Assembly (NCBI RefSeq): GCF_004745955.1
Contig: NZ_SRLD01000007.1
Span: forward strand, 62,001 to 126,000
Direction of reading: 5' to 3'
DNA from: Hymenobacter elongatus
GTDB taxonomy: Bacteria > Bacteroidota > Bacteroidia > Cytophagales > Hymenobacteraceae
Length of the DNA stretch: 64,000 bases
A model generated the notes under the pieces. It did no database searches. It saw only the letters and a list, made by a program, of their open reading frames with translations, and was not told where the DNA came from. Position 1 is the first letter of the stretch, and every line of letters starts with the position of its first letter. The translations under genes and the position numbers were made by a program. Of the stretch, positions 1-64,000 are shown piece by piece.

Positions 1-480
1 GGAGTTATAGAATACGATGGAGCCCGAGAAGCCGATGGTGGCCGAAATGAACACGAAGGTGCTGGCCGTGAGCGTATCGGGGGTAAAAAAGAACAGTGCC
101 GCGCAGGAAGCCGCCCCCAGGTAGCAGAAGATCTGCATAAAGAGCTTCTTCCGGCCCGAAAAGTCAGCCAGCGACGTCAGAAACGGGCTGATGATGGCAA
201 TGAAGAGAAAGGCCGCCGAAATGGCGTAGGTGAGCAGCGAGGAGCCCGGCACCTGAAACCCAAGGAAGTTGATGGGGCTTTTGCCGCTGTCGGTGCCCGT
301 TACCTGCTTCACCATCGCGCCCCAGTAAATCGGGAAAATGGAGCTGGTAATTACCAATGGGTACACCGAGTTGGCCCAGTCGTAGAAGGTCCAGCCGCGG
401 GTGATGCGCTTATCGTCTTTGGGAATATTGTCGAAGGAAGCATCCGGCGCGGCGGCCGTAGCAGTGGAGGCTGGCGTCAT
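1..480 (-). CDS. UMF1-family MFS transporter, N-terminal part (runs off the window)
   Basis: The reading frame starts at the ATG complementary to 478-480 and is open to the window edge, giving the first 160 residues. After an acidic, alanine-rich leader it reads RITRGWTFYDWANSVY, a signature of the Atg22/UMF1 branch of the major facilitator superfamily. Hydrophobic segments follow, with the typical cytoplasmic loop LTSLADFSGRKKLF between helices 2 and 3. Family members are 12-helix inner-membrane transporters. The yeast relative exports amino acids from the vacuole, but the bacterial substrate is unknown. It lies downstream of the molybdenum hydroxylase operon on the same strand, about 200 bp after the MobA-like gene, so shared transcription is possible but not shown. 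The family is well supported; the C-terminus is not visible. Confidence 0.85.
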   Translation of the reverse strand, partial: MTPASTATAAAPDASFDNIPKDDKRITRGWTFYDWANSVYPLVITSSIFPIYWGAMVKQVTGTDSGKSPINFLGFQVPGSSLLTYAISAAFLFIAIISPFLTSLADFSGRKKLFMQIFCYLGAASCAALFFFTPDTLTASTFVFISATIGFSGSIVFYNS

Positions 481-680
481 GAGGGCAGAGGTTGGCGGTG
501 TGGTGACGGGCAAGATAACGGGAATTCGCCGTTGCCGTTGCCGCCGGGACGTTAGCATTTGACTGCCAGGTGCCTGTTCGGGAGGCCACTTCGCATCGGA
601 ACTGGGCGGCAAAGGCGGCAATTTTCTATCCGCAACGCTTCTCCCCCGCATGCATTAGCAACGGCAGTTGGTGACAAGAG

Positions 681-1313
681 CTACCGGTTGGCGGCACTGG
701 TAGCGGAATGACGCGGTGGTTCCTGAGCCAGCAGGGCCTCGTACTGTGCTGGCGTATCCACGTCCGTCGCGCCGCCCGGGAAGGCCACTGTGGCTACCCA
801 TGCCGGGTGTTGCTTCAGGAGCTGCGCGGCCCCGGCCGCATGGGGCATGTGCAGCAGCAACGGCACCATGCGGCTAGCGAAGAACACGGGCACGCCCCGT
901 ACCCCGCCGTATTCGGAGGCCACAATTGGCTGGCCGGTAGCACTATGCGTTGCCGAAAGCTGACGCAACAGCGCGGGCGTCACCAGCGGCTGGTCGCAGA
1001 GCATCACCGTAATGCCCGCTATAGAATCTGAAGTAACATTTTTCTCCAACGCAGCCAGGCCAGACTTCAGCGAAGCGCCCATGCCCTGCTCCCACTCCGG
1101 GCAGCGCACCACGGTCAGGGGCAGCCCAGCCAACTCCGGCAGCAGCTCCTCGTGCAAGGCGCCAGTCACGACGATGACCGGACCGCCGGCGGCGGCTATG
1201 GCCGTGGTGGCCGCCCGGCGCAACAACGTCTGGCCCTGGTAGTGTAAGAGTTGCTTGGGCTGGCCAAGGCGGGAGGAAGAGCCGGCAGCAAGCAGCAGAA
1301 TGGCTGTTAGCAT
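681..1313 (-). CDS. MobA-like molybdenum cofactor nucleotidyltransferase
   Basis: Begins with the nucleotidyltransferase signature LLLAAGSSSRLGQPKQLL (NTP-binding loop and the lysine that contacts the triphosphate) and has the LCDQP metal-binding aspartate motif in the middle, followed by SEYGGVRGVPVFF. This is the MobA/MocA type (NTP_transf_3). Such proteins attach CMP or GMP to molybdopterin, making the dinucleotide cofactor needed by xanthine dehydrogenase/aldehyde oxidase-type enzymes. It is the last gene of the five-gene hydroxylase operon and follows the XdhC gene by 19 bp when started at MLTAILL. An upstream ATG at 1343 would add ten unconserved residues and overlap XdhC. PaoABC uses the cytosine dinucleotide, so a MocA-like CTP specificity is plausible but inferred. 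Confidence 0.85.
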   Translation of the reverse strand: MLTAILLLAAGSSSRLGQPKQLLHYQGQTLLRRAATTAIAAAGGPVIVVTGALHEELLPELAGLPLTVVRCPEWEQGMGASLKSGLAALEKNVTSDSIAGITVMLCDQPLVTPALLRQLSATHSATGQPIVASEYGGVRGVPVFFASRMVPLLLHMPHAAGAAQLLKQHPAWVATVAFPGGATDVDTPAQYEALLAQEPPRHSATSAANR

Positions 1314-1332
1314 AGTCAAAATGCAGCTTTTG

Positions 1333-2520
1333 CTACAGCTCACACGTGGCCACCGTGCGGCCGTCGGCAGCTAGCGGCCCAGCGGAGCGCAGCGGCGGAT
1401 GAATCGGGTGGGGCGAATCGCGCAGGAAGCCCGCAGGTCGTCCGGCCAGCACCGCCTGAATCTCCGCTATGATAGACAAGGCAATTTCCTCGGGCGTTTC
1501 TGCCCCCAGGTTCAGGCCGATAGGGCTGTAGAGGCGGCCGTGCAGCTGGGCGGCGGCATTGGGCACGTCTTGGCGCAGGTCATCCAACAGCCGCTCATAT
1601 TTCTTGCGCGGCCCCAGCAGCCCAATATAGCGCGTGGGGGCGGCCAACAAATGGCGCAGCACGGCCAAATCGTAGTAGTAGTTGTGCGTCATCAGCAGCG
1701 CGAAGCTCGCGTCTGCCGGCTCGGCAGCTACTCCGGCCAGCGGCAGTACCCGCACGACATCGGCTTCCGGAAACCGGCTGGTCTGGGCCTGGGCCGGACG
1801 ACCATCCACTACCTGCACGCGCCACCCCAAACCAGCCGCCAGCCGCACCACGGGCTGCACGTCGTTGCCGGCTCCGTACACCGTCAGCCGCACCGGGGGG
1901 CGCAATATTTCGAAGCTCACGCGCACCACGCCCGCTCCCAAAGAGTAGTGGCGGGTGGCGGGCTGCCCGGCCGCTAAAGTCGTGCGGGCATCGTGCAAAA
2001 TGCCAGCATACAGTGCTGAGCTAACCGGCATGTTTCCGTGCACCTCCCCAGGGGCCGTGAGCAGCAGTCGGTGGCCTATTTGCGCGGTGTCGCCTGCGCC
2101 GGCTGTGCCAAATACCGTAGCTACCACGGCCGGCACCTCTACGCCCTCGGCCCAGCGACGCAACAACTCCAACGGATTGTCGGAATCCTGAAAATCCAGG
2201 GGTTCGAGTAGAATCTGCACGACGCCCTGGCAGCCCAAAGCGGCCCCGAACTGCAGGTCGTCGTCGGGGTCGGTAGAGTCGTAGGTGACGATGGTGGGCC
2301 GGCCCTGCTGAATGGTCTGGCGGGCGCGGCGGCGGGCGTCGCCTTCGAGGCAGCCCCCGCTGATAGCACCGGTCAGCTGGCCCTCTTCCGTTACGAGCAT
2401 GCGGGCCCCGGGACGGCGATACGCCGAACCCGCCACATCGACCACCGATGCCAAGGCACAGGCACGGCCAGCGGTTCGGTGCGTATCATAAGCACTAAGC
2501 AGACGCTGTAATTCGGTCAT
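1333..2520 (-). CDS. XdhC/CoxI-family molybdenum cofactor insertion factor
   Basis: 395 residues with the two XdhC domains. The N-terminal domain has GSAYRRPGARMLV and the SGGCLEGD motif near residues 53-60, and the C-terminal Rossmann domain has VYGAGNDVQPVVRLA near residue 215 and a later LMTHNYYYDLAVL segment. XdhC proteins bind the molybdenum cofactor, help sulfurate it and deliver it to the apo-enzyme in the cytoplasm. The gene sits directly after the molybdopterin subunit and before the MobA-like gene, the order seen in paoABCD-type operons where PaoD has this role. All catalytic-partner genes are on the same strand with short spacers, so one transcript is likely. Confidence 0.9.
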   Translation of the reverse strand: MTELQRLLSAYDTHRTAGRACALASVVDVAGSAYRRPGARMLVTEEGQLTGAISGGCLEGDARRRARQTIQQGRPTIVTYDSTDPDDDLQFGAALGCQGVVQILLEPLDFQDSDNPLELLRRWAEGVEVPAVVATVFGTAGAGDTAQIGHRLLLTAPGEVHGNMPVSSALYAGILHDARTTLAAGQPATRHYSLGAGVVRVSFEILRPPVRLTVYGAGNDVQPVVRLAAGLGWRVQVVDGRPAQAQTSRFPEADVVRVLPLAGVAAEPADASFALLMTHNYYYDLAVLRHLLAAPTRYIGLLGPRKKYERLLDDLRQDVPNAAAQLHGRLYSPIGLNLGAETPEEIALSIIAEIQAVLAGRPAGFLRDSPHPIHPPLRSAGPLAADGRTVATCEL

Positions 2521-2658
2521 TGTACTTCCTTAATAAGTCCGCGAATAGAATGCTGAACCCGGCAGAAAGCCTGGCGGGCGTGAGTATCCTCCCGCATCCG
2601 TAGACCTTATCTGCCGGACCAAGCTTGTTTACGGCTATTCCCCGTCAGGCAGGCTCGC

Positions 2659-4995
2659 CTATACCGCCAGCGAGTTCATTACTTTATCCGGGGTGATGGG
2701 CAAGCTGCGAATGCGCTTTCCCGTGGCATGGAACACGGCATTGGCCACGGCCGCCGCCACCCCTACCATCGATATTTCCCCGATTCCCTTCACGCCCATG
2801 GCGTTGATATACGGGTCGTGCTCGTCGATAAATTCGACCGTCATTTCGGGAATATCGGCATTCACCGGAATGTGGTATTCACCCAGACTGGCGTTGGTAT
2901 AGCGGGCCAGGTTGGGGTCCCGGAATGTTTCTTCCATCAGCGCGCTGCCGATACCAAAGATGCTGCCGCCGATAATCTGGCTGCGGGCAGTTTTAGCATT
3001 CAGAATACGACCCGCACCATGGATGCTGACCCAACGGGTAACCCGTACGGTGCCCAGCTCCGCGTCTACTTTCACCTCGCAGAAGTGCGCCCCGAAGGAG
3101 TGCATAGAATGCTCTCCGGCCTCGTCCTTCTTGGTTGGGTCGGCATTAGCGGCGGCTTGGGCGGCCTCGTAGCCGCTCCCGTATTTGCCCGCGCCGCTGC
3201 CTTCCATATCGGTTATCTCAGCCCGCTTCATGAGGGCAGCAAAATCCTCGCCCTTGGCTTTGTTGGCCTTCAGTACGAGGCGGCCTTTCTCCACGACTAC
3301 GTCGGTGGCTTTGGCTTTAAACAAGGGTGATTTTTTATCCTGAATGGCCAGCTTGGTCAGCTTCTGCCACACGTCCTGCGCCGCCATGTATATAGACGAC
3401 GACACGGTGCCTGCCGCTACCGAGCCCCCGGAATTGGGGGCCGTAGGGAGCTTGGTGTCGCCTAGCTCGAAGCGTACTTTATCGGGCGCGATACCCAAGG
3501 CATCGGCCGCCACCTGCGTCATTACGGTGTAGGTGCCCGTGCCCAGGTCGGTAGCGCCGGTTTGCACCACGGCGTGGCCATCGGCATAGAGCCGCACGCG
3601 GGCCGTGCCCTGCGAGTTGTGTACCGGATACGAAGCGGTAGCCATACCCATGCCCACGAGGTAGCGCCCCTCACGGGTGACGCCCGCCTTGGGGTTGCGC
3701 TTGCTCCAGCCAAATAACTCGGCCCCCCGGGCATAGCACTGTTTCAGGCTCTTGCTCGACCACGGCTTGCCGTTGCTGGGGTCTTTCTCGGCGTAGTTCA
3801 GCAGCCGGATCTGTAGCGGATCGATGCCCAGCTGATACGCCAGATCATCCATGGAGCACTCGATGGCAAACGAGCCGGGCGCTTCGCCGGGGGCCCGCAT
3901 GAACGTGGAGGTCATCACATTGGCCCGGCCCAGTTGGTACGACGACTCGAAGTTAGGGCACTCGTAGAGCAGGTTGATGATCTTGCTGTTGGGCTCGGCG
4001 TAGTTGTCCCAAGGCGAGGTAGTCGAGGTTTTCTCGTGAATGAGAGCCGTGAGTTTCCCCTCTTTGGTAGCGCCCAGCTTCAGCGTTTGGGTCTGGTCTT
4101 CGCGGTGGCCCATGCTGGTAAACATCTGCGGCCGGGTGAGCGAGAGTTTCACCGGTCGGCCCACGGCCTTGGCGGCCTGCACCGTGAGAATAGTGTGGGG
4201 CCACGAAGCGCCTTTGCAGCCAAAGCCGCCCCCGAGGTATTTGGTAATCACCCGCACCTGCTCCTGGGGCAAGCCCAGCATCGTCGCCACTGACTTCTGC
4301 GTCCGGGTCACGCCCTGGGTCGATTCGTAGACCGTAACCCGGTCGGGCGCTTCCCATACGGCCGTAGTAGCCCCGGGCTCCATCGGGTTGTGGTGGTTGA
4401 TGGCATGCACGTAAGTAGCCGTGAGCTGTACCGCCGAGGCTGCCAGGGCATCCTGCGGGTTGCCGCGCCGGGTGTGGCCGGGGGTTTTGCCATCCTGCAC
4501 CTTCTCGGGGTCAAACACCTGGGCTTTGGGGTCGAGAAACGAGCCGATAGGCTTTTCTTCGGCGTACTGCACCCGTACCAGCGAGGCAGCATGCGTGGCC
4601 CGCTCAAAGGTATCGGCCACAATCAGGGCTACGGGCTGGCCGGCGTAGTGAATCTGGTCGGAAGTAAGCGGCAGGAACCCCATTGGGGCACCAATGGCCT
4701 TTTTACCCTCGGCGTCGTTGGGCGTCTTAGCCAGCTTGGGCATGTTCAGGTGCGTCAGCACGGCCAGCACACCGGGCTCCTTAGCCGCCGCTGCCGTGTC
4801 GATGCTCAGGATTTTACCCTTGGCAATGGCACTAGTTTTAAGTACGCCGTAGGTGAGGCCCGGCAGCCGGTATTCGGCCGAATATTTGGCTTGGCCCGTT
4901 ACTTTGGCAAAGCCGTCGACCCGGTCGAGAGGGAGTCCGACAACGCCGCCCGTACCGGGGCCGTTGGTTTCGAAGAAGGTTGGTTCGGTATCCAT
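2659..4995 (-). CDS. Molybdopterin-binding subunit of a periplasmic xanthine dehydrogenase/aldehyde oxidoreductase (PaoC-like)
   Basis: About 778 residues. The aldehyde oxidase/xanthine dehydrogenase a/b hammerhead domain comes first (RVDGFAKVTGQAKYSAEY), with SAIAKGKI as in E. coli PaoC (YagR). The molybdopterin-binding part follows, with KYLGGGFGCKG, and the C-terminal MGVKGIGEISMVG contains the active-site glutamate of the GxGE motif. The frame stays open upstream to 5313, but that part overlaps the FAD-subunit gene in another frame and reads as arginine/tryptophan-rich noise. The ATG at 4995 (MDTEPTFFE) is therefore the likely start, 46 bp after the FAD gene. It oxidises aldehydes or N-heterocycles using water. 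The substrate cannot be told from the sequence. The partner 2Fe-2S subunit has a Tat signal, so the complex should act outside the cytoplasm. Confidence 0.92.
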   Translation of the reverse strand: MDTEPTFFETNGPGTGGVVGLPLDRVDGFAKVTGQAKYSAEYRLPGLTYGVLKTSAIAKGKILSIDTAAAAKEPGVLAVLTHLNMPKLAKTPNDAEGKKAIGAPMGFLPLTSDQIHYAGQPVALIVADTFERATHAASLVRVQYAEEKPIGSFLDPKAQVFDPEKVQDGKTPGHTRRGNPQDALAASAVQLTATYVHAINHHNPMEPGATTAVWEAPDRVTVYESTQGVTRTQKSVATMLGLPQEQVRVITKYLGGGFGCKGASWPHTILTVQAAKAVGRPVKLSLTRPQMFTSMGHREDQTQTLKLGATKEGKLTALIHEKTSTTSPWDNYAEPNSKIINLLYECPNFESSYQLGRANVMTSTFMRAPGEAPGSFAIECSMDDLAYQLGIDPLQIRLLNYAEKDPSNGKPWSSKSLKQCYARGAELFGWSKRNPKAGVTREGRYLVGMGMATASYPVHNSQGTARVRLYADGHAVVQTGATDLGTGTYTVMTQVAADALGIAPDKVRFELGDTKLPTAPNSGGSVAAGTVSSSIYMAAQDVWQKLTKLAIQDKKSPLFKAKATDVVVEKGRLVLKANKAKGEDFAALMKRAEITDMEGSGAGKYGSGYEAAQAAANADPTKKDEAGEHSMHSFGAHFCEVKVDAELGTVRVTRWVSIHGAGRILNAKTARSQIIGGSIFGIGSALMEETFRDPNLARYTNASLGEYHIPVNADIPEMTVEFIDEHDPYINAMGVKGIGEISMVGVAAAVANAVFHATGKRIRSLPITPDKVMNSLAV

Positions 4996-5041
4996 GGGTA
5001 AAAATCCGTTGACGGAGAATACGGGAAGTAACAGTGCGGCT

Positions 5042-6022
5042 TTAGGCCATGAGCTCCTGCAAGGCCCGGACGATGGTTTTCTGGACCATTTCCACCTTGA
5101 AGCGGTTATGCTCCCGGGGCTGGGCACCGCGCACGGCAGCAGCAGCGGCGGCCCGGAAATTCTCCTCCGTAGCGGCTTTGCCCACCAATAGCTTTTCTGC
5201 TTCTTGGGCCCGCCAGGGCTTGGTGCCCACGCCGCCCAGCGCAATGCGCGCCGCCCGAATCTGGCCGCCCTGCACATCGAGCCCCACGGCCGCCGACACC
5301 AGCGCGAAAGCATACGAGGCCCGGTCGCGCACCTTCACGTAGTGCGATTTGCGCGCCTGGGCCGTAGCAGGCACCAGCACGGCCACAATTAGCTCGTCGG
5401 CTTCAATAATGGTTTCGCGCTGGGGCGTGGTGCCCGGCAGCACATGAAACTCAAGTAGCGGCACGCGGCGCTGCTTGCCCTTGGCATTTTCGAGCAGCAC
5501 TACCGCGTCCAGAGCAGCCAGGGCCACGGCTAAGTCGCCGGCATTGGTGGCAATACAGGCCTGGCTGCCGCCCAGAATGGCGAGGTTGCGATTGTCGCCC
5601 TGTTGGGCGGGGCAGCCCGAGCCGGGGTTGCGCTTGTTGCAGGGAAAAGCAGTGTCGCGGAAGTAGCCGCAGCGCGTACGCTGCATCAGGTTGCCGCCGA
5701 TGCTGGCCATGTTGCGCAGCTGCGGCGAGGCGCTTAGCAACAAGGCTTCCGATACAGCCGGAAACTGCTGCAGCACCAGCGCGTTTTCGCCCACGTCGCT
5801 CATGCGCTCCATGGCCCCGATGCGCAGACTGCCGTCGTTCAGCTCAATACCTCTGAAAGGCAGCATGTTGATATCCACCAGCTGCGGGTGCTGCTCGATA
5901 TCGGCTTTCATCAGATCGAGCAGCGTGGTGCCGCCGGCAATGAAGGCGGCGTCTTTGGCATCCTTGCGGATATTGGTAGCCTCTTTGGCCGTCGAGGCCT
6001 GGGTATAGCTGAAGTTATTCAT
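5042..6022 (-). CDS. FAD-binding subunit of molybdenum hydroxylase, with a cysteine-rich 4Fe-4S loop (PaoB-like)
   Basis: 326 residues of the CO-dehydrogenase flavoprotein/XdhB type. The FAD motifs are FIAGGTTLLDL near residues 27-37 and NMASIGGNLMQ near 104-114. Between them and the C-terminal domain is a cysteine-bearing loop, CGYFRDTAFPCNKRNPGSGC (Cys 118, 128 and 137). An equivalent loop in E. coli PaoB is known to carry an extra 4Fe-4S cluster. The subunit passes electrons from the iron-sulfur subunit to FAD. The cysteine loop supports a PaoABC-type aldehyde oxidoreductase over a classical NAD-linked xanthine dehydrogenase. The gene lies about 120 bp after the 2Fe-2S subunit gene and just before the molybdopterin subunit. 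Confidence 0.92.
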   Translation of the reverse strand: MNNFSYTQASTAKEATNIRKDAKDAAFIAGGTTLLDLMKADIEQHPQLVDINMLPFRGIELNDGSLRIGAMERMSDVGENALVLQQFPAVSEALLLSASPQLRNMASIGGNLMQRTRCGYFRDTAFPCNKRNPGSGCPAQQGDNRNLAILGGSQACIATNAGDLAVALAALDAVVLLENAKGKQRRVPLLEFHVLPGTTPQRETIIEADELIVAVLVPATAQARKSHYVKVRDRASYAFALVSAAVGLDVQGGQIRAARIALGGVGTKPWRAQEAEKLLVGKAATEENFRAAAAAAVRGAQPREHNRFKVEMVQKTIVRALQELMA

Positions 6023-6142
6023 CTTCTCAATAGTAGAGTGGTGGAAGAGTGCGCCGGTGAGCCTGCGGAAGCAGTAGCGCTACCCTCGTTGCCTGGGCAA
6101 TTCGGGCAAGGGCACCTACCAAGTCCGGCTCCCCGTTTCACC

Positions 6143-6778
6143 TCAGCTTTTGCCGGCTACTTCGCGCACGGCAGCCACGATATTGGGGTAAGCCCCGCAG
6201 CGGCACAGATTGCCGCTCATCCATTCCCGCGTCTGGTCATCAGTAGTAGCATGGCCTTCCCGAACGCAGGCTACCCCGGACATAATCTGGCCCGGCGTGC
6301 AATAGCCGCACTGGAAACCATCGTGCTTCACGAAGGCGGCCTGCATGGGGTGCAGTTCTTCGCCTTTGGCTAAGCCCTCGATGGTCGTTATTTCCTTGCC
6401 CTGATTCATCACGGCCAGCGTCAGGCAGCTATTCACACGCCGGCCATCAACTAGTACCGTACAGGCTCCGCACTGGCCATGGTCGCAGCCTTTTTTGGTG
6501 CCCGTCAGGTCCAGGTTTTCGCGTAGCGCGTCGAGCAGTGTTACGCGCGGCTCGGCCCGCAGCGCCCGGGCCGTGCCGTTCACCTTTAGGGTCATCTCCG
6601 TAACGCCTTCCACCGTTTTGGAAAATGCGGTGAAGCGCTCGGCCTGACCAATAAGCGGCGGGGCCAGGGCCAGCCCCAGAATGCCGCCGGCCTGCTTCAT
6701 GAAGGAGCGACGCGAGCCATCGGTGGGCGCGGCGCCGGGGGTGGTAGCTGCTGAATCAGCAGAAGGTTCTTGACTCAT
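6143..6778 (-). CDS. 2Fe-2S subunit of molybdenum hydroxylase with Tat signal (PaoA-like)
   Basis: 211 residues from the ATG at 6778; an upstream ATG at 6808 adds only ten residues. The N-terminus carries a twin-arginine motif, SRRSFMKQ near residues 22-29, followed by the hydrophobic stretch GGILGLALAPPLIG, so the folded complex is predicted to be exported by Tat. The plant-ferredoxin-like cluster uses Cys 98, 103, 106 and 118 (CDHGQCGACTVLVDG), and the second 2Fe-2S domain uses CGYCTPGQ (157, 160) and CRCG (192, 194). It is the first gene of the operon. In the PaoABC family the Tat signal on this subunit carries the other two along. No clear promoter box could be placed upstream. Confidence 0.93.
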   Translation of the reverse strand: MSQEPSADSAATTPGAAPTDGSRRSFMKQAGGILGLALAPPLIGQAERFTAFSKTVEGVTEMTLKVNGTARALRAEPRVTLLDALRENLDLTGTKKGCDHGQCGACTVLVDGRRVNSCLTLAVMNQGKEITTIEGLAKGEELHPMQAAFVKHDGFQCGYCTPGQIMSGVACVREGHATTDDQTREWMSGNLCRCGAYPNIVAAVREVAGKS

Positions 6779-7328
6779 GACAGTAGCAAATTCAAATGAT
6801 CTAACCAATGCTTATGGTGCTCCACTGCGTTGTTCCCGCCAGGCGTATACGTACCACTGGGCGAGCAATGCCACTTAGTGGCGGGTAGTACCTAACCACT
6901 CATCAGGCGGCAGGTTATGTCCAGGAGCCAAATTCCGCCCTTGTTCCCCGGCTCATTTCAGCAGCTTAGTGCTTACGACAGGACATTGCTCAGGTTGTCG
7001 GAGCACAGTGATAAGGATGTGCCAGTCAACTTCAACACTGCTCTAATGGTAAGATGCAGGCACTTCTGGCCGGGTGCGGAGGCGACAGGCCTTTGCCCAT
7101 CTTTCGGTGGTTCACGCGTAGCCACTGCCATGGTCAACAATGAGGTATCACCGACAGACGGCATAGCCCACAGCTACTAACGGCGGCAATGCGGCCCGTA
7201 GCTGCCAGCGCGGGACTAGCCTACATCTTGGCATCCTAGTTGCAAAGTCAGGGAAAGGAAAGCGAACAAGTCCTCTATTAAGAGAAGCTTTATTTCCTCC
7301 TTCCCCTTTTCGCCTCACCTCCCCAACT
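6779..7328. other. Gap between divergent genes, no convincing gene
   Basis: About 550 bp separating the divergently read hydroxylase operon and the Spy-like gene. It must hold both promoters, but I could not place a good TTG/TAnnTTTG pair. A short open frame at 6917-7180 has no recognisable domain, and I regard it as chance. Confidence 0.4.
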
Positions 7329-7766
7329 ATGAAAAAGATTCTTGTTCTGCTCGCCGCTTTCTCCCTTTCCGCTGGTGTTGCTTCGGCCCAAACGACGACC
7401 ATACAGAAAGCCAAGGTTAAGACTGAAGCCCACAAACAAAAGCACGCCGCCAAAACCCCGGAGCAGCAAGCCGACCGCTTCGCCCAGCACCTGACCCAGA
7501 AGCTTGCCCTTTCCGCCGACCAGACGCAGCGGGTGCGGCAAATCAGGCTGGCGCAGCAGCAACAGGAGCAGGCGCTAAAAGATAAGTACACTGCCAGCCC
7601 TAAAACGCCGGCCAAGCGCCAGGAAATGAAAAGCCTGAAAGACCAGTTCGAAGCTCAGCTCCAGCAGGTCCTGACCACCGACCAGGTTGCGAAGTACGTG
7701 CAGCTGCGCGACGATAAGATAGCCAAGCATGGCAAAGGCAAGGATAAATTCAAATCCAAAAGCTAA
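7329..7766 (+). CDS. Spy/CpxP-like periplasmic helical protein
   Basis: 145 residues. A clear signal peptide (KKILVLLAAFSLSAG) ends in VASAQ. The mature part is almost all charged helix, rich in Lys and Gln, with an LTQKLALSADQTQRVRQI segment and a later LKDQFEAQLQQVLTTDQVAKY segment, which are the two LTxxQ-type repeats of the Spy/CpxP fold. The C-terminus is a lysine tail. Relatives are periplasmic chaperones or envelope-stress regulators, and many small Bacteroidota proteins of this look are annotated only as hypothetical. The gene stands alone and is followed at once by an intrinsic terminator. Chaperone function is inference from fold and composition. Confidence 0.75.
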   Translation: MKKILVLLAAFSLSAGVASAQTTTIQKAKVKTEAHKQKHAAKTPEQQADRFAQHLTQKLALSADQTQRVRQIRLAQQQQEQALKDKYTASPKTPAKRQEMKSLKDQFEAQLQQVLTTDQVAKYVQLRDDKIAKHGKGKDKFKSKS

Positions 7767-7792
7767 GCTGCCCCTGCCAGCACACACAAAGT

Positions 7793-7818
7793 CCCCGCCG
7801 GTTGGTGGGGGCTTTTTT
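7793..7818 (+). terminator. Rho-independent terminator of the Spy-like gene
   Basis: A GC-rich hairpin (CCCCGCCGGTTGGTGGGG, arms about six bp) followed by a run of six T begins 26 bp after the stop codon. Confidence 0.8.
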
Positions 7819-8096
7819 GATGCCCAATAGCACCGCGTGTTCACTTATCACATCGTCAGCGCTGACAGCCGTCGAGGACCTTCGGGGCAGCGCTTTTTCG
7901 CATCTATCTGTCCACGAAGGCGTTTTGACCAATCACTACCTAGTGGTTTTCTGCTTGCGCCACCAACACAGCATACCCAGCACTGCTCCGGTAGCGCTGA
8001 CTAAACGTGCTAATTAGACCATACGCCAGCACTCCCATGGTCCGCTGGTTCTGCTGGCGCTTGTGTAGATTTGCCCTTTCACCGTTCCGCAAGCGT

Positions 8097-8336
8097 ATGC
8101 CTTCTGCCCCCGACACTGCCTGGATTACCCGGGCGCAACAGTTACCCCAGCCCAATCAGCAGGTGTTGGTGTACGTGCCCTCGTCGTGGCTGGAAATAAC
8201 CGTGGCTACCTACAAGCCCACTAATGCCGCCAAGTCGGCACACATGTTCGTCACCCCCGATCCGCACGGCATTGACCGCTACGTGAAAGGAGTCACCCAC
8301 TGGATGCCTCTGCCTGCGCCACCTGATGTAGTTTGA
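8097..8336 (+). CDS. Small DUF551-like protein
   Basis: 79 residues from the ATG at 8097 (MPSAPDTAWITRAQQLP). It opens with W-I-x-R-x-x-x-LP, continues QQVLVYVPSSWLEIT and ends YVKGVTHWMPLPAPPD, which matches the DUF551 layout (WISV..LPE...VLVY.....VTHWMPLP.PP). DUF551 proteins are common in phages and mobile islands and their function is unknown. The frame remains open upstream to 8007, but those residues look unlike the family. It is a lone gene between two large non-coding stretches. The C-terminal signature makes the family call fairly safe even at this length. Confidence 0.65.
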   Translation: MPSAPDTAWITRAQQLPQPNQQVLVYVPSSWLEITVATYKPTNAAKSAHMFVTPDPHGIDRYVKGVTHWMPLPAPPDVV

Positions 8337-8735
8337 CAAACAGCCGGATCAACTTTTCGTCAGTACTGAAGCACGTAGTACAATGGCGTCAGCTATTCCT
8401 GAACCTCACCCTTTTCACAACTCTTTATTATTCATTTAGTTAACACCCGACACATGTTATTACTCCATGCTGCGTTAGCTACTTCCGCGGGAAGATGTAG
8501 GCAACATGCACAGCCACCTTGCTTGGTGAAGCCTACATTTTGGTCAATACAGCATCATAATTGGCAAAAGCAGTCGTGGAATACAGAACTTTCTGCCTCT
8601 ACCTTAGCATTATAATAACAGGTCAAAAATCAAACAGACATAACGCTGCTACCTGCTTTTTTCAGGATACCGCAGCTGTACGATAAAGGATCGGACTGAC
8701 GTTGGGTGGGAATTTTCGTCGGTCATGATTCATTG

Positions 8736-8767
8736 AAAGGGCGTTCCGGGTGGGGCGCCTTTTTTTG
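8736..8767 (+). terminator. Possible weak terminator
   Basis: AAAGGGCG and CGCCTTT can pair with one bulge around a 12-nt loop, followed by a run of T. There is no gene close upstream on this strand other than the DUF551 gene 400 bp away. Confidence 0.3.
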
Positions 8768-8967
8768 TTTTCGGGTTATCCGGGCATCAGAAGGGGCTCT
8801 AGCACTACCTATCATTGCGCGGCGCAGCCAGACTTTATCGGGCAGCATACCATATACTTACACCTACATTCTGAGAACCGTGCACTACACGAGTCCTCCC
8901 CACTAAAGTCGCCCTCCTGTTCACGCGTACAGCTCTTATCCAAAATCCAAACTTCCCGGAAACAAAC

Positions 8968-8998
8968 CGGCCGAACCGGCATACTACCGGTTCGGCCG
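8968..8998. repeat. Perfect 12-bp inverted repeat
   Basis: Arms CGGCCGAACCGG (8968-8979) and CCGGTTCGGCCG (8987-8998) are separated by seven bases. No T-run follows on either strand. It could be a terminator, an operator or a relic of a mobile element. Confidence 0.6.
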
Positions 8999-9379
8999 AC
9001 TATAGATTTTGGAATATCAATACGTCAACGTGCCGAGTGGGAAGCCGGTTGATTTCTTGACAGTTATTTCCAGATGGGGTGGGGTTCATCTGGTAAACAG
9101 GGCGCGGGAATTTTCAGTACCAGCCAACGGGGGGGATTCGCTGCCTGATGACTGGCACAATATTAAGAAAACGTTTCTATAGACCCACTATACTACAGTA
9201 AAAATTTAGTAAGTACTTACTCACCCAACAAACTAGCACCTTGACTAACAACTAATTACTAGCAGTGGCCGGCAACACAGCGCAAACAGCGCTTGGGTTC
9301 ATGCCACCAGTACGGCTACGGGCTTTCGACTCAGCAGGTAGCCTACTGAAAAAGCGAAACGCAGCATCCGCTCTCTGGT

Positions 9380-10921
9380 TTAGATTTCTGTTTTCGCAGC
9401 AGCATGGATCGAGGACGCTTTTTCAGTAGGGCGCCACTTATGGGGTGCCAAGTTGGTCTGCTCCTGTCTCATGAGCAGCATGTACACGCCACCTGCCACA
9501 AAAAAACCAACGAACCAGGCGTAGTCATACACTGCAACCAGCCCAGCCCAGATCAATTGTTTGTCTAAGGCACCGATGGCGGCGAGAAAGCCCGGGACGT
9601 TGGGCAGAATTCCGATGATCAATGCGACCAACGCCCGCATATTATAGCCCTTTTGATAGGTATAGGCGCCTTGGTACTGATAAAGCTGGGGCACGTCGAG
9701 GTGTTCTTTGCGCAGCAGGTAATAATCGGCCAGCATAATGCCGCCAATGGGCCCAAGCAAGCCCGAATAGCCCACCAGCCAGGTAAAAATGTAACCGGAA
9801 GGATCCGCAATAAGCTTCCAGGGGAAGATCAGGAGCCCCAGTACGCCGGTGATGTAGCCCCCGGTCTTGAACGTAATATGGGCGGGCGAAACATTGGCGA
9901 AGTCGTTGGCCGGACTCACGATATTGGCGGCAATATTGGTAGCCAGCGTAGAAAGCGCCACGGCCAGCATGGCGACGCTCACCAGCAGCTTGCTGTCGAA
10001 CTTACCAGCCAGCACCACCGGGTCCCAGATAGTGGTGCCGTAAATCACGAAGGTGGCGGAGGTTACGACCACACCCACGAAGGAAAAAACGGTCATGGAA
10101 GCGGGTAGCCCAATGGCCTGCCCCAGCAGTTGGGCCCGCTGACTGGTGGCGTACCGGGTGAAGTCGGGAATATTCAACGAAAGCGTAGCCCAAAAGCCCA
10201 CCATACCCGTGAGAGCGGGAAAGAAAAACGCCCAGAAAGCGGCGTCAGTGGCGAATTTGGATGGCTGCGCCAGAATCGGGCCCAGGCCATGCCCGGCCGT
10301 AATGGCCCACCACAGCAGCGCCAGCGCCGCCACGGGCAGAAAAAAAGCCTTGAAGACCAGCAACTTCCTGATGCTCTCGACCCCCAAGTGCACCACGTAC
10401 ATATTGAGCAGCCAAAACAGAAAAAACGTAATGGCCGGGCCCGTAGCCAGCGCCCAGGAAGCCGGAAAAACCGGCGGCAGCGTAGCCAGGGCCGGCAGCC
10501 ACAGCACCCCCATCTGATAGAGTGCGTAGCCCCCGATCCAGGTTTGAATACCAAACCAGCCGCAGGCAATCAGCGCCCGGAGCAGCGCCGGAACATTGGC
10601 CCCACGCACCCCGAAGCTAGCCCGTGCCAACACCGGAAACGGAATACCGTACCGGGCTCCCGCCCGCCCGTTGAGCAACATCGGAATGAGCACGATACTG
10701 TTGCCCAGAAAGATGGTCAGCAGCGCCTGCCACCAGTTCATACCGCCCTGAATCAGGGAACTGGCCAGCATATAGGTCGGGATGCACAGGCTCATGCTGA
10801 TCCAGAGGGCCGCGTAATTGCCCGTGCCCCAGCTGCGGTGGGCCGGAGCAATGGGGGCCAGATCTTCGCTGCTGAGGCCCGGGGCGGGGGCTAGTATCGC
10901 GCTGGGTAGAGGAGCAATCAT
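9380..10921 (-). CDS. NCS1-family nucleobase/hydantoin permease
   Basis: 513 residues with about twelve hydrophobic segments. The N-terminal part has the NCS1 signatures WGTGNYAALWISMSLCIPTY, GGMNWWQALLTIFLGN and GIPFPVLARASFGVRGANVP, with the helix-3 segment CGWFGIQTWIGGYALY. Later FPALTGMVGFWATLSLNIPDF and NDFANVSPAHITFKTGGY match transmembrane regions 6 and 8. NCS1 carriers take up purines, pyrimidines, allantoin or hydantoins with H+ or Na+. The WFGIQTW segment and overall length favour the PucI/hydantoin-type branch, but the substrate is not settled. It is monocistronic. A palindrome GAACGACAGAATCGTTC lies upstream, next to a TACTTTCG box that resembles the Bacteroidota -7 element. Confidence 0.88.
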   Translation of the reverse strand: MIAPLPSAILAPAPGLSSEDLAPIAPAHRSWGTGNYAALWISMSLCIPTYMLASSLIQGGMNWWQALLTIFLGNSIVLIPMLLNGRAGARYGIPFPVLARASFGVRGANVPALLRALIACGWFGIQTWIGGYALYQMGVLWLPALATLPPVFPASWALATGPAITFFLFWLLNMYVVHLGVESIRKLLVFKAFFLPVAALALLWWAITAGHGLGPILAQPSKFATDAAFWAFFFPALTGMVGFWATLSLNIPDFTRYATSQRAQLLGQAIGLPASMTVFSFVGVVVTSATFVIYGTTIWDPVVLAGKFDSKLLVSVAMLAVALSTLATNIAANIVSPANDFANVSPAHITFKTGGYITGVLGLLIFPWKLIADPSGYIFTWLVGYSGLLGPIGGIMLADYYLLRKEHLDVPQLYQYQGAYTYQKGYNMRALVALIIGILPNVPGFLAAIGALDKQLIWAGLVAVYDYAWFVGFFVAGGVYMLLMRQEQTNLAPHKWRPTEKASSIHAAAKTEI

Positions 10922-11256
10922 ACCAATGCCGGCCAGAAAAGGTGGAGAAACGAACCGCAGCCACCCTAGCCAGAACGACAGAATCGTTCGAAAGTAGGCC
11001 GAGCTAACCCGGGTTACAGTAGCGGCTGTGGCATCTTGCTCCTAAAGCTAGAAGAATTAGGCAGTTGGTGACGAAAACCCATCTGGTAATTCTCGCAAGG
11101 CGAACCGCACTGTACTTGCTGGCGCATAAGTTGACCGCAAATGCCCGCTCAGAATTTTTGCATGCGCTCTGCGACTGATGGAGGCTCGGATTTGTGGTGA
11201 ACTCTTGTGGCTTATTCTGTGAAAATACAATAGCCACGCACACACCAAAAGGAAAA

Positions 11257-11297
11257 CCCCGCACAAACCGTGTTTAAACGACCTGTGCGGGGCTTTT
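11257..11297 (-). terminator. Terminator downstream of tRNA-Ser
   Basis: A 9-bp perfect stem, CCCCGCACA/TGTGCGGGG, around a loop containing GTTTAAAC. It is flanked by A-runs on one side and T-runs on the other, so it can work in both directions. It lies just past the tRNA 3' end. Confidence 0.75.
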
Positions 11298-11308
11298 CTA
11301 ATTTTCTG

Positions 11309-11396
11309 TAGAGAGGATGGGATTCGAACCCACGATAACCTTTTGGGCTATACACACTTTCCAGGCGTGCTCCTTCGACCACTCGGACACCTCTCT
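11309..11396 (-). tRNA. tRNA-Ser (anticodon GGA)
   Basis: Read on the minus strand, the acceptor stem AGAGAGG pairs with CCTCTCT. The D-arm is TCCGAGTGGTCGAAGGA, the anticodon arm CACGCCTGGAAAGTGTG places GGA in the loop, a long class II variable arm follows, and the T-arm is GTGGGTTCGAATCCCAT. The 88-nt length and long variable arm are typical of serine tRNAs, and the body closely resembles E. coli tRNA-Ser(GGA). The CCA end is not encoded. Confidence 0.95.
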
Positions 11397-11461
11397 AGGG
11401 TAGTAATCGGGTGCAAAGTAACGGCCCTTTTTCCGGAAACACAAGCCGGCGGCTATTCCTG

Positions 11462-12553
11462 TTAGCCTAAACTGATTTCGCCGCGCAGGTCCTGGGCCAG
11501 TAAGCGGGCCGTTTGCTGAGGGCTGCGGCCGAGGCCCAGCACAAACATGAGCTTAGTAATGGCGGCTTCGGCCGTAATATCTTCGCCGCCAATTACGCCC
11601 AGATCAGTGAGTTGGGAGCTGGTTTCGTATTGCCCCTGAATCACGCGGCCTTCCTCGCACTGGCTCACGTTAAGCAGCTGCACACCCCGCTCGTGGGCAT
11701 CGCGCAGACACTGTAAAAACCAGGCGGCCGTGGGCGCGTTGCCTGAGCCGTAGGTTTCGAGCACGCAGCCCCGCAGGCCTTCCACTTCCAGAATAGACCG
11801 CACGACCCGCTCGGTGATGCCGGGAAACAGCTTCAGAATCACGACCTGCTCTTCCAGCTGCTGGTGCACGCGCAAGGGCGCAGAGGGCAAGTGGCGGATC
11901 TGCTTGTCATTGAACTCAACCTCAATGCCGGCGCGGGCCAGGGGCGGGTAGTTTTCGCTGCGGAAAGCATTGTATTGCCGACTTTCGACCTTCTTGGCGC
12001 GGTTGCCCCGAATCAGCAGGTCGTTGAAGAAGACGCACACTTCCGGCACGCGCACCGTGCCAGCCTTGGGGTGGCGCGCCACGGCAATATCGAGGGCGGT
12101 AATCAGGTTGCGGCGGGCATCGGTACGGATGCGGCCCACGGGCACCTGGGCCCCGGTAAAAACAACGGTTTTGCCCACGTTTTCCAGCAGGTAGCTCAGT
12201 GCTGCCGCCGAGTAGGCCATAGTGTCGGTGCCGTGCAGCACCACGAAACCGTCGTAGTGGGCGTAGTTTTCCTCGATAATAGCGGCCAGCGCCAGCCAGT
12301 CGCGGGCCGTTACGTTGGAAGAGTCAATCGGCTGGGACAGGCTCAGCACCGAGAGGTTCATGTTGAGCTGGCGCAGCTCGGGCATTTTCCGCCGAATTTG
12401 CTCGAACTTCATGGGTACCAGCTCCCCGCTCTTGCTATACTCCATGCCCACGGTGCCGCCCGTGTAAATGACCAGCACGGAAGTAGCAGGCCGGGCCCCG
12501 GGTCCGACGGGCGTAATGGTAATGAGAGGCAGCGTAAGGGGATGAACAGGCAC
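11462..12553 (-). CDS. ansA: Type I (cytoplasmic) L-asparaginase
   Basis: Contains both asparaginase signatures: VLVIYTGGTVGM with the nucleophilic threonine, and GFVVLHGTDTMAYSAAALSY with the second catalytic threonine-aspartate pair. The later QVPVGRIRTDARRNL segment carries the conserved region around the catalytic lysine. The protein hydrolyses asparagine to aspartate and ammonia in the cytoplasm. The start is uncertain. The frame is open to an ATG at 12640, but those first residues overlap the end of tatD and read as noise. I chose the GTG at 12553; a TTG at 12592 just after the tatD stop is also possible. It is probably co-transcribed with tatD. The family is certain, the N-terminus is not. 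Confidence 0.9.
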   Translation of the reverse strand: MPVHPLTLPLITITPVGPGARPATSVLVIYTGGTVGMEYSKSGELVPMKFEQIRRKMPELRQLNMNLSVLSLSQPIDSSNVTARDWLALAAIIEENYAHYDGFVVLHGTDTMAYSAAALSYLLENVGKTVVFTGAQVPVGRIRTDARRNLITALDIAVARHPKAGTVRVPEVCVFFNDLLIRGNRAKKVESRQYNAFRSENYPPLARAGIEVEFNDKQIRHLPSAPLRVHQQLEEQVVILKLFPGITERVVRSILEVEGLRGCVLETYGSGNAPTAAWFLQCLRDAHERGVQLLNVSQCEEGRVIQGQYETSSQLTDLGVIGGEDITAEAAITKLMFVLGLGRSPQQTARLLAQDLRGEISLG

Positions 12554-12593
12554 GGGCGGGGCGGGTGGAGAAGGCGGAAGAAAGTAAGGCAAG

Positions 12594-13361
12594 CTACAGC
12601 TTGAACAGGTCTTGGGCCGTACGAGTAGTGGCTTCCGCAATTTCCTCCGGCGTTTTGCCCAGCAGCTCGGCTACACGGTGCGCTATCAGGGGCAGATAGG
12701 AAGGCTCGTTGCGCTTGCCCCGGTGCGGCACGGGAGCCAGGTAGGGGCAGTCGGTTTCGAGCAGCAGGTGCGCCAGGTCAACGGCGGGCAGAAACTTGTC
12801 GGCCCCGCCGTTTTTGAACGTTGCCACGCCGCCAATGCCCAGCTTGAAGCCCAGCCCTATAGCGCGGTCAGCCTCTTCCTTCGTCCCCGAAAAGCAGTGA
12901 AATACCCCGCGCAGCGTGCCATCCTGAGCAGCCTCGATGATGTCGGCGGTTTCGGCGAAGGCGTCGCGGGTGTGCAGCACCACGGGCAGGTCGTACTTCT
13001 TGGCCAGAGCTACCTGCACGCGTAGCGCCTCCTGCTGCTGAGCGACGAAGGTTTTATCCCAGTAAAAGTCGAGGCCGCACTCCCCTACTGCAGCAAACGG
13101 CCGCTTGCCGAGCCACTCTTCCACCAGATACAGTTCCCGCTCAAAATCCTTGCCCACCGAGCACGGATGCAGGCCCATCATGGCGAAGCACTGCTGCGGA
13201 AACCGCGCCTCCGTTTCGAGCATTCTATCGATGCTGGTGTGGTCGATGTTGGGCATCACGATGGTCGTGACGCCGACTTCGTAGGCGCGCCGCAACGCCT
13301 CGTCGCGGTCCGTCTTGAATTGTTCGGAGTAAATGTGGGCGTGCGAATCGGTGAGCTGCAT
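12594..13361 (-). CDS. TatD-family metal-dependent hydrolase
   Basis: 255 residues, the usual TatD length. Metal ligands and motifs appear in order: DSHAHI at the start, GECGLDFYWDK near residue 95, LHTRDAF, FHCFSGTKEEA, and LLETDCPYLAPVPHRGKRN near the C-terminus. TatD proteins are TIM-barrel DNases/3'-5' exonucleases of the amidohydrolase type; E. coli TatD acts in DNA repair and RNA turnover. The downstream asparaginase gene begins within or just after its end, suggesting a two-gene unit. The exact substrate of this copy is unknown. Confidence 0.93.
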   Translation of the reverse strand: MQLTDSHAHIYSEQFKTDRDEALRRAYEVGVTTIVMPNIDHTSIDRMLETEARFPQQCFAMMGLHPCSVGKDFERELYLVEEWLGKRPFAAVGECGLDFYWDKTFVAQQQEALRVQVALAKKYDLPVVLHTRDAFAETADIIEAAQDGTLRGVFHCFSGTKEEADRAIGLGFKLGIGGVATFKNGGADKFLPAVDLAHLLLETDCPYLAPVPHRGKRNEPSYLPLIAHRVAELLGKTPEEIAEATTRTAQDLFKL

Positions 13362-13460
13362 GTGGTACGGGGTAGGTAATACGGGGTGAGTGCCACCGCT
13401 GACTTTTCAGCGGTAAGCTGCCGTGGCTGGCACAAAGTACGCGGCGGTTTTGGCTATTGG

Positions 13461-14564
13461 TCAGGTGTAGGAACGGCCTTTCCACTCGAACGACAGAGGC
13501 AATAGCCGAAACACGGTTAGGCCGATAGTCAGAGCCACGGTATATACTTCAAATGCCGGCAGCAGGTGCCAGGGCATGCGCAAACCCGCCCGGCGGTAGC
13601 AGCCGTAGGCCAGCACGCCCTGGAGCAGCACCTTCGCCGCCAGCACGCTCAGCGCGACCAGCGGGCCAGCCAGCCACGCCAGCAGCAGCAGCAGCGGATA
13701 AAACGCCGCGTAGAAAATCAGGCCGCCCTGCAGCCAGCCCGGCAAAGCTTCTACCCCCCGCATCCAGCGCCGGCGCTGGTGCAGCAGCCGCAGGGGCGTG
13801 CTCGTGGGCAGCGAGTAGGCCAGCACTTCGGGGCGAAAGACATTCCGAAAGGTGAAACCCTGGGCCAGCACGGCCTTGAACAGTTCAAAGTCCTCGGTGA
13901 CGGAAAACGGCAGCCGCTCGTAGCCGCCCGTGGCCTCATAGGCGGCGCGCGTCACGAGCATGTTGTTGCCCATGGCTGTTACCGGGCGGCCCCCATCCGA
14001 CACAACCTGCACCAGCCCCAACGACAGCAGCCAATCGAGGCCCTGCAGCCGGTCGAACAGCCGGGGGCCATGCACGACGGTCAGGCCCGTCACCGTGCCC
14101 ACTTCGGGCCGGGCGTAGGGCAGCAGCGCTTCGATCCAGCCACCGGGTACGGTAATATCGGCGTCGGTGATGAAGAAAAAATCGGTGGTAGCCTGGCGGG
14201 CCAGGTGGGCCAGCACATTGGCCTTACCCCGGGCCGTGCCGAGGTTATCGACAATGCTCAGGCACTGAAACTGGCCAGCATAGCCCTGCATAGCTTGCTC
14301 GGCGACGCGCCGGGTCTGGTCGGTGGAGGCATCGTCGCCGACCAGCACTTCCAGCAAGTGCGCCGGGTAGCGTAGCTGCCGAATAGCCGCCAGGCAGCGC
14401 CCTAACGCGGCTTCCTCATTGCGGGCGGCAATCAGAATGCTAACCCGGGGCCAGGGCGCGGGCGGCGCGGGCGGGGCTTCGCGCTTGCGCGCCCAGAACA
14501 GCAGCGTGGCGGTAGCCAGCACCAAAAACCAGAGTCCGAAATAAGCACTGAGAATGACGAGCAT
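13461..14564 (-). CDS. Membrane-bound GT2-family glycosyltransferase
   Basis: 367 residues from the ATG at 14564 (MLVILSAYFGLWFLVL). One N-terminal membrane helix is followed by a GT-A domain: VSILIAARNEEAALGRCL, VLVGDDASTDQT, FFFITDADITVP (the DxD motif) and the Q/RxxRW-like LLHQRRRWMRGVEAL. Two or three hydrophobic helices close the protein. This layout is shared with processive or lipid-directed GT2 enzymes. It starts eight bp after the polysaccharide deacetylase stop, so the two are co-transcribed and probably act on the same surface glycan. Sugar and acceptor are unknown. An upstream ATG at 14666 lies inside the deacetylase gene and is rejected. Confidence 0.88.
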   Translation of the reverse strand: MLVILSAYFGLWFLVLATATLLFWARKREAPPAPPAPWPRVSILIAARNEEAALGRCLAAIRQLRYPAHLLEVLVGDDASTDQTRRVAEQAMQGYAGQFQCLSIVDNLGTARGKANVLAHLARQATTDFFFITDADITVPGGWIEALLPYARPEVGTVTGLTVVHGPRLFDRLQGLDWLLSLGLVQVVSDGGRPVTAMGNNMLVTRAAYEATGGYERLPFSVTEDFELFKAVLAQGFTFRNVFRPEVLAYSLPTSTPLRLLHQRRRWMRGVEALPGWLQGGLIFYAAFYPLLLLLAWLAGPLVALSVLAAKVLLQGVLAYGCYRRAGLRMPWHLLPAFEVYTVALTIGLTVFRLLPLSFEWKGRSYT

Positions 14565-14571
14565 ACAAATG

Positions 14572-15213
14572 TTAAAGCAGCTCGAACCGGAAGCCCTGCC
14601 CAGCGAAGTGCGCCAGGTAGCGGGGCAATACGTAGCGCAGGTTGCGGCTGGCCTTGCGGCTGTCATGAAAAACGACTACCGAGCCGGGACGCGTCAGGCG
14701 CAGGGCATCGCGCAGGCATTGCTCGCTGGCGTAGGAGTGGTCGTAATCGCAGGTGAGCAAATCCCACATAACGACGCGGTAATCAGGCCGCAGCTGACGG
14801 TTGAGCGCGGGCGTAAGCCGGCCGTAGGGCGGCCGGAAAAAGCGCGGGGCCCCAGCAGGCAGCACAGCGTCGAGGGCCGCCTGGCACTGTTGAATGTCCT
14901 GGTGGTAGGCAGCTGCCGGCGTCGACCACCCGCTGAGGTGGTGGTAGGTATGGTTGCCGAGCTGGTGGCCGGCGGCCACGGCGGCCCGGGCTATTTCCGG
15001 GTGCCGCCGCAGGTTGTCGCCCACGCAAAAAAACAGGGCTTTGGCATTATATTGCGCCAATTGTTCCAGCACCCAGGGCGTCTCCTCCGGAATCGGGCCG
15101 TCGTCGAAGGTCAGGTATAGCGTCGGCTGGCCGTGCGCATGCGGGCCGCGCCAGATCGTATCGGGAAGCCAGCGGTGCATTACTTCGGGCAGACGGTGCA
15201 GGTGCATGCGCAA
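14572..15213 (-). CDS. Polysaccharide deacetylase (NodB domain)
   Basis: 213 residues. NodB motifs are complete: LYLTFDDGP with the catalytic and metal aspartates, HQLGNHTYHH with the H-x3-H metal ligands, FFRPPYGR, a VMWDLLTCDY segment, and a final VVFHDS that supplies the catalytic histidine. There is no obvious signal peptide, which is common when the enzyme acts at the membrane face or the start is misjudged. It removes N-acetyl groups from glycans such as peptidoglycan or exopolysaccharide. The gene is sandwiched between two glycosyltransferase genes in a polysaccharide cluster, so modification of the secreted glycan is the likely job. Confidence 0.92.
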   Translation of the reverse strand: MRMHLHRLPEVMHRWLPDTIWRGPHAHGQPTLYLTFDDGPIPEETPWVLEQLAQYNAKALFFCVGDNLRRHPEIARAAVAAGHQLGNHTYHHLSGWSTPAAAYHQDIQQCQAALDAVLPAGAPRFFRPPYGRLTPALNRQLRPDYRVVMWDLLTCDYDHSYASEQCLRDALRLTRPGSVVVFHDSRKASRNLRYVLPRYLAHFAGQGFRFELL

Positions 15214-15243
15214 GGAAACGTGAAGAAATGAAGGGAGGACGGT

Positions 15244-16386
15244 TTACCGCTCTGGCCGGCCGGCCGTTGCTTCAACAATACTTTGCCACAACTGCTCGGC
15301 ACTGCGCACCCACGAAAACCGGTGCACGTTTTCCAGGCCCTGCGCTAGTAGCCGCGCCCGCAGCGGAGCATCGGCGGCCATCTGCTCCAGGCCGTTGGCA
15401 ATGGAGTCGACCGAAAATGGGTCGACGAGCAAGGCGGCGGGGCCGGCCACCTCGGGCATGGAGCTGCAGTTAGAAGTAATGACAGGCGACGCGCAGGCCT
15501 GGGCTTCGATGATAGGAATGCCAAATCCTTCGAAATAAGGCACATACACTGTCGCCAAAGCCGCCGCGTAAAGCTCCACCAGCTCTACATCGGTTACTCG
15601 GCCGGTGAGATGCACGGCGCTCCGGTGCTCCATCTGCTGGTAGGCGTCGAACATGGGGCCGGCTTTCCAGGCCGTGCGGCCCACGATGAGCAGCCTGGCC
15701 GGCGAGGCGGTGCGCGCTTTGAACTGGTCGAAGGCGCGCAGCAGATGCACCAGGTTTTTGCGCGGCTGCAGGGCTCCCACAAACAGAAAATACGGTTGAC
15801 CGGCGCTGAATCGTTCCCGCACCGGCAGCTGCTCGGCGGCGGACAACGGCCGGAAATGCGCGTCAGCGGCATTATGCACGACCCGTATTTTGTCGGCGTT
15901 GGTGCCATACGTATCCACCAAGTCCTGCTTTGTAGCCTCCGACACGGCCACGATGCGGGCCGAGGCGCGCACGAAGCGCGGAGTGAAATAGTGGTAGTAT
16001 TTGCGTTGCAGCCAGTCGACGTCCCGCGGAAAATGCTCGAAAGCCAGATCGTGAATGACGGTGACGCGCGGCACTCGGGTACGCAGCGTAGTGAAGCCAT
16101 CCGGACTCAGAAACACGGCGGGCCGGTGCCGGGCCAGCCAAGTGGCTACCGCGCCCTCAAACCAGGCCACGAACAGCAACGGGTGGCGCGCCGACGGGTA
16201 GAGCACGTGAGGCACTACATTGTCGGCAAACAGGTAGCGCGCATCGTAGGCCCGGTCGAAAAGGAAATGGAAGGTATGGTCGGGGTGCTGCCGCACGAGG
16301 CGGCTGAGCGTTTCGAAGGTGAAGCGCCCGATACCTTCGAGCTTGTCGCCGGGCAGCAGAAAGCGGACATTTACGGCAATATTCAA
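15244..16386 (-). CDS. GT4-family (GT-B fold) glycosyltransferase
   Basis: 380 residues. The N-terminal half starts MNIAVNVRFLLPGDKLEGIG and contains VTVIHDLAFEHFP, as in mannosyltransferase-like members. The C-terminal nucleotide-sugar domain has FLFVGALQPRKNL and the E-x7-E pair in YFEGFGIPIIEAQACASP, followed by SSMPEVAGPAALLVDP. It is cytoplasmic or peripheral. GT4 enzymes with this pattern often transfer mannose, but the donor cannot be read here. It follows the flippase gene by about 67 bp and precedes the deacetylase by 30 bp in the same direction. Confidence 0.92.
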   Translation of the reverse strand: MNIAVNVRFLLPGDKLEGIGRFTFETLSRLVRQHPDHTFHFLFDRAYDARYLFADNVVPHVLYPSARHPLLFVAWFEGAVATWLARHRPAVFLSPDGFTTLRTRVPRVTVIHDLAFEHFPRDVDWLQRKYYHYFTPRFVRASARIVAVSEATKQDLVDTYGTNADKIRVVHNAADAHFRPLSAAEQLPVRERFSAGQPYFLFVGALQPRKNLVHLLRAFDQFKARTASPARLLIVGRTAWKAGPMFDAYQQMEHRSAVHLTGRVTDVELVELYAAALATVYVPYFEGFGIPIIEAQACASPVITSNCSSMPEVAGPAALLVDPFSVDSIANGLEQMAADAPLRARLLAQGLENVHRFSWVRSAEQLWQSIVEATAGRPER

Positions 16387-16453
16387 CGACAGTGCAGGGT
16401 TTCGGAGGCGCTAGATGCCCGTTTGTAAAAAGACTTTCCGGTGTATACGGGCC

Positions 16454-17974
16454 TCAGCGGCGCAGGGCTTTCAGCTCGGCTACCCGCACAAGGCCGGTGG
16501 CAAACAGGATAGCGACAAACACCAGCCCCGCGCCCACCGCTTCCAGCAGCCAGTGGTTCAGCAATAGCCGCAGGCCCGCGAAGGTACCGCAGAGCAGCCC
16601 AAAGGCCAGCAGCAGCCGCGCCAGCGTGGCCCACGGCACAGCCACGCCCGCCCGCCGACTTACCAGCCACACGTAGCCGCCCGATACCAGCACGGCACAC
16701 AACAGTGTGTTGAGCGCCGCCGCCACGGCCCCGTAGCGCGGCAGCAGCAGCACATTCAGCAGCACGTTCACGGCTATGCTGCCGGCCACGAGCCAGCTCA
16801 CCGGTTTTTCGTGATTGGTGCTGGTGAGCAAGGTGCTGTAGAGGGCAAAAAAGGCGTGTACCAGCACATTCACGAACAGAATTTTCAAGCTCAGCGTCAT
16901 CTGGCCCAGCTCCCGACTGGTACTGTGGGTAAGCTGAAAAAACAGCACTTCGCCCCGAAACAGCACGAAGGCGCACACAAACAGCAGCGGCACCGTAACG
17001 ATGCGCTGCCCGAACCAGAGCAGCTCCTGCTGCTCCTCGCGCTTGCCGGTGGCAAAGGCAAACTTGGCAAAAAACAGCGGCAACACCGTCCAGAGGTACA
17101 TCATGATGGCATCGACCCAGCGGTAGGCCGCCGCGTAGTAGCCCGCCTCGGCCGGCGAGGCCAGCCGCTCCAGCATCAGCATATCCACCCGCTCATTGAG
17201 GCCATATACTAAGGTGATGAGGGCCAGCGGCAGGCTGGCTTTCAGCAGGCCGCGCGCGTGCTCCCACTTCAGCCGGAAGCGCACCCGCCCGTAGAGCCGC
17301 GTCACCAGGGCGTAGAGTACCACGAAGGTAAACAGCACGGCCACGGCGCGGGCACCCACGTAGCGGTCCAGCGTGATGCCCACCGGCAGCAGGGCCAGCA
17401 CAAAGACCAGCAGCAGCGCCTTTTCGAGCACCGACAGCAGCGCATCGGTGTTGAAGCGCTGGTGGGCCTGCAAGGTGCCGCGCAGAAACTGCGTGTACTG
17501 CATCACGAGCAGCGACGCCCCGGTGAGAGCCAGCAGCGTGAGCGTGTGGCCGTGGTAGCCCAGCAGCCAGCCGCTGCCCACCATAATGCCCAGAAACAGC
17601 ACCGAGAGCCAGCCCTTGAGCGGCAGCAGCGTGGGGAAATACTCGGCCAGAAACTCCGGCGTCGCCGCCACGCGCTTGGTGGTGAGCTGCGTAGTACCCA
17701 AATCCGACACGGAGGCCACGATGAGCGTCCAGTTGAACAGGGCCGTGAACGTGCCGAAAGCCGCGTGCCCCAGCCGGTCCTGCACCAGGTTCTCGACCAA
17801 TATCCAACCCGGCTTCACGAGCAGATTGAGCAGAACCACGAAGCTTATATTGCCGAAGAACTTTTTGATACTAATAAGACATAAGTGCGGGTCAAAATTA
17901 GGCAAAAACTGTTGGCACCGCCGCGAAATGCGCGGCCCGGGGCCCCGACCAGTACGCACAGCTTCCATCCACAC
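16454..17974 (-). CDS. Polysaccharide flippase (Wzx-like, MATE/MOP superfamily)
   Basis: Around 470-506 residues with about fourteen hydrophobic helices. The N-terminal KKFFGNISFVVLLNLLVKPG, the SDLGTTQLTTKRVA loop and the central LYGLNERVDMLMLERL segment are typical of oligosaccharide-repeat flippases. It would move undecaprenyl-linked repeat units across the inner membrane. The true start is unclear. No in-frame ATG lies near the conserved N-terminus; the ATG at 17974 gives a basic leader unlike the family, a TTG at 17905 or an ATT at 17875 would fit better, and an ATG at 17882 is out of frame. It is divergent from the Wzz-like gene and heads the minus-strand half of the polysaccharide cluster. 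Confidence 0.85.
   Translation of the reverse strand: MWMEAVRTGRGPGPRISRRCQQFLPNFDPHLCLISIKKFFGNISFVVLLNLLVKPGWILVENLVQDRLGHAAFGTFTALFNWTLIVASVSDLGTTQLTTKRVAATPEFLAEYFPTLLPLKGWLSVLFLGIMVGSGWLLGYHGHTLTLLALTGASLLVMQYTQFLRGTLQAHQRFNTDALLSVLEKALLLVFVLALLPVGITLDRYVGARAVAVLFTFVVLYALVTRLYGRVRFRLKWEHARGLLKASLPLALITLVYGLNERVDMLMLERLASPAEAGYYAAAYRWVDAIMMYLWTVLPLFFAKFAFATGKREEQQELLWFGQRIVTVPLLFVCAFVLFRGEVLFFQLTHSTSRELGQMTLSLKILFVNVLVHAFFALYSTLLTSTNHEKPVSWLVAGSIAVNVLLNVLLLPRYGAVAAALNTLLCAVLVSGGYVWLVSRRAGVAVPWATLARLLLAFGLLCGTFAGLRLLLNHWLLEAVGAGLVFVAILFATGLVRVAELKALRR
17893..17900 (-). promoter_or_regulatory. Candidate -7 box for the flippase operon
   Basis: The minus strand reads TAATTTTG, matching the Bacteroidota -7 consensus TAnnTTTG, just before the probable start region. 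I could not find a convincing TTG -33 box at the usual distance. Confidence 0.35.
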
Positions 17975-18054
17975 CGCAGACAGCGGGCAATAGCGGCCGG
18001 CCGCTTTCGGTGGCAGAACCGCGCCCCGGCCTATTCAATGCGCGGAATTTGAAG

Positions 18055-18062
18055 TAGCTTTG
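18055..18062 (+). promoter_or_regulatory. Candidate -7 box (TAGCTTTG) for the Wzz/ligase pair
   Basis: An exact match to TAnnTTTG 62 bp upstream of the Wzz-like gene, facing it. The -33 partner is weak. Confidence 0.45.
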
Positions 18063-18123
18063 CCCCCAATGCAGTCTGCCGAAAACCGGCTGAAACTGCG
18101 CCCGTTGTCCTTTTACTTTCTGC

Positions 18124-19212
18124 ATGTCATCCCGTTCCTATTCGCTACTGGGCCTGTGGCCCGTCGTTAACCGGTGGAAAACTTTAGTTGCTACGGCTGT
18201 GGGGCTGGCCCTCGTCCTGAGCGTGATAGTGAGCCTGCTGCTGCCTAATATCTATAAGTCGACGGCTGTCTTTTACCCTACCAATCCCAGCAGTACCGAC
18301 CCCGACCGGATTGTGAGCGACGGCGGCAAGCTGGAGCTGGGTGGCCGGGCCGAAGACCTGGACCGGGTCATCACCATCGGCGAGTCGCAAACGCTGGCCG
18401 AGCTTATTATCACCCGCTTCGATCTGCACACCCATTATAAGGTGGGCAAAGCCGGCACCGACGTAGCCGATCAGGCCGCGCTGGAGGAGTTCAACAGCAA
18501 CTTCACCATCGTGCACAACGACCGGGATGCCATTGAGGTCAACTTCCTGGACGAGGACAAAGTCCTGGCGGCCCGCGTGGCCAATACCATTGTGCTGGCC
18601 ATCGACTCCATCAACCAGCAGCTTACCTTCGAAAACCGCCGCAAGGTGATTGACCTGTATCAGGGCCGGAAGGAATTTCTGGAGCGCGAGTACAGCGCCG
18701 CCCACGACAGCCTGCTGCAGGGCCGCCGCCGCTACGGTATCTACGGCATGGAGAACGAGTCGCGCTACCTGGGCCGCGCCATTATCCAAACCGAAACCCA
18801 GCTGCGGCAGGCCGAAGGCGAAGGCAACAGCAGCAAGGCCGCCGGCCTGCGCAAGGCGCTGCGGGGCCTGACCAAAGCCGACGGTGGCAACTTCCTGAAC
18901 CTGGAAAACTATGTGAAGGGCACCGACCTGATGGCGACCACCTACGCCCGGTTTGCCGATATTCAGGGCCGCCTCATTGGGGCTCGCAATGCCTACGAAA
19001 CGGCCAAGCTGGCCATCAGCGGCAAGATTTCCTCCATCTACGTCGTGCAGAAGGCTTTTCCGGCTACCAAGAAAACTTCGCCCGTGCGCTGGCTGATCGT
19101 CCTTTCGTCAGTAGTCATTACGCTGGTGCTGTCCCTGATTTTCGTCACCCTGCTGGAGCTCTACCGGGGCAACCTGACCGTAGGCCGCCCCGGCCCTGAG
19201 CCACAGTCCTGA
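18124..19212 (+). CDS. Wzz/GNVR-domain polysaccharide chain-length or export protein
   Basis: 362 residues with the two-helix Wzz layout: a first membrane segment near residues 20-43 (TLVATAVGLALVLSVIVSLL), a long periplasmic alpha-helical domain, and a second segment near 318-340 just before the C-terminus (WLIVLSSVVITLVLSLIF). The first loop begins with IYKSTAVFYPTNPSS, typical of Wzz proteins. The proline-rich motif before the second helix is short (KKTSPVRW). There is no tyrosine-kinase domain. Such proteins set chain length or couple polymerisation to export. The O-antigen ligase gene follows seven bp after the stop, so the pair forms one transcript, divergent from the flippase operon. 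Confidence 0.85.
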   Translation: MSSRSYSLLGLWPVVNRWKTLVATAVGLALVLSVIVSLLLPNIYKSTAVFYPTNPSSTDPDRIVSDGGKLELGGRAEDLDRVITIGESQTLAELIITRFDLHTHYKVGKAGTDVADQAALEEFNSNFTIVHNDRDAIEVNFLDEDKVLAARVANTIVLAIDSINQQLTFENRRKVIDLYQGRKEFLEREYSAAHDSLLQGRRRYGIYGMENESRYLGRAIIQTETQLRQAEGEGNSSKAAGLRKALRGLTKADGGNFLNLENYVKGTDLMATTYARFADIQGRLIGARNAYETAKLAISGKISSIYVVQKAFPATKKTSPVRWLIVLSSVVITLVLSLIFVTLLELYRGNLTVGRPGPEPQS

Positions 19213-19219
19213 TCCGGTA

Positions 19220-20701
19220 ATGGCCGCTCCTACCCTGCTGGCGCGCCTGCGCCCCCAAGACCCGGCCCAGCGCCTCTACATGGGCTTTATTGCGCTGCTG
19301 CTGCTAAGCGGCACCGCCGCGCTGCTGCTGAAAGCCTCGCTGTGGCTGGCAGTGCCGTTTGCGGCCCTGGGAGTCGTGGTGTTGTTCGTCGACTGGCGCT
19401 GGGTGTACTACCTGCTGCTGCTGACGCTGGCCTTCTCGCGCGAAATTCCTTTGCCCGGCGGCCTGAGTATGGATGTGCCCTCGGAGCCGCTGATGCTGGT
19501 GCTGCTGGTTTGCTTCGGGGTGAGCGTGCTGCTGGGTCGCACCGAAGTGCCGGCCCGCATCTGGCGCCATCCGCTGGTTATCATCATGGCTCTGGCCCTG
19601 CTTTGGTCGGCCGTATCGATGATTTTCTCGGTCAACACCGTGAAATCGGTGAAATACCTGCTGGCCAAAACCTGGTATATCGTGCCGTTCGTATTTGTCA
19701 CGGCGTCCATCGTGCGCCGCCCGGCCGACGTCTGGCGAGTGGTGAGCTTTTACGTGGCCGGGGCTTCGCTGAGTGTGGTGTATACGGCCGCGCGGCACGC
19801 CAGCAAAGGCTTCCGCTTCGATTCCATTAACTGGGCCATTCAGCCTTTCTACATCAATCACGTCATCTACGCCACGGTGATGGCGCTGCTGATTCCCTAC
19901 GCCTTCTACGCCGCCCGCGACACCGAGCAGCCAGCGAAGCGGCGGCTGTGGCGCCTGGCGCTGGGGGTTCTGGTGTTTGGCGTGCTGCTCTCCTACACCC
20001 GGGCGTCTATTGTATCGTTGCCGGTGGCGGGCTTGTTTTACCTGGCCATGCGGCTACGCCTCACCCGCGCTATTCTGGCCGTGGCGGCGGTAGCGGCTTT
20101 CAGTACGGCGTACTTCTTCATGCATGAGAACAACTACATGCTCTACGCGCCCGACTTCGAGAAAACGGTGTTCAACGGGCATAATTTCGAGAAGCACCTC
20201 GAAGCTACCTACAAGCTACAGGATGTGTCGGGCATGGAGCGGGTATACCGCTGGGTGGCGGCGGCCCGCATGATCAGCGAAAAGCCCATTACCGGCAGCG
20301 GTCCCAGCACTTTCTACCCCGAGTATAAGCACTACACCGTCAAGAGTTTCCGCACCTACGTCAGCGACAACCCGGAAAAATCGACTACGCACAACTATTT
20401 TCTGCTGCAGCTGGCCGAACAGGGATTTCCGGGCTTCCTGCTTTTTGTCATCCTGTTTGGCACGGCCCTGGTGCTAATCGAGAACCTGTATCACCGCAGC
20501 CGCTCACCCCAGCACCGCCGCGTCGTGCTGGCGGCCGGCCTCTCGCTGATTGTCATTATTTTCCACCTGCTGCTCAATGAGCTGGTCGAAGTCGATAAGG
20601 TCGGCTCCTTCTTCTACATCGGTCTGGCCGTGCTCATGCGCGCTGAAGGCTGGATAGATGAGGAAAAGAATGAGTTGGAGAGTGCTACGCCAGAAAATTG
20701 A
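19220..20701 (+). CDS. O-antigen ligase/polymerase-family membrane protein
   Basis: 493 residues, about twelve hydrophobic helices, with the Wzy_C/RfaL signature region: VLLSYTRASIVSLPVAGLF before the large periplasmic loop, then ITGSGPSTFYPEYKHYTV and the TTHNYFLLQLAEQGFPGFLL helix containing the conserved histidine. Family members either ligate O-antigen to lipid A core, polymerise repeats, or glycosylate proteins at the periplasmic face, and sequence alone does not separate these. Placement beside Wzz- and Wzx-like genes suggests polymerisation or ligation of the same glycan. Confidence 0.87.
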   Translation: MAAPTLLARLRPQDPAQRLYMGFIALLLLSGTAALLLKASLWLAVPFAALGVVVLFVDWRWVYYLLLLTLAFSREIPLPGGLSMDVPSEPLMLVLLVCFGVSVLLGRTEVPARIWRHPLVIIMALALLWSAVSMIFSVNTVKSVKYLLAKTWYIVPFVFVTASIVRRPADVWRVVSFYVAGASLSVVYTAARHASKGFRFDSINWAIQPFYINHVIYATVMALLIPYAFYAARDTEQPAKRRLWRLALGVLVFGVLLSYTRASIVSLPVAGLFYLAMRLRLTRAILAVAAVAAFSTAYFFMHENNYMLYAPDFEKTVFNGHNFEKHLEATYKLQDVSGMERVYRWVAAARMISEKPITGSGPSTFYPEYKHYTVKSFRTYVSDNPEKSTTHNYFLLQLAEQGFPGFLLFVILFGTALVLIENLYHRSRSPQHRRVVLAAGLSLIVIIFHLLLNELVEVDKVGSFFYIGLAVLMRAEGWIDEEKNELESATPEN

Positions 20702-20773
20702 GCGTACATACCCTCGACACGCTGCGTGCAGCGGAGGATTTTCCTCCGGCCAGCCAATACCCATGTATCCACT

Positions 20774-20816
20774 GCCAGAACGCCCTTTGCCAACCGATGG
20801 CAAAGGGCGTTCTGGC
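20774..20816. terminator. Perfect 19-bp inverted repeat between convergent genes
   Basis: Arms GCCAGAACGCCCTTTGCCA and its exact complement are separated by five bases. It lies between the convergent ligase and phosphatase genes, so it probably stops transcription both ways, although only a GTTT follows on the plus strand and there is no T-run on minus. Confidence 0.65.
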
Positions 20817-20912
20817 GTTTAGGCAGGCTTGCTGAGCTAGGGGAGGAAAATCCTTAGCGCCATTGCTCCCAGCATAACAAGTAGGGGATGGCAACTCCCG
20901 CCTTTCGGTAGC

Positions 20913-22166
20913 TTATTTAAACCGGCAGCTCAGAATCGTGACGTCGTCGGCAAACTGATTTTTGGTGACGCTGAAGTCTTCAATTTCCTTGAGCATTTCC
21001 TTGTGCAAGGCGGGCAGCGGCAGGTAGCGGTTGCGGGCCATCAAAGAGAGCAGGCCCTCTTCCCCATACTCGGTGCCGGCCTCGTCGAATACTTCCGTCA
21101 GGCCGTCGGTGTAGCACAGCAGCAGGGAGTGCGGCGGAATGGTCGTTTCGCCCACCGTGAGCATGGGCAGCTTTTCCATGATGCCCAGCATTACGGTGCC
21201 GTCCTTGAGGTACTGCACGGGCCCGGAGTCGGGCACCAGAATAGGGTCGTTGTGGCCGGCATTCACGTATTGCAGGTGGCGTGTGGCGCGGTTATAGATG
21301 CCAAAGAAGACCGTAATGAACTTCTCGCCGCCCGAGTTGCGAAACAGCAAGTGGTTCAGCTCGTGCACGATGGTGGCCAGCTCCACGTTCTGCCGCAGTA
21401 GCGTGCGCAGGCCCGCCTGGAAGTTCGACATGAGCAGCGAAGCCGGTACGCCTTTGCCCGACACGTCGGCCACGCAGAACAGAAACCGGTCCTGGTCGAT
21501 GGTCACCACGTCGTAATAGTCGCCGCCAATGGCCGTGTGGGGCACGTAGCTGGCATGCACGGCCACCTGGGTATCGTTGGGCAGCTTGCTGGGAAACAGC
21601 AGATTCTGTACTTCCTGGGCAATTTCAATCTCCTTGCGCATGGCGGCGGCTGAAATCCGCTGCCGGTTCAGGCGACGGTTTTCGATGGCCCCGATCAGGA
21701 TGTTGCTCAGCGTTTCCAGAAACTTGCTGCCTTCCTCATTGGCGTAGTCGTCTTGCACGCTGCCAATCAGCACATAGGCCCGCACCGCGTCCTGCTGGCC
21801 CACCGGGATGATGGTTTCGAGCTTGTGCCATTCCTTGTCCAGCGGCAGGCTGGCTGTCGGGCACGGGCCGGCCACGCAGGTATCAATAATTTCGTCGGGC
21901 AGCTCCAGCTTGCGGAAGTCGGCCAGCTGGTGACCGAAGGATATCACGCACTGCCAGCGGCGCTCCTCCTTGATATAGAGCACGATGCGCCGGATATTGA
22001 GCTGACCGAGCAGCGTAAACTGGAAAATCTTGTACAGGGTTTCCTCGGCCGTATCCTGGTTGATGGCCTGGGTAATTTCCAGCAGCGCGCTCAGCTCCTG
22101 CTTTTTCAGCAGCAGCTCTTTGCGCAGGCTCAGAACATCCGGGTGGGTATGGGTCGAATCAGGCAT
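20913..22166 (-). CDS. GAF-SpoIIE (PP2C-type) serine phosphatase
   Basis: 417 residues from the ATG at 22166. A short coiled-coil-like start (LRKELLLKKQELSALLEITQ) leads into a GAF-like sensor domain to about residue 175. The SpoIIE/RsbU phosphatase domain follows, with YVPHTAIGGDYYDVV and FLFCVADVSGKGVPASLLMS supplying metal-binding aspartates, then NAGHNDPIL and LLCYTDGLTEVFD. Such enzymes dephosphorylate anti-sigma-factor antagonists or related STAS proteins in partner-switching circuits. Its signal and target are unknown, and no STAS/anti-sigma pair is adjacent. The start codon overlaps the end of the ABC permease gene by eight bp, so the two are translationally linked. Confidence 0.92.
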   Translation of the reverse strand: MPDSTHTHPDVLSLRKELLLKKQELSALLEITQAINQDTAEETLYKIFQFTLLGQLNIRRIVLYIKEERRWQCVISFGHQLADFRKLELPDEIIDTCVAGPCPTASLPLDKEWHKLETIIPVGQQDAVRAYVLIGSVQDDYANEEGSKFLETLSNILIGAIENRRLNRQRISAAAMRKEIEIAQEVQNLLFPSKLPNDTQVAVHASYVPHTAIGGDYYDVVTIDQDRFLFCVADVSGKGVPASLLMSNFQAGLRTLLRQNVELATIVHELNHLLFRNSGGEKFITVFFGIYNRATRHLQYVNAGHNDPILVPDSGPVQYLKDGTVMLGIMEKLPMLTVGETTIPPHSLLLCYTDGLTEVFDEAGTEYGEEGLLSLMARNRYLPLPALHKEMLKEIEDFSVTKNQFADDVTILSCRFK

Positions 22167-23328
22167 TGGATAGCGGAGTTTTAGGGTCGTAGGCGTCACG
22201 AAGGCCGTTGCCCAGCAAGTTGAAGCTCAATACCAGCAGGCTGATGGCCAGGCCGGGCAGCAGCGTCAGCCACAGGCCGGCTTCGGTGCCCAGCAGCTGA
22301 AATCCTTCGTTCACCATCAGGCCCCAGGAAGGAGACGGCGGCTGCACACCCAGGCCCAGAAAGCTCAGGCCCGCCTCGAGCAAGATAGCCGCCGCGAAGT
22401 TACTGGTTGCAATTACAATGAGGGGCCCGGTCATATTGGGCAGCAAATGCCGGGCAATGAGGCGGCTTTGGGGCAAGCCCAGTACGCGGCCGGCCTCCAC
22501 GAAGGTTTTCTCGCGTAGGCTCAGCATCTGGCCGCGCACCACGCGGGCCACGTCTACCCACATCGTCAGGCCCACGGCCACAAACGACGTCCAGACGCCT
22601 TTGCTGTCGAGGGCCAGCGAAATGGCAATGACAAGCATGATGCCCGGAATGCTCCACACCACCGTCATCAGGCCCAGCAGCAGACTATCGACCCAGCCGC
22701 CCACGTAGCCGGCCACCGCCCCGATGAGCATGCCCAGCGCCAGCGAAATCAGCACGGCCACCAGGCCGATGCCCAGCGACACGCGCGTGCCCAGCAGCAG
22801 GCGGCTCAGCGTGTCGCGCCCGGCTTTGTCGGTACCCAGCCAGTAGGTGCGGGGGCCAATGCGCTCCTGTTCCACCAGGCGGCGCAGCTCCGGCCCCGAG
22901 CCGGCCTGGCCCGCCACAGCGGCCAGCGCGTAGCGCCGGGGCAGCTCGGCCAGGGCGCTGTGGTTGCGGTAGGGCAGTATCCGCACCGAATCGCCCACGA
23001 GCTGGTAGCCCCCGATGGGCGACTCCTGAAACCGGGGTTCGCGACCCTGCCACCACGTACGCCAGATATTGTCGGGCGCGGGTTCGGCAGCGGGCACCGG
23101 CAGGCGCAGGACGGTAGCCGTGAAGCCGGGAGGCTCTTTTTGGAGCTGCACCAGGCCGTTGTTTGCATCGGGCGAGTTGTCGGGCAGCACCCAGTAGCCA
23201 GCCAGCGCGACCAGGGTACAGAGTATGATGAAGCCCAGCCCCAGCATGGCCGGGCGGTTTTGCCAGAGCCGCTGCCGCACATAGTAGCCCGGCGGCCGGA
23301 CCGCCGGCGGAGCCGAACGACCAGACAT
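22159..23328 (-). CDS. OppC/DppC-like ABC transporter permease
   Basis: 389 residues from the ATG at 23328. The first helix (AMLGLGFIILCTLVALAGYW) is followed by a large extracytoplasmic insert of about 110 residues, longer than in E. coli DppC. The binding-protein-dependent permease domain begins WLGTDKAGRDTLSRLLLGTR and carries the ATPase-contact EAA loop EAGRVLGLPQSRLIARHLLPN. It would import or export peptides or nickel-like cargo together with another permease, ATPases and a binding protein, none of which is nearby. Bacteroidota often carry such orphan permeases with long inserts. The gene follows the small 23.3-kb gene by 16 bp. Confidence 0.88.
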   Translation of the reverse strand: MSGRSAPPAVRPPGYYVRQRLWQNRPAMLGLGFIILCTLVALAGYWVLPDNSPDANNGLVQLQKEPPGFTATVLRLPVPAAEPAPDNIWRTWWQGREPRFQESPIGGYQLVGDSVRILPYRNHSALAELPRRYALAAVAGQAGSGPELRRLVEQERIGPRTYWLGTDKAGRDTLSRLLLGTRVSLGIGLVAVLISLALGMLIGAVAGYVGGWVDSLLLGLMTVVWSIPGIMLVIAISLALDSKGVWTSFVAVGLTMWVDVARVVRGQMLSLREKTFVEAGRVLGLPQSRLIARHLLPNMTGPLIVIATSNFAAAILLEAGLSFLGLGVQPPSPSWGLMVNEGFQLLGTEAGLWLTLLPGLAISLLVLSFNLLGNGLRDAYDPKTPLSNA

Positions 23329-23344
23329 GGTATGCCCCGCCACC

Positions 23345-23680
23345 CTACCGGCTATTGTGAGCCAGCAAGCCGGGCTTGGTGGCCAGAAAGTAGCAGTCGC
23401 GGGCCAGCGCCCCGAAGGACGTTATTTCGTAGGCCAGCTCCGTATCCGGGTCGGGATAAAAGCATTTGACGTAGTCCTGCTCCAGCAGCACGCGCAGATT
23501 GCGCTCCAGCTCGGGAGTCGCCAGCTTGGTTTTCTCGCTGAGGGTACGGAAGGGAGTGACGAAGTAGAGCTCGTCGATGATATCGTATTCGGTGTCGGTC
23601 ACGGCGGGGCGGTTTGGGCGGGTAAGGTGAAACAAATGTAGCTCCGCGAGACGGGAAAGGGAAATGCCGGGAGTAGACAT
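23345..23680 (-). CDS. Conserved small protein of unknown function, possibly winged-helix
   Basis: 111 residues from the ATG at 23680 (MSTPGISLSRLAELHLFHL). The middle part, DIIDELYFVTPFRTL followed by TPELERNLRVLLEQDYVKCFY and YEITSFGALARD, has the helix-helix-strand rhythm of a winged-helix domain: a recognition-like helix, then two strands ending in a serine/glycine turn. I cannot name a family. It ends 16 bp before the ABC permease and is likely in its operon. Confidence 0.6.
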   Translation of the reverse strand: MSTPGISLSRLAELHLFHLTRPNRPAVTDTEYDIIDELYFVTPFRTLSEKTKLATPELERNLRVLLEQDYVKCFYPDPDTELAYEITSFGALARDCYFLATKPGLLAHNSR

Positions 23681-23693
23681 GCCTCCATAGCAC

Positions 23694-23725
23694 AACGCCC
23701 CCGACCAGAGGGGGCCGGGGGCGTT
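23694..23725 (-). terminator. Strong hairpin after the serine hydrolase locus
   Basis: AACGCCCCCG and CGGGGGCGTT pair perfectly around a 12-nt loop, lying between the end of the membrane segment gene and the next gene. There is no T-run. Confidence 0.5.
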
Positions 23726-23800
23726 GGTGGTGCGCTAGATAAGGATAAGGTAGCAAGGGGCCGGGCCGACCAGGCGGGCAGCGTGGCCGAGCAGGTGAGG

Positions 23801-24268
23801 TTATAGCGCCCATACCCGGAGGCTCATCCACCCATACATAGCCACCACGGTAGCCAGCCAGCTCAGCGCCCCGTAGGTGAGCAGCAGGTACCAGGCCACG
23901 GCGCGGCGCTGGAAATGCCCGAAGTACCATACCGTGAGCAGGAGCCCGCCCACCGTGCAGGCTACGAACATCAGCGGGCCCAGCGACACCAGTACGGTGG
24001 TGAGGTTGACCTGGCCCGCCATCCAGAAGTGCTCGGTAAGGTTGAAGAGGGCACCCGCCGTAACTACCAGCGCGCTCGTAGCCAGCAGCGGCAGCAGCCG
24101 GGGCAGCAGCTGAACCCGTGGAATTCTGCGGCGCAGCACCCGAGCCAGCCCCACCAGCGCCGCCAGACTGCTGCTGAGCACCAGCAGCCCGCTCAGGACC
24201 AGCAGCGCCGGGGGCAGCCACCACCAGAACCCCGCCGACAGTGCGTAGCCCGAGCGGGTAATCAGCAC
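23801..24268 (-). pseudogene. Detached C-terminal membrane domain of the split serine hydrolase
   Basis: 155 codons starting at a GTG (24268), with four hydrophobic segments (WWWLPPALLVLSGLLVLS, LLATSALVVTAGALF, LVSLGPLMFVACTVGGLLL, YLLLTYGALSWLATVVAMY). It lies directly downstream of the serine hydrolase and in the frame that hydrolase should have used. Reading upstream from this start there is one codon (CGG), a TAG at 24272-24274, and then an open stretch (LTFRLPADRQATVVLTQDKG) that continues the hydrolase. Many Bacteroidota beta-lactamase-fold hydrolases end in such a four-helix membrane domain, so I read this as the severed tail of one gene. If translated alone from the GTG it would be an orphan membrane protein. 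Confidence 0.7.
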
Positions 24269-25665
24269 CCGCTACCCGCCTTTGTCTTGGGTGAGCACAA
24301 CGGTGGCCTGCCGGTCGGCGGGCAGGCGAAAGGTGAGCGGGCCGGTGGGCAGCAAGGTATCGGCCTTGCCGATAAGCGGTTCGCTAAGCAAAAATCACCT
24401 TGTTGGCGCAGGTTGACGCCCCCCAGCAGGTAGTCCGCAAAACCAAACAGTTCGTTGCGGGCGGCGTTGCGGTAGTGGCCCAGATACGGGGCCACGGCGG
24501 CGGCATCGAGCGGCACGCGGGGCGCGGGCACCAGCGCCGGGAGCCGCTGCAGCAGAAAGGCCTGCACCAGCTGCTCCAGCTTCGGGGCGCGCCCCCCGCC
24601 GTTGTTCGAAAACGCATAGCCCACGCCCAGCTCACGGTGGTAGCCAAAGGCGGTGATGAACCCGTCGATGCCGCCGCTGTGGCCCCGGAACAGGGCCTTG
24701 CCCTTCTGCCCAAGCGAGTAATTGGCCGGGCCGTAGCCGGCGGGCAGGCCGGCGCGGGCGGAGAGGGGTGAGTGGGCCGTTTCCAGCTCGCGCAGGCTGG
24801 CGGGCTGCAGCAGCGCGGTGCCGTTGGGCGTGCGGCCGTCGTGCAGAAAAAACTGCACCCACTGCGTCATATCGGCCGCCGAGGCGCTCATCGAGCCGGC
24901 CGGACCGACGTAGATGGGCAGCAGCGGCACGGCCTGGTAGTGCCCGTTCGTGTATTTGTAGCCCCGCGACACGCCGACGCCGGGGCTGATGCGCAGCGCC
25001 GGGGTGGCATCGGGCATGGCCAAGGGGCGCAGCAGGTGCGCGGTGAGGTAGTGCTCGTAAGGCTGGCCGCTGAACTTTTCGAGCAGGTAGCCCGCCGCCA
25101 GGTAGCCGGGGTTGGAGTAGCTCATCCGCTCGCCGGGCCGCCAGCGGCAGCGCAGCTCGCCCCGGAATACGGCCAGCCCCGCCGCGCCGCACGGGTCGGT
25201 GGGCGTGGCGTTGTAGATATGGTTGAGGCGCATGTCGTCGAAGCCGGCGGTATGCTCCAGCAGGTGCACCACGCGCACGGGGTCGGTGGCCTCCCAGGGG
25301 TTATCGATGGGGATTTCGGGAGCGATTTTGCGCACTTCGTCGTTCAGGCGCAGCTTGCCTTGCTCGATGAGCTGCATCAGGCCGGCCGCCACAAAGGTCT
25401 TCGTGACCGAGCCGATGCGGAAGCAGGTGTGCGCCGTCACGGGCCGCTGGGCTGCCAGGTCGGCCAGCCCCAGTCCGCCTTCAAACAGCACCGAATCGTG
25501 GCGCACCAGCGTGAGCATCATCCCCGGAATATGCTCGCGGGCCATCACGTGCCGCAGTGAATCCTGGAGCTGTGCCAGCGAGCGGATGGCGGGAACGCCC
25601 GGCTGCGCCCTGGCTGGAACCGCCAGTACAAGAAGTAGTAAGGCCGCGAGTAGCACGTTTTTCAT
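24262..25665 (-). CDS. Serine hydrolase (beta-lactamase/class C fold), frameshifted near its C-terminus
   Basis: Starts at the ATG at 25665 with signal peptide KNVLLAALLLLVLAVPARA. The catalytic SxxK is in FRIGSVTKTFVAAGLMQLIE, the YxN-type motif is YSNPGYLAAGYLLEKF, and a late HSGGIDGFITAFGYH supplies the HxG-type motif. So the penicillin-binding-protein-like domain (about residues 30-370) is intact. After VNLRQQGDF the frame slips at a T5 run (A5 at 24390-24394 on plus): the visible frame ends in a proline/cysteine-rich tail. The neighbouring frame continues sensibly as LLSEPLIGKADTLLPTGP. One missing T restores it. A further in-frame TAG then separates the membrane domain. The enzyme may still be secreted; its substrate (peptide, ester or beta-lactam) is unknown. 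Confidence 0.82.
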   Translation of the reverse strand: MKNVLLAALLLLVLAVPARAQPGVPAIRSLAQLQDSLRHVMAREHIPGMMLTLVRHDSVLFEGGLGLADLAAQRPVTAHTCFRIGSVTKTFVAAGLMQLIEQGKLRLNDEVRKIAPEIPIDNPWEATDPVRVVHLLEHTAGFDDMRLNHIYNATPTDPCGAAGLAVFRGELRCRWRPGERMSYSNPGYLAAGYLLEKFSGQPYEHYLTAHLLRPLAMPDATPALRISPGVGVSRGYKYTNGHYQAVPLLPIYVGPAGSMSASAADMTQWVQFFLHDGRTPNGTALLQPASLRELETAHSPLSARAGLPAGYGPANYSLGQKGKALFRGHSGGIDGFITAFGYHRELGVGYAFSNNGGGRAPKLEQLVQAFLLQRLPALVPAPRVPLDAAAVAPYLGHYRNAARNELFGFADYLLGGVNLRQQGDFCLANRLSARPIPCCPPARSPFACPPTGRPPLCSPKTKAGSGC

Positions 25666-26266
25666 CAACCCAGAAAAAGGGTGAGTAAGCAAGTAGCACC
25701 AGTCGGCACCCGGAAACCTGTCGCTGTTGAGTTGGTAGGTATTCCAAGAATCAGGTGGAGCATCCTGCTACAGCAACGGACAAACTACCGCGCTCAAGAA
25801 GAAGGCAACAAGTAGCGGGTAGATGCGGAGAAGGCAAAAAGCGTTGTTTGGCTGGGGGAGGAAAGGGTGGCTCAGGGGTTGCCAGCGGGAGGTAACTGGT
25901 AGCCTGCTATCTGGTTAAGCACTAAAATTTACTACTTTACTGCGTAAGACCAACTTCACCATTTTTCTGAGGTTGGGTTTATTACCAAAATTATATTATT
26001 CAACTATTCCCAGACTAAGACGGTGATTCTTGCACTTCCCCACTGTCCCGAAAATCCTGTTTGCCCGTGCCCGTGAAAGCACTTGTTCCGAGTTTACGAA
26101 ACTCATCCCCTCAGCACGTTTCGTAAACTTTGAATCGTAGACGGGTTTCGTAAACTCCCCCGCCCCGGCAGCGGCCATCTGGCCACTTGGTATGGACTAA
26201 TTCCCGCTGTTAACTGAAAGGAGCGTTATTTTGACAACGACTATTGGATTTGCGCCCGCCGTTGCC
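25666..26266. other. Non-coding gap with a three-fold GTTTACGAAAC motif
   Basis: Apart from the motif cluster at 26091-26156 I see no gene. It lies upstream of both the serine hydrolase (minus) and the broken gene at 26.27 kb (plus). Confidence 0.45.
26091..26156. repeat. Three copies of the 11-bp motif GTTTCGTAAAC/GTTTACGAAAC
   Basis: Copies are at 26091-26103 (AGTTTACGAAACT, one orientation), 26118-26129 and 26145-26156 (GTTTCGTAAACT, opposite orientation), with centres about 26-27 bp apart. Each unit is nearly self-complementary. The arrangement resembles a set of operator sites upstream of the 26.3-kb gene, but it could equally be a small dispersed repeat. Confidence 0.6.
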
Positions 26267-26746
26267 ATGAAGAAAGCCTTGCCCTTGTTGCAGCAGTACA
26301 TGGGATGCTCGCTGGTGTCGGTGACGGCCGGCGGGGTGCCCCAGCCGTGGCCATTGACGGAAGCACTGGCGTGTGAGCGCCTCGAACTGGTCTTTGACCA
26401 CGGCCCTGTACTAACCCTTGCCGCGGCCGGAGAAGACCACTTTTATGGAGAGGCCGACTTGCTCGTGGCCGCGTCGGGCGCTGCGGCCCCCATCGTGCCC
26501 CCAACCCGGCCCGGAAGGGACCCGCGCGAGTAAGGGAAGTACTGGCAGTACGAACCCCAAGGGGTAAACCTGTGGCCAACAAAGTACCTGATGCACGTAG
26601 AGTTTCGGTGGGAGACGGGCTCCTTCTCCGCCGGTTACTTGGTGGCGCGTCCCGGCCAGCCCCTGACCATTGACCTAAATGCAGTTCACCTCACAGCAGC
26701 CTGGTTGGACGGTACCGCAACAGGATTAGAGCACGGGGTGGTTTAA
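26267..26746 (+). pseudogene. Unknown gene interrupted by an in-frame TAA
   Basis: An open frame from the ATG at 26267 (MKKALPLLQQYMGCSLVSV) ends at a TAA at 26531-26533. The same frame then runs on without stops for another 70 codons (KYWQYEPQGVNLWPTKYL, then HVEFRWETGSFSAGYLVARP) to a TAA at 26744. The second half has normal coding character (tryptophan- and tyrosine-containing, GC-ending codons), so I read both halves as one roughly 159-codon gene with a nonsense change. A small protein with such a W/Y-rich beta pattern resembles immunity-protein-like folds, but I recognise no family. The first half may still be made. Confidence 0.5.
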
Positions 26747-26949
26747 GCAAACGGTCCGAATAGGAGAACGAGGGTATTTTCGGGCCACCCGTTAGTTTGC
26801 TCAGTCGGCAGGGATTAACCGCTTCGTGACAGTCATGCACAAGCGGAGCCTGCTAGAGCACGTAACGTGCCCTCAGGTCGCTTCCTGGCCGGAGCGCGGG
26901 TTTCATCACCAATGCTTGGCTGCTGCATTTTCAAATTCTTGAATACCTG

Positions 26950-29112
26950 ATGCAACGACTATGTTTGCGGTGTATTCTTCTGTGTCATATTATCAAACGT
27001 TTACTGTCCGCAATGCCCCCTCTATCACAGTCCAGTTTCAGCATTCGTTTGCACCCACGGGAACGCCTGGAAACACAAATTTCCAGCTGGGCGGCCTGGC
27101 GGCGTTTGTGCGGTCACGGCGTGCCGCAATGGGGCCGTTTCCTGCTGCTGCTGGTTGGGTTGCTGGGGGCCGGCCCACGCATCGGATACGCGCAGCGCCA
27201 ATACGATGCGTGGTACTTTGGCACCGCCAGCGCGCTCCAGTTCCTGCCCGGTCGCTACTGGCCCCAAGTGGTACCCAACAGCGTCATGAATTCGTTTGAG
27301 TCCTGCACCAGCTTGGCCGACTCCACCACGGGGGCGCTGCTGCTCTATTCCAACGGCGAGCGAATGTGGGACCGCACGCACCAACCCATGCCCAATGGCT
27401 TTCCGCTCGGGGGCCACATGTCGGCCAGCGAGGGAGCCCTGACCCTGTTTGCGCCGGGCCAGCCGAACCTGGTGTACCTGTTCACGACGGACGCCAAGGA
27501 AAGTTCCGTGGAGAACAGCCTGCGCTATTCCGTAGTAGACCTGCGCCTGCGCAACGGCCTCGGCGATGTGCGCCAGCGCAACCAACCACTTCCCCTGCCG
27601 GGCAACACGCAGGCCACCGAGCATTTGGCCGCCATTCGCCAGCCCAACGGCCGCGACTACTGGATTCTGGTCCACGGCCTCAACAACAACAGTTTCTACG
27701 CCTACGCTCTTACGCCAGCGGGCCTGGCCGCCCAACCCGTGGTAAGCGCCGTAGGACCGGTGTTCAGCACCCGCCAGACGGCCGAAACGGGCACGTTTCG
27801 ATTTTCCCCGTCGGGGCGCCAGCTGGCTACCACGCGCTTGTTTAGTGCACTCGACTTGTTTGATTTTAACCCGCTGACCGGACAAGTGAGCAATCCAATT
27901 AGCTTATTCTCCGATTTAAGCCTGCCTGCCCTTAGCTTTGAAAGGCGGGTGTACGGGGTAGAGTTCTCAGGCGATGGTAGCTTGCTTTATGCCGACCAAG
28001 GCGGAGCGGTAATGCAGTACGACCTGCTGGCTTGCGACTCCTTGGCCATTATCCGGTCGAAACGCCAAGTTGTGAGTGCCGCCGCCCTGGTGGGCAGCGT
28101 CAAGGTCGGCTGCTCCACGGGCAGCACCGGCTCTTTCCGGCGCGGGCCCAATGGCCGACTCTACATTGCAGTGCTGTTTGCACCCGCGCTAGCCGTTATC
28201 GACTCCATCAACAGCATCCGTGGCACCTTTCTTCGCCCCGGCGGGCAGCAACTAGCCGGCACCGCCGTGCCCGGCAACCCCCTTCCCGACCTTCCTGGGT
28301 CGGAGTATGGCTTGCCCAATTGCCCCGGCCAAGCCAGCCGCCTCGGTCCTGCCAATTGCACCGGCGGTAGCGGTAGCGTTGAAGAGGGATTTAGGGTGCT
28401 GATAACCCCGGGCTGCGCGGGCCGCCCCACCGTGTTTGAGGCGCAGCCGCGCGACCCCTCCCGGCAAGGTCTGCAGCAGGTCCAATGGACCATTGGCACC
28501 ACCACTCCTTTGGCGCTTTCCGGCGTACGGGTAGCCCCAGTGTTTGGCCAGGCCGGGCCGCAAACGGGTTTGGTGGTCGTCACTTTTGCCGACGGCACGC
28601 GTCAAGCACAGCGCCTGCAATTAACCGTTCCGCCGGCGGCCACGGTGCGGCTCCAGGCCAGCGTCACGCAGCTGGAGTGCGGCGAGCCGCAGGCGGAGCT
28701 CACCGCTACTGCCAACGGCCCCGGCCGCTACCGGTGGGCCGATGATACCACCACGCAAAGCCGACGCGTGGTTACCCAAGGCGGTACCTACCGGGTGCGC
28801 TTCCAGTCGAGCGCCGGATGCGTGGTTTCCGACTCAGTTACCATTCAGTCGCTCGACCCTTCCCGCTGCCTCATTCCCAACATCATCACGCCCAACGGCG
28901 ACCCACTGAACCAGCGGTTTGTGCTAGCAGGATATCGGCTTGGGCATTGGAGCCTTACCATTTACAACCGCTGGGGGCGGACCGTCTACACAAACCCGCT
29001 TTATGCCAACGAGTGGGACGCCGAGGGCCAGCCCGCCGGCGTGTACTACTACCTGCTTCAACACCCGCAAACCGGCACCAAGCTTCGTGGGTGGGTAGAA
29101 GTAATGCGTTGA
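26950..29112 (+). CDS. Secreted protein with gliding-motility/T9SS type B C-terminal domain
   Basis: 720 residues from the first ATG; the hydrophobic export segment FLLLLVGLLGAGPRIGYAQ lies near residues 61-80, so an internal start such as the one at 27014 (MPPLSQSSF) is possible. The mature N-terminal half is a propeller-like region of repeated strands (WYFGTASALQFLPG, LVYLFTTDAKESS, FRFSPSGRQLATT, YGVEFSGDGSLLYADQGG). An Ig/PKD-like region with CGEPQAELTATANGPGRYRW follows. The end, LIPNIITPNGDPLNQRFVL then LTIYNRWGRTVYTN and PAGVYYYLL, is the gliding-motility-associated C-terminal domain used as a type IX secretion signal. The protein is expected on the cell surface or released. It stands alone. 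Confidence 0.9.
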   Translation: MQRLCLRCILLCHIIKRLLSAMPPLSQSSFSIRLHPRERLETQISSWAAWRRLCGHGVPQWGRFLLLLVGLLGAGPRIGYAQRQYDAWYFGTASALQFLPGRYWPQVVPNSVMNSFESCTSLADSTTGALLLYSNGERMWDRTHQPMPNGFPLGGHMSASEGALTLFAPGQPNLVYLFTTDAKESSVENSLRYSVVDLRLRNGLGDVRQRNQPLPLPGNTQATEHLAAIRQPNGRDYWILVHGLNNNSFYAYALTPAGLAAQPVVSAVGPVFSTRQTAETGTFRFSPSGRQLATTRLFSALDLFDFNPLTGQVSNPISLFSDLSLPALSFERRVYGVEFSGDGSLLYADQGGAVMQYDLLACDSLAIIRSKRQVVSAAALVGSVKVGCSTGSTGSFRRGPNGRLYIAVLFAPALAVIDSINSIRGTFLRPGGQQLAGTAVPGNPLPDLPGSEYGLPNCPGQASRLGPANCTGGSGSVEEGFRVLITPGCAGRPTVFEAQPRDPSRQGLQQVQWTIGTTTPLALSGVRVAPVFGQAGPQTGLVVVTFADGTRQAQRLQLTVPPAATVRLQASVTQLECGEPQAELTATANGPGRYRWADDTTTQSRRVVTQGGTYRVRFQSSAGCVVSDSVTIQSLDPSRCLIPNIITPNGDPLNQRFVLAGYRLGHWSLTIYNRWGRTVYTNPLYANEWDAEGQPAGVYYYLLQHPQTGTKLRGWVEVMR

Positions 29113-29296
29113 TACGCGACGACCAGTGCCGTTGGCTCTTTTTCGGCTGTTAGCGGCCATGGCAGAACAAGGGCAGGTGATTACTACAAGGCCTTCTTAG
29201 CGAACCCAGCAGCTATAAAGGGCCTCTCACGACCCATCATGTAGATGCAGTTCACAAAAACGGTGCTTTAAACAGCCGCCATCTTTCGGATAGGGT

Positions 29297-29317
29297 CCGA
29301 TAAGGGCCCGTTATCGG
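29297..29317. promoter_or_regulatory. Perfect inverted repeat upstream of mazE, possible operator
   Basis: CCGATAA-GGGCCCG-TTATCGG, 64 bp upstream of the antitoxin start. MazE proteins commonly repress their own operon through palindromes of this kind; binding here is inference. Confidence 0.4.
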
Positions 29318-29380
29318 TTCTAAAGGTGCTGCTTTCCAGCGAATGAACCCAGCAGCGCCAAGCAGATGCACTTCCCTTAT

Positions 29381-29656
29381 ATGGCGTTTGCTTCTGTGAA
29401 GGCGCATCTGATTTGGATAGGCAATTCCCAGGAAATTGTGCTGCCCAAGATGTTACTGCAGCAATATCACCTCACCGGCGAGGTCGACCTGCAGCCCACG
29501 CCCGAGGGCTTGCTCATCAAGCCGGTGGTGAAGCCCCGCCGTCAGACCTGGGATGCGCGCTTTCAGCAGGCTATTGCCCAGGGCCAGGCCCCGGAGGGCG
29601 AGTTGTTGGAGGGATTCTCGGACGAGGCCTTTGAGGAAACCGAATGGCAGCGGTAG
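29381..29656 (+). CDS. mazE: MazE-like AbrB-fold antitoxin
   Basis: 91 residues from the ATG at 29381; an ATG at 29366 would add five. The N-terminal swapped-hairpin AbrB fold reads VKAHLIWIGNSQEIVLPKML then YHLTGEVDLQPTPEGLLIKP, the DNA-binding half. The tail (FQQAIAQGQAPEGELLEG and an acidic FSDEAFEETEW end) is the toxin-binding extension. Its stop overlaps the start of the downstream mazF by 13 bp, the usual coupling. The antitoxin normally binds and blocks the MazF endoribonuclease and represses the operon. As the partner toxin is frameshifted, this copy may be a remnant with no toxin to hold. Confidence 0.85.
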   Translation: MAFASVKAHLIWIGNSQEIVLPKMLLQQYHLTGEVDLQPTPEGLLIKPVVKPRRQTWDARFQQAIAQGQAPEGELLEGFSDEAFEETEWQR

Positions 29657-29972
29657 CCGTGCAGCGCTTTGCGGTGTGGCTCGTGAACCTCGAACCCAGG
29701 GCAGCGAAATCAGCAAGGCCCGCCCCTGCGTGGTGCTCTCGCCCGACGAGATGAACCGCTACCTGCGCACCGTCACCATTGCGGCCCTGGCCAGCACCCG
29801 GCGCGACTACCCCTCCCGGGTGAATTGCGCCTTCCAGGGCAAGGAGGGACAGGTTACGCTCGACCACATCCGCTCGGTGGATAAAACCCACCTGGTGCGC
29901 CGCTTGGGCGTGCTGCCCAAAGCCACGGCACAGGAGGTCTGCGCCCGGCTGCAGAAGCTATTTCACTACTGA
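29644..29972 (+). pseudogene. mazF: MazF-like endoribonuclease toxin gene with a frameshift
   Basis: The natural start is the ATG at 29644, overlapping mazE. It gives VQRFAVWLVNLEP, the first MazF strand, and then drifts out of frame. The rest of MazF (TQGSEISKARPCVVLSPDEM, then LRTVTIAALAST, GQVTLDHIRSVDKTHLVRRL) is in another frame up to the stop at 29972. Family members read NLEPTxGSEI without a break. The junction sequence GAACCCAGGGC would become GAACCCACCCAGGGC with one extra CCCA-type tetranucleotide. A four-base slippage deletion therefore explains the shift. No good alternative start restores the first strand. The toxin should be inactive unless translational slippage occurs. Confidence 0.8.
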
Positions 29973-30254
29973 TGCTTACAGAACCGGCCCGCTATGCCAG
30001 CGGGTCGACTCTGTTTCGGATTGGTCCTGTCTTCGGAGTTTGGGGGGCCTGTACGACGAGACCTTTCAGCGTAGCTGTGTGTCCGGCATCTTGTAAGACA
30101 TATTCTGTCAAGAGGCTTCTTCCGGAGGTAAGCCGGAATCAACGCCCTCCGCTGTTACTTCGGCTATGCTATTTCATCTGGTTACTCGAATCTGCTTAAC
30201 GCGCTACAGTTTCCATAGTAGCACAAAAGCAGCTGCTAACTGCCTACCCGAATT

Positions 30255-30350
30255 GACCGTCATGCTGAGTTTGTCGAAGCATCTCTACCGCTTCGTTGAA
30301 CGGCGCTAACGGCGTGGCAGAGATGCTTCGACAAGCTCAGCATGACGGTC
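30255..30350. repeat. Palindromic element P, copy 1
   Basis: Long inverted repeat: left arm GACCGTCATGCTGAG continuing through GTCGAAGCATCTCT, right arm its near-perfect complement ending CAGCATGACGGTC. A GACTTCCTCAACAGCTT shell end (family A) follows at 30360. It belongs to the dispersed set described in the findings. Confidence 0.85.
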
Positions 30351-30554
30351 CGGTTCTGTTGACTTCCTCAACAGCTTGAAAAATAAAATCTCTTGCTACC
30401 CTCGAAGGCTTGCTCTCCCAAGCTGTGGCGACCGTGCGGCAATCCGACGAAAATGAGGTTGTTCTATTGAGCCAAGCGAGATGTCTCCCGTTGGTCGACA
30501 TGACGTTCGAGAAAGGCAGCATTGCCTCAGTGAACTGCTGTCCATAGACGCTTA

Positions 30555-30723
30555 GCGCATGTTTGGTATTCTTCAAAAACGTCGATTCCATCTGGCCTGG
30601 TATGGCGCTCGCGCAGCTCAAGCACCTCTATTACAATGACAATCAGATTACTGTGGCGGTAGAGGCACCTCGACTGCGCGGACGCCAGATCAGGCCGGAC
30701 CCGAAAATCAACTTCCCAAACGC
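30555..30723. repeat. Shell-B element with decayed core
   Basis: The left end GCATGTTTGGTATTCTTC (continuing AAAAACGTCGATTCC) and the right end ATCAACTTCCCAAACGC are the imperfect terminal inverted repeats of family B. The interior retains traces of core P (GACTGCGCGGACGCCAGATC). A partial core, GATGTCTCCCGTTGGTCGAC, sits upstream near 30480. Confidence 0.65.
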
Positions 30724-30801
30724 ACGCCAAGCAGCGCACTCCTCGTGCGTAGCTGCCGCCACAGGCGACGAGCTTCTGGCTTGCGCACTAGGCCCGGCAC
30801 A

Positions 30802-31968
30802 CTACCCCGGCCCTTGCCCCAGCACGCGCCCCTTCCAGGTGTAGCGCCCACGCAACCCCAATACCCCGGTAACCAACGCGTAGGGGGCGTAGAGCAGCTG
30901 CAGCAGCGGCACCCACCGCCGCCACCGCCGCCGGCCCAGAAACCGCAGCACCGGCCCCAGAAACCAGGCATCGGCCCCTAGCTTGCTGGCCCAGGCCGCC
31001 AGGGCCCAGGGCCAGAGCGCGGGCCACGCCAACGGCGCTAGCAGCCCCAGAAACAGCGCCACATTGGCCCCCAGTACCAGCAGGGCCAACTTTTGTGAGG
31101 CTCCGTGCTGGTAGTGCCGCCACTTGCTGGCCCAGCGTACTCGCTGGGTGAGCAGGGCCCCCAAAGTTGCCGGGGCCGCCGTAGACACCAAAGCCGCCGG
31201 GGATTTTAGAAACCGGATGCTACCGGGAAAGGCGGCGTGCAGCTTGTGGAGCAGGAATTCATCGTCGCCGCTGGCCAGGTGCTCGTTACCGGCAAAACCG
31301 CGCACGGCGGCAAAGGCGTCGCGGCGGTAGGCCAGGTTGGCCCCGTTGCACATGGTGGGAGCATTGAGGCCAATGGTAGCGGCCCCCACTCCTATCAGGC
31401 CCGCGAATTCCAGGCCCATGAGCGTTTGCAGCACGGTAGTGGGGCCCGTCAGCAGCACCGGGCCACTAATGAAGCGGGCCCCGGCATCGGTGGTGACGAC
31501 GGCGGCGTAGGTGCTGAGCCAGTCGGGGCCGAAGCGGCAGTCGGCATCCGTGCAAACTACCCACGGAGCCCGGGCGTGCAGCAAGGCAGCCTGCAAAGCG
31601 GCTTTCTTGCCGGTGCCTCCCCCTGGCTGCTGACCGAGCTGCACCAACCGGAGCGCCAACGGGCTGCCAGCTACCGCGGCCGCCACGAGTTGGGGGGTGG
31701 CATCCGTAGAATGGTCATCCACGATAATGACCTCGAAGCGGCTGGTGTCGAGGGTTTGGTGGGCCACATCGGCAAGCAGATTCGGCAGGGTCAGGGCTTC
31801 GTTGCGGGCCGCGATGAGCACGGAGAATAACGGGCCATCGGTAGCGGTCGGGCTGGGCGGGAGCGGTGGCGTGGGCAGCCGCAGCCAGGCCCGCCGGAAG
31901 CGGATCATGACGACGGCATAGAGAGCGGGCAGCAGCAGCAACCCCATTCCGGCCCAGGTGCTGCTCAT
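30802..31968 (-). CDS. Membrane-bound GT2-family glycosyltransferase
   Basis: 388 residues from the ATG at 31968, whose ATGA overlaps the stop of the upstream gene. One N-terminal helix (GLLLLPALYAVVMI) is followed by a GT-A domain with LFSVLIAARNEALTLPNLL, FEVIIVDDHSTDATP, VVCTDADCRFGPDWL (DxD) and the acceptor-side GDDEFLLHKL and LLTQRVRWASKWRHY (Q/RxxRW) motifs. Two or three helices come at the end. It resembles the 13.5-kb glycosyltransferase but is a separate lineage member. Coupling to a lysylphosphatidylglycerol-synthase-like membrane protein suggests that it glycosylates a lipid, but donor and acceptor are unknown. Confidence 0.88.
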   Translation of the reverse strand: MSSTWAGMGLLLLPALYAVVMIRFRRAWLRLPTPPLPPSPTATDGPLFSVLIAARNEALTLPNLLADVAHQTLDTSRFEVIIVDDHSTDATPQLVAAAVAGSPLALRLVQLGQQPGGGTGKKAALQAALLHARAPWVVCTDADCRFGPDWLSTYAAVVTTDAGARFISGPVLLTGPTTVLQTLMGLEFAGLIGVGAATIGLNAPTMCNGANLAYRRDAFAAVRGFAGNEHLASGDDEFLLHKLHAAFPGSIRFLKSPAALVSTAAPATLGALLTQRVRWASKWRHYQHGASQKLALLVLGANVALFLGLLAPLAWPALWPWALAAWASKLGADAWFLGPVLRFLGRRRWRRWVPLLQLLYAPYALVTGVLGLRGRYTWKGRVLGQGPG

Positions 31969-33008
31969 GGTTGCGGAGCCCGCGCGGCCCTGTCTTTTTT
32001 GCGAAACACCTTCAGGCGCAGCACAAACAGCAGCCCGGCCGCGCTGGGCAGGGCAATATTGAGCACCCACAAGCTCAGACTAGCGCTGAGCACGGGGAGC
32101 ACGGGCTCCCGAAGCAGGCCAAACAAATGCGTAGCCGACAGCTCCCGCACACCCACATCGGCCAGCGCATTGAGCGAGGGCACCAGCGACTTGAGCAGAA
32201 ACGTACCAGCAATAGCGGCCAGCCCCGGCCCAATGGGCGGCGAGGCCCCGTAGGCCCACAGCAACAGCCCAAACTGCGCGCAGAAAATGCCATAGCGCAG
32301 CATCGACAAGGCCAGGATGACATGCAGGGCGTGGGCCGGGTAGGTGGGCATCACGGCCAGAAACCGCCGAAAGCGCCGCAGGGGCTTCACCACCGTAAGG
32401 GCCGAGAGCAGCAGGCGCGAGCGGTAGAGCGGTAGTATTACCCCGGCGTTTAGCAGGATAGTAGCCACCACCAGCCCCACGTTGGTGGCCGGATAGCCGC
32501 GCAGGTAAAAGGTGAGCAGAAAATAGAGCAACCCCACCGTGCCCGCCACCACCGTGGCCACGAGCTGGCAGTAGCGCCCCAGAAATACCGCGCCCAGCGC
32601 ATCGAGGCGGCGGCTTTTCAGCTCCATGATGCGGCCCGCGTAGTCGCCCACGCGGTTGGGCGTCACGAAACCCAGGGTGAGGCCGACCAGCACCGCCCGA
32701 AAGCAGCGCCGGAACGATACGGGCTCCAGATGCCGGGCCAGCCGCCACCACTTCCAGGCTTCCAGGCCCCAGTTGACGGGTACCAGGGCCAGGGCCAGCA
32801 GCACCGGGCCCCGCCCCGAGCCACTGAGCGTGGAGGCCAGCAGCTGCCGCCAGGCCGCCGCCGTGGCCGCGTCGGCAAACACTGACCGGTAGAGCAGCCC
32901 CAGCGTGAGTGCGGTGACGAGCAGCTTGCCGCCAATGACGAGCAGCCGACGGCGCGACGCGGGTTCTTCCGGGTTTTGGACGTAGTTTTGTAGGTGGTGC
33001 GGGGGCAA
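31965..33008 (-). CDS. UPF0104/MprF-N-like integral membrane protein (lipid flippase fold)
   Basis: 347 residues with about eight hydrophobic helices, matching the LPG_synthase_TM family: NWGLEAWKWWRLARHLEPVS, then VLVGLTLGFVTPNRVGDYAG with the conserved P-x-R-xG-D turn, and SLVPSLNALADVGVRELSAT near the end. This is the flippase half of MprF without the synthase domain. Archaeal AglD-linked and other bacterial members are thought to move lipid-linked substrates. It overlaps the glycosyltransferase gene by four bp. The likely joint role is making and translocating a modified lipid (inference). It is divergent from ruvC. Confidence 0.85.
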   Translation of the reverse strand: MPPHHLQNYVQNPEEPASRRRLLVIGGKLLVTALTLGLLYRSVFADAATAAAWRQLLASTLSGSGRGPVLLALALVPVNWGLEAWKWWRLARHLEPVSFRRCFRAVLVGLTLGFVTPNRVGDYAGRIMELKSRRLDALGAVFLGRYCQLVATVVAGTVGLLYFLLTFYLRGYPATNVGLVVATILLNAGVILPLYRSRLLLSALTVVKPLRRFRRFLAVMPTYPAHALHVILALSMLRYGIFCAQFGLLLWAYGASPPIGPGLAAIAGTFLLKSLVPSLNALADVGVRELSATHLFGLLREPVLPVLSASLSLWVLNIALPSAAGLLFVLRLKVFRKKDRAARAPQP

Positions 33009-33098
33009 GACGGCGGCGTATTGAGTAGATTCGGCAAGTTACCGACGAAAATCACCGGAAGTCCTATTTCCTTACCGACCCTGCGCGCTTCCCAGCCT

Positions 33099-33734
33099 AT
33101 GCTTTTGTCTCCTGCTTCATCCGCCGACCTGTTGCCCAAGGTTATTATGGGCGTCGACCCCGGCACCCAGGTGATGGGCTACGCCGTAATTGAGGTGCGG
33201 GGCTCCCGCGTAGAGGTGATTTGCTACGATGTAATTGACATGAAAAAGCTGGGCACCAACCATGCCCTCAAGCTCAAGAAAATATTTGAGCGCATGCTGG
33301 AGCTCATCGACGAGTATTTGCCCGATGAGCTGGCCATCGAAGCCCCGTTTTTTGGCGTGAACGTGCAGAGCATGCTCAAGCTGGGCCGGGCGCAGGGCGT
33401 GGCCATTGCCGCCTGCCTCTCGCGCCAGATTCCGTACGTGGAATACGCTCCCACCAAAGTGAAACAGGCCGTAACGGGCTCGGGCTCGGCCAGCAAAGAG
33501 CAGGTGGCCCGCATGCTGCGCCAGACCCTGAAGCTGCCGCCCATCGAGGAAGCGCCCAAGTTCATGGATGCCACCGACGCGCTGGCCGTGGCGCTGTGCC
33601 ACCATTACCAGAAGGGCAACAACGTGAAAGCCGGCACCAAGAGCTGGGACAAATTCCTGACCGACAACCCCGAGCGGATGTCCAGCGGCACGGGCACCAA
33701 GAAAACCCCAGCCAAGACCAAAGTCAGCAAGTAG
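33099..33734 (+). CDS. ruvC: Holliday junction resolvase RuvC
   Basis: 211 residues from the ATG at 33099. All catalytic acids are present: MGVDPGTQVMGYAV (Asp 20), DELAIEAPFFGVNVQS (Glu 81) and MDATDALAVALCHH (two late aspartates). The C-terminal tail is long and lysine/threonine-rich (GTKKTPAKTKVSK), as often seen in Bacteroidota. RuvC cuts Holliday junctions after branch migration by RuvAB. The frame is open upstream to 32994, but that overlaps the divergent gene. A TAGTTTTG box at 32983-32990 faces this gene and may be its -7 element. Confidence 0.95.
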   Translation: MLLSPASSADLLPKVIMGVDPGTQVMGYAVIEVRGSRVEVICYDVIDMKKLGTNHALKLKKIFERMLELIDEYLPDELAIEAPFFGVNVQSMLKLGRAQGVAIAACLSRQIPYVEYAPTKVKQAVTGSGSASKEQVARMLRQTLKLPPIEEAPKFMDATDALAVALCHHYQKGNNVKAGTKSWDKFLTDNPERMSSGTGTKKTPAKTKVSK

Positions 33735-33760
33735 GTTTTACATAGGCTATTCTTCTCCGT

Positions 33761-33976
33761 ATGCAACGCCGCCCGATCCGCTCTACTTCATTGAAAGCCG
33801 TGGGCTACGAGCCGTCTTCCCTGACGCTGGAAATCGAATACCGCAACGGCCGTGCGGTGCGCTACACCGGCGTGAGCGAGGCCGTGTACCAGGGCTTGCT
33901 GGCCGTGCCGGGCAAGGCGCAGTTTGTGGAGCAGGTACTGGAAAAAAGTGGCTACGGGCGCGAGCAGCTGCGGTAA
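33761..33976 (+). CDS. KTSC-domain protein
   Basis: 71 residues. It starts with an RSTSLKAVGYEPSSLTLEIE strand, then RNGRAVRYTGVSEAVYQGLL, and ends with a helix: the whole length matches the KTSC domain (named for lysyl-tRNA-synthetase-associated occurrences), a small fold of unknown function seen alone or fused to other domains. It follows ruvC by 26 bp on the same strand and is probably co-transcribed. No catalytic motif is visible. Confidence 0.8.
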   Translation: MQRRPIRSTSLKAVGYEPSSLTLEIEYRNGRAVRYTGVSEAVYQGLLAVPGKAQFVEQVLEKSGYGREQLR

Positions 33977-34207
33977 ACAGCTTAAACACTCGCCTGTCAT
34001 CCTTGAGCGGCGCGAAGCAAAGCGAAGGACCTTCCTTGCCTGAGTGACGAACGCCATTCAATGTGACAAAGCCCTTTACCACCGCAGCAGTAAAGGGCTT
34101 TGGTATAGTGAAGCTGTGTAGAAAGTCGTCGAACGGTCATGCTCTATCTGGCGTCCGCTTGTCGAAGCATCCCTCCCGCACTGGTAATTAGAGCGTGTTT
34201 AGGAATT

Positions 34208-34308
34208 GTCATGCTGAGCGCAGCGCAGCGGAGTCGAAGCATCTCTACCGCACTGGTAATCAGAATTACTACTGCGGTAGAGATGCTTCGAGTTTGCCCA
34301 GCATGACG
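34208..34308. repeat. Palindromic element P, copy 2
   Basis: GTCATGCTGAGCGCAGCG, then GTCGAAGCATCTCTACCGCA, and the complementary GCGGTAGAGATGCTTCGA ending CAGCATGACG. It lies inside the 42-bp-bounded region. Confidence 0.85.
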
Positions 34309-34357
34309 TTCAGGCGTGGTGTGAACGACTTCCTAAAGCGGTTTCGGGGGCAATGGC

Positions 34358-34447
34358 TAGTAGCGCGAACTGTGTAGTTCGCGCTACTGCGCCGTTCGCA
34401 GTCATACTATCGGCGCGGGGGCGCGAACTACACAGTTCGCGCTACTA
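34358..34447. repeat. Hairpin repeat with 27-bp arms (TAGTAGCGCGAACTGTGTAG...)
   Basis: The left arm starts TAGTAGCGCGAACTGTGTAG and the right arm is its complement ending CAGTTCGCGCTACTA. Each arm is itself partly self-complementary around CGCGAACTxxxTAGTTCGCG. Only one copy is seen in the window. Confidence 0.75.
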
Positions 34448-34646
34448 TCTGCCCCGTACACTGAATCCGAAACCACTCTAAAACAGCCTTATTGGTAAGA
34501 CCCGTAGTGGGGTATGTGAGGAAGGTCCTTCGCTTTGCTTCGCGCCGCTCAAGGATGACAGCTGTGAGGGGCACCGCTGTGGAAGATGACAAAAGCAAAA
34601 ACAGGCAGCCGTAAGGCTGACGGAAAGCGGGAGATGCAACCGTAGG

Positions 34647-35447
34647 CTACACCTCTCCCACCTCAATTTCGCCCTTCAGATACGTCACGGCATAGCCGCT
34701 CATCAGGGCCCGGTCGCCGCGCAGCTCGCACCACAGGTCGCCGCCCCGGGCCGATACCTGGCGGGCCCGCAGCTCAGTCTTGCCCAGCCGCTGCGCCCAG
34801 AACGGAATCAGCGAAGCGTGGGACGAGCCGGTAACCGGGTCTTCGGGGACGCCCACGCGGGGCGCGAAAAAGCGCGATACGAAGTCGATACCATTGGAGC
34901 CGGGCGCGGTGGCAATAACACCGACGTACTCCAGCGCCGCTATTTTGTTGAAATCGGGATGCAGCGCCAGCACTTCGGCTTCGGAGGCGAAGAGGGTGAC
35001 TAAGTCGCGGGAGGCCAGCACTTCCAGGGGCGTAGCGCGCAGCGCGTCGAGCAGGCCGGTGGGCGGCACAGCGAGATGCTGGGGCGGGCGCGAGGGAAAA
35101 TCGAGGGTGAAGCGGCCGTCGGCGGCGTGGCGCACGCGCAAGGGGCCGCTTTTAGAATGGAAGGTCAGCTCTTCCCCTTTGAAGTTCAGGTGGCGGAACA
35201 GCACGTGCGCCGAGGCCAGCGTGGCGTGGCCGCACAGGTCGATTTCGGCCGTGGGCGTAAACCAGCGGATATCGTAGTCGTTGCCGTCGCGGGCCACGAA
35301 AAAAGCCGTTTCGGCCAGGTTATTTTCGGCGGCAATGGCCTGCATGGTTTCGGCGGGCAGCCACGCGGTGAGCGGGCACACGGCGGCCGGGTTGCCGGCA
35401 AATATCCGGTCGGTGAAAGCATCGATTTGGTAGAGCGGAAGCAGCAT
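34647..35447 (-). CDS. PhzF-family isomerase-like protein
   Basis: 266 residues, the usual family size. It starts LPLYQIDAFTDRIFAGNPAA, and the motif NNLAETAFFV contains the glutamate that acts as the acid/base in PhzF. RWFTPTAEIDLCGHATLASA and, in the second half, EDPVTGSSHASL complete the diaminopimelate-epimerase-like double fold. PhzF itself isomerises a phenazine precursor, but most bacterial homologues have unknown substrates and no phenazine genes are present here. It is flanked by repeat elements on both sides and monocistronic. Confidence 0.9.
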   Translation of the reverse strand: MLLPLYQIDAFTDRIFAGNPAAVCPLTAWLPAETMQAIAAENNLAETAFFVARDGNDYDIRWFTPTAEIDLCGHATLASAHVLFRHLNFKGEELTFHSKSGPLRVRHAADGRFTLDFPSRPPQHLAVPPTGLLDALRATPLEVLASRDLVTLFASEAEVLALHPDFNKIAALEYVGVIATAPGSNGIDFVSRFFAPRVGVPEDPVTGSSHASLIPFWAQRLGKTELRARQVSARGGDLWCELRGDRALMSGYAVTYLKGEIEVGEV

Positions 35448-35562
35448 AGCAGCGGGCGGAAGGTTGATAGAGGGCTAAAGGTAAGCAACGCGCCAAACAG
35501 GGCAGCGGTGGGCGTGAGCTGACGGCGAAGCATGCTGGCAGCAAATCTCCGATAGTCGCTAA

Positions 35563-35710
35563 GAAGCTGTTTGAGTTGTTAAAAACGGTCATGCTGAGCT
35601 TGTCGAAGCATCTCTACCGCTTCGTTGGACTGCCCAAACGAAGCGGTAGAGATGCTTCGACAAGCTCAGCATGACCGTTTCAGATTTTTTTTGCTCCCTC
35701 AAACAGCTTC
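35563..35710. repeat. Shell A with core P (copy 3), ending in the hutI stop codon
   Basis: Terminal inverted repeats GAAGCTGTTTGAG and CTCAAACAGCTTC enclose a core P (35589-35683) with GTCATGCTGAGCTTGTCGAA and its complement. The last base of the right end (35710) is the G of the hutI TAG stop on the opposite strand. Confidence 0.85.
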
Positions 35711-36972
35711 TATACAACCTGTACCTGCCCGGCCACCACCACATGCCGCACCGGGTTTTCGCCTAGCCAGTAGGGTATTTCCTGGTAGTCGGGCACGTTG
35801 AGCACGAGTATATCGGCCTGCTTGCCCACTTCCAAGCTCCCAATTTCAGCCGCCAGATTCAGGGCCCAGGCCGCATTGAGCGTACCGGCCGCAATGGCTT
35901 CTTTGGGGGTGAAGCCCATCTTGAGGCAGGCCATCGAGAGGGCTAGCCACAGGTTTTTGCTGGGGCAGGAGCCGGGGTTGAAGTCGGTGCTGACGGCCAC
36001 GGGCACGCCCTGCGCGATAAGCTCCCGGCCGGGGGCGTATTGTTCCTGGCGCAGAAACAAGGGAACCAGCGGCAGCAGCACGGCTACCGTTTGCCCGGTG
36101 GCGGCCACCCGAGCCGCGTCTGCTGGGTTGAGGTAGTCGCAATGGTCCACGCTGGCGGCGCCCAGCTCGGCGGCCATGGCGCAGCCGCCCAGGTCGTGCA
36201 GCTGCTCAGCATGAATCTTCAGGCCGAAGCCCAGCTCCTGGGCCCGTTGCAGGTAGCGGCGCGCGTCGGGGACCGAAAAAGCGCCTTGCTCGCAGAAAAT
36301 ATCCACGAATTCGGCTTCTCCCTGCAGCGCGGGCAGCACCTGCTCCACCAGAAAATCGAGGTAGGCAGCGGGGCGGCCCTGGTACTCGGGCGCTACGACG
36401 TGCGCCCCCAGAAACGTGGGCACCACGCGCATAGCTTCCTGCTGGCCCGCCTGCCGGGCCACGCGCACCAGGCGCAGCTCCGTGTCCTTATCGAGACCAT
36501 AGCCACTTTTGGCTTCCACCGTCGTGACGCCGTAGCGACGAAACCCTTGCAGGTGGTGCCGGGCGTTGGCCAGCAGCTCGGCCTCGGCAGCGGCCCGCGT
36601 GGCGCGCACCGTGCTCAGTATGCCACCGCCCGAGGCCAGAATATCGAGGTAAGATTCACCCTGCAGCTTGCGCTGAAACTCGGGGGCCCGGTTGCCGGCA
36701 AATACCAGATGGGTATGGCACTCCACCAACCCCGGCATCACGACTTGGCCCTGGGCGTCCAGCACCCGGGTGGCGGCGGTAACGAGGCTTTCGTTTAGCT
36801 CGTGCATGGGGCCCAGCGCCACTATGCGGCTGTTTTCGCAGGCTACAAAAGCGTTTTCCAGGACCAGCCAGTTGGCCAGGTCAGCGCCGGCCAGGGGCCG
36901 CCCGGCAGGGCCACCGGCGAGGGTAAGCAGTTGGCCGCAGTTGCGAATCAGCAGGGAGTAAGCCACGAGCAT
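35710..36972 (-). CDS. hutI: Imidazolonepropionase
   Basis: 420 residues from the ATG at 36972; upstream ATGs lie in the terminator and beyond. Amidohydrolase motifs are complete: VMPGLVECHTHLVFAGNR (HxH), the substrate-binding SGYGLDKDTELR, KIHAEQLHDLGGCAMA, SVDHCDYLN and VAVSTDFNPGSCPS. The enzyme opens the imidazolone ring to N-formimino-glutamate in the third step of histidine breakdown, using zinc or iron. Urocanate hydratase (hutU) lies 26 kb away, so the hut genes are dispersed. The stop codon is completed by the first base of a repeat element. Confidence 0.95.
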   Translation of the reverse strand: MLVAYSLLIRNCGQLLTLAGGPAGRPLAGADLANWLVLENAFVACENSRIVALGPMHELNESLVTAATRVLDAQGQVVMPGLVECHTHLVFAGNRAPEFQRKLQGESYLDILASGGGILSTVRATRAAAEAELLANARHHLQGFRRYGVTTVEAKSGYGLDKDTELRLVRVARQAGQQEAMRVVPTFLGAHVVAPEYQGRPAAYLDFLVEQVLPALQGEAEFVDIFCEQGAFSVPDARRYLQRAQELGFGLKIHAEQLHDLGGCAMAAELGAASVDHCDYLNPADAARVAATGQTVAVLLPLVPLFLRQEQYAPGRELIAQGVPVAVSTDFNPGSCPSKNLWLALSMACLKMGFTPKEAIAAGTLNAAWALNLAAEIGSLEVGKQADILVLNVPDYQEIPYWLGENPVRHVVVAGQVQVV

Positions 36973-37023
36973 AAACGGGCAGCCCGGGGTTCCAACGGGC
37001 GGCGGCGCTAAGCTAAGCACATT

Positions 37024-37054
37024 AAAAAAGGATACGCCCGCTGCCGGCGTATCC
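37024..37054 (-). terminator. Terminator of the photoproduct-lyase-like gene
   Basis: On the minus strand a 9-bp stem (GGATACGCC/GGCGTATCC) around seven bases is followed by six T. It separates this gene from hutI. Confidence 0.85.
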
Positions 37055-37094
37055 TTTTCGGTGGTCGTATGACCCAGATTTATCCATCCCAGGC

Positions 37095-38216
37095 TTAGGT
37101 CCAGTACTGAATCGGGGCCCGGGGAAAGCGCCGCTGCCATTCGGCGAAGAAAAACTGCTTGAGCGTGCGCATATCCTCGGGCTGGTACACATATTTGGTG
37201 CCCCCAAATTTATTGCGCTTCACGGCGCGGCCGGCTTCTTCCAGGTCCAGGCTCGTGTTGGGGTACCATTGCAGCAGCACGTCTTTGGAGCCCGGCGTGA
37301 AGCGGTGACTGATCATCTCCACGGTCAGGTCGCAGTCGAAATCCAGCGTAGCCGCCAATCGGTCGAGCAGCGCCGTGTAGTGCGCACGCCACTCCGGAAT
37401 GGGCATGATGGGCGCCAGCACTACGCCCACAGGATAGCCGCCCCCACCCTGCTGCCGGGGCAGTGCCAGCTGCCGCAAGGCCCGCAAGCGCGCCTCCACC
37501 GAGGCCGTGCCACCTTCCAGGCGCCGGGCAATGGGCTCTGCATTAAGACTAAACCGGGCGCGGGTGTGCCCATGGTGCGGCAAGTCGAGCAGAGAGCCTA
37601 CCGCGTCATACTTACTCACAAACCGCAGGCGGGCACCCTCCCGCTCCCCGTAGTACCGGATGCATTCGGCCAGGCTACCCGTGAGGTGCTCTATGCCCAG
37701 CACATCGGTATAGCAGCTCACTTCGAAGCTGGTGCTGCGGCCGGCCTGCTCATAAGCGGCCGTGCCAGCCAGCAGCTTGGGCAAGTTGGCGTAGGCCCGC
37801 ACCACCGGCGGCCCTTGCAGACTGCCGGCCAGGTAGCAGTACTGGCAGTGGGCCGGACAGCCTTCAGCCAGGTTCATCTGCCAGTCGGCGGAGGGTGGCG
37901 TGGGCTGCAGCTTCAGGGCGCCGGGCGGGGCACACACCACGGCCAGCGTATTTTTGGCGTTGCGGTAGGTTTCGCGCACATCCGCGCCGCGCAAGCCGGT
38001 GAGGCGGTTGCTTTTCAGCACTTCAATTTCCAGATCGTGGGCCCGCACCCGCTCGTACATCTGCTGGCCAAACGGCTCGTCGAGCGCATCGGGGGTGAAC
38101 AGCACCCGCTTGGGCAGCCACAGGCGGGCCGAGTGCGTCAGCGGTTGCGGGGCCGGAGCGGGCTGGGCGGAAAGCAGGGTTTCGGAGAGTTGGACAAAGG
38201 AGCCGGTTTCAAGCAT
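37095..38216 (-). CDS. Spore photoproduct lyase-family radical SAM protein
   Basis: 373 residues. The radical SAM cluster motif is AEGCPAHCQYCYLAGSLQGP (C-x3-C-x2-C). FEVSCYTDVLGIEHLTGSL carries a cysteine at the position of B. subtilis Cys141, the H-atom donor of SplB. RLRFVSKYDAVGSLLDL and VEMISHRFTPGSKDVLLQWY match the C-terminal half of the family. Spore photoproduct lyase repairs a thymine dimer made by UV in dry spore DNA, but this organism group does not form spores. The likely role is some other radical-based DNA repair, perhaps for UV or desiccation damage (inference). Confidence 0.9.
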   Translation of the reverse strand: MLETGSFVQLSETLLSAQPAPAPQPLTHSARLWLPKRVLFTPDALDEPFGQQMYERVRAHDLEIEVLKSNRLTGLRGADVRETYRNAKNTLAVVCAPPGALKLQPTPPSADWQMNLAEGCPAHCQYCYLAGSLQGPPVVRAYANLPKLLAGTAAYEQAGRSTSFEVSCYTDVLGIEHLTGSLAECIRYYGEREGARLRFVSKYDAVGSLLDLPHHGHTRARFSLNAEPIARRLEGGTASVEARLRALRQLALPRQQGGGGYPVGVVLAPIMPIPEWRAHYTALLDRLAATLDFDCDLTVEMISHRFTPGSKDVLLQWYPNTSLDLEEAGRAVKRNKFGGTKYVYQPEDMRTLKQFFFAEWQRRFPRAPIQYWT

Positions 38217-38297
38217 CAGAACATATAGCTGGTGGTAGGCTTAGAACACCCGCCGGCTTGTTTAAAGTCCTTTTTGGGCCCGCCAAATCAAGAATTT

Positions 38298-38551
38298 GAA
38301 GCTATTTAGGAAGTCTGCCGAACGTCATGTCTCCCGTTGGTCGACATGACATTCTATTGGATTTTAGCGACTAGACTTGTTCCTGAATTAGGAACCGATG
38401 CTAAAATTCGGCTGTCATGCTGAGCTTGTCGAAGCATCTCTACCGCTTCGTTCCCCGAAATCGTTCGGGAGAGATACTTCGACAAGCTCAGCAGGACGTT
38501 CTTTTTTCGTTTCGCTTTATTCAGGAACAAGTCTACTTCCTAAACAGCCTC
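38298..38551. repeat. Nested repeat: shell A around shell F around core P (copy 4)
   Basis: The outer ends are GAAGCTATTTAGGAAGTCT and ACTTCCTAAACAGCCTC. Inside, AGACTTGTTCCTGAAT (38373) and ATTCAGGAACAAGTCT (to 38534) form shell F. The innermost core P is 38413-38497. A short P-like piece, GTCATGTCTCCCGTTGGTC, lies between the left A and F ends. Confidence 0.8.
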
Positions 38552-38730
38552 TTTACTTGCTATTCAAATACTCCTGTATGGAAACTAATGTATTTGAACC
38601 ATCTCGTTGGGTAGCCACCTGAACCTGGGTGGTAAATCCCCAGATTCGTGAGCCTTGGGCTTGCCTCGCCACGGCATTCCACAGCGATTCTCTGGTTGGA
38701 GTATAGTGGCCGGAAAATCACTCTAAGAAA

Positions 38731-38808
38731 GGGTTTAGTATTTTTCAAAAACGCCGGTTCCGGTCCTGCCAGATCAGGCAGGACACGAAAATCAAAATTC
38801 CAAACACG
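38731..38808. repeat. Short shell-B element
   Basis: The left end GGGTTTAGTATTTTTCAAAA and the right end ATCAAAATTCCAAACAC match family B. Its small centre is a hairpin, GTCCTGCC-AGATCA-GGCAGGAC. Confidence 0.7.
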
Positions 38809-38840
38809 GTCCAACGGCCGTCCTTTTCGCGTCGCTATGA

Positions 38841-39035
38841 AACCACTTTCTATCGGCTGCGGCGTCCGGCCGGGTAGCCCAATCGGGCGAGCTGAAGTAC
38901 CCGTATGGCACTTACCTGGCCGCCCACACGCCGACCGACCACGGCGGCTACCTGCACGTGTGGCAACTGGAAGGCCACGGGTGGCGTTTAGTGGCGGAAG
39001 TTCTCACTCCTCCCAGCAACCCACCCAAACCGTAA
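38841..39035 (+). pseudogene. 3' fragment of a DUF4440/SnoaL-like gene
   Basis: 65 codons between a TGA (38838-38840) and a TAA (39033-39035). The translation includes SGELKYPYGTYLAAHTP, then GGYLHVWQLEGHGWRLVAEV, the closing strands of an NTF2-like DUF4440 domain (YxxGxY...G.Y..VW....WR). There is no start codon and no N-terminal half; a shell-B element lies 30 bp upstream. I read it as the surviving tail of a gene lost around that element. Confidence 0.6.
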
Positions 39036-39165
39036 CCCGGTTTCTTATTTTGTAGAAACACGACGCCCGTCACCCGTCGGCGCAGCCCGAACCGTGGCTG
39101 CCAGAACGTAGTATTGCGCCGTTTTCCATTACAGCTTGCCCACCAGCCCACCAACTTATTTTCGC

Positions 39166-39783
39166 ATGAACGCTCTGTTGCTGATTGATATTCAACCCGA
39201 TTTTTTGCCCGGCGGAGCACTGCCGGTACCGGACGGGGATGCTATTCTGCCCATTGTGAATGCCTTGCAGCCTCATTTCGACTTGGTAGTGGCCACCCAG
39301 GACTGGCACCCGCCGCAGCACGAAAGCTTTGCCGTCCACCACCCCGGCACACAACCGCTCGACGAAATCGACCTGCACGGCCTGCGCCAGACGCTGTGGC
39401 CGGTGCACTGCGTGCAGGGCTCGGCCGGTGCCGAGCTGGCAGCGGCGCTCGATACCAGCCGCATTGCCCGGGTTTTCCGCAAAGGCACCACGCCGGAAAT
39501 CGACAGCTACAGCGGCTTCCACGACAACGGCCACCGCCACTCGACGGGCCTGGCGGAGTACTTGCGGAGCCAGAACGTGACGGCAGTATATGTAGCGGGC
39601 CTGGCGGCCGACTACTGCGTGTATTTTACGGCCAAAGACGCCCTGCTGGAAGGCTTCGACACGTATTTGCTGGAAGATGCCACCCGCCCTATTTCCCCGG
39701 AGGGCTTCGCGCGCGCCAAGGCCGACCTGGTACAGGCCGGCGGTCATCTTATGCAAAGCACGGACGTGCCGCTCCGCGCTTAA
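39166..39783 (+). CDS. pncA: Nicotinamidase
   Basis: 205 residues from the ATG at 39166. Catalytic triad and metal ligands are visible: NALLLIDIQPDFLPGGALPV (catalytic Asp), TQDWHPPQHESF (Zn/Fe ligands), VFRKGTTPEIDSYSGFHDN (catalytic Lys) and VAGLAADYCVYFTAKDAL (nucleophilic Cys). It converts nicotinamide to nicotinic acid in NAD salvage and also activates pyrazinamide. It is followed nine bp later by a 2H-phosphoesterase gene. A TATTTTCG sequence lies just before the start. Confidence 0.95.
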   Translation: MNALLLIDIQPDFLPGGALPVPDGDAILPIVNALQPHFDLVVATQDWHPPQHESFAVHHPGTQPLDEIDLHGLRQTLWPVHCVQGSAGAELAAALDTSRIARVFRKGTTPEIDSYSGFHDNGHRHSTGLAEYLRSQNVTAVYVAGLAADYCVYFTAKDALLEGFDTYLLEDATRPISPEGFARAKADLVQAGGHLMQSTDVPLRA

Positions 39784-39792
39784 CGGCCCACC

Positions 39793-40317
39793 ATGATGCT
39801 GCCGACCACCGGAGCTGCCCCGCTGATTCTGACCTTGGGACTGGATGAGGCCAGCACCCACTTCTTCAACGAGCTGCGCCAGCGGCATTTCCCGCCCGAG
39901 CGCAACTTTCTGGCCGCTCACCTCACCTTATTTCATCACTTGCCGGGTAGCCAGCAGGCTCCCATCGAGCAGGTGCTGGCAGCTTCTGGCAAGGTGCAGC
40001 CGCCGCTGGCGCTGCACGTGGCGGGCGTGCAGTTTCTGGGGCAGGGCGTGGCCTACGGGCTCAAGAGTGAGGCGCTGGAAACCCTGCACCAAGACTTGCA
40101 GCGCCAGTGGTGGCCCCAGCTCACGCCCCAGGATCAGCAGCGGCGGCGGCCCCACGTAACGGTGCAGAACAAGGTGCGGCCCGAGGTGGCCCGGGCCCTG
40201 CACGAGGAGCTGACGGCTTCGTTTGTGCCGTTTGAAGCCATGGGCACGGCGTTCCACCTGTGGGCCTACCGCAATGGCCCCTGGGAATGGCTGCGCACTT
40301 TTCCTTTCGTTGGGTAA
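39793..40317 (+). CDS. 2'-5' RNA ligase/2H phosphoesterase-family protein
   Basis: 174 residues with the two HxT motifs of the 2H superfamily: FLAAHLTLFHHLPG near residue 41 and RRRPHVTVQNKV near residue 118. The domain is split by a central VQFLGQGVAYGLKSE segment. Members hydrolyse or ligate 2',3'-cyclic phosphates or 2'-5' linkages in RNA, or act on ADP-ribose cyclic phosphate, so the substrate is open. Close spacing to pncA suggests co-transcription. A link to NAD or nucleotide salvage is possible but speculative. Confidence 0.85.
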   Translation: MMLPTTGAAPLILTLGLDEASTHFFNELRQRHFPPERNFLAAHLTLFHHLPGSQQAPIEQVLAASGKVQPPLALHVAGVQFLGQGVAYGLKSEALETLHQDLQRQWWPQLTPQDQQRRRPHVTVQNKVRPEVARALHEELTASFVPFEAMGTAFHLWAYRNGPWEWLRTFPFVG

Positions 40318-40334
40318 AACATTCCTGTAGCAAT

Positions 40335-40350
40335 AATCAATATATTGATT
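40335..40350. promoter_or_regulatory. 16-bp perfect palindrome upstream of the TonB receptor
   Basis: AATCAATATATTGATT in an AT-rich patch about 200 bp before the receptor gene. It could be an operator; no regulator is identified. Confidence 0.3.
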
Positions 40351-40479
40351 TTATACTATTAACATGTTTTCTATTCAGAGCTGCACTAGCATAAAGGCCG
40401 CTAATCGTTTGCCCGGCCCATCTATCTGTTCGCCTGAACCACTTCACCGAATAACACCGCAACCAAACAGCGAAAAGTG

Positions 40480-40487
40480 TAGCTTTG
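40480..40487 (+). promoter_or_regulatory. Candidate -7 box (TAGCTTTG) for the TonB receptor
   Basis: An exact TAnnTTTG match 60 bp upstream of the start, the same spacing and sequence as before the Wzz-like gene. Confidence 0.45.
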
Positions 40488-40547
40488 ATAGCCTCCGAAT
40501 CTTGACTTGCGTGAGAGGCGCCCGCTCCGAACTACCACACCCTGTGC

Positions 40548-43325
40548 ATGCAACACGTTTATTGTCTTTTTACCGCCGCCCTGCTGGCTGGGGCGGCACC
40601 GGTTCTGGCTGCGCCGCCCAATTCGCAGCATTCCATTGCTTCTTCAAATAGTTTTATTAGTATCCACGCCGAAGATCCGGTGGGTGGCACCGTGCTCAGC
40701 ACCACCGGCGAGCCGCTGCCCGGCGCTACCATATTCGTAAAAGGCTCTTTTGTGGGCACCAGCACCAATCAGCTGGGCCAGTTCCACATGACCACGAATC
40801 TGAGCCAGGGCCCCATCACGCTGGTCATCTCCTTTCTGGGCTACGAGTCTCAGGAAATTACGCTCCCTGCCCCCGACCACGACCTGGTTATCAGTCTGGT
40901 GCCAAGTGCCACGGCCGGCAATGCCACGGTAGTAGCGGCTTCGCGGGTCGAGGAGAATATCCTGCGCACATCCGTCACTATCGACAAGGTGACTGCCGCC
41001 CAAATTGAGCGCATCAGCACACCCGAAGTGCTGGGCGGCCTGGGCCAGCTGCCGGGCATCGATGTCAACTCCGCTTCGATGCTGTTCACCAGCATCAGCA
41101 CCCGGGGCTTCAATACGGCCAAGTCGGAACGCGTGATTCAGCTCGTAGACTACATGGATACGGCATTGCCGAGCCTGGGCCTGAGCCCGGGCAACCTGGT
41201 CGGCATTCCGGAGCTGGACATGGAAAGCATCGAAATCATCCATGGGCCGGCCTCGGCGCTGTATGGTGCCAATGCGCTGAGTGGCGTGGTCTTGTTCAAC
41301 AGCAAAGACCCGTTCGTGTACGAGGGCTTGAGCGTGCGCCTGCGCGGCGGGCAGCGCAGCCTGCTCGATGGCCAAGTACGCTACGCCCAGAAGCTGGGCA
41401 AAAAGCTGGCGGTGAAAATCAACGTCAGCGGCTTTCAGGCCACCGACTGGCTGGCCGAAAACTACGATGCTACCTCGGGCTCGCTCAATCCGGCTGGCTC
41501 GCCGCTGGGCTACGATGCCGTGAATCGGTCCGGGGAAATCAGCTTTCAGTTCAGCAACGACCCGCGCCTGCAGCTGCCCGGCGGCACGCATCCCGACCTC
41601 TACGGCAAAACGGCCTACCTGCCCGGCTTCACGGAGCGCGAGCTGGTGGCCGACGACCAAAAAACCCGCTCCTACCGCCTGCAGGGTGCCGTGTCGTATC
41701 TACTGAAAGCCAACCTCCAATTGACCGTGGAGGCCAAGCATGCCACCGGCACGTCTATTTATCAGAATATTAGCCGGTTCCGGGTCAAAGGCCTGGGCAC
41801 GACGCAGTATCGGGCCGAGCTGAAAGGGGCCAAAGGCTTTGTGCGCGTCTACTCGACCGAAGATTTCACGGGCAGCAGCTACGAGCTGGCCCAGCTGAGC
41901 GCCCTGCTACTGAGCTCTACGGCGCAGGAAACCACGCCGTATGGCCCGCTGAGCTACGCCCAGGTGTATTTCAGTACCTACAACACGGCCTATTCCCAGG
42001 CTATTCAGCAGCCGGGCACCACCCAGCAGCAGGCGCTGGGGCTGGCCCAGCAGGCCGCCAACGCCACGCAGCTCAAGGCCTCGGAGGCGCGCTTTGCGGA
42101 GCGGCGCCGCACTATTATTGCCGACGACGTGCCCGGCAGCGGTGCTCAGCAGCGCTTCAACTCCTTTCTGAACGACATCAGCGCCCAGCGCAGCTTCCGG
42201 GTTTCCGATTTCGGCACCGACCTGATTCTGGGGGGCGCGTACCGCGAATACCGGCTGGGCTCCGATGGCAAGCTATTCGATGACTTCAACCGGCCGCGCC
42301 TGCGCAACTACGAGTTCGGGGCCTATTCCCAGCTCACCCAACCCCTGCTGCACGACCACCTGAAGCTGGCGCTGGCGGGCCGCGTCGACTACTTCAAGAA
42401 CTTTTCCCCGGCGCTGTCGCCCCGGGCCTCGGCCGTGTACTCCTTCGGCCCCGATAAGCGGCACAATGTGCGGGCCAGCTACAGCGGAGCCTACCGCAGC
42501 CCCTCCCAGCTGGAGCAGTACGCCCACTCCGACGTCACCTCCTTTATCGTCTTGGGCAACATCGGCAATGGCTTTCAGGGCATCGGCTTCACCGACGGCG
42601 CGGGCCATCCGTACGGCACGCCGGGCATCCCGCTCGCGGCCTTCCACATCATGCTGCCCAAGCTCACGCTGGAGCGCGTGCGCACGCTGGAAGTGGGCTA
42701 CAAAGGCATGGTGCTGCCCAAGCTCTACGCCGACGCCAGCTATTTCCGCAGCCTGTATACCGACTTCATCGGCGGGCGGGCATTTGTGGGCAATCTGGAT
42801 GGCAGCCGCCCTACCCAGCAGCAGCTCGACGAAGGCTTGCCCGCGCTGGCCGACCGCTCGAAGCCCACCCGCTTCATCTTCAGCTGGTATAACAATGCGC
42901 AGGCAGTGCGCACCCAGGGCGCCACACTGGGCCTGGCCTACCAGCTCAGCAAAGCGCTGCACTTCACCGGCAACTACACCCTCAACGTGCTGGACCGCCG
43001 CACGCTGCCCACCGATTTTCAGACGTTTTTCAATACGCCCAGGCATAAGTATAATCTCGGTATTAGTGGCTCTGCTACGGAGCAGCTCACCTACTCCCTC
43101 AACTACCGCTGGGCGCAGGGGCACTACCAGGAAATGCCTTTCGCCACCGGCACCATTGCGGCCTACCGCTCCACCGACGTGTACCTGGGCTATGCGCTGC
43201 CCAAGCTGGGAACGACCCTGCAGGCGGGCGCCTCAAACCTGTTCAACACCCGGAACATCCAGATCATCGGGGGGCCGCAGATTGGTCGTCTGGCATACCT
43301 GGGACTACTGCTACAGGTGAAGTAG
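40548..43325 (+). CDS. TonB-dependent outer-membrane receptor with CarboxypepD-reg-like domain
   Basis: 925 residues. The signal peptide is MQHVYCLFTAALLAGAAPVLA. A carboxypeptidase-regulatory-like beta sandwich follows (GGTVLSTTGEPLPGATIFVK), then the plug domain (GLGQLPGIDVNSASMLFTSI, IEIIHGPASALYGANALSGV) and a 22-strand barrel that ends in an aromatic/valine strand (LAYLGLLLQVK). It imports siderophores, vitamins or glycans through TonB. No SusD partner follows, so a siderophore, cobalamin or peptide substrate is more likely than glycan, but this is inference. No riboswitch is apparent upstream. Confidence 0.9.
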   Translation: MQHVYCLFTAALLAGAAPVLAAPPNSQHSIASSNSFISIHAEDPVGGTVLSTTGEPLPGATIFVKGSFVGTSTNQLGQFHMTTNLSQGPITLVISFLGYESQEITLPAPDHDLVISLVPSATAGNATVVAASRVEENILRTSVTIDKVTAAQIERISTPEVLGGLGQLPGIDVNSASMLFTSISTRGFNTAKSERVIQLVDYMDTALPSLGLSPGNLVGIPELDMESIEIIHGPASALYGANALSGVVLFNSKDPFVYEGLSVRLRGGQRSLLDGQVRYAQKLGKKLAVKINVSGFQATDWLAENYDATSGSLNPAGSPLGYDAVNRSGEISFQFSNDPRLQLPGGTHPDLYGKTAYLPGFTERELVADDQKTRSYRLQGAVSYLLKANLQLTVEAKHATGTSIYQNISRFRVKGLGTTQYRAELKGAKGFVRVYSTEDFTGSSYELAQLSALLLSSTAQETTPYGPLSYAQVYFSTYNTAYSQAIQQPGTTQQQALGLAQQAANATQLKASEARFAERRRTIIADDVPGSGAQQRFNSFLNDISAQRSFRVSDFGTDLILGGAYREYRLGSDGKLFDDFNRPRLRNYEFGAYSQLTQPLLHDHLKLALAGRVDYFKNFSPALSPRASAVYSFGPDKRHNVRASYSGAYRSPSQLEQYAHSDVTSFIVLGNIGNGFQGIGFTDGAGHPYGTPGIPLAAFHIMLPKLTLERVRTLEVGYKGMVLPKLYADASYFRSLYTDFIGGRAFVGNLDGSRPTQQQLDEGLPALADRSKPTRFIFSWYNNAQAVRTQGATLGLAYQLSKALHFTGNYTLNVLDRRTLPTDFQTFFNTPRHKYNLGISGSATEQLTYSLNYRWAQGHYQEMPFATGTIAAYRSTDVYLGYALPKLGTTLQAGASNLFNTRNIQIIGGPQIGRLAYLGLLLQVK

Positions 43326-43404
43326 CCGGCAGAAGCCCACCGCCTGAGCCGGGCAGTCTGGTGTGGGCTGCGCGCACAGTGGAGCGTGTTTGAGAGTTGA
43401 TACA

Positions 43405-43592
43405 GAAGCTATTTGAGAAGTCTGGCGAACGTCCTGAATCTAGAGCGTCATGCTGAGCGCAGCGGAGCGAAGTCGAAGCATCTCTACCGCAGTAGTAATT
43501 GGATTTAGCATTGCGGTAGAGATGCTTCGACTGCGCGGACGCCAGATGAGCATGACATGCTGGTTGCGGTTGGCGACTTTCTAAACAGCTTC
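43405..43592. repeat. Shell A with core P (copy 5)
   Basis: The ends GAAGCTATTTGAGAAGTC and GACTTTCTAAACAGCTTC enclose core P at 43447-43556 (GTCATGCTGAGCGCAGCG ... AGATGAGCATGAC). The middle TAATTGGATTTAGCATT is an uninterrupted version of the site where element R sits in copy 6. Confidence 0.85.
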
Positions 43593-43664
43593 ATTATGAT
43601 GCACGGGTATTTCTTAACAGCTTTGCACCCCGTTTCCTATCATTTTACCGACTATCCTTTCTGT

Positions 43665-45134
43665 ATGCGCATAGCAGCACTCACTGCCTTTCTGCTCGGC
43701 ACAGTCACCTTCAGCCAGGCCCAGACCTTCGAGCCGGGCCTGGTAGTAGTCACCAGCGGCGACACGCTTCGGGGCGAGATAGAAAACAGCTACTGGGTCG
43801 AAACGCCCACCACGGTTCGCTTCCGGACCGTGCCCACGGCGGAGGCCACGACCTACGATGCCACGCAGCTGCGCCTGTTCCGGCTGGGCAGCGGGCGGTA
43901 TTTCCGGAGCGAGTCGCTGCCGGTCGACCGCACGGCCGGCATCCGGAACAACTACCAGACCGAGTACCTGACCGGGCAGAAAGTCGCGGCCCCAAAGCCG
44001 GAAACGGTATTTGCCGAAGTACTGATCGAAGGCCCCGCCCCGCTGCTGCGCCTGAATCTGGCCCGCGGCACCCACTACTTCGTGCGGCGCGAAAACAAGG
44101 ACTACATCGATCTGGCCGACCGGCAGTTTGTGCGCGTCGATCAGGCGGGTCAGCGCAACATCATCACCGGCAACGACTACCGGGGCCAGCTGGGTGTGCT
44201 CTTCGGCGACTGCGCCGCCGCCACGCAGGCCATAGCTTCGGCCGCCTTTACACCGGCGGGCCTGGCAACGGTGGTGCAGGCCTACAACCAGCGCTGCTCC
44301 GGCGCGGCTCAGCCTGGCACCAGCTTCCTGAAGCCCGCCCGCCCCAAGCGGGTTGTTGTCGTGAATGCCGGGGTGTTGGGGGGCATTCAGCTCAACCGGC
44401 TGGTCTTCACCCGCGCAGAGTCCGATTACGGGGCCGGTGACGCCAACCAGGAAGGCAGCCCGTTGGATGGGGTGAATTTTGCCAGCCGCCCCCACCCCAT
44501 TGGCGGTCTGTACGCGGATGTGCTGCTGGCCGGCCGCGCATTTGCCCTGCACGCCGACCTCACGCTGACCCGCTTGGGCCAGACAGGCAAGCTGCCCGCG
44601 CAGGGAGCGTTGCCGGCGGGCGAATACCGCTGGAAAGGCCTGCTCTACACGGCCCGCACGGGCATGCGCTACTTTTTGCCGACAAGCCAGGTGCGCCGCC
44701 AGTTCTTTGTGGGCACCGGCCTGGCCCTCGATTATGTCAACATCAGCGAAACCAGCCTGCGCTACGGCAATGGTCAGCCCCGCACCGGGGCGGGCGGCAT
44801 AGTGGTAGCCGGCAGCGGCTCCTTCCTGGCGGCTGCCACGCGCACCAACAATACCCGGGGCCTTACCGATTCCAACAGAGGGTTTCCTTACGCTATTCGG
44901 TCGTTTCCGTACCTGGAGCTGGGCCTGCGCCAGGGCCGGTTTACTGCCACCCTCGACGCCCGCGCCCATTTGAGTGGCAGCTACCGAGACGAGCTGGTCA
45001 TTGACCAGGTGCTGCGGACCCCGGATAATGTGGTGTATGCCTACAGCAACCCCAGGTATTCTACCCGGCTCTGGCTGTTCAATGCCCTGCTGGGCTACCA
45101 GCTCAGCAAGGGCGACAACAAGGCCAGCCGCTAG
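43665..45134 (+). CDS. Predicted outer-membrane beta-barrel protein of unknown function
   Basis: 489 residues from the ATG at 43665 with signal peptide RIAALTAFLLGTVTFSQA. The N-terminal region (VVVTSGDTLRGEIENSYWVE, VRFRTVPTAEATTYDATQLR) is a soluble beta domain seen at the start of many Cytophagales surface proteins. A short cysteine-bearing helical segment, FGDCAAATQAIASAAF, follows. The rest is made of alternating hydrophobic strands (GGIQLNRLVFTRAES, MRYFLPTSQVRRQFFVGTGL) typical of PorT-like barrels. I cannot assign a function. It is monocistronic, with repeat elements on both sides. Confidence 0.75.
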   Translation: MRIAALTAFLLGTVTFSQAQTFEPGLVVVTSGDTLRGEIENSYWVETPTTVRFRTVPTAEATTYDATQLRLFRLGSGRYFRSESLPVDRTAGIRNNYQTEYLTGQKVAAPKPETVFAEVLIEGPAPLLRLNLARGTHYFVRRENKDYIDLADRQFVRVDQAGQRNIITGNDYRGQLGVLFGDCAAATQAIASAAFTPAGLATVVQAYNQRCSGAAQPGTSFLKPARPKRVVVVNAGVLGGIQLNRLVFTRAESDYGAGDANQEGSPLDGVNFASRPHPIGGLYADVLLAGRAFALHADLTLTRLGQTGKLPAQGALPAGEYRWKGLLYTARTGMRYFLPTSQVRRQFFVGTGLALDYVNISETSLRYGNGQPRTGAGGIVVAGSGSFLAAATRTNNTRGLTDSNRGFPYAIRSFPYLELGLRQGRFTATLDARAHLSGSYRDELVIDQVLRTPDNVVYAYSNPRYSTRLWLFNALLGYQLSKGDNKASR

Positions 45135-45145
45135 GCGGAGCAAGT

Positions 45146-45464
45146 AGACTCGTTCCTGATATAAAGCGACACGAAAAAAGAACGTCCTGCTGAGCAAAGT
45201 CGAAGCATCTCTACCGCAGTGGTACTTAGAGCAAATTTCAGGTCGGTGTACGGCATGTATAGACGCGACCCTTCGCGTCTCGGCGTTGAACGATGCGGGA
45301 ACACCAAACGGCGCGAACAGCAGACGCGAAGGGTCGCGTCGCTACACCCCTACACCAACCCAAGAACCGATCTAGCAGTGCGGTAGAGATGCTTCGATTG
45401 CGCGGACGCCAGATGAGCATGACAGCCAAATGGTAGCATCGGTTCCTGATTCAGGAACAAGTCT
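45146..45464. repeat. Nested repeat: shell F, core P (copy 6) split by element R
   Basis: Shell F ends are AGACTCGTTCCTGAT and ATTCAGGAACAAGTCT. Core P runs 45184-45423, and its centre is interrupted by the 148-bp element R at 45227-45374. With R removed, the core reads like the other P copies. Confidence 0.8.
45227..45374. repeat. 148-bp element R, copy 1
   Basis: Starts TAGAGCAAATTTCAGGTCGG and ends AAGAACCGATCTA. An internal hairpin is formed by GACGCGACCCTTCGCGTCT and AGACGCGAAGGGTCGCGTC. It is nearly identical to copies at 51974 and 55777. Confidence 0.9.
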
Positions 45465-45536
45465 AGTCGCTAAACAGACCGGTGCATTGGAGCGTGTGAG
45501 CAGCAGCGCTTGTGGGGTATGCAGCCTTCGCCGACC

Positions 45537-45633
45537 GTCATGTCGAGCCGTAGCGAGACATCTCGCGTGCTCCTGTTGCCAGAGTAATCAGATTACTAAG
45601 GCACGCGAGATGTCTCGCGTTGCTCGACATGAC
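45537..45633. repeat. Variant palindromic element P (copy 7)
   Basis: GTCATGTCGAGCCGTAGCGA, then GACATCTCGCGTGC, and the complement GCACGCGAGATGTCTCGC ... GCTCGACATGAC. A half copy, GCACGCGAGGTGGCTCACG, follows near 45678. Confidence 0.8.
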
Positions 45634-45925
45634 GTTCTCATTACTCGCTGTCCACACAGCCTGGGACATGAGTACCATGGCACGCGAGGTGGCTCACGCT
45701 GTTCGACATGACGGTCTGTTCCTACGCTTTGCCAACATCGTCATCTTTCGGGTGCGAGATACTCTGGCTGTGCGGCCACCAGATCATGTTGCGCACACCA
45801 CCACAGCCGAGCAGCGCCAAAGCACTGAAAGCCCAGCTACATAATGCCGGTTGTGGGGTGCTGCCGACCTTTTCCGGCCGTTTTCACGTAGAAACCACCT
45901 TCGCGCACCCTTCGCCCTGGTTTCT

Positions 45926-47452
45926 ATGAATACTTCCGCTACCCCTGCTGCCGAGCAAAACCCCGACGTTGTCCTGATTGGGGCGGGCATTATGAGCGCT
46001 ACGCTGGGCATGATGCTCAAAGAGCTGCAGCCCGATCTGACCATCGCCATTGTGGAGCGCCTCGACGTGGCCGCCGCCGAAAGCTCCGACGCCTGGAACA
46101 ACGCCGGCACCGGCCACTCGGCCTTTTGTGAGCTCAACTACACCCCGCAGCGCCCCGATGGCTCCGTCGACATCAGCAAGGCCATCGGCATCGCCGAGTC
46201 GTTCGAGGTATCGAAGCAGTTCTGGACGTTTCTGGCCGAGAAATACGCCGTAACGGAGCTGCAGCGCTTCATCAACCACATTCCGCACATGAGCTTCGTG
46301 TGGGGGGCCGACAACGTGGAGTTTCTGCGCCAGCGCCACGCGGCCCTCACCGGGTCGCCGCTGTTTCGGGGCATGCAGTTTTCCGATACGCCCGCCCAGA
46401 TTCAGCAGTGGATGCCGCTGGTGATGGAAGGCCGCGACCCGGCGCAGCCCGTGGCCGCCACCTCCATGGCGCTGGGCACCGATGTCAACTTTGGCTCCCT
46501 CACGCGGGGCATGTTCACGCTGCTGCAGCAAAAGCCCGGCGTCACGTTCTATTTCAACCACGAGGTAGACAAGCTGCGCCGCGACGAGGATACGCGTTGG
46601 CGCGTGAAAGCCACCAACCGCCACAGCGACGAACCCCTGGAGCTGCACGCCGCCTTCGTGTTTATCGGGGCCGGCGGCGGCTCGCTGCCGCTGCTCGAAA
46701 AGTCCGATATTCCGGAGGGCCACGGCTTCGGCGGCTTTCCCGTGAGCGGGCAGTGGCTGAAATGCGTGAATCCGGCCGTCATTGCGCGCCACGAGGCGAA
46801 GGTGTACGGCAAAGCGGCCGTCGGCTCGCCGCCCATGTCGGTGCCCCACCTCGACACGCGCATGATCAACGGCAAGCGGGAGCTGCTGTTTGGGCCCTAC
46901 GCGGGCTTCACCACCAAATTTCTCAAGAAGGGCTCCTTTTTCGATTTGCCGGCTTCCATCCGCGCGGGCAACCTGCGCCCCATGCTCATGGCCGGCATCA
47001 AAAATATTCCGCTCACCCGCTACCTCATCAATCAGGTGCGGCAGTCACCGGACGACCGGTTGGCGGCCTTGAAAGAATACATGCCCCATGCCCGGCCCGA
47101 AGACTGGCAGCTGGAAATAGCCGGCCAGCGGGTGCAGGTCATTAAAAAAGATGCCAAGGAAGGCGGCATCCTCGAATTCGGCACCGAAGTCGTCAGCGCC
47201 GCCGACGGCTCCATTGCCGCGCTGCTGGGCGCGTCGCCGGGGGCCTCCACGGCTGTTTCCATCATGGTCACGCTGATTCAGCGCTGCTTCCCGGCCCAGG
47301 GCGCGTCGCCGGAGTGGCAGGCCCGGTTTCGGGAGATGATTCCGTCGTTCGGCCACCAGCTCAACGACCAGCCGCAGCTGCTGGAGCAAATCCGGACCCA
47401 CACCAGCGCCGTGCTAGGCCTCACCGCTACCCCCCCGCTGGATGGCCGATAA
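45926..47452 (+). CDS. mqo: Malate:quinone oxidoreductase
   Basis: 508 residues from the ATG at 45926. The FAD-binding motif is DVVLIGAGIMSATLGMML, followed by VERLDVAAAESSDAWNNAGT with the conserved GTGHSAFCELNYTP stretch. FIGAGGGSLPLLEKSDIPEG, HLDTRMINGKRELLFGPYAG and LLGASPGASTAVSIM are family blocks along the length. It oxidises malate to oxaloacetate at the membrane and passes electrons to quinone, in place of or beside NAD-malate dehydrogenase. Its TAA stop is followed immediately by a repeat element. The frame is open upstream to 45851, but those residues are not conserved. Confidence 0.95.
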   Translation: MNTSATPAAEQNPDVVLIGAGIMSATLGMMLKELQPDLTIAIVERLDVAAAESSDAWNNAGTGHSAFCELNYTPQRPDGSVDISKAIGIAESFEVSKQFWTFLAEKYAVTELQRFINHIPHMSFVWGADNVEFLRQRHAALTGSPLFRGMQFSDTPAQIQQWMPLVMEGRDPAQPVAATSMALGTDVNFGSLTRGMFTLLQQKPGVTFYFNHEVDKLRRDEDTRWRVKATNRHSDEPLELHAAFVFIGAGGGSLPLLEKSDIPEGHGFGGFPVSGQWLKCVNPAVIARHEAKVYGKAAVGSPPMSVPHLDTRMINGKRELLFGPYAGFTTKFLKKGSFFDLPASIRAGNLRPMLMAGIKNIPLTRYLINQVRQSPDDRLAALKEYMPHARPEDWQLEIAGQRVQVIKKDAKEGGILEFGTEVVSAADGSIAALLGASPGASTAVSIMVTLIQRCFPAQGASPEWQARFREMIPSFGHQLNDQPQLLEQIRTHTSAVLGLTATPPLDGR

Positions 47453-47753
47453 GAGCGTGTCTGGAATTGTTCAAAAACGCCGATTCCGTGTCATGCTTAA
47501 TCTGACGTCCGCTTGTCGAAGCATCTCGCGTGCCGTGGTAATTTGAGTACTACTGCACGCGAGATGCTTCGACAAGCGGACGTCAGATTAAGCATGACAC
47601 GAAAAGAAGCTGTTTAGAAAGTCGCCAGAACGCATAGTTGCGTCTCGTCGTTGGGTGATACCCGCAGTTTCCGTTCAACGACGAGACGCAACTATGCGTC
47701 TCTACATCGGCGAACCGACTTTCTAAACAGCTTCAAGTGAAATCCCAAACACG
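47453..47753. repeat. Composite repeat: shell B holding core P (copy 8) and a shell-A hairpin
   Basis: Shell B begins GAGCGTGTCTGGAATTGTTC directly after the mqo stop and ends AAATCCCAAACACG. Inside are core P (47488-47600, nearly perfect arms) and an A element (47606-47734) with exact 19-bp ends GAAGCTGTTTAGAAAGTCG/CGACTTTCTAAACAGCTTC. The interior of that A element is a 23-bp hairpin, CGCATAGTTGCGTCTCGTCG and its complement. Confidence 0.85.
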
Positions 47754-47786
47754 TCCCGGAGCAAGCAGGAGCATTTTAAAAGTAGT

Positions 47787-47886
47787 GAAGCTATTCAGGA
47801 AGTCTGTCGAACGTCATGCTTCCTCTGGCGTCCGCTTGTCGAAGCATGACGCTCTGTTGGGTTTTAGCGGCTTCCTAAACAGCTTC
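47787..47886. repeat. Shell A with shortened core P (copy 9)
   Basis: The ends are GAAGCTATTCAGGAAGTCT and GGCTTCCTAAACAGCTTC. The core is reduced to one arm, GTCATGCTTCCTCTGGCGTC ... GAAGCATGAC. A similar reduced copy lies at 52175-52233. Confidence 0.8.
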
Positions 47887-47903
47887 ACCCACAACAGGAC
47901 TAC

Positions 47904-47987
47904 AGGTAGGCACCCTTGGTAAAAGTTCGTGGGGTGCCTACCTACGCAGGTAGGCACGCCTGGTAAAAGTTCGTAGGGTGCCTACCT
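47904..47987. repeat. Two tandem 40-bp hairpin units
   Basis: Units at 47904-47943 and 47948-47987, four bases apart, each with AGGTAGGCAC and GTGCCTACCT arms around a GGTAAAAGTTCGT centre. They differ at only a few positions. They could form two adjacent stem-loops or one large cruciform. Confidence 0.8.
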
Positions 47988-48069
47988 CCTCCTGACAGCG
48001 GCCCCTACCACCACAACACGTTGCGAAGGCGCGACTACCCACACAAATCCCTTGTCAGACAGCGGCGCA

Positions 48070-48873
48070 CTATGGCTTGGTGGCTACCACCGAATACACC
48101 AGCGGAGTCTGCTGGCCAAGTGGGCCAATGTGGTAGCCGCCCTCGGGCAGCGCAATGGTGTGGGCAAAGCAATTGTAGGGCGAATAGTCGTATTCGGCGA
48201 AGCTGGTGAGCTGCAGGCCCTGGTGCAGCAGGCTCCCGATTACCTCGCTCAGACTATGATTCCAGGTGATTGACTGGTGGGTGATGGCAGCCGTGGGGTC
48301 GGCGTAGGTGCCGGTTTCCGTTTCCTCGATGGGGCCGGTGTTGAAATAGCTGTATTCCAGGCGCGTGAAATCGTTGTTGAACATCCATACCAGCGGGTGA
48401 AACTCCACGAGCACCAGCCGGCCGCCGGGGCGCAGGTAGCGGCTTACCAGAGTCGCCCACCGGGTCAGATCGGGAAGCCAGCCAAGCACGCCGTAGCTCG
48501 TGAATACGACGTCGAACCGGGCCTCGGGCAGGTGGTCGGGCAGGTCGTAGAGGTCGCAGCAAATGAACTCGGCGGGTATGCCCAGCGCTGTGCTCAGCTG
48601 CCGGGCCGCAGCGATGGCCGCGTCCGACAGATCGACGCCGGTGACCTGAGCCCCCAGCCGGGCCAACGACAGCGTATCCTGCCCAAAATGACACTGCAGA
48701 TGCAGCAGGCGCTGGCCGGCCACCTCGCCCAGCAGGCCCAGTTCGATGCTATTCAGCGACGACTGGCCGGCTTTGAAGGCCTCCACGGCGTAGAAATCGG
48801 ATGCCAGGTGCGGGCCGGTTCGAGCGTTCCAGAGGGCACGGTTGAGGGCGAGGTACTCGGGTGATGTGGGCAT
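48070..48873 (-). CDS. Class I SAM-dependent methyltransferase
   Basis: 267 residues from the ATG at 48873. SAM-binding motif I is RLLHLQCHFGQDTLSLARLG (the common LHLQCHxGxDT variant), with VTGVDLSDAAIAAAR as the acidic motif II, FDVVFTSYGVLGWLPDL as motif IV and LRPGGRLVLVEFHP after it. The C-terminal half (YSYFNTGPIEETETGTYADP) is typical of small-molecule methyltransferases. Substrate unknown. It is divergent from the 48.99-kb gene across 118 bp. An upstream ATG at 48900 would add nine residues. Confidence 0.88.
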   Translation of the reverse strand: MPTSPEYLALNRALWNARTGPHLASDFYAVEAFKAGQSSLNSIELGLLGEVAGQRLLHLQCHFGQDTLSLARLGAQVTGVDLSDAAIAAARQLSTALGIPAEFICCDLYDLPDHLPEARFDVVFTSYGVLGWLPDLTRWATLVSRYLRPGGRLVLVEFHPLVWMFNNDFTRLEYSYFNTGPIEETETGTYADPTAAITHQSITWNHSLSEVIGSLLHQGLQLTSFAEYDYSPYNCFAHTIALPEGGYHIGPLGQQTPLVYSVVATKP

Positions 48874-48991
48874 TAGTAGAGCGCGTTGGACGTTGACCAA
48901 AAGAAGAGCAGCAAGTAATTATAAAAGCGCCGCTTGTCAATCGAAGCTCAACGCTAGCCGTATACCGATTTTGCGCTCCTTTACCGCCCTC

Positions 48992-49393
48992 ATGAACCAC
49001 CCCTTACCAGCCCGCGAGTTTCTGAGTTTGAGCTACCGGGCCGACGTTTGCTTCATCGTCAACCGCATTCTACGGCCCCTGACCGTCATCGAAATTCAAG
49101 AAGCCTATACGCTGATGCTGGATGCGGCCAGCCACTACGGCTGCCAGCACTGGCTCGTCGATCTGCGCCGCTATACTACCTACCGCCCGCAGCTGATGAG
49201 CAGTTTTTTTCCGCAGCCCGGCGACCAGCCTGGTTCCCTGACCTATCTGGCCTATCTGGTGGCCCCGGCCCTGCTGCATGAAATGGAGGGAAACGGCGAT
49301 GTTCCTTCCCCCGACTCCTACGAGGGCCGGGCCTACCGGGCTCACATTTTTGTGGATGAGCTGGCCGCCTACGACTGGCTGAGCCACACCTGA
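48992..49393 (+). CDS. Conserved small protein, possibly STAS/SpoIIAA-like
   Basis: 133 residues from the ATG at 48992. FLSLSYRADVCFIVNRILRP, IEIQEAYTLMLDAASHYG and HWLVDLRRYTTYRPQ give the strand-strand-helix-strand order and the WLVDLR edge strand seen in SpoIIAA/STAS-like folds common in Hymenobacter genomes. It has no enzyme motif. The C-terminus (AYRAHIFVDELAAYDWL) is a final strand-helix. Function unknown; if STAS-like it could be a partner of SpoIIE-type phosphatases, but that is speculation. Confidence 0.6.
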   Translation: MNHPLPAREFLSLSYRADVCFIVNRILRPLTVIEIQEAYTLMLDAASHYGCQHWLVDLRRYTTYRPQLMSSFFPQPGDQPGSLTYLAYLVAPALLHEMEGNGDVPSPDSYEGRAYRAHIFVDELAAYDWLSHT

Positions 49394-49429
49394 TTTCAAC
49401 GCTTATTTTCTGGCGAACCAACCCGTAAG

Positions 49430-49530
49430 CAGCGCCGATTCCGTCAGTCTGCCTCTGGCGTCTGCGCAGTCGAAACATCTTGCGCGCAGAAGCCATCAGA
49501 CTACCATACCACGCGAGATGCGGTGCGCCG
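49430..49530. repeat. Degenerate B/P-type element
   Basis: GCGCCGATTCCGTCAGTCTG, GGCGTCTGCGCAGTCGAAACA and CCACGCGAGATGCGGTG are recognisable pieces of shell B and core P with many changes. Confidence 0.5.
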
Positions 49531-49544
49531 CACGACAGGCATAG

Positions 49545-50492
49545 TTACACCAACGCCGCTCCCTCCTTTTTCGGGGGCAGCAGCACCTCGGCCAGCATGC
49601 AGCGGGCACTGCCGCCCCCGATGGTTTCGATGGTGGGAATGGGCAGCGGCACCAGCTCGCAGTAGCGCTCCAGCACCTGGCGCTGCCCCAACGTGAGGGC
49701 CTCCCACGCCCGCTGCGACAGTACCAGCAATTCGGCACCCGTGGCAGCGCGCAACGCGAGCATATTGCCGGCAAATTGCGCGACCTGCCCCAGCGAAATG
49801 GCCACGATTTCGTACCCCGTAGTCGTTAGCGCCGCCACCACGGCGGCCCGCTCGGTGCCAGCAGTAATGCTCTCCAGACACACCACCGCAAACCGCTCGC
49901 CCAGGCCCATCATCACGTTGGTGTGGTAAATTTCCTGGTGCTGCTGGTCGTAGGAGTGAAAAACGACCGGCCGGTAGCCCAGCGTTTCGGCCACTTTCGC
50001 CACCAGCGCGGCATCGGTGCGCACCGAGATGCTGGCATAGGCCAGGCGGTGCGCATGGTCGAAGATGAGGCTGCCCGTGCCTTCCAGAAACCGCCCCTGC
50101 TGCTCGTAGGGCGACCAGTCCAGGACTTCGGCGAGCATAAACTGCTGCTCCAGGCTGGCCAGGATATCAGCCCGCCGCTCAGGGCGGCGGTTGGGAGCAC
50201 ACATGGGGTAGAGCAGCACCCGGCCATCGGGGTGCATCGTAAGCCAGTTGTTGGGGAAAACGGCATCGGGCTTGGCGGGCTCCGGCGTATCGTCGAACAC
50301 CAGCACCCGCAGGCCTTTGGCCCGTAGCGTGGCGGCCACGTTGTCGAACTCGGCAAAGGCCTGGGCTTGTATCTGGGCTTCGGTCAGCCCCGCCAGTGTT
50401 TGCTGAAAATGGTTGGAGGCCGCCGTTTCAGCATTGAAAGCAAAACGAGCGGGCCGCACGAGGAAAACGGTACTGGCAGACGGCAACGACAT
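49545..50492 (-). CDS. ctlX: Citrulline hydrolase CtlX (amidinotransferase-fold)
   Basis: 315 residues. It starts VFLVRPARFAFNAETAASNH and has the family blocks KPDAVFPNNWLTMHPDGRVL (metal/substrate acids), LIFDHAHRLAYASISVRTD and YHTNVMMGLGERFAVVCLES with the catalytic histidine. The final IGGGSARCMLAEVLLP carries the nucleophilic cysteine. This is the ctlX branch of the guanidino-group-modifying superfamily, which breaks down citrulline to ornithine, ammonia and CO2. No arginine-deiminase operon is adjacent. It is monocistronic. Confidence 0.88.
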   Translation of the reverse strand: MSLPSASTVFLVRPARFAFNAETAASNHFQQTLAGLTEAQIQAQAFAEFDNVAATLRAKGLRVLVFDDTPEPAKPDAVFPNNWLTMHPDGRVLLYPMCAPNRRPERRADILASLEQQFMLAEVLDWSPYEQQGRFLEGTGSLIFDHAHRLAYASISVRTDAALVAKVAETLGYRPVVFHSYDQQHQEIYHTNVMMGLGERFAVVCLESITAGTERAAVVAALTTTGYEIVAISLGQVAQFAGNMLALRAATGAELLVLSQRAWEALTLGQRQVLERYCELVPLPIPTIETIGGGSARCMLAEVLLPPKKEGAALV

Positions 50493-50629
50493 ACACGGGC
50501 GAACAAGTAAGGCCGCAAGTAGGGCAAAGCGAGGCTGCCAAACAATGTGCCTCCCACCCTACGCGGCGCGCCGGCAGCGCCGAGCTCGAAACCTATGCCG
50601 GAGGCTGCCCCCAGGGCCGGCAGCACGCG

Positions 50630-51058
50630 CTACAGCCGGGCGCCGTCGGTTACTACAAATGACTTGAGCAGATACATCATTTCCTCATCGATAGACGGCA
50701 AATGAGCATTCAGGAAGTGGGAGCGGTAGGGGTCGATATAGCCCGTGAGGCGTATAAAATCCTCCCCTGACAACGCCTGAAAACCCATCGACCAATCCAT
50801 GAAGATTCGGTTCTGTACGGGGCCATCGGATAGCACACACACGCGGGTATGCCGGTGGTCGGCCTGAATTCTGGCGTACATAGTCTGTACCACGTCGGCC
50901 TCTCCTTCCAGCACCTGCAAAAAATTACCGTTGCCATAGAGCAGCAGCCCCGTGATGCCCAGGCGGCTATTGTTGGCCCGCGCCTGCTGGAGTATGAATC
51001 GCAGGGCCGCATTGGTTGGCAGCCCTATTGCACAGCTCTGATAGACGATATGGTGCAT
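50630..51058 (-). CDS. BLUF-domain blue-light receptor protein
   Basis: 142 residues from the ATG at 51058. The BLUF flavin site is complete: HHIVYQSCA (Tyr 6), ARANNSRLGITGLLLYGNGN (Asn 30) and NFLQVLEG (Gln 48), with FMDWSMGF (Trp 89, Met 91) closing the pocket. A helical tail of about 45 residues follows and there is no effector domain, so it is a short BLUF protein that acts by binding a partner. It sits just downstream of a methyltransferase gene on the same strand with the repeat-free 51.1-kb gap between them. The partner is unknown. Confidence 0.9.
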   Translation of the reverse strand: MHHIVYQSCAIGLPTNAALRFILQQARANNSRLGITGLLLYGNGNFLQVLEGEADVVQTMYARIQADHRHTRVCVLSDGPVQNRIFMDWSMGFQALSGEDFIRLTGYIDPYRSHFLNAHLPSIDEEMMYLLKSFVVTDGARL

Positions 51059-51180
51059 GTTAGCAGGATCAAGCGTAGAATCCGGACACGCGTAGTCGCC
51101 TACCTGGGGCGCAGCGTTGATACTACTGTGGCTATCAAAACCAATATAGCGAATCGCCCCTCGGCAAACAAGCTGCACCG

Positions 51181-51849
51181 TCAGTGCCCGGCAGGAGCTT
51201 TGTGCACGCGCCCGACTACGGCAAAGAGCGGATCGGAGCGGCCAGGCCGGGGGCTGCGGTCGAGCAGCTCGATGCGGTGCCAGCCGCCCGCCGCCTGCAG
51301 ATACTGCCGTACCAGCGCCAAGTGGCCCGCGTCGTCGAGCGCATGCCAGGCGGCTACGGCTTTGCTGGGGAAGCAGCGGTTGGAAAAGGTGATGACCAGC
51401 GGCGCAGCGGAGCGCAGCACGCGGGCCAGCTCGCGCAGCACGGCCACGGGCTGGGTCAGGTAGTCGATGGAAACGCAGATAGCCGCCCCGTCGAAGGTGT
51501 CATCGTCGAAAGGCAGGCTGGGCTGCTGGTTCAGGTCCTGCACCACGCAGGCGGCCAGCCGGGGGTTGGCGCGCAGCTCGGCTTCGTTCATGCCCAGACC
51601 CACCACCCGCTCGTAGGGCACCTCCGGCGGCAGGTGGCTCACCCAGCTGCTCATCAGGTCGAGCAGCGTGCCGTGGGCCGGAAAATACTCGCGGTAGAGC
51701 TGGGTAACGGCGGCAATAGCCGCGTCGTCGATGTGGGTAACGAAGCGGGGCTGCTGGTAGAACTCCGCGTCGGGACTTTCGTCCTGCCGCCGAAAAATAT
51801 GCGCCGGTAAAAGCGGCGTAGAAGCAGAGTCAGATGTGTCGGGAGTCAT
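51181..51849 (-). CDS. Class I SAM-dependent methyltransferase
   Basis: 222 residues. The SAM region is unusual for motif I (HGTLLDLMSSWVSHLPPEVP, lacking the GxGxG), then RVVGLGMNEAELRANPRL and DLNQQPSLPFDDDTFDGAAI with CVSIDYLTQPVAVLRELARV. This LDLMSSWVSHLP family is a known variant among proteobacterial and Bacteroidota methyltransferases of unknown substrate. The C-terminus is basic. The BLUF gene follows 122 bp after its stop on the same strand, so light-linked co-expression is possible but unproven. Confidence 0.82.
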   Translation of the reverse strand: MTPDTSDSASTPLLPAHIFRRQDESPDAEFYQQPRFVTHIDDAAIAAVTQLYREYFPAHGTLLDLMSSWVSHLPPEVPYERVVGLGMNEAELRANPRLAACVVQDLNQQPSLPFDDDTFDGAAICVSIDYLTQPVAVLRELARVLRSAAPLVITFSNRCFPSKAVAAWHALDDAGHLALVRQYLQAAGGWHRIELLDRSPRPGRSDPLFAVVGRVHKAPAGH

Positions 51850-51973
51850 ACAGAAGCAGCTACTGGTTCACATGCGGCCAGTCGGGCGACTGGCCATCTG
51901 CTTTGCAACCCCGCTGGGGCGCCAGAGTTCTGATTTTGTTCTTTGCCATTGGCAGAAGGTCGAATTACCATTT

Positions 51974-52121
51974 TAGAACAAATTTCAGGTCGGTGTACGG
52001 CATGTAGCGACGCGACCCTTCGCGTCTCGGCGTTGAACGATGCGGGAACATTAAACGGCGCGAACAGCAGACGCGAAGGGTCGCGTCTCTACACCCCTAC
52101 AGCAACCCAAGAACCGCTCTA
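51974..52121. repeat. 148-bp element R, copy 2
   Basis: Same length and sequence as the other R copies, from TAGAACAAATTTCAGGTCGG to AAGAACCGCTCTA. It is not inside a P core here. A reduced A/P element (52175-52233) and a B-like right end, AATTCCCAAACACACC, follow. Confidence 0.9.
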
Positions 52122-52376
52122 GAACCTCGCGGCCAACTTTGAATACCGAAAAGCACCGGAAAGCCTTGTTAAGCAAGCTATTCAGGAAGTCTAACGTCAT
52201 GCTTGATCTGGCGTCCGCTTATCGAAGCATGACGCAAACGGGGGTTTCGCCAATTCCCAAACACACCCTACACAACATAAAAGCGCTGTAGCCACGCGAA
52301 GAGGTGGTCCCATCCGGTAGTAGGTCAGGCGGGCGCCTCATCAAAACCAGGCTAACCAGGTTTCACGCTGCCCGCG

Positions 52377-53180
52377 CTACCGGCCGGAGCGCAGGGCATC
52401 TTGGCGCATCCAGCCGGTGGTCGTTACGTTTTCCCAGTTGGTAAACGTGACGTACACGGCATCTCCGCTGGCTTCGCCCACCCGCACTTTGTCGCCCCGC
52501 ACGCAATGCGCTCTGCGCGGTTGGGTTAGGTCGGCAGAAGAATAGAAATAGGATTTGGCAACCTGCACCACGGCTAGTCCGGAGCCTCTGGCACCCGGAG
52601 CGGCCTTGCTGGCGGGCAACTCGGAAGCAGGCTCGGCTGCCGGGCGGTAGTCGGCTTCCGGAGCTACCGGCCCGCTGGGCGGGCGCACGGCCGGGCTGGG
52701 GCGGCGGCTACCAGCTACGGCACCGGCCGTTTTGCTCAACTCACCGGCCCTGAGCCACCCCACCACCGTCTGGCCGGCGGGGTTCACGAACCGGGTTTTC
52801 ACGAAGCCACTGCGTTCCTCCTCGCCGTGGAGTACGTCGCCGCGCAGCAGGTAGCGGCCGTTGGGTTTCGCAGCCTGGGGCGCGTCAAAGAAATAAGCGG
52901 TTTCGACCACCACCCGGTAGCGGCTCCCCGCGCCGGCCGCGCCGCTGGCAACTTCGGGCGCAGCAACGCCGGCTGTTTCATCGGCGGCGGGGGCTGAGGC
53001 TTCGGAAGCAGCGGGCTGCCGCACCCGCAGCTCCGAATTCTGGCGCGACTTCTCGTCGGAGCAGGCGCTGAGCCAGAGTACAGCGGTGCCCAGCAGCACT
53101 AGATGCGGCAGGGTGCGCCGCCTGGCTCCCGCGCTTACGGGCAGGAACAGGCTTACTTTCGGGGGAAGTTGATTGCTCAT
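52377..53180 (-). CDS. SH3-domain-containing lipoprotein
   Basis: 267 residues. A hydrophobic helix, LVLLGTAVLWLSAC, ends in a lipobox (LSAC) near residue 40, so the mature protein is predicted to be lipid-anchored. A low-complexity Ala/Pro/Glu region follows, then two SH3b-like repeats: YRVVVETAYFFDAPQAAKPN with LRGDVLHGEEERSGFVKTRF, and VVQVAKSYFYSSADLTQP with VRGDKVRVGEASGDAVYVTF. These are separated by a proline-rich linker. SH3b domains often bind peptidoglycan or peptides. The exact role is unknown. Confidence 0.78.
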   Translation of the reverse strand: MSNQLPPKVSLFLPVSAGARRRTLPHLVLLGTAVLWLSACSDEKSRQNSELRVRQPAASEASAPAADETAGVAAPEVASGAAGAGSRYRVVVETAYFFDAPQAAKPNGRYLLRGDVLHGEEERSGFVKTRFVNPAGQTVVGWLRAGELSKTAGAVAGSRRPSPAVRPPSGPVAPEADYRPAAEPASELPASKAAPGARGSGLAVVQVAKSYFYSSADLTQPRRAHCVRGDKVRVGEASGDAVYVTFTNWENVTTTGWMRQDALRSGR

Positions 53181-53437
53181 CGGCGTATCAGTTGTGGGGC
53201 CACGCGCAGTGCCGGCCTATACTGCGTACGTAAGCAAAGACAGCTCCGGCGATAGTGACGTAGCACATAGCTGCTCCATGCGGCACCCATCAGACGCGCT
53301 TTTTTGTTGAGTGGCCATAACTTTCCTCGAAGCTGCATGGTAGTAGCACCTCCCGGCAACGGGCGAGGCAGGCACCTCTCTCATTGCCAGCCGATGCACT
53401 CCAGCTCAACAGCACCCAGACTCACCACGCAAGGTCT

Positions 53438-54388
53438 ATGACTCCAGCAGCACCAGAACAACCGACCAGCACGTCCCCTACCGCTGCTCCCGGGCAGGCT
53501 ACCATTGTTTTGGCCGGTGCCACCGGTGCTCTGGGTCTGCTCATTGCGCACCACCTACGCAAACGAGGAGCTACGGTGCGGGCCCTGGTGCGGCCGGCCG
53601 CCAGTGCCAAAGCCGAGGCGGATTCGCTACGGCTGCAGGGCGTGGAAGTGGTGGCCGTGGAGTATAGCAACGCGGCGGAGCTGACAAAAGCCTGCGCCGG
53701 CGCGACCTGCGTAGTCTCGGCCTTGTCGGGGCTGCGGGCGGTGATTGTGGAAGCGCAGACCCAGCTGCTGGAAGCGGCCGTGGCCGCTGGCGTGCCGCGC
53801 TTTATTCCCTCCGACTTCTCCGCCGACTTCACCCGGCTGCCCGAGGGTTCCAACCGCAACTTCGACCTGCGTCGCGAGTTTGCCCGCCGGCTCGATCAGA
53901 CGCCCATCCAAGCCACGTCCATCTTCAATGGCATGTTTGCGGACCTACTCACGGGGCAGGCACCGGTGGTGTTGGCGGGCCCGCGCCGGGTGCTCTACTG
54001 GGGCAGCGCCGACCAGCCGCTGGACTTCACCACGATGGTAAACACCGCCGAGTTCACCGCTGCCGCTGCCCTCGATGCCACCACGCCCCGCTACCTGTGC
54101 GTGGCTGGCGAAGTAGCCAGCATCCGTGGGGTACAGGCTGCGGCCCAAGCCGCTACGGGCCAGCAATACAAGCTATTCCGGGCCGGCAGCCTGGGGTTCC
54201 TCGGCACCATGATTAAGGTAACCAAGACCCTGATGCCGGCCACAAACGAGGTATTTCCGCCGTGGCAGGGCATGCAATACCTCCACAACATGCTCAGCGG
54301 CCAAGCCAAGCTTCCCACGCTGGACAATACCCGGTATCCGGAAATCAGGTGGACGCCGGTGCGGGAAGTATTGGCTACGAACAAGTAG
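53438..54388 (+). CDS. NmrA-family NAD(P)-binding protein, copy 1
   Basis: 316 residues from the ATG at 53438. After a disordered Pro/Thr/Ala leader it has the Rossmann motif TIVLAGATGALGLLIAHHLR, then ATCVVSALSGLRAVIVEAQT, AVAAGVPRFIPSDFSADF and NRNFDLRREFARRLDQTPIQ. This atypical short-chain dehydrogenase group includes NmrA-like redox sensors and isoflavone-reductase-like enzymes. The tyrosine/lysine pair of classical SDRs is not obvious. It is clearly a paralogue of the 56.4-kb gene, which shares the FIPSDF and NRNFDLRREF blocks. The two flank an AraC regulator. Confidence 0.87.
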   Translation: MTPAAPEQPTSTSPTAAPGQATIVLAGATGALGLLIAHHLRKRGATVRALVRPAASAKAEADSLRLQGVEVVAVEYSNAAELTKACAGATCVVSALSGLRAVIVEAQTQLLEAAVAAGVPRFIPSDFSADFTRLPEGSNRNFDLRREFARRLDQTPIQATSIFNGMFADLLTGQAPVVLAGPRRVLYWGSADQPLDFTTMVNTAEFTAAAALDATTPRYLCVAGEVASIRGVQAAAQAATGQQYKLFRAGSLGFLGTMIKVTKTLMPATNEVFPPWQGMQYLHNMLSGQAKLPTLDNTRYPEIRWTPVREVLATNK

Positions 54389-54472
54389 CGGCACCTGGCT
54401 GGTTCTTTCCCACTCCAGCAGGCGGGCCGCGCTGCTTGCTGCCGCAGACTGGCACCAACTGCTTGTATCTAT

Positions 54473-54520
54473 CAACCAAAAAAGTGCCGGCCGGATCATC
54501 CGGACGGCATTTTTTGGTTG
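54473..54520. terminator. Bidirectional terminator after the first NmrA gene
   Basis: AACCAAAAAA and TTTTTTGGTT flank a GCCGGCCGGAT/ATCCGGACGGC stem (one mismatch). Both strands end in a T-run. A shell-A repeat starts at the next base. Confidence 0.85.
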
Positions 54521-54681
54521 AAGCTGTTTAAAAAGTCTGTCGCACGTCATGCTTGATCTGGCGTCCGCGCAGCCGAAGCATCTCGCGTGCAATGGTAAGT
54601 TGAGTAGTACTGCACGCGAGATGCTTCGACAAGCGGACGCCAGATCAAGCATGACGTGCGACAGACTTTTTAAACAGCTTC
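54521..54681. repeat. Shell A with core P (copy 12), near-perfect 161-bp palindrome
   Basis: The ends GAAGCTGTTTAAAAAGTCTG and CAGACTTTTTAAACAGCTTC are exact complements. The pairing continues through GTCATGCTTGATCTGGCGTC, almost the whole length, with one short mismatched patch in the left arm. Confidence 0.9.
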
Positions 54682-54808
54682 ACGAATAGCGTAGCAAGTA
54701 TAAGCACAGAATGACTTGGTAGCTGCTGGCACAACTATGCGCAGCGTTACGAAAAACAGGAGCCCGGCCAGCTGAACATTCCGGCGCTGGCCGGGCTACC
54801 TCCTTCTT

Positions 54809-55684
54809 ATGCCCGCTCCCATGAACCACCCCAGCACTTCCGAGATGTACGGCCGCCCGGCACTGGAAACCAGTGCCGGCCAAGCGTGGCCAGGGCTACG
54901 ACTAGAGCGCTACCAACTGGAAGCCATGGCGTTGCCGGCGCACTTTCACGCGCAGCACCTGCTCATCCTCCACCAGGGAGCCCAGCCCGTGCGCTCGAGC
55001 CGCCGGAGCGGGAGCCGACTGGAAGAAGACGTGTTCCGCGCCGGCGACGCGGGCCTGTATCCCGGCGGCGAATACGGCCCCTTGGCCTGGAACGGGCCGG
55101 CCGACGTCATTCATGTGCACGTAGACGCCCCGGCGCTGGAAACCCGCGCCCGCCAGGGCCTCGACCTGGCGCACTTCGCCCTGCGCGACCGGTTCCGATT
55201 CGAAGATGGGCTGCTGAACCAGCTGGGGCGGCAGCTGCTGATGGCGGCTAGCGGCCAGCACGCGCTGGGACGGCTCTACGTGGAGTCGCTGGCCAACGCC
55301 TTGAGCTACCACCTCATTGAGCACCATGCCACCTACGAGCGCCGCATTGCGGGCACTGGCTCCTCGCTGCCCGCCCCGGTACTGGCCCGCATCGATGCCT
55401 ACCTGGAAGCTGCCGCCGAGCAGACCGTCACGCTGGAAATACTGGCCGGCCTAGCCAATTTGAGCGTGTTTCACTTCGCCCGCCGCTTCAAGCACACTAC
55501 TGGCCTCTCGCCCTACCAATATGTATTGGGGTGGAAAATCAGGCGGGCCCAACAGCTGCTGCGCGCCGGCGACTTGCCTCTAGCCAGCATCAGCGACGCG
55601 CTGGGCTTTGCTTCGCCCACGCACTTTTCGGCCGCCTTCAAGCGGGCTGTAGGCCTGAGCCCCCGGCAGTTTCAGCGGGGCTAA
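54809..55684 (+). CDS. AraC-family transcriptional regulator
   Basis: 291 residues. The N-terminal cupin-like sensor (PAHFHAQHLLILHQGAQPVR, FRAGDAGLYPGGEYGPLAW) is followed by the two helix-turn-helix motifs: LEILAGLANLSVFHFARRFK and PLASISDALGFASPTHFSAA, joined by TGLSPYQYVLGWKIRRAQQL. The end, FKRAVGLSPRQFQ, is the usual AraC finish. It probably regulates a neighbouring gene. The two NmrA genes and the hydrolase are the obvious candidates (inference). The start is 54809 or 54821 (MNHPSTS). Confidence 0.92.
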   Translation: MPAPMNHPSTSEMYGRPALETSAGQAWPGLRLERYQLEAMALPAHFHAQHLLILHQGAQPVRSSRRSGSRLEEDVFRAGDAGLYPGGEYGPLAWNGPADVIHVHVDAPALETRARQGLDLAHFALRDRFRFEDGLLNQLGRQLLMAASGQHALGRLYVESLANALSYHLIEHHATYERRIAGTGSSLPAPVLARIDAYLEAAAEQTVTLEILAGLANLSVFHFARRFKHTTGLSPYQYVLGWKIRRAQQLLRAGDLPLASISDALGFASPTHFSAAFKRAVGLSPRQFQRG

Positions 55685-55701
55685 CTATAAGAGTCGGCAA
55701 A

Positions 55702-56006
55702 AGCGGGTTTGGGATTTTACTTTTCGTGTCATGCTTGATTTGGCGTCCGCTTGGCGAAGCATCTCTACTGCCAAACTAGAGCAAATTTCAGGTCGGTGTA
55801 CGGCATGTAGCGACGCGACCCTTCGCGTCTCGGCGTTGAACGATGCGGGAACATTAAACGGCGCGAACAGCAGACGCGAAGGGTCGCGTCTCTACACCCC
55901 TACAGCAACCCAAGAACCGCTCTAAGTCTGATTACTACTGCGGTAGAGATGCTTCGACAAGCTCAGCATGACGGAATCGATTTATTTAAATATTCCCAAA
56001 CACGCT
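55702..56006. repeat. Three-layer nested repeat: shell B, core P (copy 13), element R
   Basis: Shell B ends AGCGGGTTTGGGATTTT and TATTCCCAAACACGCT enclose core P (55728-55972). Its centre is split by element R at 55777-55924. On removing R, the core continues into GATTACTACTGCGGTAGAGA as in other copies. Confidence 0.85.
55777..55924. repeat. 148-bp element R, copy 3
   Basis: From TAGAGCAAATTTCAGGTCGG to AAGAACCGCTCTA, matching copy 2 almost base for base; ends TAGAGC/GCTCTA are inverted repeats. Confidence 0.9.
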
Positions 56007-56420
56007 CTTAGCGCGATTTCGCGGTCTGTGGATGCTGTACCGCGCAGTGTTACTGCGCGACACCCGGCACGAGCCGACGGTGGCCGTCCGCAATGCCGCG
56101 CGAAGGCAACCTTCGCGGTACCCAGAGGCGGCACGCTGAACCCGGAACCGTCCCTGGTATCAGCGCAACGCGAGCTGTCTCGCGCTCCGCCCTTGCGGCA
56201 CAGAATGCTCGACAGGACGTTCGGACAAGGTTAAATACCCCAAAAGTGCTGCTACTCACATCGCCTGGCTCATCCGTTAGTGCCCGCCCGACTGGCAGAA
56301 CAGCAAGAATTTGACAGAACAACGCAAGAATCGGAAGGGCGGCCGGGTAGAGGATGCGGAAGTTTGTATCACGCAACAAGGCCGCGCAAAAGCGGCCATC
56401 CTGTACTCAACCCAACCGAT
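56007..56420. other. Gap with GC-rich hairpins upstream of the second NmrA gene
   Basis: Contains self-complementary pieces such as TACCGCGCAGTGTTACTGCGCG and CGCGAAGGCAACCTTCGCGGTA, and GCGAGCTGTCTCGCGCTC. They look like another family of small palindromes. No gene is seen. Confidence 0.5.
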
Positions 56421-57326
56421 ATGAACACGACCATTTTAGTAGCCGGCGGCACCGGAAACCTCGGCCACCGCATCATCACGGCACTCCTCCGGCGCGGGGC
56501 CACCGTGCGGGCCGTAGTGCGCCCCGGATCCGACCCCGCCAAAGTAGACGAGCTAAGCAGCCTCGGCGTGGATGTGCGGCGCGTTGACATGGCCGACGTG
56601 GCGGCGCTTACCCAGGCCTGTGCCGACGTAGCCTGCGTGGTATCGGCCCTGGCCGGCTTGCGCGACGTTATCGTGGACGGCCAGTCGGTGCTGCTGGCGG
56701 CGGCCGTGGCGGCCGGCGTGCCCCGCTTCATTCCCTCCGACTTTGCCAGCGACTACACCCAGCAGGCCCCCGGCGAGAACCGCAACTTCGACCTGCGCCG
56801 CGAGTTTCAGCAGCGTCTCGATCAGGCCTCCATCGGGGCCACGTCCATCCTCAACGGGGGCTTTGCCGAGCTGCTGACCTACAACATTCCGCTGCTCGAT
56901 TTCAAGAAGCAGCAGGTCGGCTACTGGGAAGATGCCGACTGGCGCATCGATTTCACGACCATGGACGACACGGCCGCCTACACCGCCGCCGCCGCCCTCG
57001 ACGCGGCCACGCCCCGCTTTCTGCGCATTGCCAGCTTCCAGAGTAGCCCCCAGGAGCTGGCGGCCGTGGCCGAAGAGGCCGGAAAAGGTCATTTTGAAGT
57101 GGTGAAGCTGGGCTCCCGGGCTGATTTGGCCCGCCATATTCAGCACGCCCGCGCGGCCAATCCTGCCGGCGAGCAGGACCTCTACGCCAACTGGCAGCAG
57201 ATGCAGTACATGCTGAGCATGTTCAGCGTGCAGAACAACCCGCTCGACAACCACCGCTACCCCGACCTGACCTGGACCAGCGCCGCCGGGCTATTAGGCC
57301 CCAACGCCCAAAGCCCAGCCAAGTGA
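56421..57326 (+). CDS. NmrA-family NAD(P)-binding protein, copy 2
   Basis: 301 residues from the ATG at 56421. The Rossmann motif is TTILVAGGTGNLGHRIITAL, followed by ACVVSALAGLRDVIVDGQSV, AAGVPRFIPSDFASDY and NRNFDLRREFQQRLDQASIG, closely parallel to the 53.4-kb paralogue. The second half, LLDFKKQQVGYWEDADWRID, differs more, so the two proteins may have diverged in substrate or partner. The stop overlaps the GTG start of the hydrolase gene (GTGA), so the pair is translationally coupled. Confidence 0.88.
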   Translation: MNTTILVAGGTGNLGHRIITALLRRGATVRAVVRPGSDPAKVDELSSLGVDVRRVDMADVAALTQACADVACVVSALAGLRDVIVDGQSVLLAAAVAAGVPRFIPSDFASDYTQQAPGENRNFDLRREFQQRLDQASIGATSILNGGFAELLTYNIPLLDFKKQQVGYWEDADWRIDFTTMDDTAAYTAAAALDAATPRFLRIASFQSSPQELAAVAEEAGKGHFEVVKLGSRADLARHIQHARAANPAGEQDLYANWQQMQYMLSMFSVQNNPLDNHRYPDLTWTSAAGLLGPNAQSPAK

Positions 57327-58234
57327 AAACCCCAGATCCTTACTCCGACGAGGAGCTGCTCCGGAAGCTGCCGGGTTTCACCAACCACTACGCCACCGTC
57401 AATAGCGTGCAGCTGCACTACGTGGAAGGTGGCAGCGGGCAGCCGCTGATTTGCCTGCCCGGCTGGCCCCAAACCTGGTATTCCTACCACCCCATAGCGC
57501 CGGTGCCGGCCAAAAAGTACCGCGTCATTATCGTGGATATCCGAGGCATGGGCAGCTCCGACAAGCCGGTGGCGGGCTACGACAAGAAAACCATGGCCCG
57601 GGACATGTATGAGCTGCTGCAACACCTGGGTCTGCACAAAGTATCCGTGCTGGGGCACGACATCGGCGGCATGGTCGCCCTCAGCTTTGCGTTCAACTAT
57701 CCGGCAGCCACCGACAAGCTCATCGTGGCCGATGGCTCGCACCCGAGCGAGGGAATGATGCACATGCCGATGCTGCCGGCCGCCGGCTCGTTTGCCGGAA
57801 AAATGGACGGCAATATGCCCTACGTGTGGTGGATGGCCTTTAACCAGGTCAAAGACCTGCCCGAGAAGCTGCTGGAAGGAAGGTTTCAGCACCTGCTGGA
57901 CTGGCTCTTTGAGTACGTGATACTGGATGCCAGCCGCATGTCGGCCTTCGACCGGGCCGTGTATGCGTCCGTCTACAACAAGGCCGAGAACATCAGGGCC
58001 TCCAACGCCTGGTACCAAGCCTTTGCCCAGGACATGGAAGATGCTGCAACGTATCCGGTCCTGACCATGCCGGTCTTAGGCATTGGCAGCTACGTGTCCT
58101 ACGAAAATATCAGGCAGGGCTTGCCCTTTGTGGCACCACACGCCCAGGTAGTCGGCATTTTAGATAGTGGCCACTATCTGTTTGAGGAAAAGCCCGCCCA
58201 GGTGCTGGAGGCGGTGCTGGGCTTCCTACAATAA
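57323..58234 (+). CDS. Alpha/beta hydrolase (epoxide hydrolase/haloalkane dehalogenase-like)
   Basis: 303 residues from a GTG start that overlaps the NmrA stop. The oxyanion region is LICLPGWPQTWYSYHPIAPV, the strand VIIVDIRGMGSSDKP follows, and the nucleophile elbow is VSVLGHDIGGMVALSFAF (Asp in GHDIGG, as in epoxide hydrolases and dehalogenases). A cap region holds WWMAFNQVKDLP, and the catalytic histidine is in LDSGHYLFEEKPAQVL. The substrate is unknown. Coupling with an NmrA-type reductase suggests a small detoxification or secondary-metabolite unit. Confidence 0.9.
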   Translation: MKTPDPYSDEELLRKLPGFTNHYATVNSVQLHYVEGGSGQPLICLPGWPQTWYSYHPIAPVPAKKYRVIIVDIRGMGSSDKPVAGYDKKTMARDMYELLQHLGLHKVSVLGHDIGGMVALSFAFNYPAATDKLIVADGSHPSEGMMHMPMLPAAGSFAGKMDGNMPYVWWMAFNQVKDLPEKLLEGRFQHLLDWLFEYVILDASRMSAFDRAVYASVYNKAENIRASNAWYQAFAQDMEDAATYPVLTMPVLGIGSYVSYENIRQGLPFVAPHAQVVGILDSGHYLFEEKPAQVLEAVLGFLQ

Positions 58235-58438
58235 GCTCCCATTGAGAAGGCAGCAGTAGTCTGGTGCAGCGCCTGCCGCGCTGGCCGCAGTATCTCTACC
58301 GCCGGAGCAACTGGATTGCCAGAGCACGCGCAATGCCTCGGGAAGCTTTGCCGGACGAAAACGACGTTTTTGTGCGGCTCAGACTTGCTCGATAGTGGTG
58401 TTGCTGAAGCGGGTGCGTACTGGAGGCCCAGGCAATGA

Positions 58439-58482
58439 AAACCAACAGCCCCGCCGAAAAATGTCAGCGGGGCTGTTGGTTT
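58439..58482 (+). terminator. Intrinsic terminator downstream of the hydrolase
   Basis: AACCAACAGCCCCGC and GCGGGGCTGTTGGTT pair perfectly around 12 bases, followed by TTTAAT. It is flanked by A-runs upstream, so it also serves the convergent gene at 58.6 kb. Confidence 0.9.
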
Positions 58483-58604
58483 TAATAAGCAATTACCGCC
58501 CCCATAACCGGATCGGCCTTGTTGGATACCGCTCTACTGCCTGAGCCTGACCAGCGCGAATGTAAGGTCGGGGGGGCTCTCGGTCTGAAGTAGCCTTTAA
58601 AGCC

Positions 58605-59045
58605 CTAGGAGCACTCCTCGACCGTAACCCAGGGCCGGAGCGCTTCCAGCACCCGGTCGCTGCTAAACTGCACGCTGAGGGCCTCGCCGTGGCAGTCGAT
58701 GGTAGTGCTGTAGGTGGTGGACCAGAGAAACTTCTGCCCCCGAACCGGCCCGAAAGCCGACCAGGGAATAACCAGCGGCGGGTGGCCAATAAACAAAATA
58801 GCCCAGGTGGTCAGCACCAGGCCCTCGGGGGCAATTCCGGCAGTAGCAGCGTTTTTATAGCTCACAACGCCAATGCTGAAGTAGGTCATGAGTATGCTAG
58901 TGGCAACAGTGGGCTTCTCACTCACGGCATACTGCTTCGCCAAGTGGCCCCAGCCCATCCGGGAAAGCATGGTGCTTATCAGCCCAATAAAGGCTACGAC
59001 TACGGGAATAAACAACAGCGGTAACCAAGGCACAAGTGGATGCAT
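58605..59045 (-). CDS. Small membrane protein of unknown function
   Basis: 146 residues from the ATG at 59045 (MHPLVPWLPLLFIPVVVAFI). One long N-terminal membrane segment is followed by a compact domain with FSIGVVSYKNAATAGIAPEG, LVLTTWAILFIGHPPLVIPW and a conserved-looking SAFGPVRGQKFLWSTTYSTT end. That order (helix, then a short beta domain reading as PH-like strands) is seen in DUF-type membrane proteins. I cannot name it. The frame is open upstream to 59267 but without conservation features. Confidence 0.6.
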   Translation of the reverse strand: MHPLVPWLPLLFIPVVVAFIGLISTMLSRMGWGHLAKQYAVSEKPTVATSILMTYFSIGVVSYKNAATAGIAPEGLVLTTWAILFIGHPPLVIPWSAFGPVRGQKFLWSTTYSTTIDCHGEALSVQFSSDRVLEALRPWVTVEECS

Positions 59046-59279
59046 GCCCCAAAATACGCTGTCAACGAGTGCGGGTTGGAATGTGGGCAGCGGGGTTGGA
59101 CTTGCGGAACAGACCAACGGCAACCCGACGCAAGTCTGCCTTTTGGGCAAGTTGGTAGTGGATGCCGCTTCGTTTTGGGCAGCTAAGCCTGCTTGGGACA
59201 AAAAGCGCTGCTCCTCGCCGGTAGCGAGGCATAATTGACATTTCCACCGCCGGCCCCAAACCGGCACGAACCGACTGAC

Positions 59280-59702
59280 TTAGAGTCGCGCAACCGGCAC
59301 TACCGGCCGGGGACCGAGGGCCAGGCGCAGGCTGAACAGCGCCAGCAGCAGCGTCATCGGGGTAAACACGGCCTTCTCCACGGCATTGGTCGAGAGCAGG
59401 TTACCGACGGTGTTCAGCAGAAACAGGCCCGCCATAAGCCAGAGCGCACCCCGAAGCACCCCCGCACCAACTGCTGCTTTCCAGTGGCCGACCCACACCG
59501 CTACCACCCCAAACATCAGCGCGTTCAAGGCTATGGATACGGTTTCGAAAACCAGCATCTGCGAGTGGGTTTGCAGGCGCCCGCCCCACACTATGCCAAA
59601 GGGAATGATGCCCGTGATAACCAGACCGTGAAATAGCACTACCAGGGCAAAAATGACCAGCAGGATGGTAGCGGCCAGGCGTTCGGAGAACAGCAGTTTC
59701 AT
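59280..59702 (-). CDS. Four-helix membrane protein of unknown function
   Basis: 140 residues with four hydrophobic segments: AATILLVIFALVVLFHGLVI, SIALNALMFGVVAVWVG, LRGALWLMAGLFLLNTVGNL and FTPMTLLLALFSLRLALG. The LFLLNTVGNLLSTNAVEK stretch is typical of DUF-type four-helix proteins found in many Bacteroidota. No function can be inferred. It is read toward the 58.6-kb gene on the same strand. Confidence 0.7.
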   Translation of the reverse strand: MKLLFSERLAATILLVIFALVVLFHGLVITGIIPFGIVWGGRLQTHSQMLVFETVSIALNALMFGVVAVWVGHWKAAVGAGVLRGALWLMAGLFLLNTVGNLLSTNAVEKAVFTPMTLLLALFSLRLALGPRPVVPVARL

Positions 59703-59910
59703 GGTGGAGAAAGGGCAACAGGAGGAAGACCAAGAAGATGTTGGTACTCGCTCGCAGGGCAGCCAAGAGTGCCCTGCAAGCTACGAAATACGCAATTCAG
59801 GCGCAAACCCGGCCGGGCGTCTGGGCTGGCGCAGGGCGGGACACTGGAAACGAAGCCTCCCCCCGAAACCGCTCTGATTTTCCTTAAGCGGCACAGCAAC
59901 GACTTACCAC

Positions 59911-59974
59911 TGGCGCGGCAGTGAGGGTACAACCTCCACGGTAAGGTGAGCCACGAGCGACAAGCTCGCGCCAG
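59911..59974. repeat. 64-bp repeat C, copy 1
   Basis: From TGGCGCGGCAGTGAGGGTAC to CAAGCTCGCGCCAG. The ends TGGCGCG/CGCGCCA are inverted, and a second copy lies at 61618. Confidence 0.75.
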
Positions 59975-60045
59975 ATTGGGCCGGAGTGGTGCTGACTAGT
60001 CACGCGGCACCGATGCCTGGCGGCAATTGAGTATGCCGGGCCGGA

Positions 60046-61260
60046 TCATTTACGGGCCTTCTTACGCATGGGCGTGGCACTGGCCATGGACGAGGACACG
60101 AGCTGGCCATTTCGCACAATTGCCTTGCCGTCTATTTCTACCGTAGCGTTGGCAATTGCAAATGAGTAGCCCCCGGCCGACTTGTTCTGGCCACCCTGTA
60201 ATTCATTGTCGCCAATGCCCAGATAGACCATGCCCGCGGCGGTGCTTGGGTTGTAGCCCTTGTCTTCCTGGGGCTTCATCACTGGGTTCAGACCGATGGA
60301 AAAGGTGCTGATCTGCATAGCCGCGGCGTCGTAGGCCCCCATCCACTGCTGGAAGGTTTCAGCGCCCGCATCGGCCCGTACGTTGGTCAGCTTGCCGCCT
60401 TGCAGGTCGGCTTTGAAGCCCTTCAGGGGCTTACCAGTCAGCGTGCCGGTGGCCGCGGCCAGCGTGCCCGTGGCCGATGTTTCGTCCACGCTCCCGTAGA
60501 TCAACCCACCGGGCAGGCGGGCCGTGCGGTTATACACAAGCTTTTCCTGCTGATCGGTGGCCGACACCACGCCGTCGTCGGCGAATACCGGACGCGCGCC
60601 CAGCTGCAGGGTCAGGTCGGTGCCCGAGGGCGAAGTAACGCGCATTTTCTTACCCGCCGACAGGACCTGTTTCAGCTGCTGCGCCTGCGCCGCCACGGCC
60701 GCATAGTCGGTACCGATGCCGGCCCAGACCATCTGCTCGTAGCCGGCAAAATCCAGCTGCTGATTAGCGGCGAAGCTCTTGCTGGGGTAGCTCACGAACA
60801 CGCCCCGCAGCTTGCTGGCGTCAAGCTTCTGGGTGAATCCGCTCTCGGCATTGACCTGGGCAAACTTCGCATTGCGGGCCGGGCTCATGCCGTCCATCAC
60901 GGCGCGGGAGTCTTCGTTTTGGGGCAGCGAAATCAGTACATCGGCCTGCAGCATCCAGTTGTTGCTTTTCTCCGGCATAATCGCCGCCTCCGGCATTTCC
61001 ATGTTGATCGTCCGCTCCACTTTGTCGGTGGTCATCATCATTGTCGGCTGACCACCCGTGCGGGCTACTTCCACGGCCACGGCCTCCATCAAGGGCAGCG
61101 TGTGCTTGCCGCCGGTGATGATGACGGCATCCCCCGCCTTCACCCCGGCCGACGTGTTGACAATCTGCTTGGCCATCTGCTCGTAATTCTGCCCGCACAC
61201 CGGGCCCGCTGCCAGCAGCAAACCCATCAAACAACCTGTTAATACATCACGGCTTCCCAT
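60046..61260 (-). CDS. M29-like aminopeptidase-family protein, metal ligands apparently lost
   Basis: 404 residues with signal peptide LTGCLMGLLLAAGPVCGQ, so periplasmic or lipid-anchored. The N-terminal half (VNTSAGVKAGDAVIITGGKH, LMEAVAVEVARTGGQPTMMM) and the whole order of blocks match thermophilic-type M29 aminopeptidases. In active members the second half supplies metal ligands in GExF, GE/AELGIG, VHIALG and HxD motifs. Here the equivalent places read PGGLIYGS, STFSIGLNP, GMVYLGIGDN and GGYSFAIANATVEIDG, with Leu, Phe, Tyr and Phe in the ligand positions. It probably no longer hydrolyses peptides and may bind them or have a new role. The loss is judged by eye from motifs. Confidence 0.7.
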   Translation of the reverse strand: MGSRDVLTGCLMGLLLAAGPVCGQNYEQMAKQIVNTSAGVKAGDAVIITGGKHTLPLMEAVAVEVARTGGQPTMMMTTDKVERTINMEMPEAAIMPEKSNNWMLQADVLISLPQNEDSRAVMDGMSPARNAKFAQVNAESGFTQKLDASKLRGVFVSYPSKSFAANQQLDFAGYEQMVWAGIGTDYAAVAAQAQQLKQVLSAGKKMRVTSPSGTDLTLQLGARPVFADDGVVSATDQQEKLVYNRTARLPGGLIYGSVDETSATGTLAAATGTLTGKPLKGFKADLQGGKLTNVRADAGAETFQQWMGAYDAAAMQISTFSIGLNPVMKPQEDKGYNPSTAAGMVYLGIGDNELQGGQNKSAGGYSFAIANATVEIDGKAIVRNGQLVSSSMASATPMRKKARK

Positions 61261-61774
61261 TGCAGTAGGGTTGAAGGTGAAAAATTAGCCGTTCAAGACA
61301 GCCACTCGCAGCTGGCCTCCCCGAACGGCTATGGGCCCCAACTGTCCAGCAGCAAAGCGTTATGTCGCCCTGAGCTATATAACAAGTTAAATATTATATA
61401 TAGTAAAAACATTATAGCAAGGACAGCTTCTTTTGCCCCCCCGCTGGAGATGCCCATGGGGTTTTCGCCCCGGAACCCGTTAGAACAGTGTATGGACCGG
61501 TGCGGATGATTTGCGCCTGTGACGCGGCGCCAGTAGATCACGCGTCCCCGACGCCCGCCCGCCGGAACGAAAAGCGCCACCCCGGTTTCCTGAGGCGGCG
61601 CGGTATCGGTTTGCTGGTGGCGCGGCAGTGGAATTACAGCCTCCACATCAGGGCTGGTCACGAGCTACCAGCTCGCGCCAGTTGTGGGGATAAGCAGCGG
61701 GTTACCGCTGACGCAGGATTTGAGATACAACCTTTGCTGCAGTATCAAGCACAAGTTCACGTCAGATTATAGCC
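61261..61774. other. Gap with an AT-rich patch and repeat C
   Basis: About 500 bp without a gene. An AT-rich tract (AAATATTATATATAG around 61390) precedes repeat C at 61618-61681. It separates the M29-like gene from the AT-rich nuclease-like gene. Confidence 0.5.
61618..61681. repeat. 64-bp repeat C, copy 2
   Basis: TGGCGCGGCAGTGGAATTAC to CCAGCTCGCGCCAG, the same length as copy 1 and about two-thirds identical by eye, with identical ends. Confidence 0.75.
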
Positions 61775-62788
61775 TCAGAAGGAAACGGCAGCCTTCTCTA
61801 AATTCAGATCTTTAGGGGCCATTGCTAGCACATACAGTGCATTATCTATACAATCTTTCGCACTATAATTCGTAGCTATATAAATAGTCCTGCCTTTATA
61901 TTTAGCCTGAATACTTGATACTTTGATAGGCTTCTCTAAATAAAATAAACTTCTAGTTTTCCCAGCTTTATCAGAAAGAGGCAGCGATATATCAAGGTTA
62001 TTAGCAAGAATAAACTTGCAAGACTCCACCAAAATATCTTTCCATATTTTGATGGATAACACACTACCATCAGGCAGCTTCAATAGCGTGGGTTTCTGAC
62101 CATTTTCTAACTTTAGGCCCTTGATTTTTGCCAGTTCTATAAAGGGCGGCGATTGAGTTTCATTCGACGAACCCTTGATGTTTTTTATTTGGCTCTTTAC
62201 ATTGTTAGATGACTTCATAAAAGCGCCATCTACTTTATCTAATATTTGACTTGTGCTGTCAATACTATCTTTATAGCTATAACCATTTAAATAGCTAGAA
62301 TAGCCACAATGTGCAGCATCCAATAATTGAATAAACTGGACTGCACTTTGCAGCAATGTTGTTTCAGATAGACAAAAACTAAACGACTCAATGGCGCCTT
62401 TATTAAGATTAGTGTAACAATGCCAGTTAATACCGTCTGTTATAAATACGGTTTGCACTTTAAACCCCAATGCATAGCCTAACACTTTGCTTACATATCC
62501 ATGTTTTTCCAAATTCTCGCCCAGGCATTTTGCTTCAATAACAATTTGAGGTGTACCTGAAGAATCGAATAATAAGTAATCTACCCGTAAGTCCCCTCCA
62601 ATGGTCTTCTCAGGCTCAACCATTCTTACATTACTTGTATCCCAGCCAAATGCCCTTAAAACCGGATCAATCAAAGCTGCTCTAGTCGCCGCTTCATTCT
62701 TCTTTAACAACGCTGAATCAGCAGCAGCGCTTCTACAAACAGTTTGCAACACTCCGCAAAGAGTAGCAAGAGGACTTATTACAGACAT
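61775..62788 (-). CDS. Solitary PD-(D/E)XK protein with type I restriction HsdR-N-like domain
   Basis: 337 residues. The N-terminal 150 residues match the HSDR_N nuclease-like domain. NEAATRAALIDPVLRAFGWD precedes VDYLLFDSSGTPQIVIEAK, giving catalytic residues Asp 70, Glu 85 and Lys 87. YVSKVLGYALGFKVQTVFI and TDGINWHCYTNL follow. The C-terminal half (from about 200) contains KPTLLKLPDGSVLSIKIWKD and resembles no named domain that I can recall. The gene is visibly AT-rich with A/T-ending codons, unlike every neighbour, so recent transfer is likely. There is no helicase, HsdM or HsdS gene nearby. A stand-alone nuclease or regulator in defence is plausible but unproven. Confidence 0.7.
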   Translation of the reverse strand: MSVISPLATLCGVLQTVCRSAAADSALLKKNEAATRAALIDPVLRAFGWDTSNVRMVEPEKTIGGDLRVDYLLFDSSGTPQIVIEAKCLGENLEKHGYVSKVLGYALGFKVQTVFITDGINWHCYTNLNKGAIESFSFCLSETTLLQSAVQFIQLLDAAHCGYSSYLNGYSYKDSIDSTSQILDKVDGAFMKSSNNVKSQIKNIKGSSNETQSPPFIELAKIKGLKLENGQKPTLLKLPDGSVLSIKIWKDILVESCKFILANNLDISLPLSDKAGKTRSLFYLEKPIKVSSIQAKYKGRTIYIATNYSAKDCIDNALYVLAMAPKDLNLEKAAVSF

Positions 62789-62854
62789 TATATGATCCCG
62801 GTTAACCTATTGAGAAAAATATTGATTGTGACTGCACACCCGATTTAAGATATT

Positions 62855-64000
62855 TTACTTCAGCCCCGGAATCTTCACGCCCCGTTCCCGCGCTACCTGC
62901 TGAGCAATTTCATAGCCTGCGTCGGCGTGGCGCAGAACGCCCATGCCGGGGTCAGTAGTCAGCACGCGCTTGAGGCGTTCGGCTTTTTCGGGGGTTCCTG
63001 TCGCTACTATCACCATGCCGGAGTGGGTGGAGTTGCCGATGCCCACGCCGCCGCCGTTGTGCAGAGATACCCAGTCGGCGCCGCTGGCGCAGTTGGCCAA
63101 GGCGTTGAGCAGGGGCCAGTCGGCTACGGCGTCGGAGCCGTCCTTCATGCCTTCGGTTTCGCGGTTGGGCGAGGCCACCGAGCCGCAGTCGAGGTGGTCG
63201 CGGCCGATGACGATGGGGGCCGACACTTCGCCCCGGGCCACGAGGTCGTTGATGACCAGGCCGAACTTCTCCCGCTCGCCGTAGCCGAGCCAGCACACGC
63301 GGGCGGGCAAGCCGATGAAGGGCACTTTGGCCTGGGCTTTTTCAATCCAGCGGGCCAGCATCTTGTTGTCGGGGAAGGTTTCGAGCAGGGCGCGGTCGAT
63401 GCGCAGAATATCCTGCGGGTCGCCGGAGAGGGCGCACCAGCGAAAAGGGCCTTTGCCTTCGCAGAACAGCGGGCGAATATAGGCGGGCACGAAGCCGGGG
63501 TAGAGAAACTGGCCGGTTGAGTCGCGCACTGTGAGGCCACCTTTCTCGGCCTGGCCGCGCAGATTATTGCCGTAGTCGAGGGCAATGCTACCTTGGGTTT
63601 GCATGTCCAGAATGGCCTGGCAGTGCTTTACGATAGACGCCAAGGCCTGGCGCTTGAACTCCTCGGGATTGGCGGCGCGCAGGGCCAGCACGTCGTTCAC
63701 GTCGCCTTCGGGCAGGTAGTCCAGCAGGTCGTGGGCCGAAGTCTGGTCCGTTACGATGTCGGCGTTGAAACCGTGCGCCAGCAGCTCGGGCAGCACCGTG
63801 GCGGCATTGCCGGTGAGGCCCACCGACCAGCCTTTGCCTTCGGCCTTGTACTGCTGGCACAGCTCCAGCGCATGACTCAGGTCGCGGGCCTGCTCATCGA
63901 GGTAGCCTTCGCGCACCTTCTGCTTCACCCGCTCGTCGATGGGCTCGATGACGAGGCACACGCCGTCATTCATGGTTACGGCCAGGGGCTGGGCCCCGCT
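62855..64000 (-). CDS. hutU: Urocanate hydratase, C-terminal two-thirds (runs off the window)
   Basis: The frame is open to the window edge; just before the internal MNDGVCLVIEP it reads SGAQPLAVT, as in urocanase (GMSGAQPLAVTMNGG). Further blocks are GYLDEQARDLSHALELCQQY, GLTGNAATVLPELLAHGFNA, DIVTDQTSAHDLLDYLPEGD and the NAD-site region FRWCALSGDPQDI. YGEREKFGLVINDLV and HNGGGVGIGNSTHSGMVIVA complete it. Urocanase uses NAD as an electrophile to hydrate urocanate in histidine breakdown. It does not use free NAD turnover. Together with hutI (26 kb away) it shows a histidine-use pathway. The N-terminus lies outside the window. Confidence 0.95.
   Translation of the reverse strand, partial: SGAQPLAVTMNDGVCLVIEPIDERVKQKVREGYLDEQARDLSHALELCQQYKAEGKGWSVGLTGNAATVLPELLAHGFNADIVTDQTSAHDLLDYLPEGDVNDVLALRAANPEEFKRQALASIVKHCQAILDMQTQGSIALDYGNNLRGQAEKGGLTVRDSTGQFLYPGFVPAYIRPLFCEGKGPFRWCALSGDPQDILRIDRALLETFPDNKMLARWIEKAQAKVPFIGLPARVCWLGYGEREKFGLVINDLVARGEVSAPIVIGRDHLDCGSVASPNRETEGMKDGSDAVADWPLLNALANCASGADWVSLHNGGGVGIGNSTHSGMVIVATGTPEKAERLKRVLTTDPGMGVLRHADAGYEIAQQVARERGVKIPGLK

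Follow-up and report, generated by a model that had tools for sequence, protein, structure and literature searches.

Hymenobacter elongatus encodes a real, conserved variant of the M29 aminopeptidase fold that lacks the metal ligands of the family. The protein is specified by a single ATG-started open reading frame of 404 codons in the window, i.e., the whole stretch of 64,000 nucleotides that was analysed:

60046..61260, minus strand: gene of the ligand-free M29-fold protein, stop codon included (open reading frame, PF02073 match, AlphaFold2 model and fold matches)

The product scored 68.6 bits on the Pfam model Peptidase_M29 (PF02073), whose cut-off is 27, and matched no NCBIfam model at E values up to 1. 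An earlier note on this DNA had already assigned it to the M29 family, and the predicted fold and the order of its motifs agree with that assignment.

The published catalytic motif of M29 aminopeptidases is EEHYHD, described as essential for the activity of LmAmpII in the consulted portion of PMC7023490. According to both MAFFT and hhalign, all six of these residues are absent from the window protein, and their places are taken as follows:

60502..60504, minus strand: L253 instead of the first metal-binding Glu (MAFFT, hhalign)
60304..60306, minus strand: T319 instead of the second metal-binding Glu, given earlier as Phe320 (MAFFT, hhalign, HMM alignment to NicX)
60223..60225, minus strand: Y346 instead of the first metal-binding His (MAFFT, hhalign)
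60202..60204, minus strand: E353 instead of the EEHYHD Tyr (MAFFT, hhalign)
60169..60171, minus strand: G364 instead of the HxD His, given earlier as Tyr365 (MAFFT, hhalign, HMM alignment to NicX)
60163..60165, minus strand: S366 instead of the HxD Asp, given earlier as Phe367 (MAFFT, hhalign, HMM alignment to NicX)

The register of the ligands was identical by the two aligners (hhalign E 8.7e-33), which rules out misaligned or displaced ligands; for the columns of the second Glu and of HxD, an HMM alignment to NicX led to that register too. Thus the earlier note was right that the expected metal ligands are missing, all five of them. Of the replacements it named, Leu and Tyr were correct, and Phe320, Tyr365 and Phe367 were each one residue off; the loss also goes further than it had stated, since the sixth motif residue, the Tyr, is gone as well. 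There was no sign that the true ligands lie elsewhere in the chain: besides the agreement of the aligners, none of the His columns reaches 90% conservation in a 20-row set of relatives, which leaves no substitute set of ligands in view. Having lost the metal set, this protein cannot act by the M29 mechanism and, if catalysis is the measure, does not count as an M29 peptidase.

The same site is missing from the relatives. The five ligands E, E, H, H, D were present in 45/45 ligand-type Bacteroidota M29 proteins, a set made up of the best-scoring fetched matches (up to 30 per search, duplicates removed) rather than a census, with weak partial PF02073 matches mostly outside the comparison. In the 20-row set, by contrast, His, His and Asp occurred in no row, the first Glu in one (G336) and the second Glu in one (G203), implying that the loss is more than chance. 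In a larger set of 27 rows, His, His and Asp were again absent throughout, the first Glu was found in 1/27 (G336) and the second in 5/27, namely G203 and four Acidobacteria/Bryobacterales rows. Of these rows, 21 have lost all five usual positions and the remaining six have lost four or more.

Among the Hymenobacter rows, the former ligand columns were more variable than most (61st-94th percentile), meaning that no fixed new residue has come in their place, and the segments LPGG, FSIGLNP, AAGMV and NATV were invariant in all 13 rows. This combination fits a protein whose catalysis was lost and whose scaffold was kept. As to the conservation of the substituted positions across relatives, raised in the earlier note, the aligned sequences indicate that it is the loss that is common to the whole clade; the particular replacement residues are not conserved.

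Some rows were treated specially in these counts. Seven of the loci fetched for the ligand-type set (L015, L016, L018, L085, L087, L090 and L092) were left out because the longest-ORF rule took the wrong frame; L016, read in its proper frame, keeps the metal ligands. The frameshifted H. qilianensis copy described below is absent from the 20- and 27-row tables, the second copy of genome G031 entered with the part after its TGA codon, and the H. glacialis copy has a start without ATG that was set by eye. Before duplicates were removed, the ligand-type set held 50 rows, which were used for the hydrophobicity and hhalign comparisons.

An AlphaFold2 model built on the 20-row alignment had a mean pLDDT of 87 and a pTM of 0.84, with pLDDT below 50 at residues 1-23 and 391-404. 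Its best Foldseek matches were AmpS (E 2.5e-21), PepS and AmpT (E 1.1e-19 to 4.5e-19) and NicX, with CgnE far behind. VIA-align gave Z scores of 29.8 for PepS (4ics), 29.7 for AmpS, 29.5 for AmpT, 28.2 for NicX and 27.4 for PepS (4icr), then 12.2 for CgnE and 11.3 for CgnB, the next best row having Z 7.2; the scores of 29.5-29.8 extended over 354-356 residues for 4ics, 4icq, 1zjc and 2ayi. The two programs bear out the two-domain M29 fold of the model (Z about 29.7 to PepS, AmpS and AmpT). A phmmer search of the PDB with the window protein gave weak matches only, with NicX (7cn3) at E 0.021 among PDZ matches scoring alike.

The N-terminus is of the export type:

61189..61260, minus strand: likely export signal, codons 1-24, ...PVCGQ/NYEQ, cut site guessed (hydrophobicity comparison, low pLDDT)

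A hydrophobic start of this kind was found in 22/22 clade members checked, the lowest hydrophobicity being 1.84, as against a maximum of 1.65 in the ligand-type rows (n = 50), in a comparison that was not blind because we chose the starts of the members and took the first Met for the ligand-type rows. The window protein is thus probably exported, in keeping with the signal peptide and secretion proposed earlier.

Profile searches found members of the clade in 13/120 Hymenobacter genomes, and PF02073 matches in the genus were confined to these same genomes. Its own genome has no other PF02073 match (E <= 0.001), so the window protein has no active copy to be paralogous to, contrary to what the earlier note had supposed. 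Of 390 genomes sampled from the order, 12 gave matches at E <= 0.001. Full-length matches came from seven of them (five Hymenobacter, plus G203 and G475); the remaining five, all weak (G453, G512, G533, G556 and G621), were kept out of the member set. A sample of the phylum gave matches at E <= 1e-30 in 10/395 genomes, six to ligand-free proteins and four to short ligand-keeping ones.

When the contigs of named genomes were scanned with the alignment as the query, 19 loci were recovered: seven from Hymenobacter, one from Rhodocytophaga aerolata, one each from a Rhodothermia and a Rhodothermales MAG, three from Gemmatimonadetes MAGs, five from Acidobacteria/Bryobacterales MAGs and one encoding a ligand-keeping Bacillales protein. 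The same kind of scan with the single window protein as the query found no relative, and none was matched in viral contigs. The literature searches made found no paper on this clade.

In a maximum-likelihood tree, a branch with 98/92 support set the 27 ligand-free rows apart from all others, a split recovered in 100% of 200 bootstrap trees; Bryobacterales L133, a near copy of L132, was kept out of the trees. Besides NicX, the nearest branch comprised four short M29-like proteins and a single further row with the ligands. The root was placed at the midpoint and is not fixed, and long branches (G336, NicX and C_L100) make the deep branching order less sure.

As to function, the closest experimental precedent is that of the crocagin proteins CgnB and CgnE. 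By analogy with them we favour, at somewhat better than even confidence, an exported pseudo-aminopeptidase that binds peptides, the same precedent on which the "binding protein" of the earlier note would rest. Such a protein would fold without the metal pair and retain the old M29 substrate cavity, which in the periplasm may accommodate peptides or small molecules resembling them. The peptides might then be presented to other exported peptidases, or perhaps shielded from them. Points against this reading are the patchiness of the gene (13/120 genomes), the two broken copies, and the single Glu kept in the G203/Acidobacteria group and in G336.

It is less probable, though a serious alternative, that the clade is a new enzyme, combining the M29 fold with a new and probably metal-free active site made of clade-specific polar residues (R223, D229, D236, E260 and N352). 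In the 20-row set, eight polar columns reach a conservation of at least 90% (R152, E175, T209, R223, D229, D236, E260 and N352), the five candidate residues being conserved in 18-20 of the 20 rows. These eight columns mostly differ in the ligand-type rows, where R223 is Arg in 16/45. Furthermore, the nearest branch contains a dioxygenase with the M29 fold, NicX, and T209, E260, N352 and T373 are common to both. Because they are shared, these residues may be structural, a role that for T209, E260 and N352 is at least as likely as one in an active site. Nor does any usual catalytic set stand out, as conservation across the 20 rows stays below 90% in every His, Cys and Lys column. The iron ligands of NicX are given as His265, Ser302, His318 and Asp320 in the portion of PMC7910607 consulted; the columns of His265, His318 and Asp320, read on a Variovorax record annotated as 2,5-dihydroxypyridine dioxygenase, hold T319, G364 and S366 in the window protein.

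That the protein is some other metal-dependent enzyme or metal-binding protein, with ligands outside the usual positions, seems to us very unlikely. The Glu kept by the Acidobacteria/G203 group would be compatible with it, as would the zinc reported for the peptide-binding relative CgnB in the part of PMC10070186 consulted, but the lack of a conserved His column and the loss of at least four of the five usual positions in every row of the 27 speak against it.

Even less credible is a decaying relic without function. It could account for the patchy presence in Hymenobacter and for the broken copies. Genome G031 has two copies, of which the second (L005:1498-2715) contains one in-frame TGA, and the copy on the H. 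qilianensis plasmid NZ_CP060785.1 (L044:7414-8695 / L046:8001-9159) is split by frameshifts; the kinase gene beside the latter is also in pieces, so that an assembly error is possible. Against decay, dN/dS was at most 0.325 in the 65/78 pairs with finite dS among the 13 intact Hymenobacter genes, although the ratios are rough because the lowest dS was 0.57, near saturation. In addition, 135/364 core positions were invariant across the 13 Hymenobacter rows, and the clade extends to Gemmatimonadetes and Acidobacteria MAGs. With dN/dS at most 0.33 where measurable, the gene is under purifying selection and not decaying, and this selection signal has largely refuted the idea of a relic. An ordinary active M29 aminopeptidase, as implied by the RefSeq label of the H. 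qilianensis copy ("aminopeptidase", GO proteolysis) and by the fold and Pfam match, can be given hardly any credence with the whole EEHYHD motif absent.

In the window, the gene stands alone among the neighbouring open reading frames. Downstream lies a 140-codon open reading frame without a Pfam match; upstream, 514 bases off, are a gene for a 337-residue protein with an HSDR_N match and then one for urocanate hydratase. The open reading frames scanned around the gene gave no Pfam or NCBIfam sign of a RiPP gene cluster, short precursor peptides being outside such a scan. The gene is flanked by direct repeat copies at 59879-59974 and 61586-61681, which are 72% identical and belong to a dispersed intergenic element of about 76-96 bases. 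A 73-base query had 16 matches in the genome, both flanking copies counted; the window holds no further copies, and none was found in the fetched M29-like loci of other species.

Other loci place the gene beside peptidases, which lends weak support to the exported, peptide-binding role. In the Rhodothermia MAG, genes for the M29-like protein, an amidohydrolase and an M13 peptidase stand in a row (the best NCBIfam match of the amidohydrolase being Xaa-Pro dipeptidase, at 112 bits, below the cut-off of 500), and in the Rhodothermales MAG the M29-like gene is followed by an amidohydrolase and a reprolysin-like protein. Three M13 genes follow the M29-like gene in the locus assigned to H. wooponensis and in G838, and an M28 gene follows it in the locus assigned to H. 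coccineus. At other loci the neighbours were sugar oxidoreductases or a beta-helix protein, or followed no consistent pattern; most Hymenobacter loci differ, and no conserved operon was found around the M29-like gene. As a genome has few M13 peptidases (2-5 matches each in the six counted), their two separate co-locations are suggestive, in a test chosen after they had been noticed. Given that the neighbourhood is not conserved and the window gene is alone, the peptidase neighbours are a post hoc observation. Three Hymenobacter loci have PF00144 serine hydrolases close by, two of these loci being apparently one ancestral place, but with 8-22 matches per genome in five genomes this co-location was given no weight. 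A 735-residue open reading frame beside the L107 copy had no Pfam match, and we dismissed it because its translation resembles, to our eye, a spurious frame.

In Rhodocytophaga, a pair of related proteins of 254-284 residues follows each M29-like gene (L113:8403-9945 and L114:1589-3227), directly in L114 and about 1.1 kb away in L113. The two that were scanned had no Pfam match; one that was translated has, in our reading, an exported-type start and a lipocalin-like GTW motif.

Acidobacteria/Bryobacterales MAGs carry a class A beta-lactamase-type domain N-terminal to the ligand-free M29-like domain within one protein (assigned from sequence):

L129:3666-5639: beta-lactamase-type + M29-like fusion
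L130:3314-5281: beta-lactamase-type + M29-like fusion
L132:2878-4845: beta-lactamase-type + M29-like fusion
L133:3043-5010: beta-lactamase-type + M29-like fusion

In L129, PF13354 matched residues 44-300; Pfam detected the beta-lactamase part only, the M29-like part being detected by the clade HMM, and the layout of the other three was read by alignment. An AlphaFold model of the fusion had a mean pLDDT of 39 and was discarded, so that the two-domain layout comes from the primary structure. L131 encodes a shorter version without the beta-lactamase-type domain, and in L130 a gene for a PF00144+DUF3471 serine hydrolase ends at the chosen start of the fusion gene. We offer as speculation, and rate as rather improbable, the wider proposal that the ligand-free clade is a widespread exported peptide-handling family that arose from one loss of the metal site and presents peptides, perhaps from the cell wall, to exported hydrolases, to one of which, a class A beta-lactamase-type serine hydrolase, it would be fused in Bryobacterales.

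Among known systems, AmpS (1zjc), PepS (4icq/4ics) and AmpT (2ayi) have the two-domain fold of the window protein, and ligand-type M29 proteins have its motif order by hhalign; the window protein differs from these enzymes in having no EEHYHD residue and an export-type N-terminus, at 16-18% identity. Short M29-like Bacteroidota proteins of 320-322 residues (L151-L154), which lie in the branch with NicX and are possibly an intermediate M29 subgroup, have also replaced the motif Tyr (by Lys) but, unlike the window protein, keep E, E, H, H, D in 4/4 cases. NicX (2,5-dihydroxypyridine dioxygenase; 7cn3, 7cup) shares the fold, with Z about 28, and is a precedent for its re-use in non-peptidase work; judged by the residues in its iron-ligand columns, the window protein is not a NicX.

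CgnB and CgnE (6zsv, 6zsu) have an M29-related fold, with Z 11.3 and 12.2 against the window model. The consulted portion of PMC10070186 reports that both bind the peptide CgnA, with KD values of 10.5 and 1.8 uM, respectively, that the authors saw no aminopeptidase activity, and that CgnE, in which two ligands are replaced (Glu to Lys and His to Tyr), had no visible metal. CgnE has lost metal ligands, as has the window protein. The same text describes the Cgn proteins as largely devoid of the residues that form the dimer interface at the N-terminus; in its account, a metal-less member is always the second of two copies lying within 2.1 kb. The window gene, in contrast, is single in its genome, and its ligand-free product is probably exported, so that it is not a CgnE as described. 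Moreover, the model aligns with PepS over 356 residues and with CgnE over 258, suggesting that the classical M29 body is present in the window protein. There is, then, a multi-phylum clade of proteins that cannot use the M29 mechanism, at least one of which RefSeq calls an "aminopeptidase" with the GO term "proteolysis", and the role of an M29 cavity without metal becomes testable on a single protein. After CgnE, this clade is a second, separate case of the M29 fold outlasting the loss of its metal site and, unlike CgnE, it is probably exported and has the full two-domain body.
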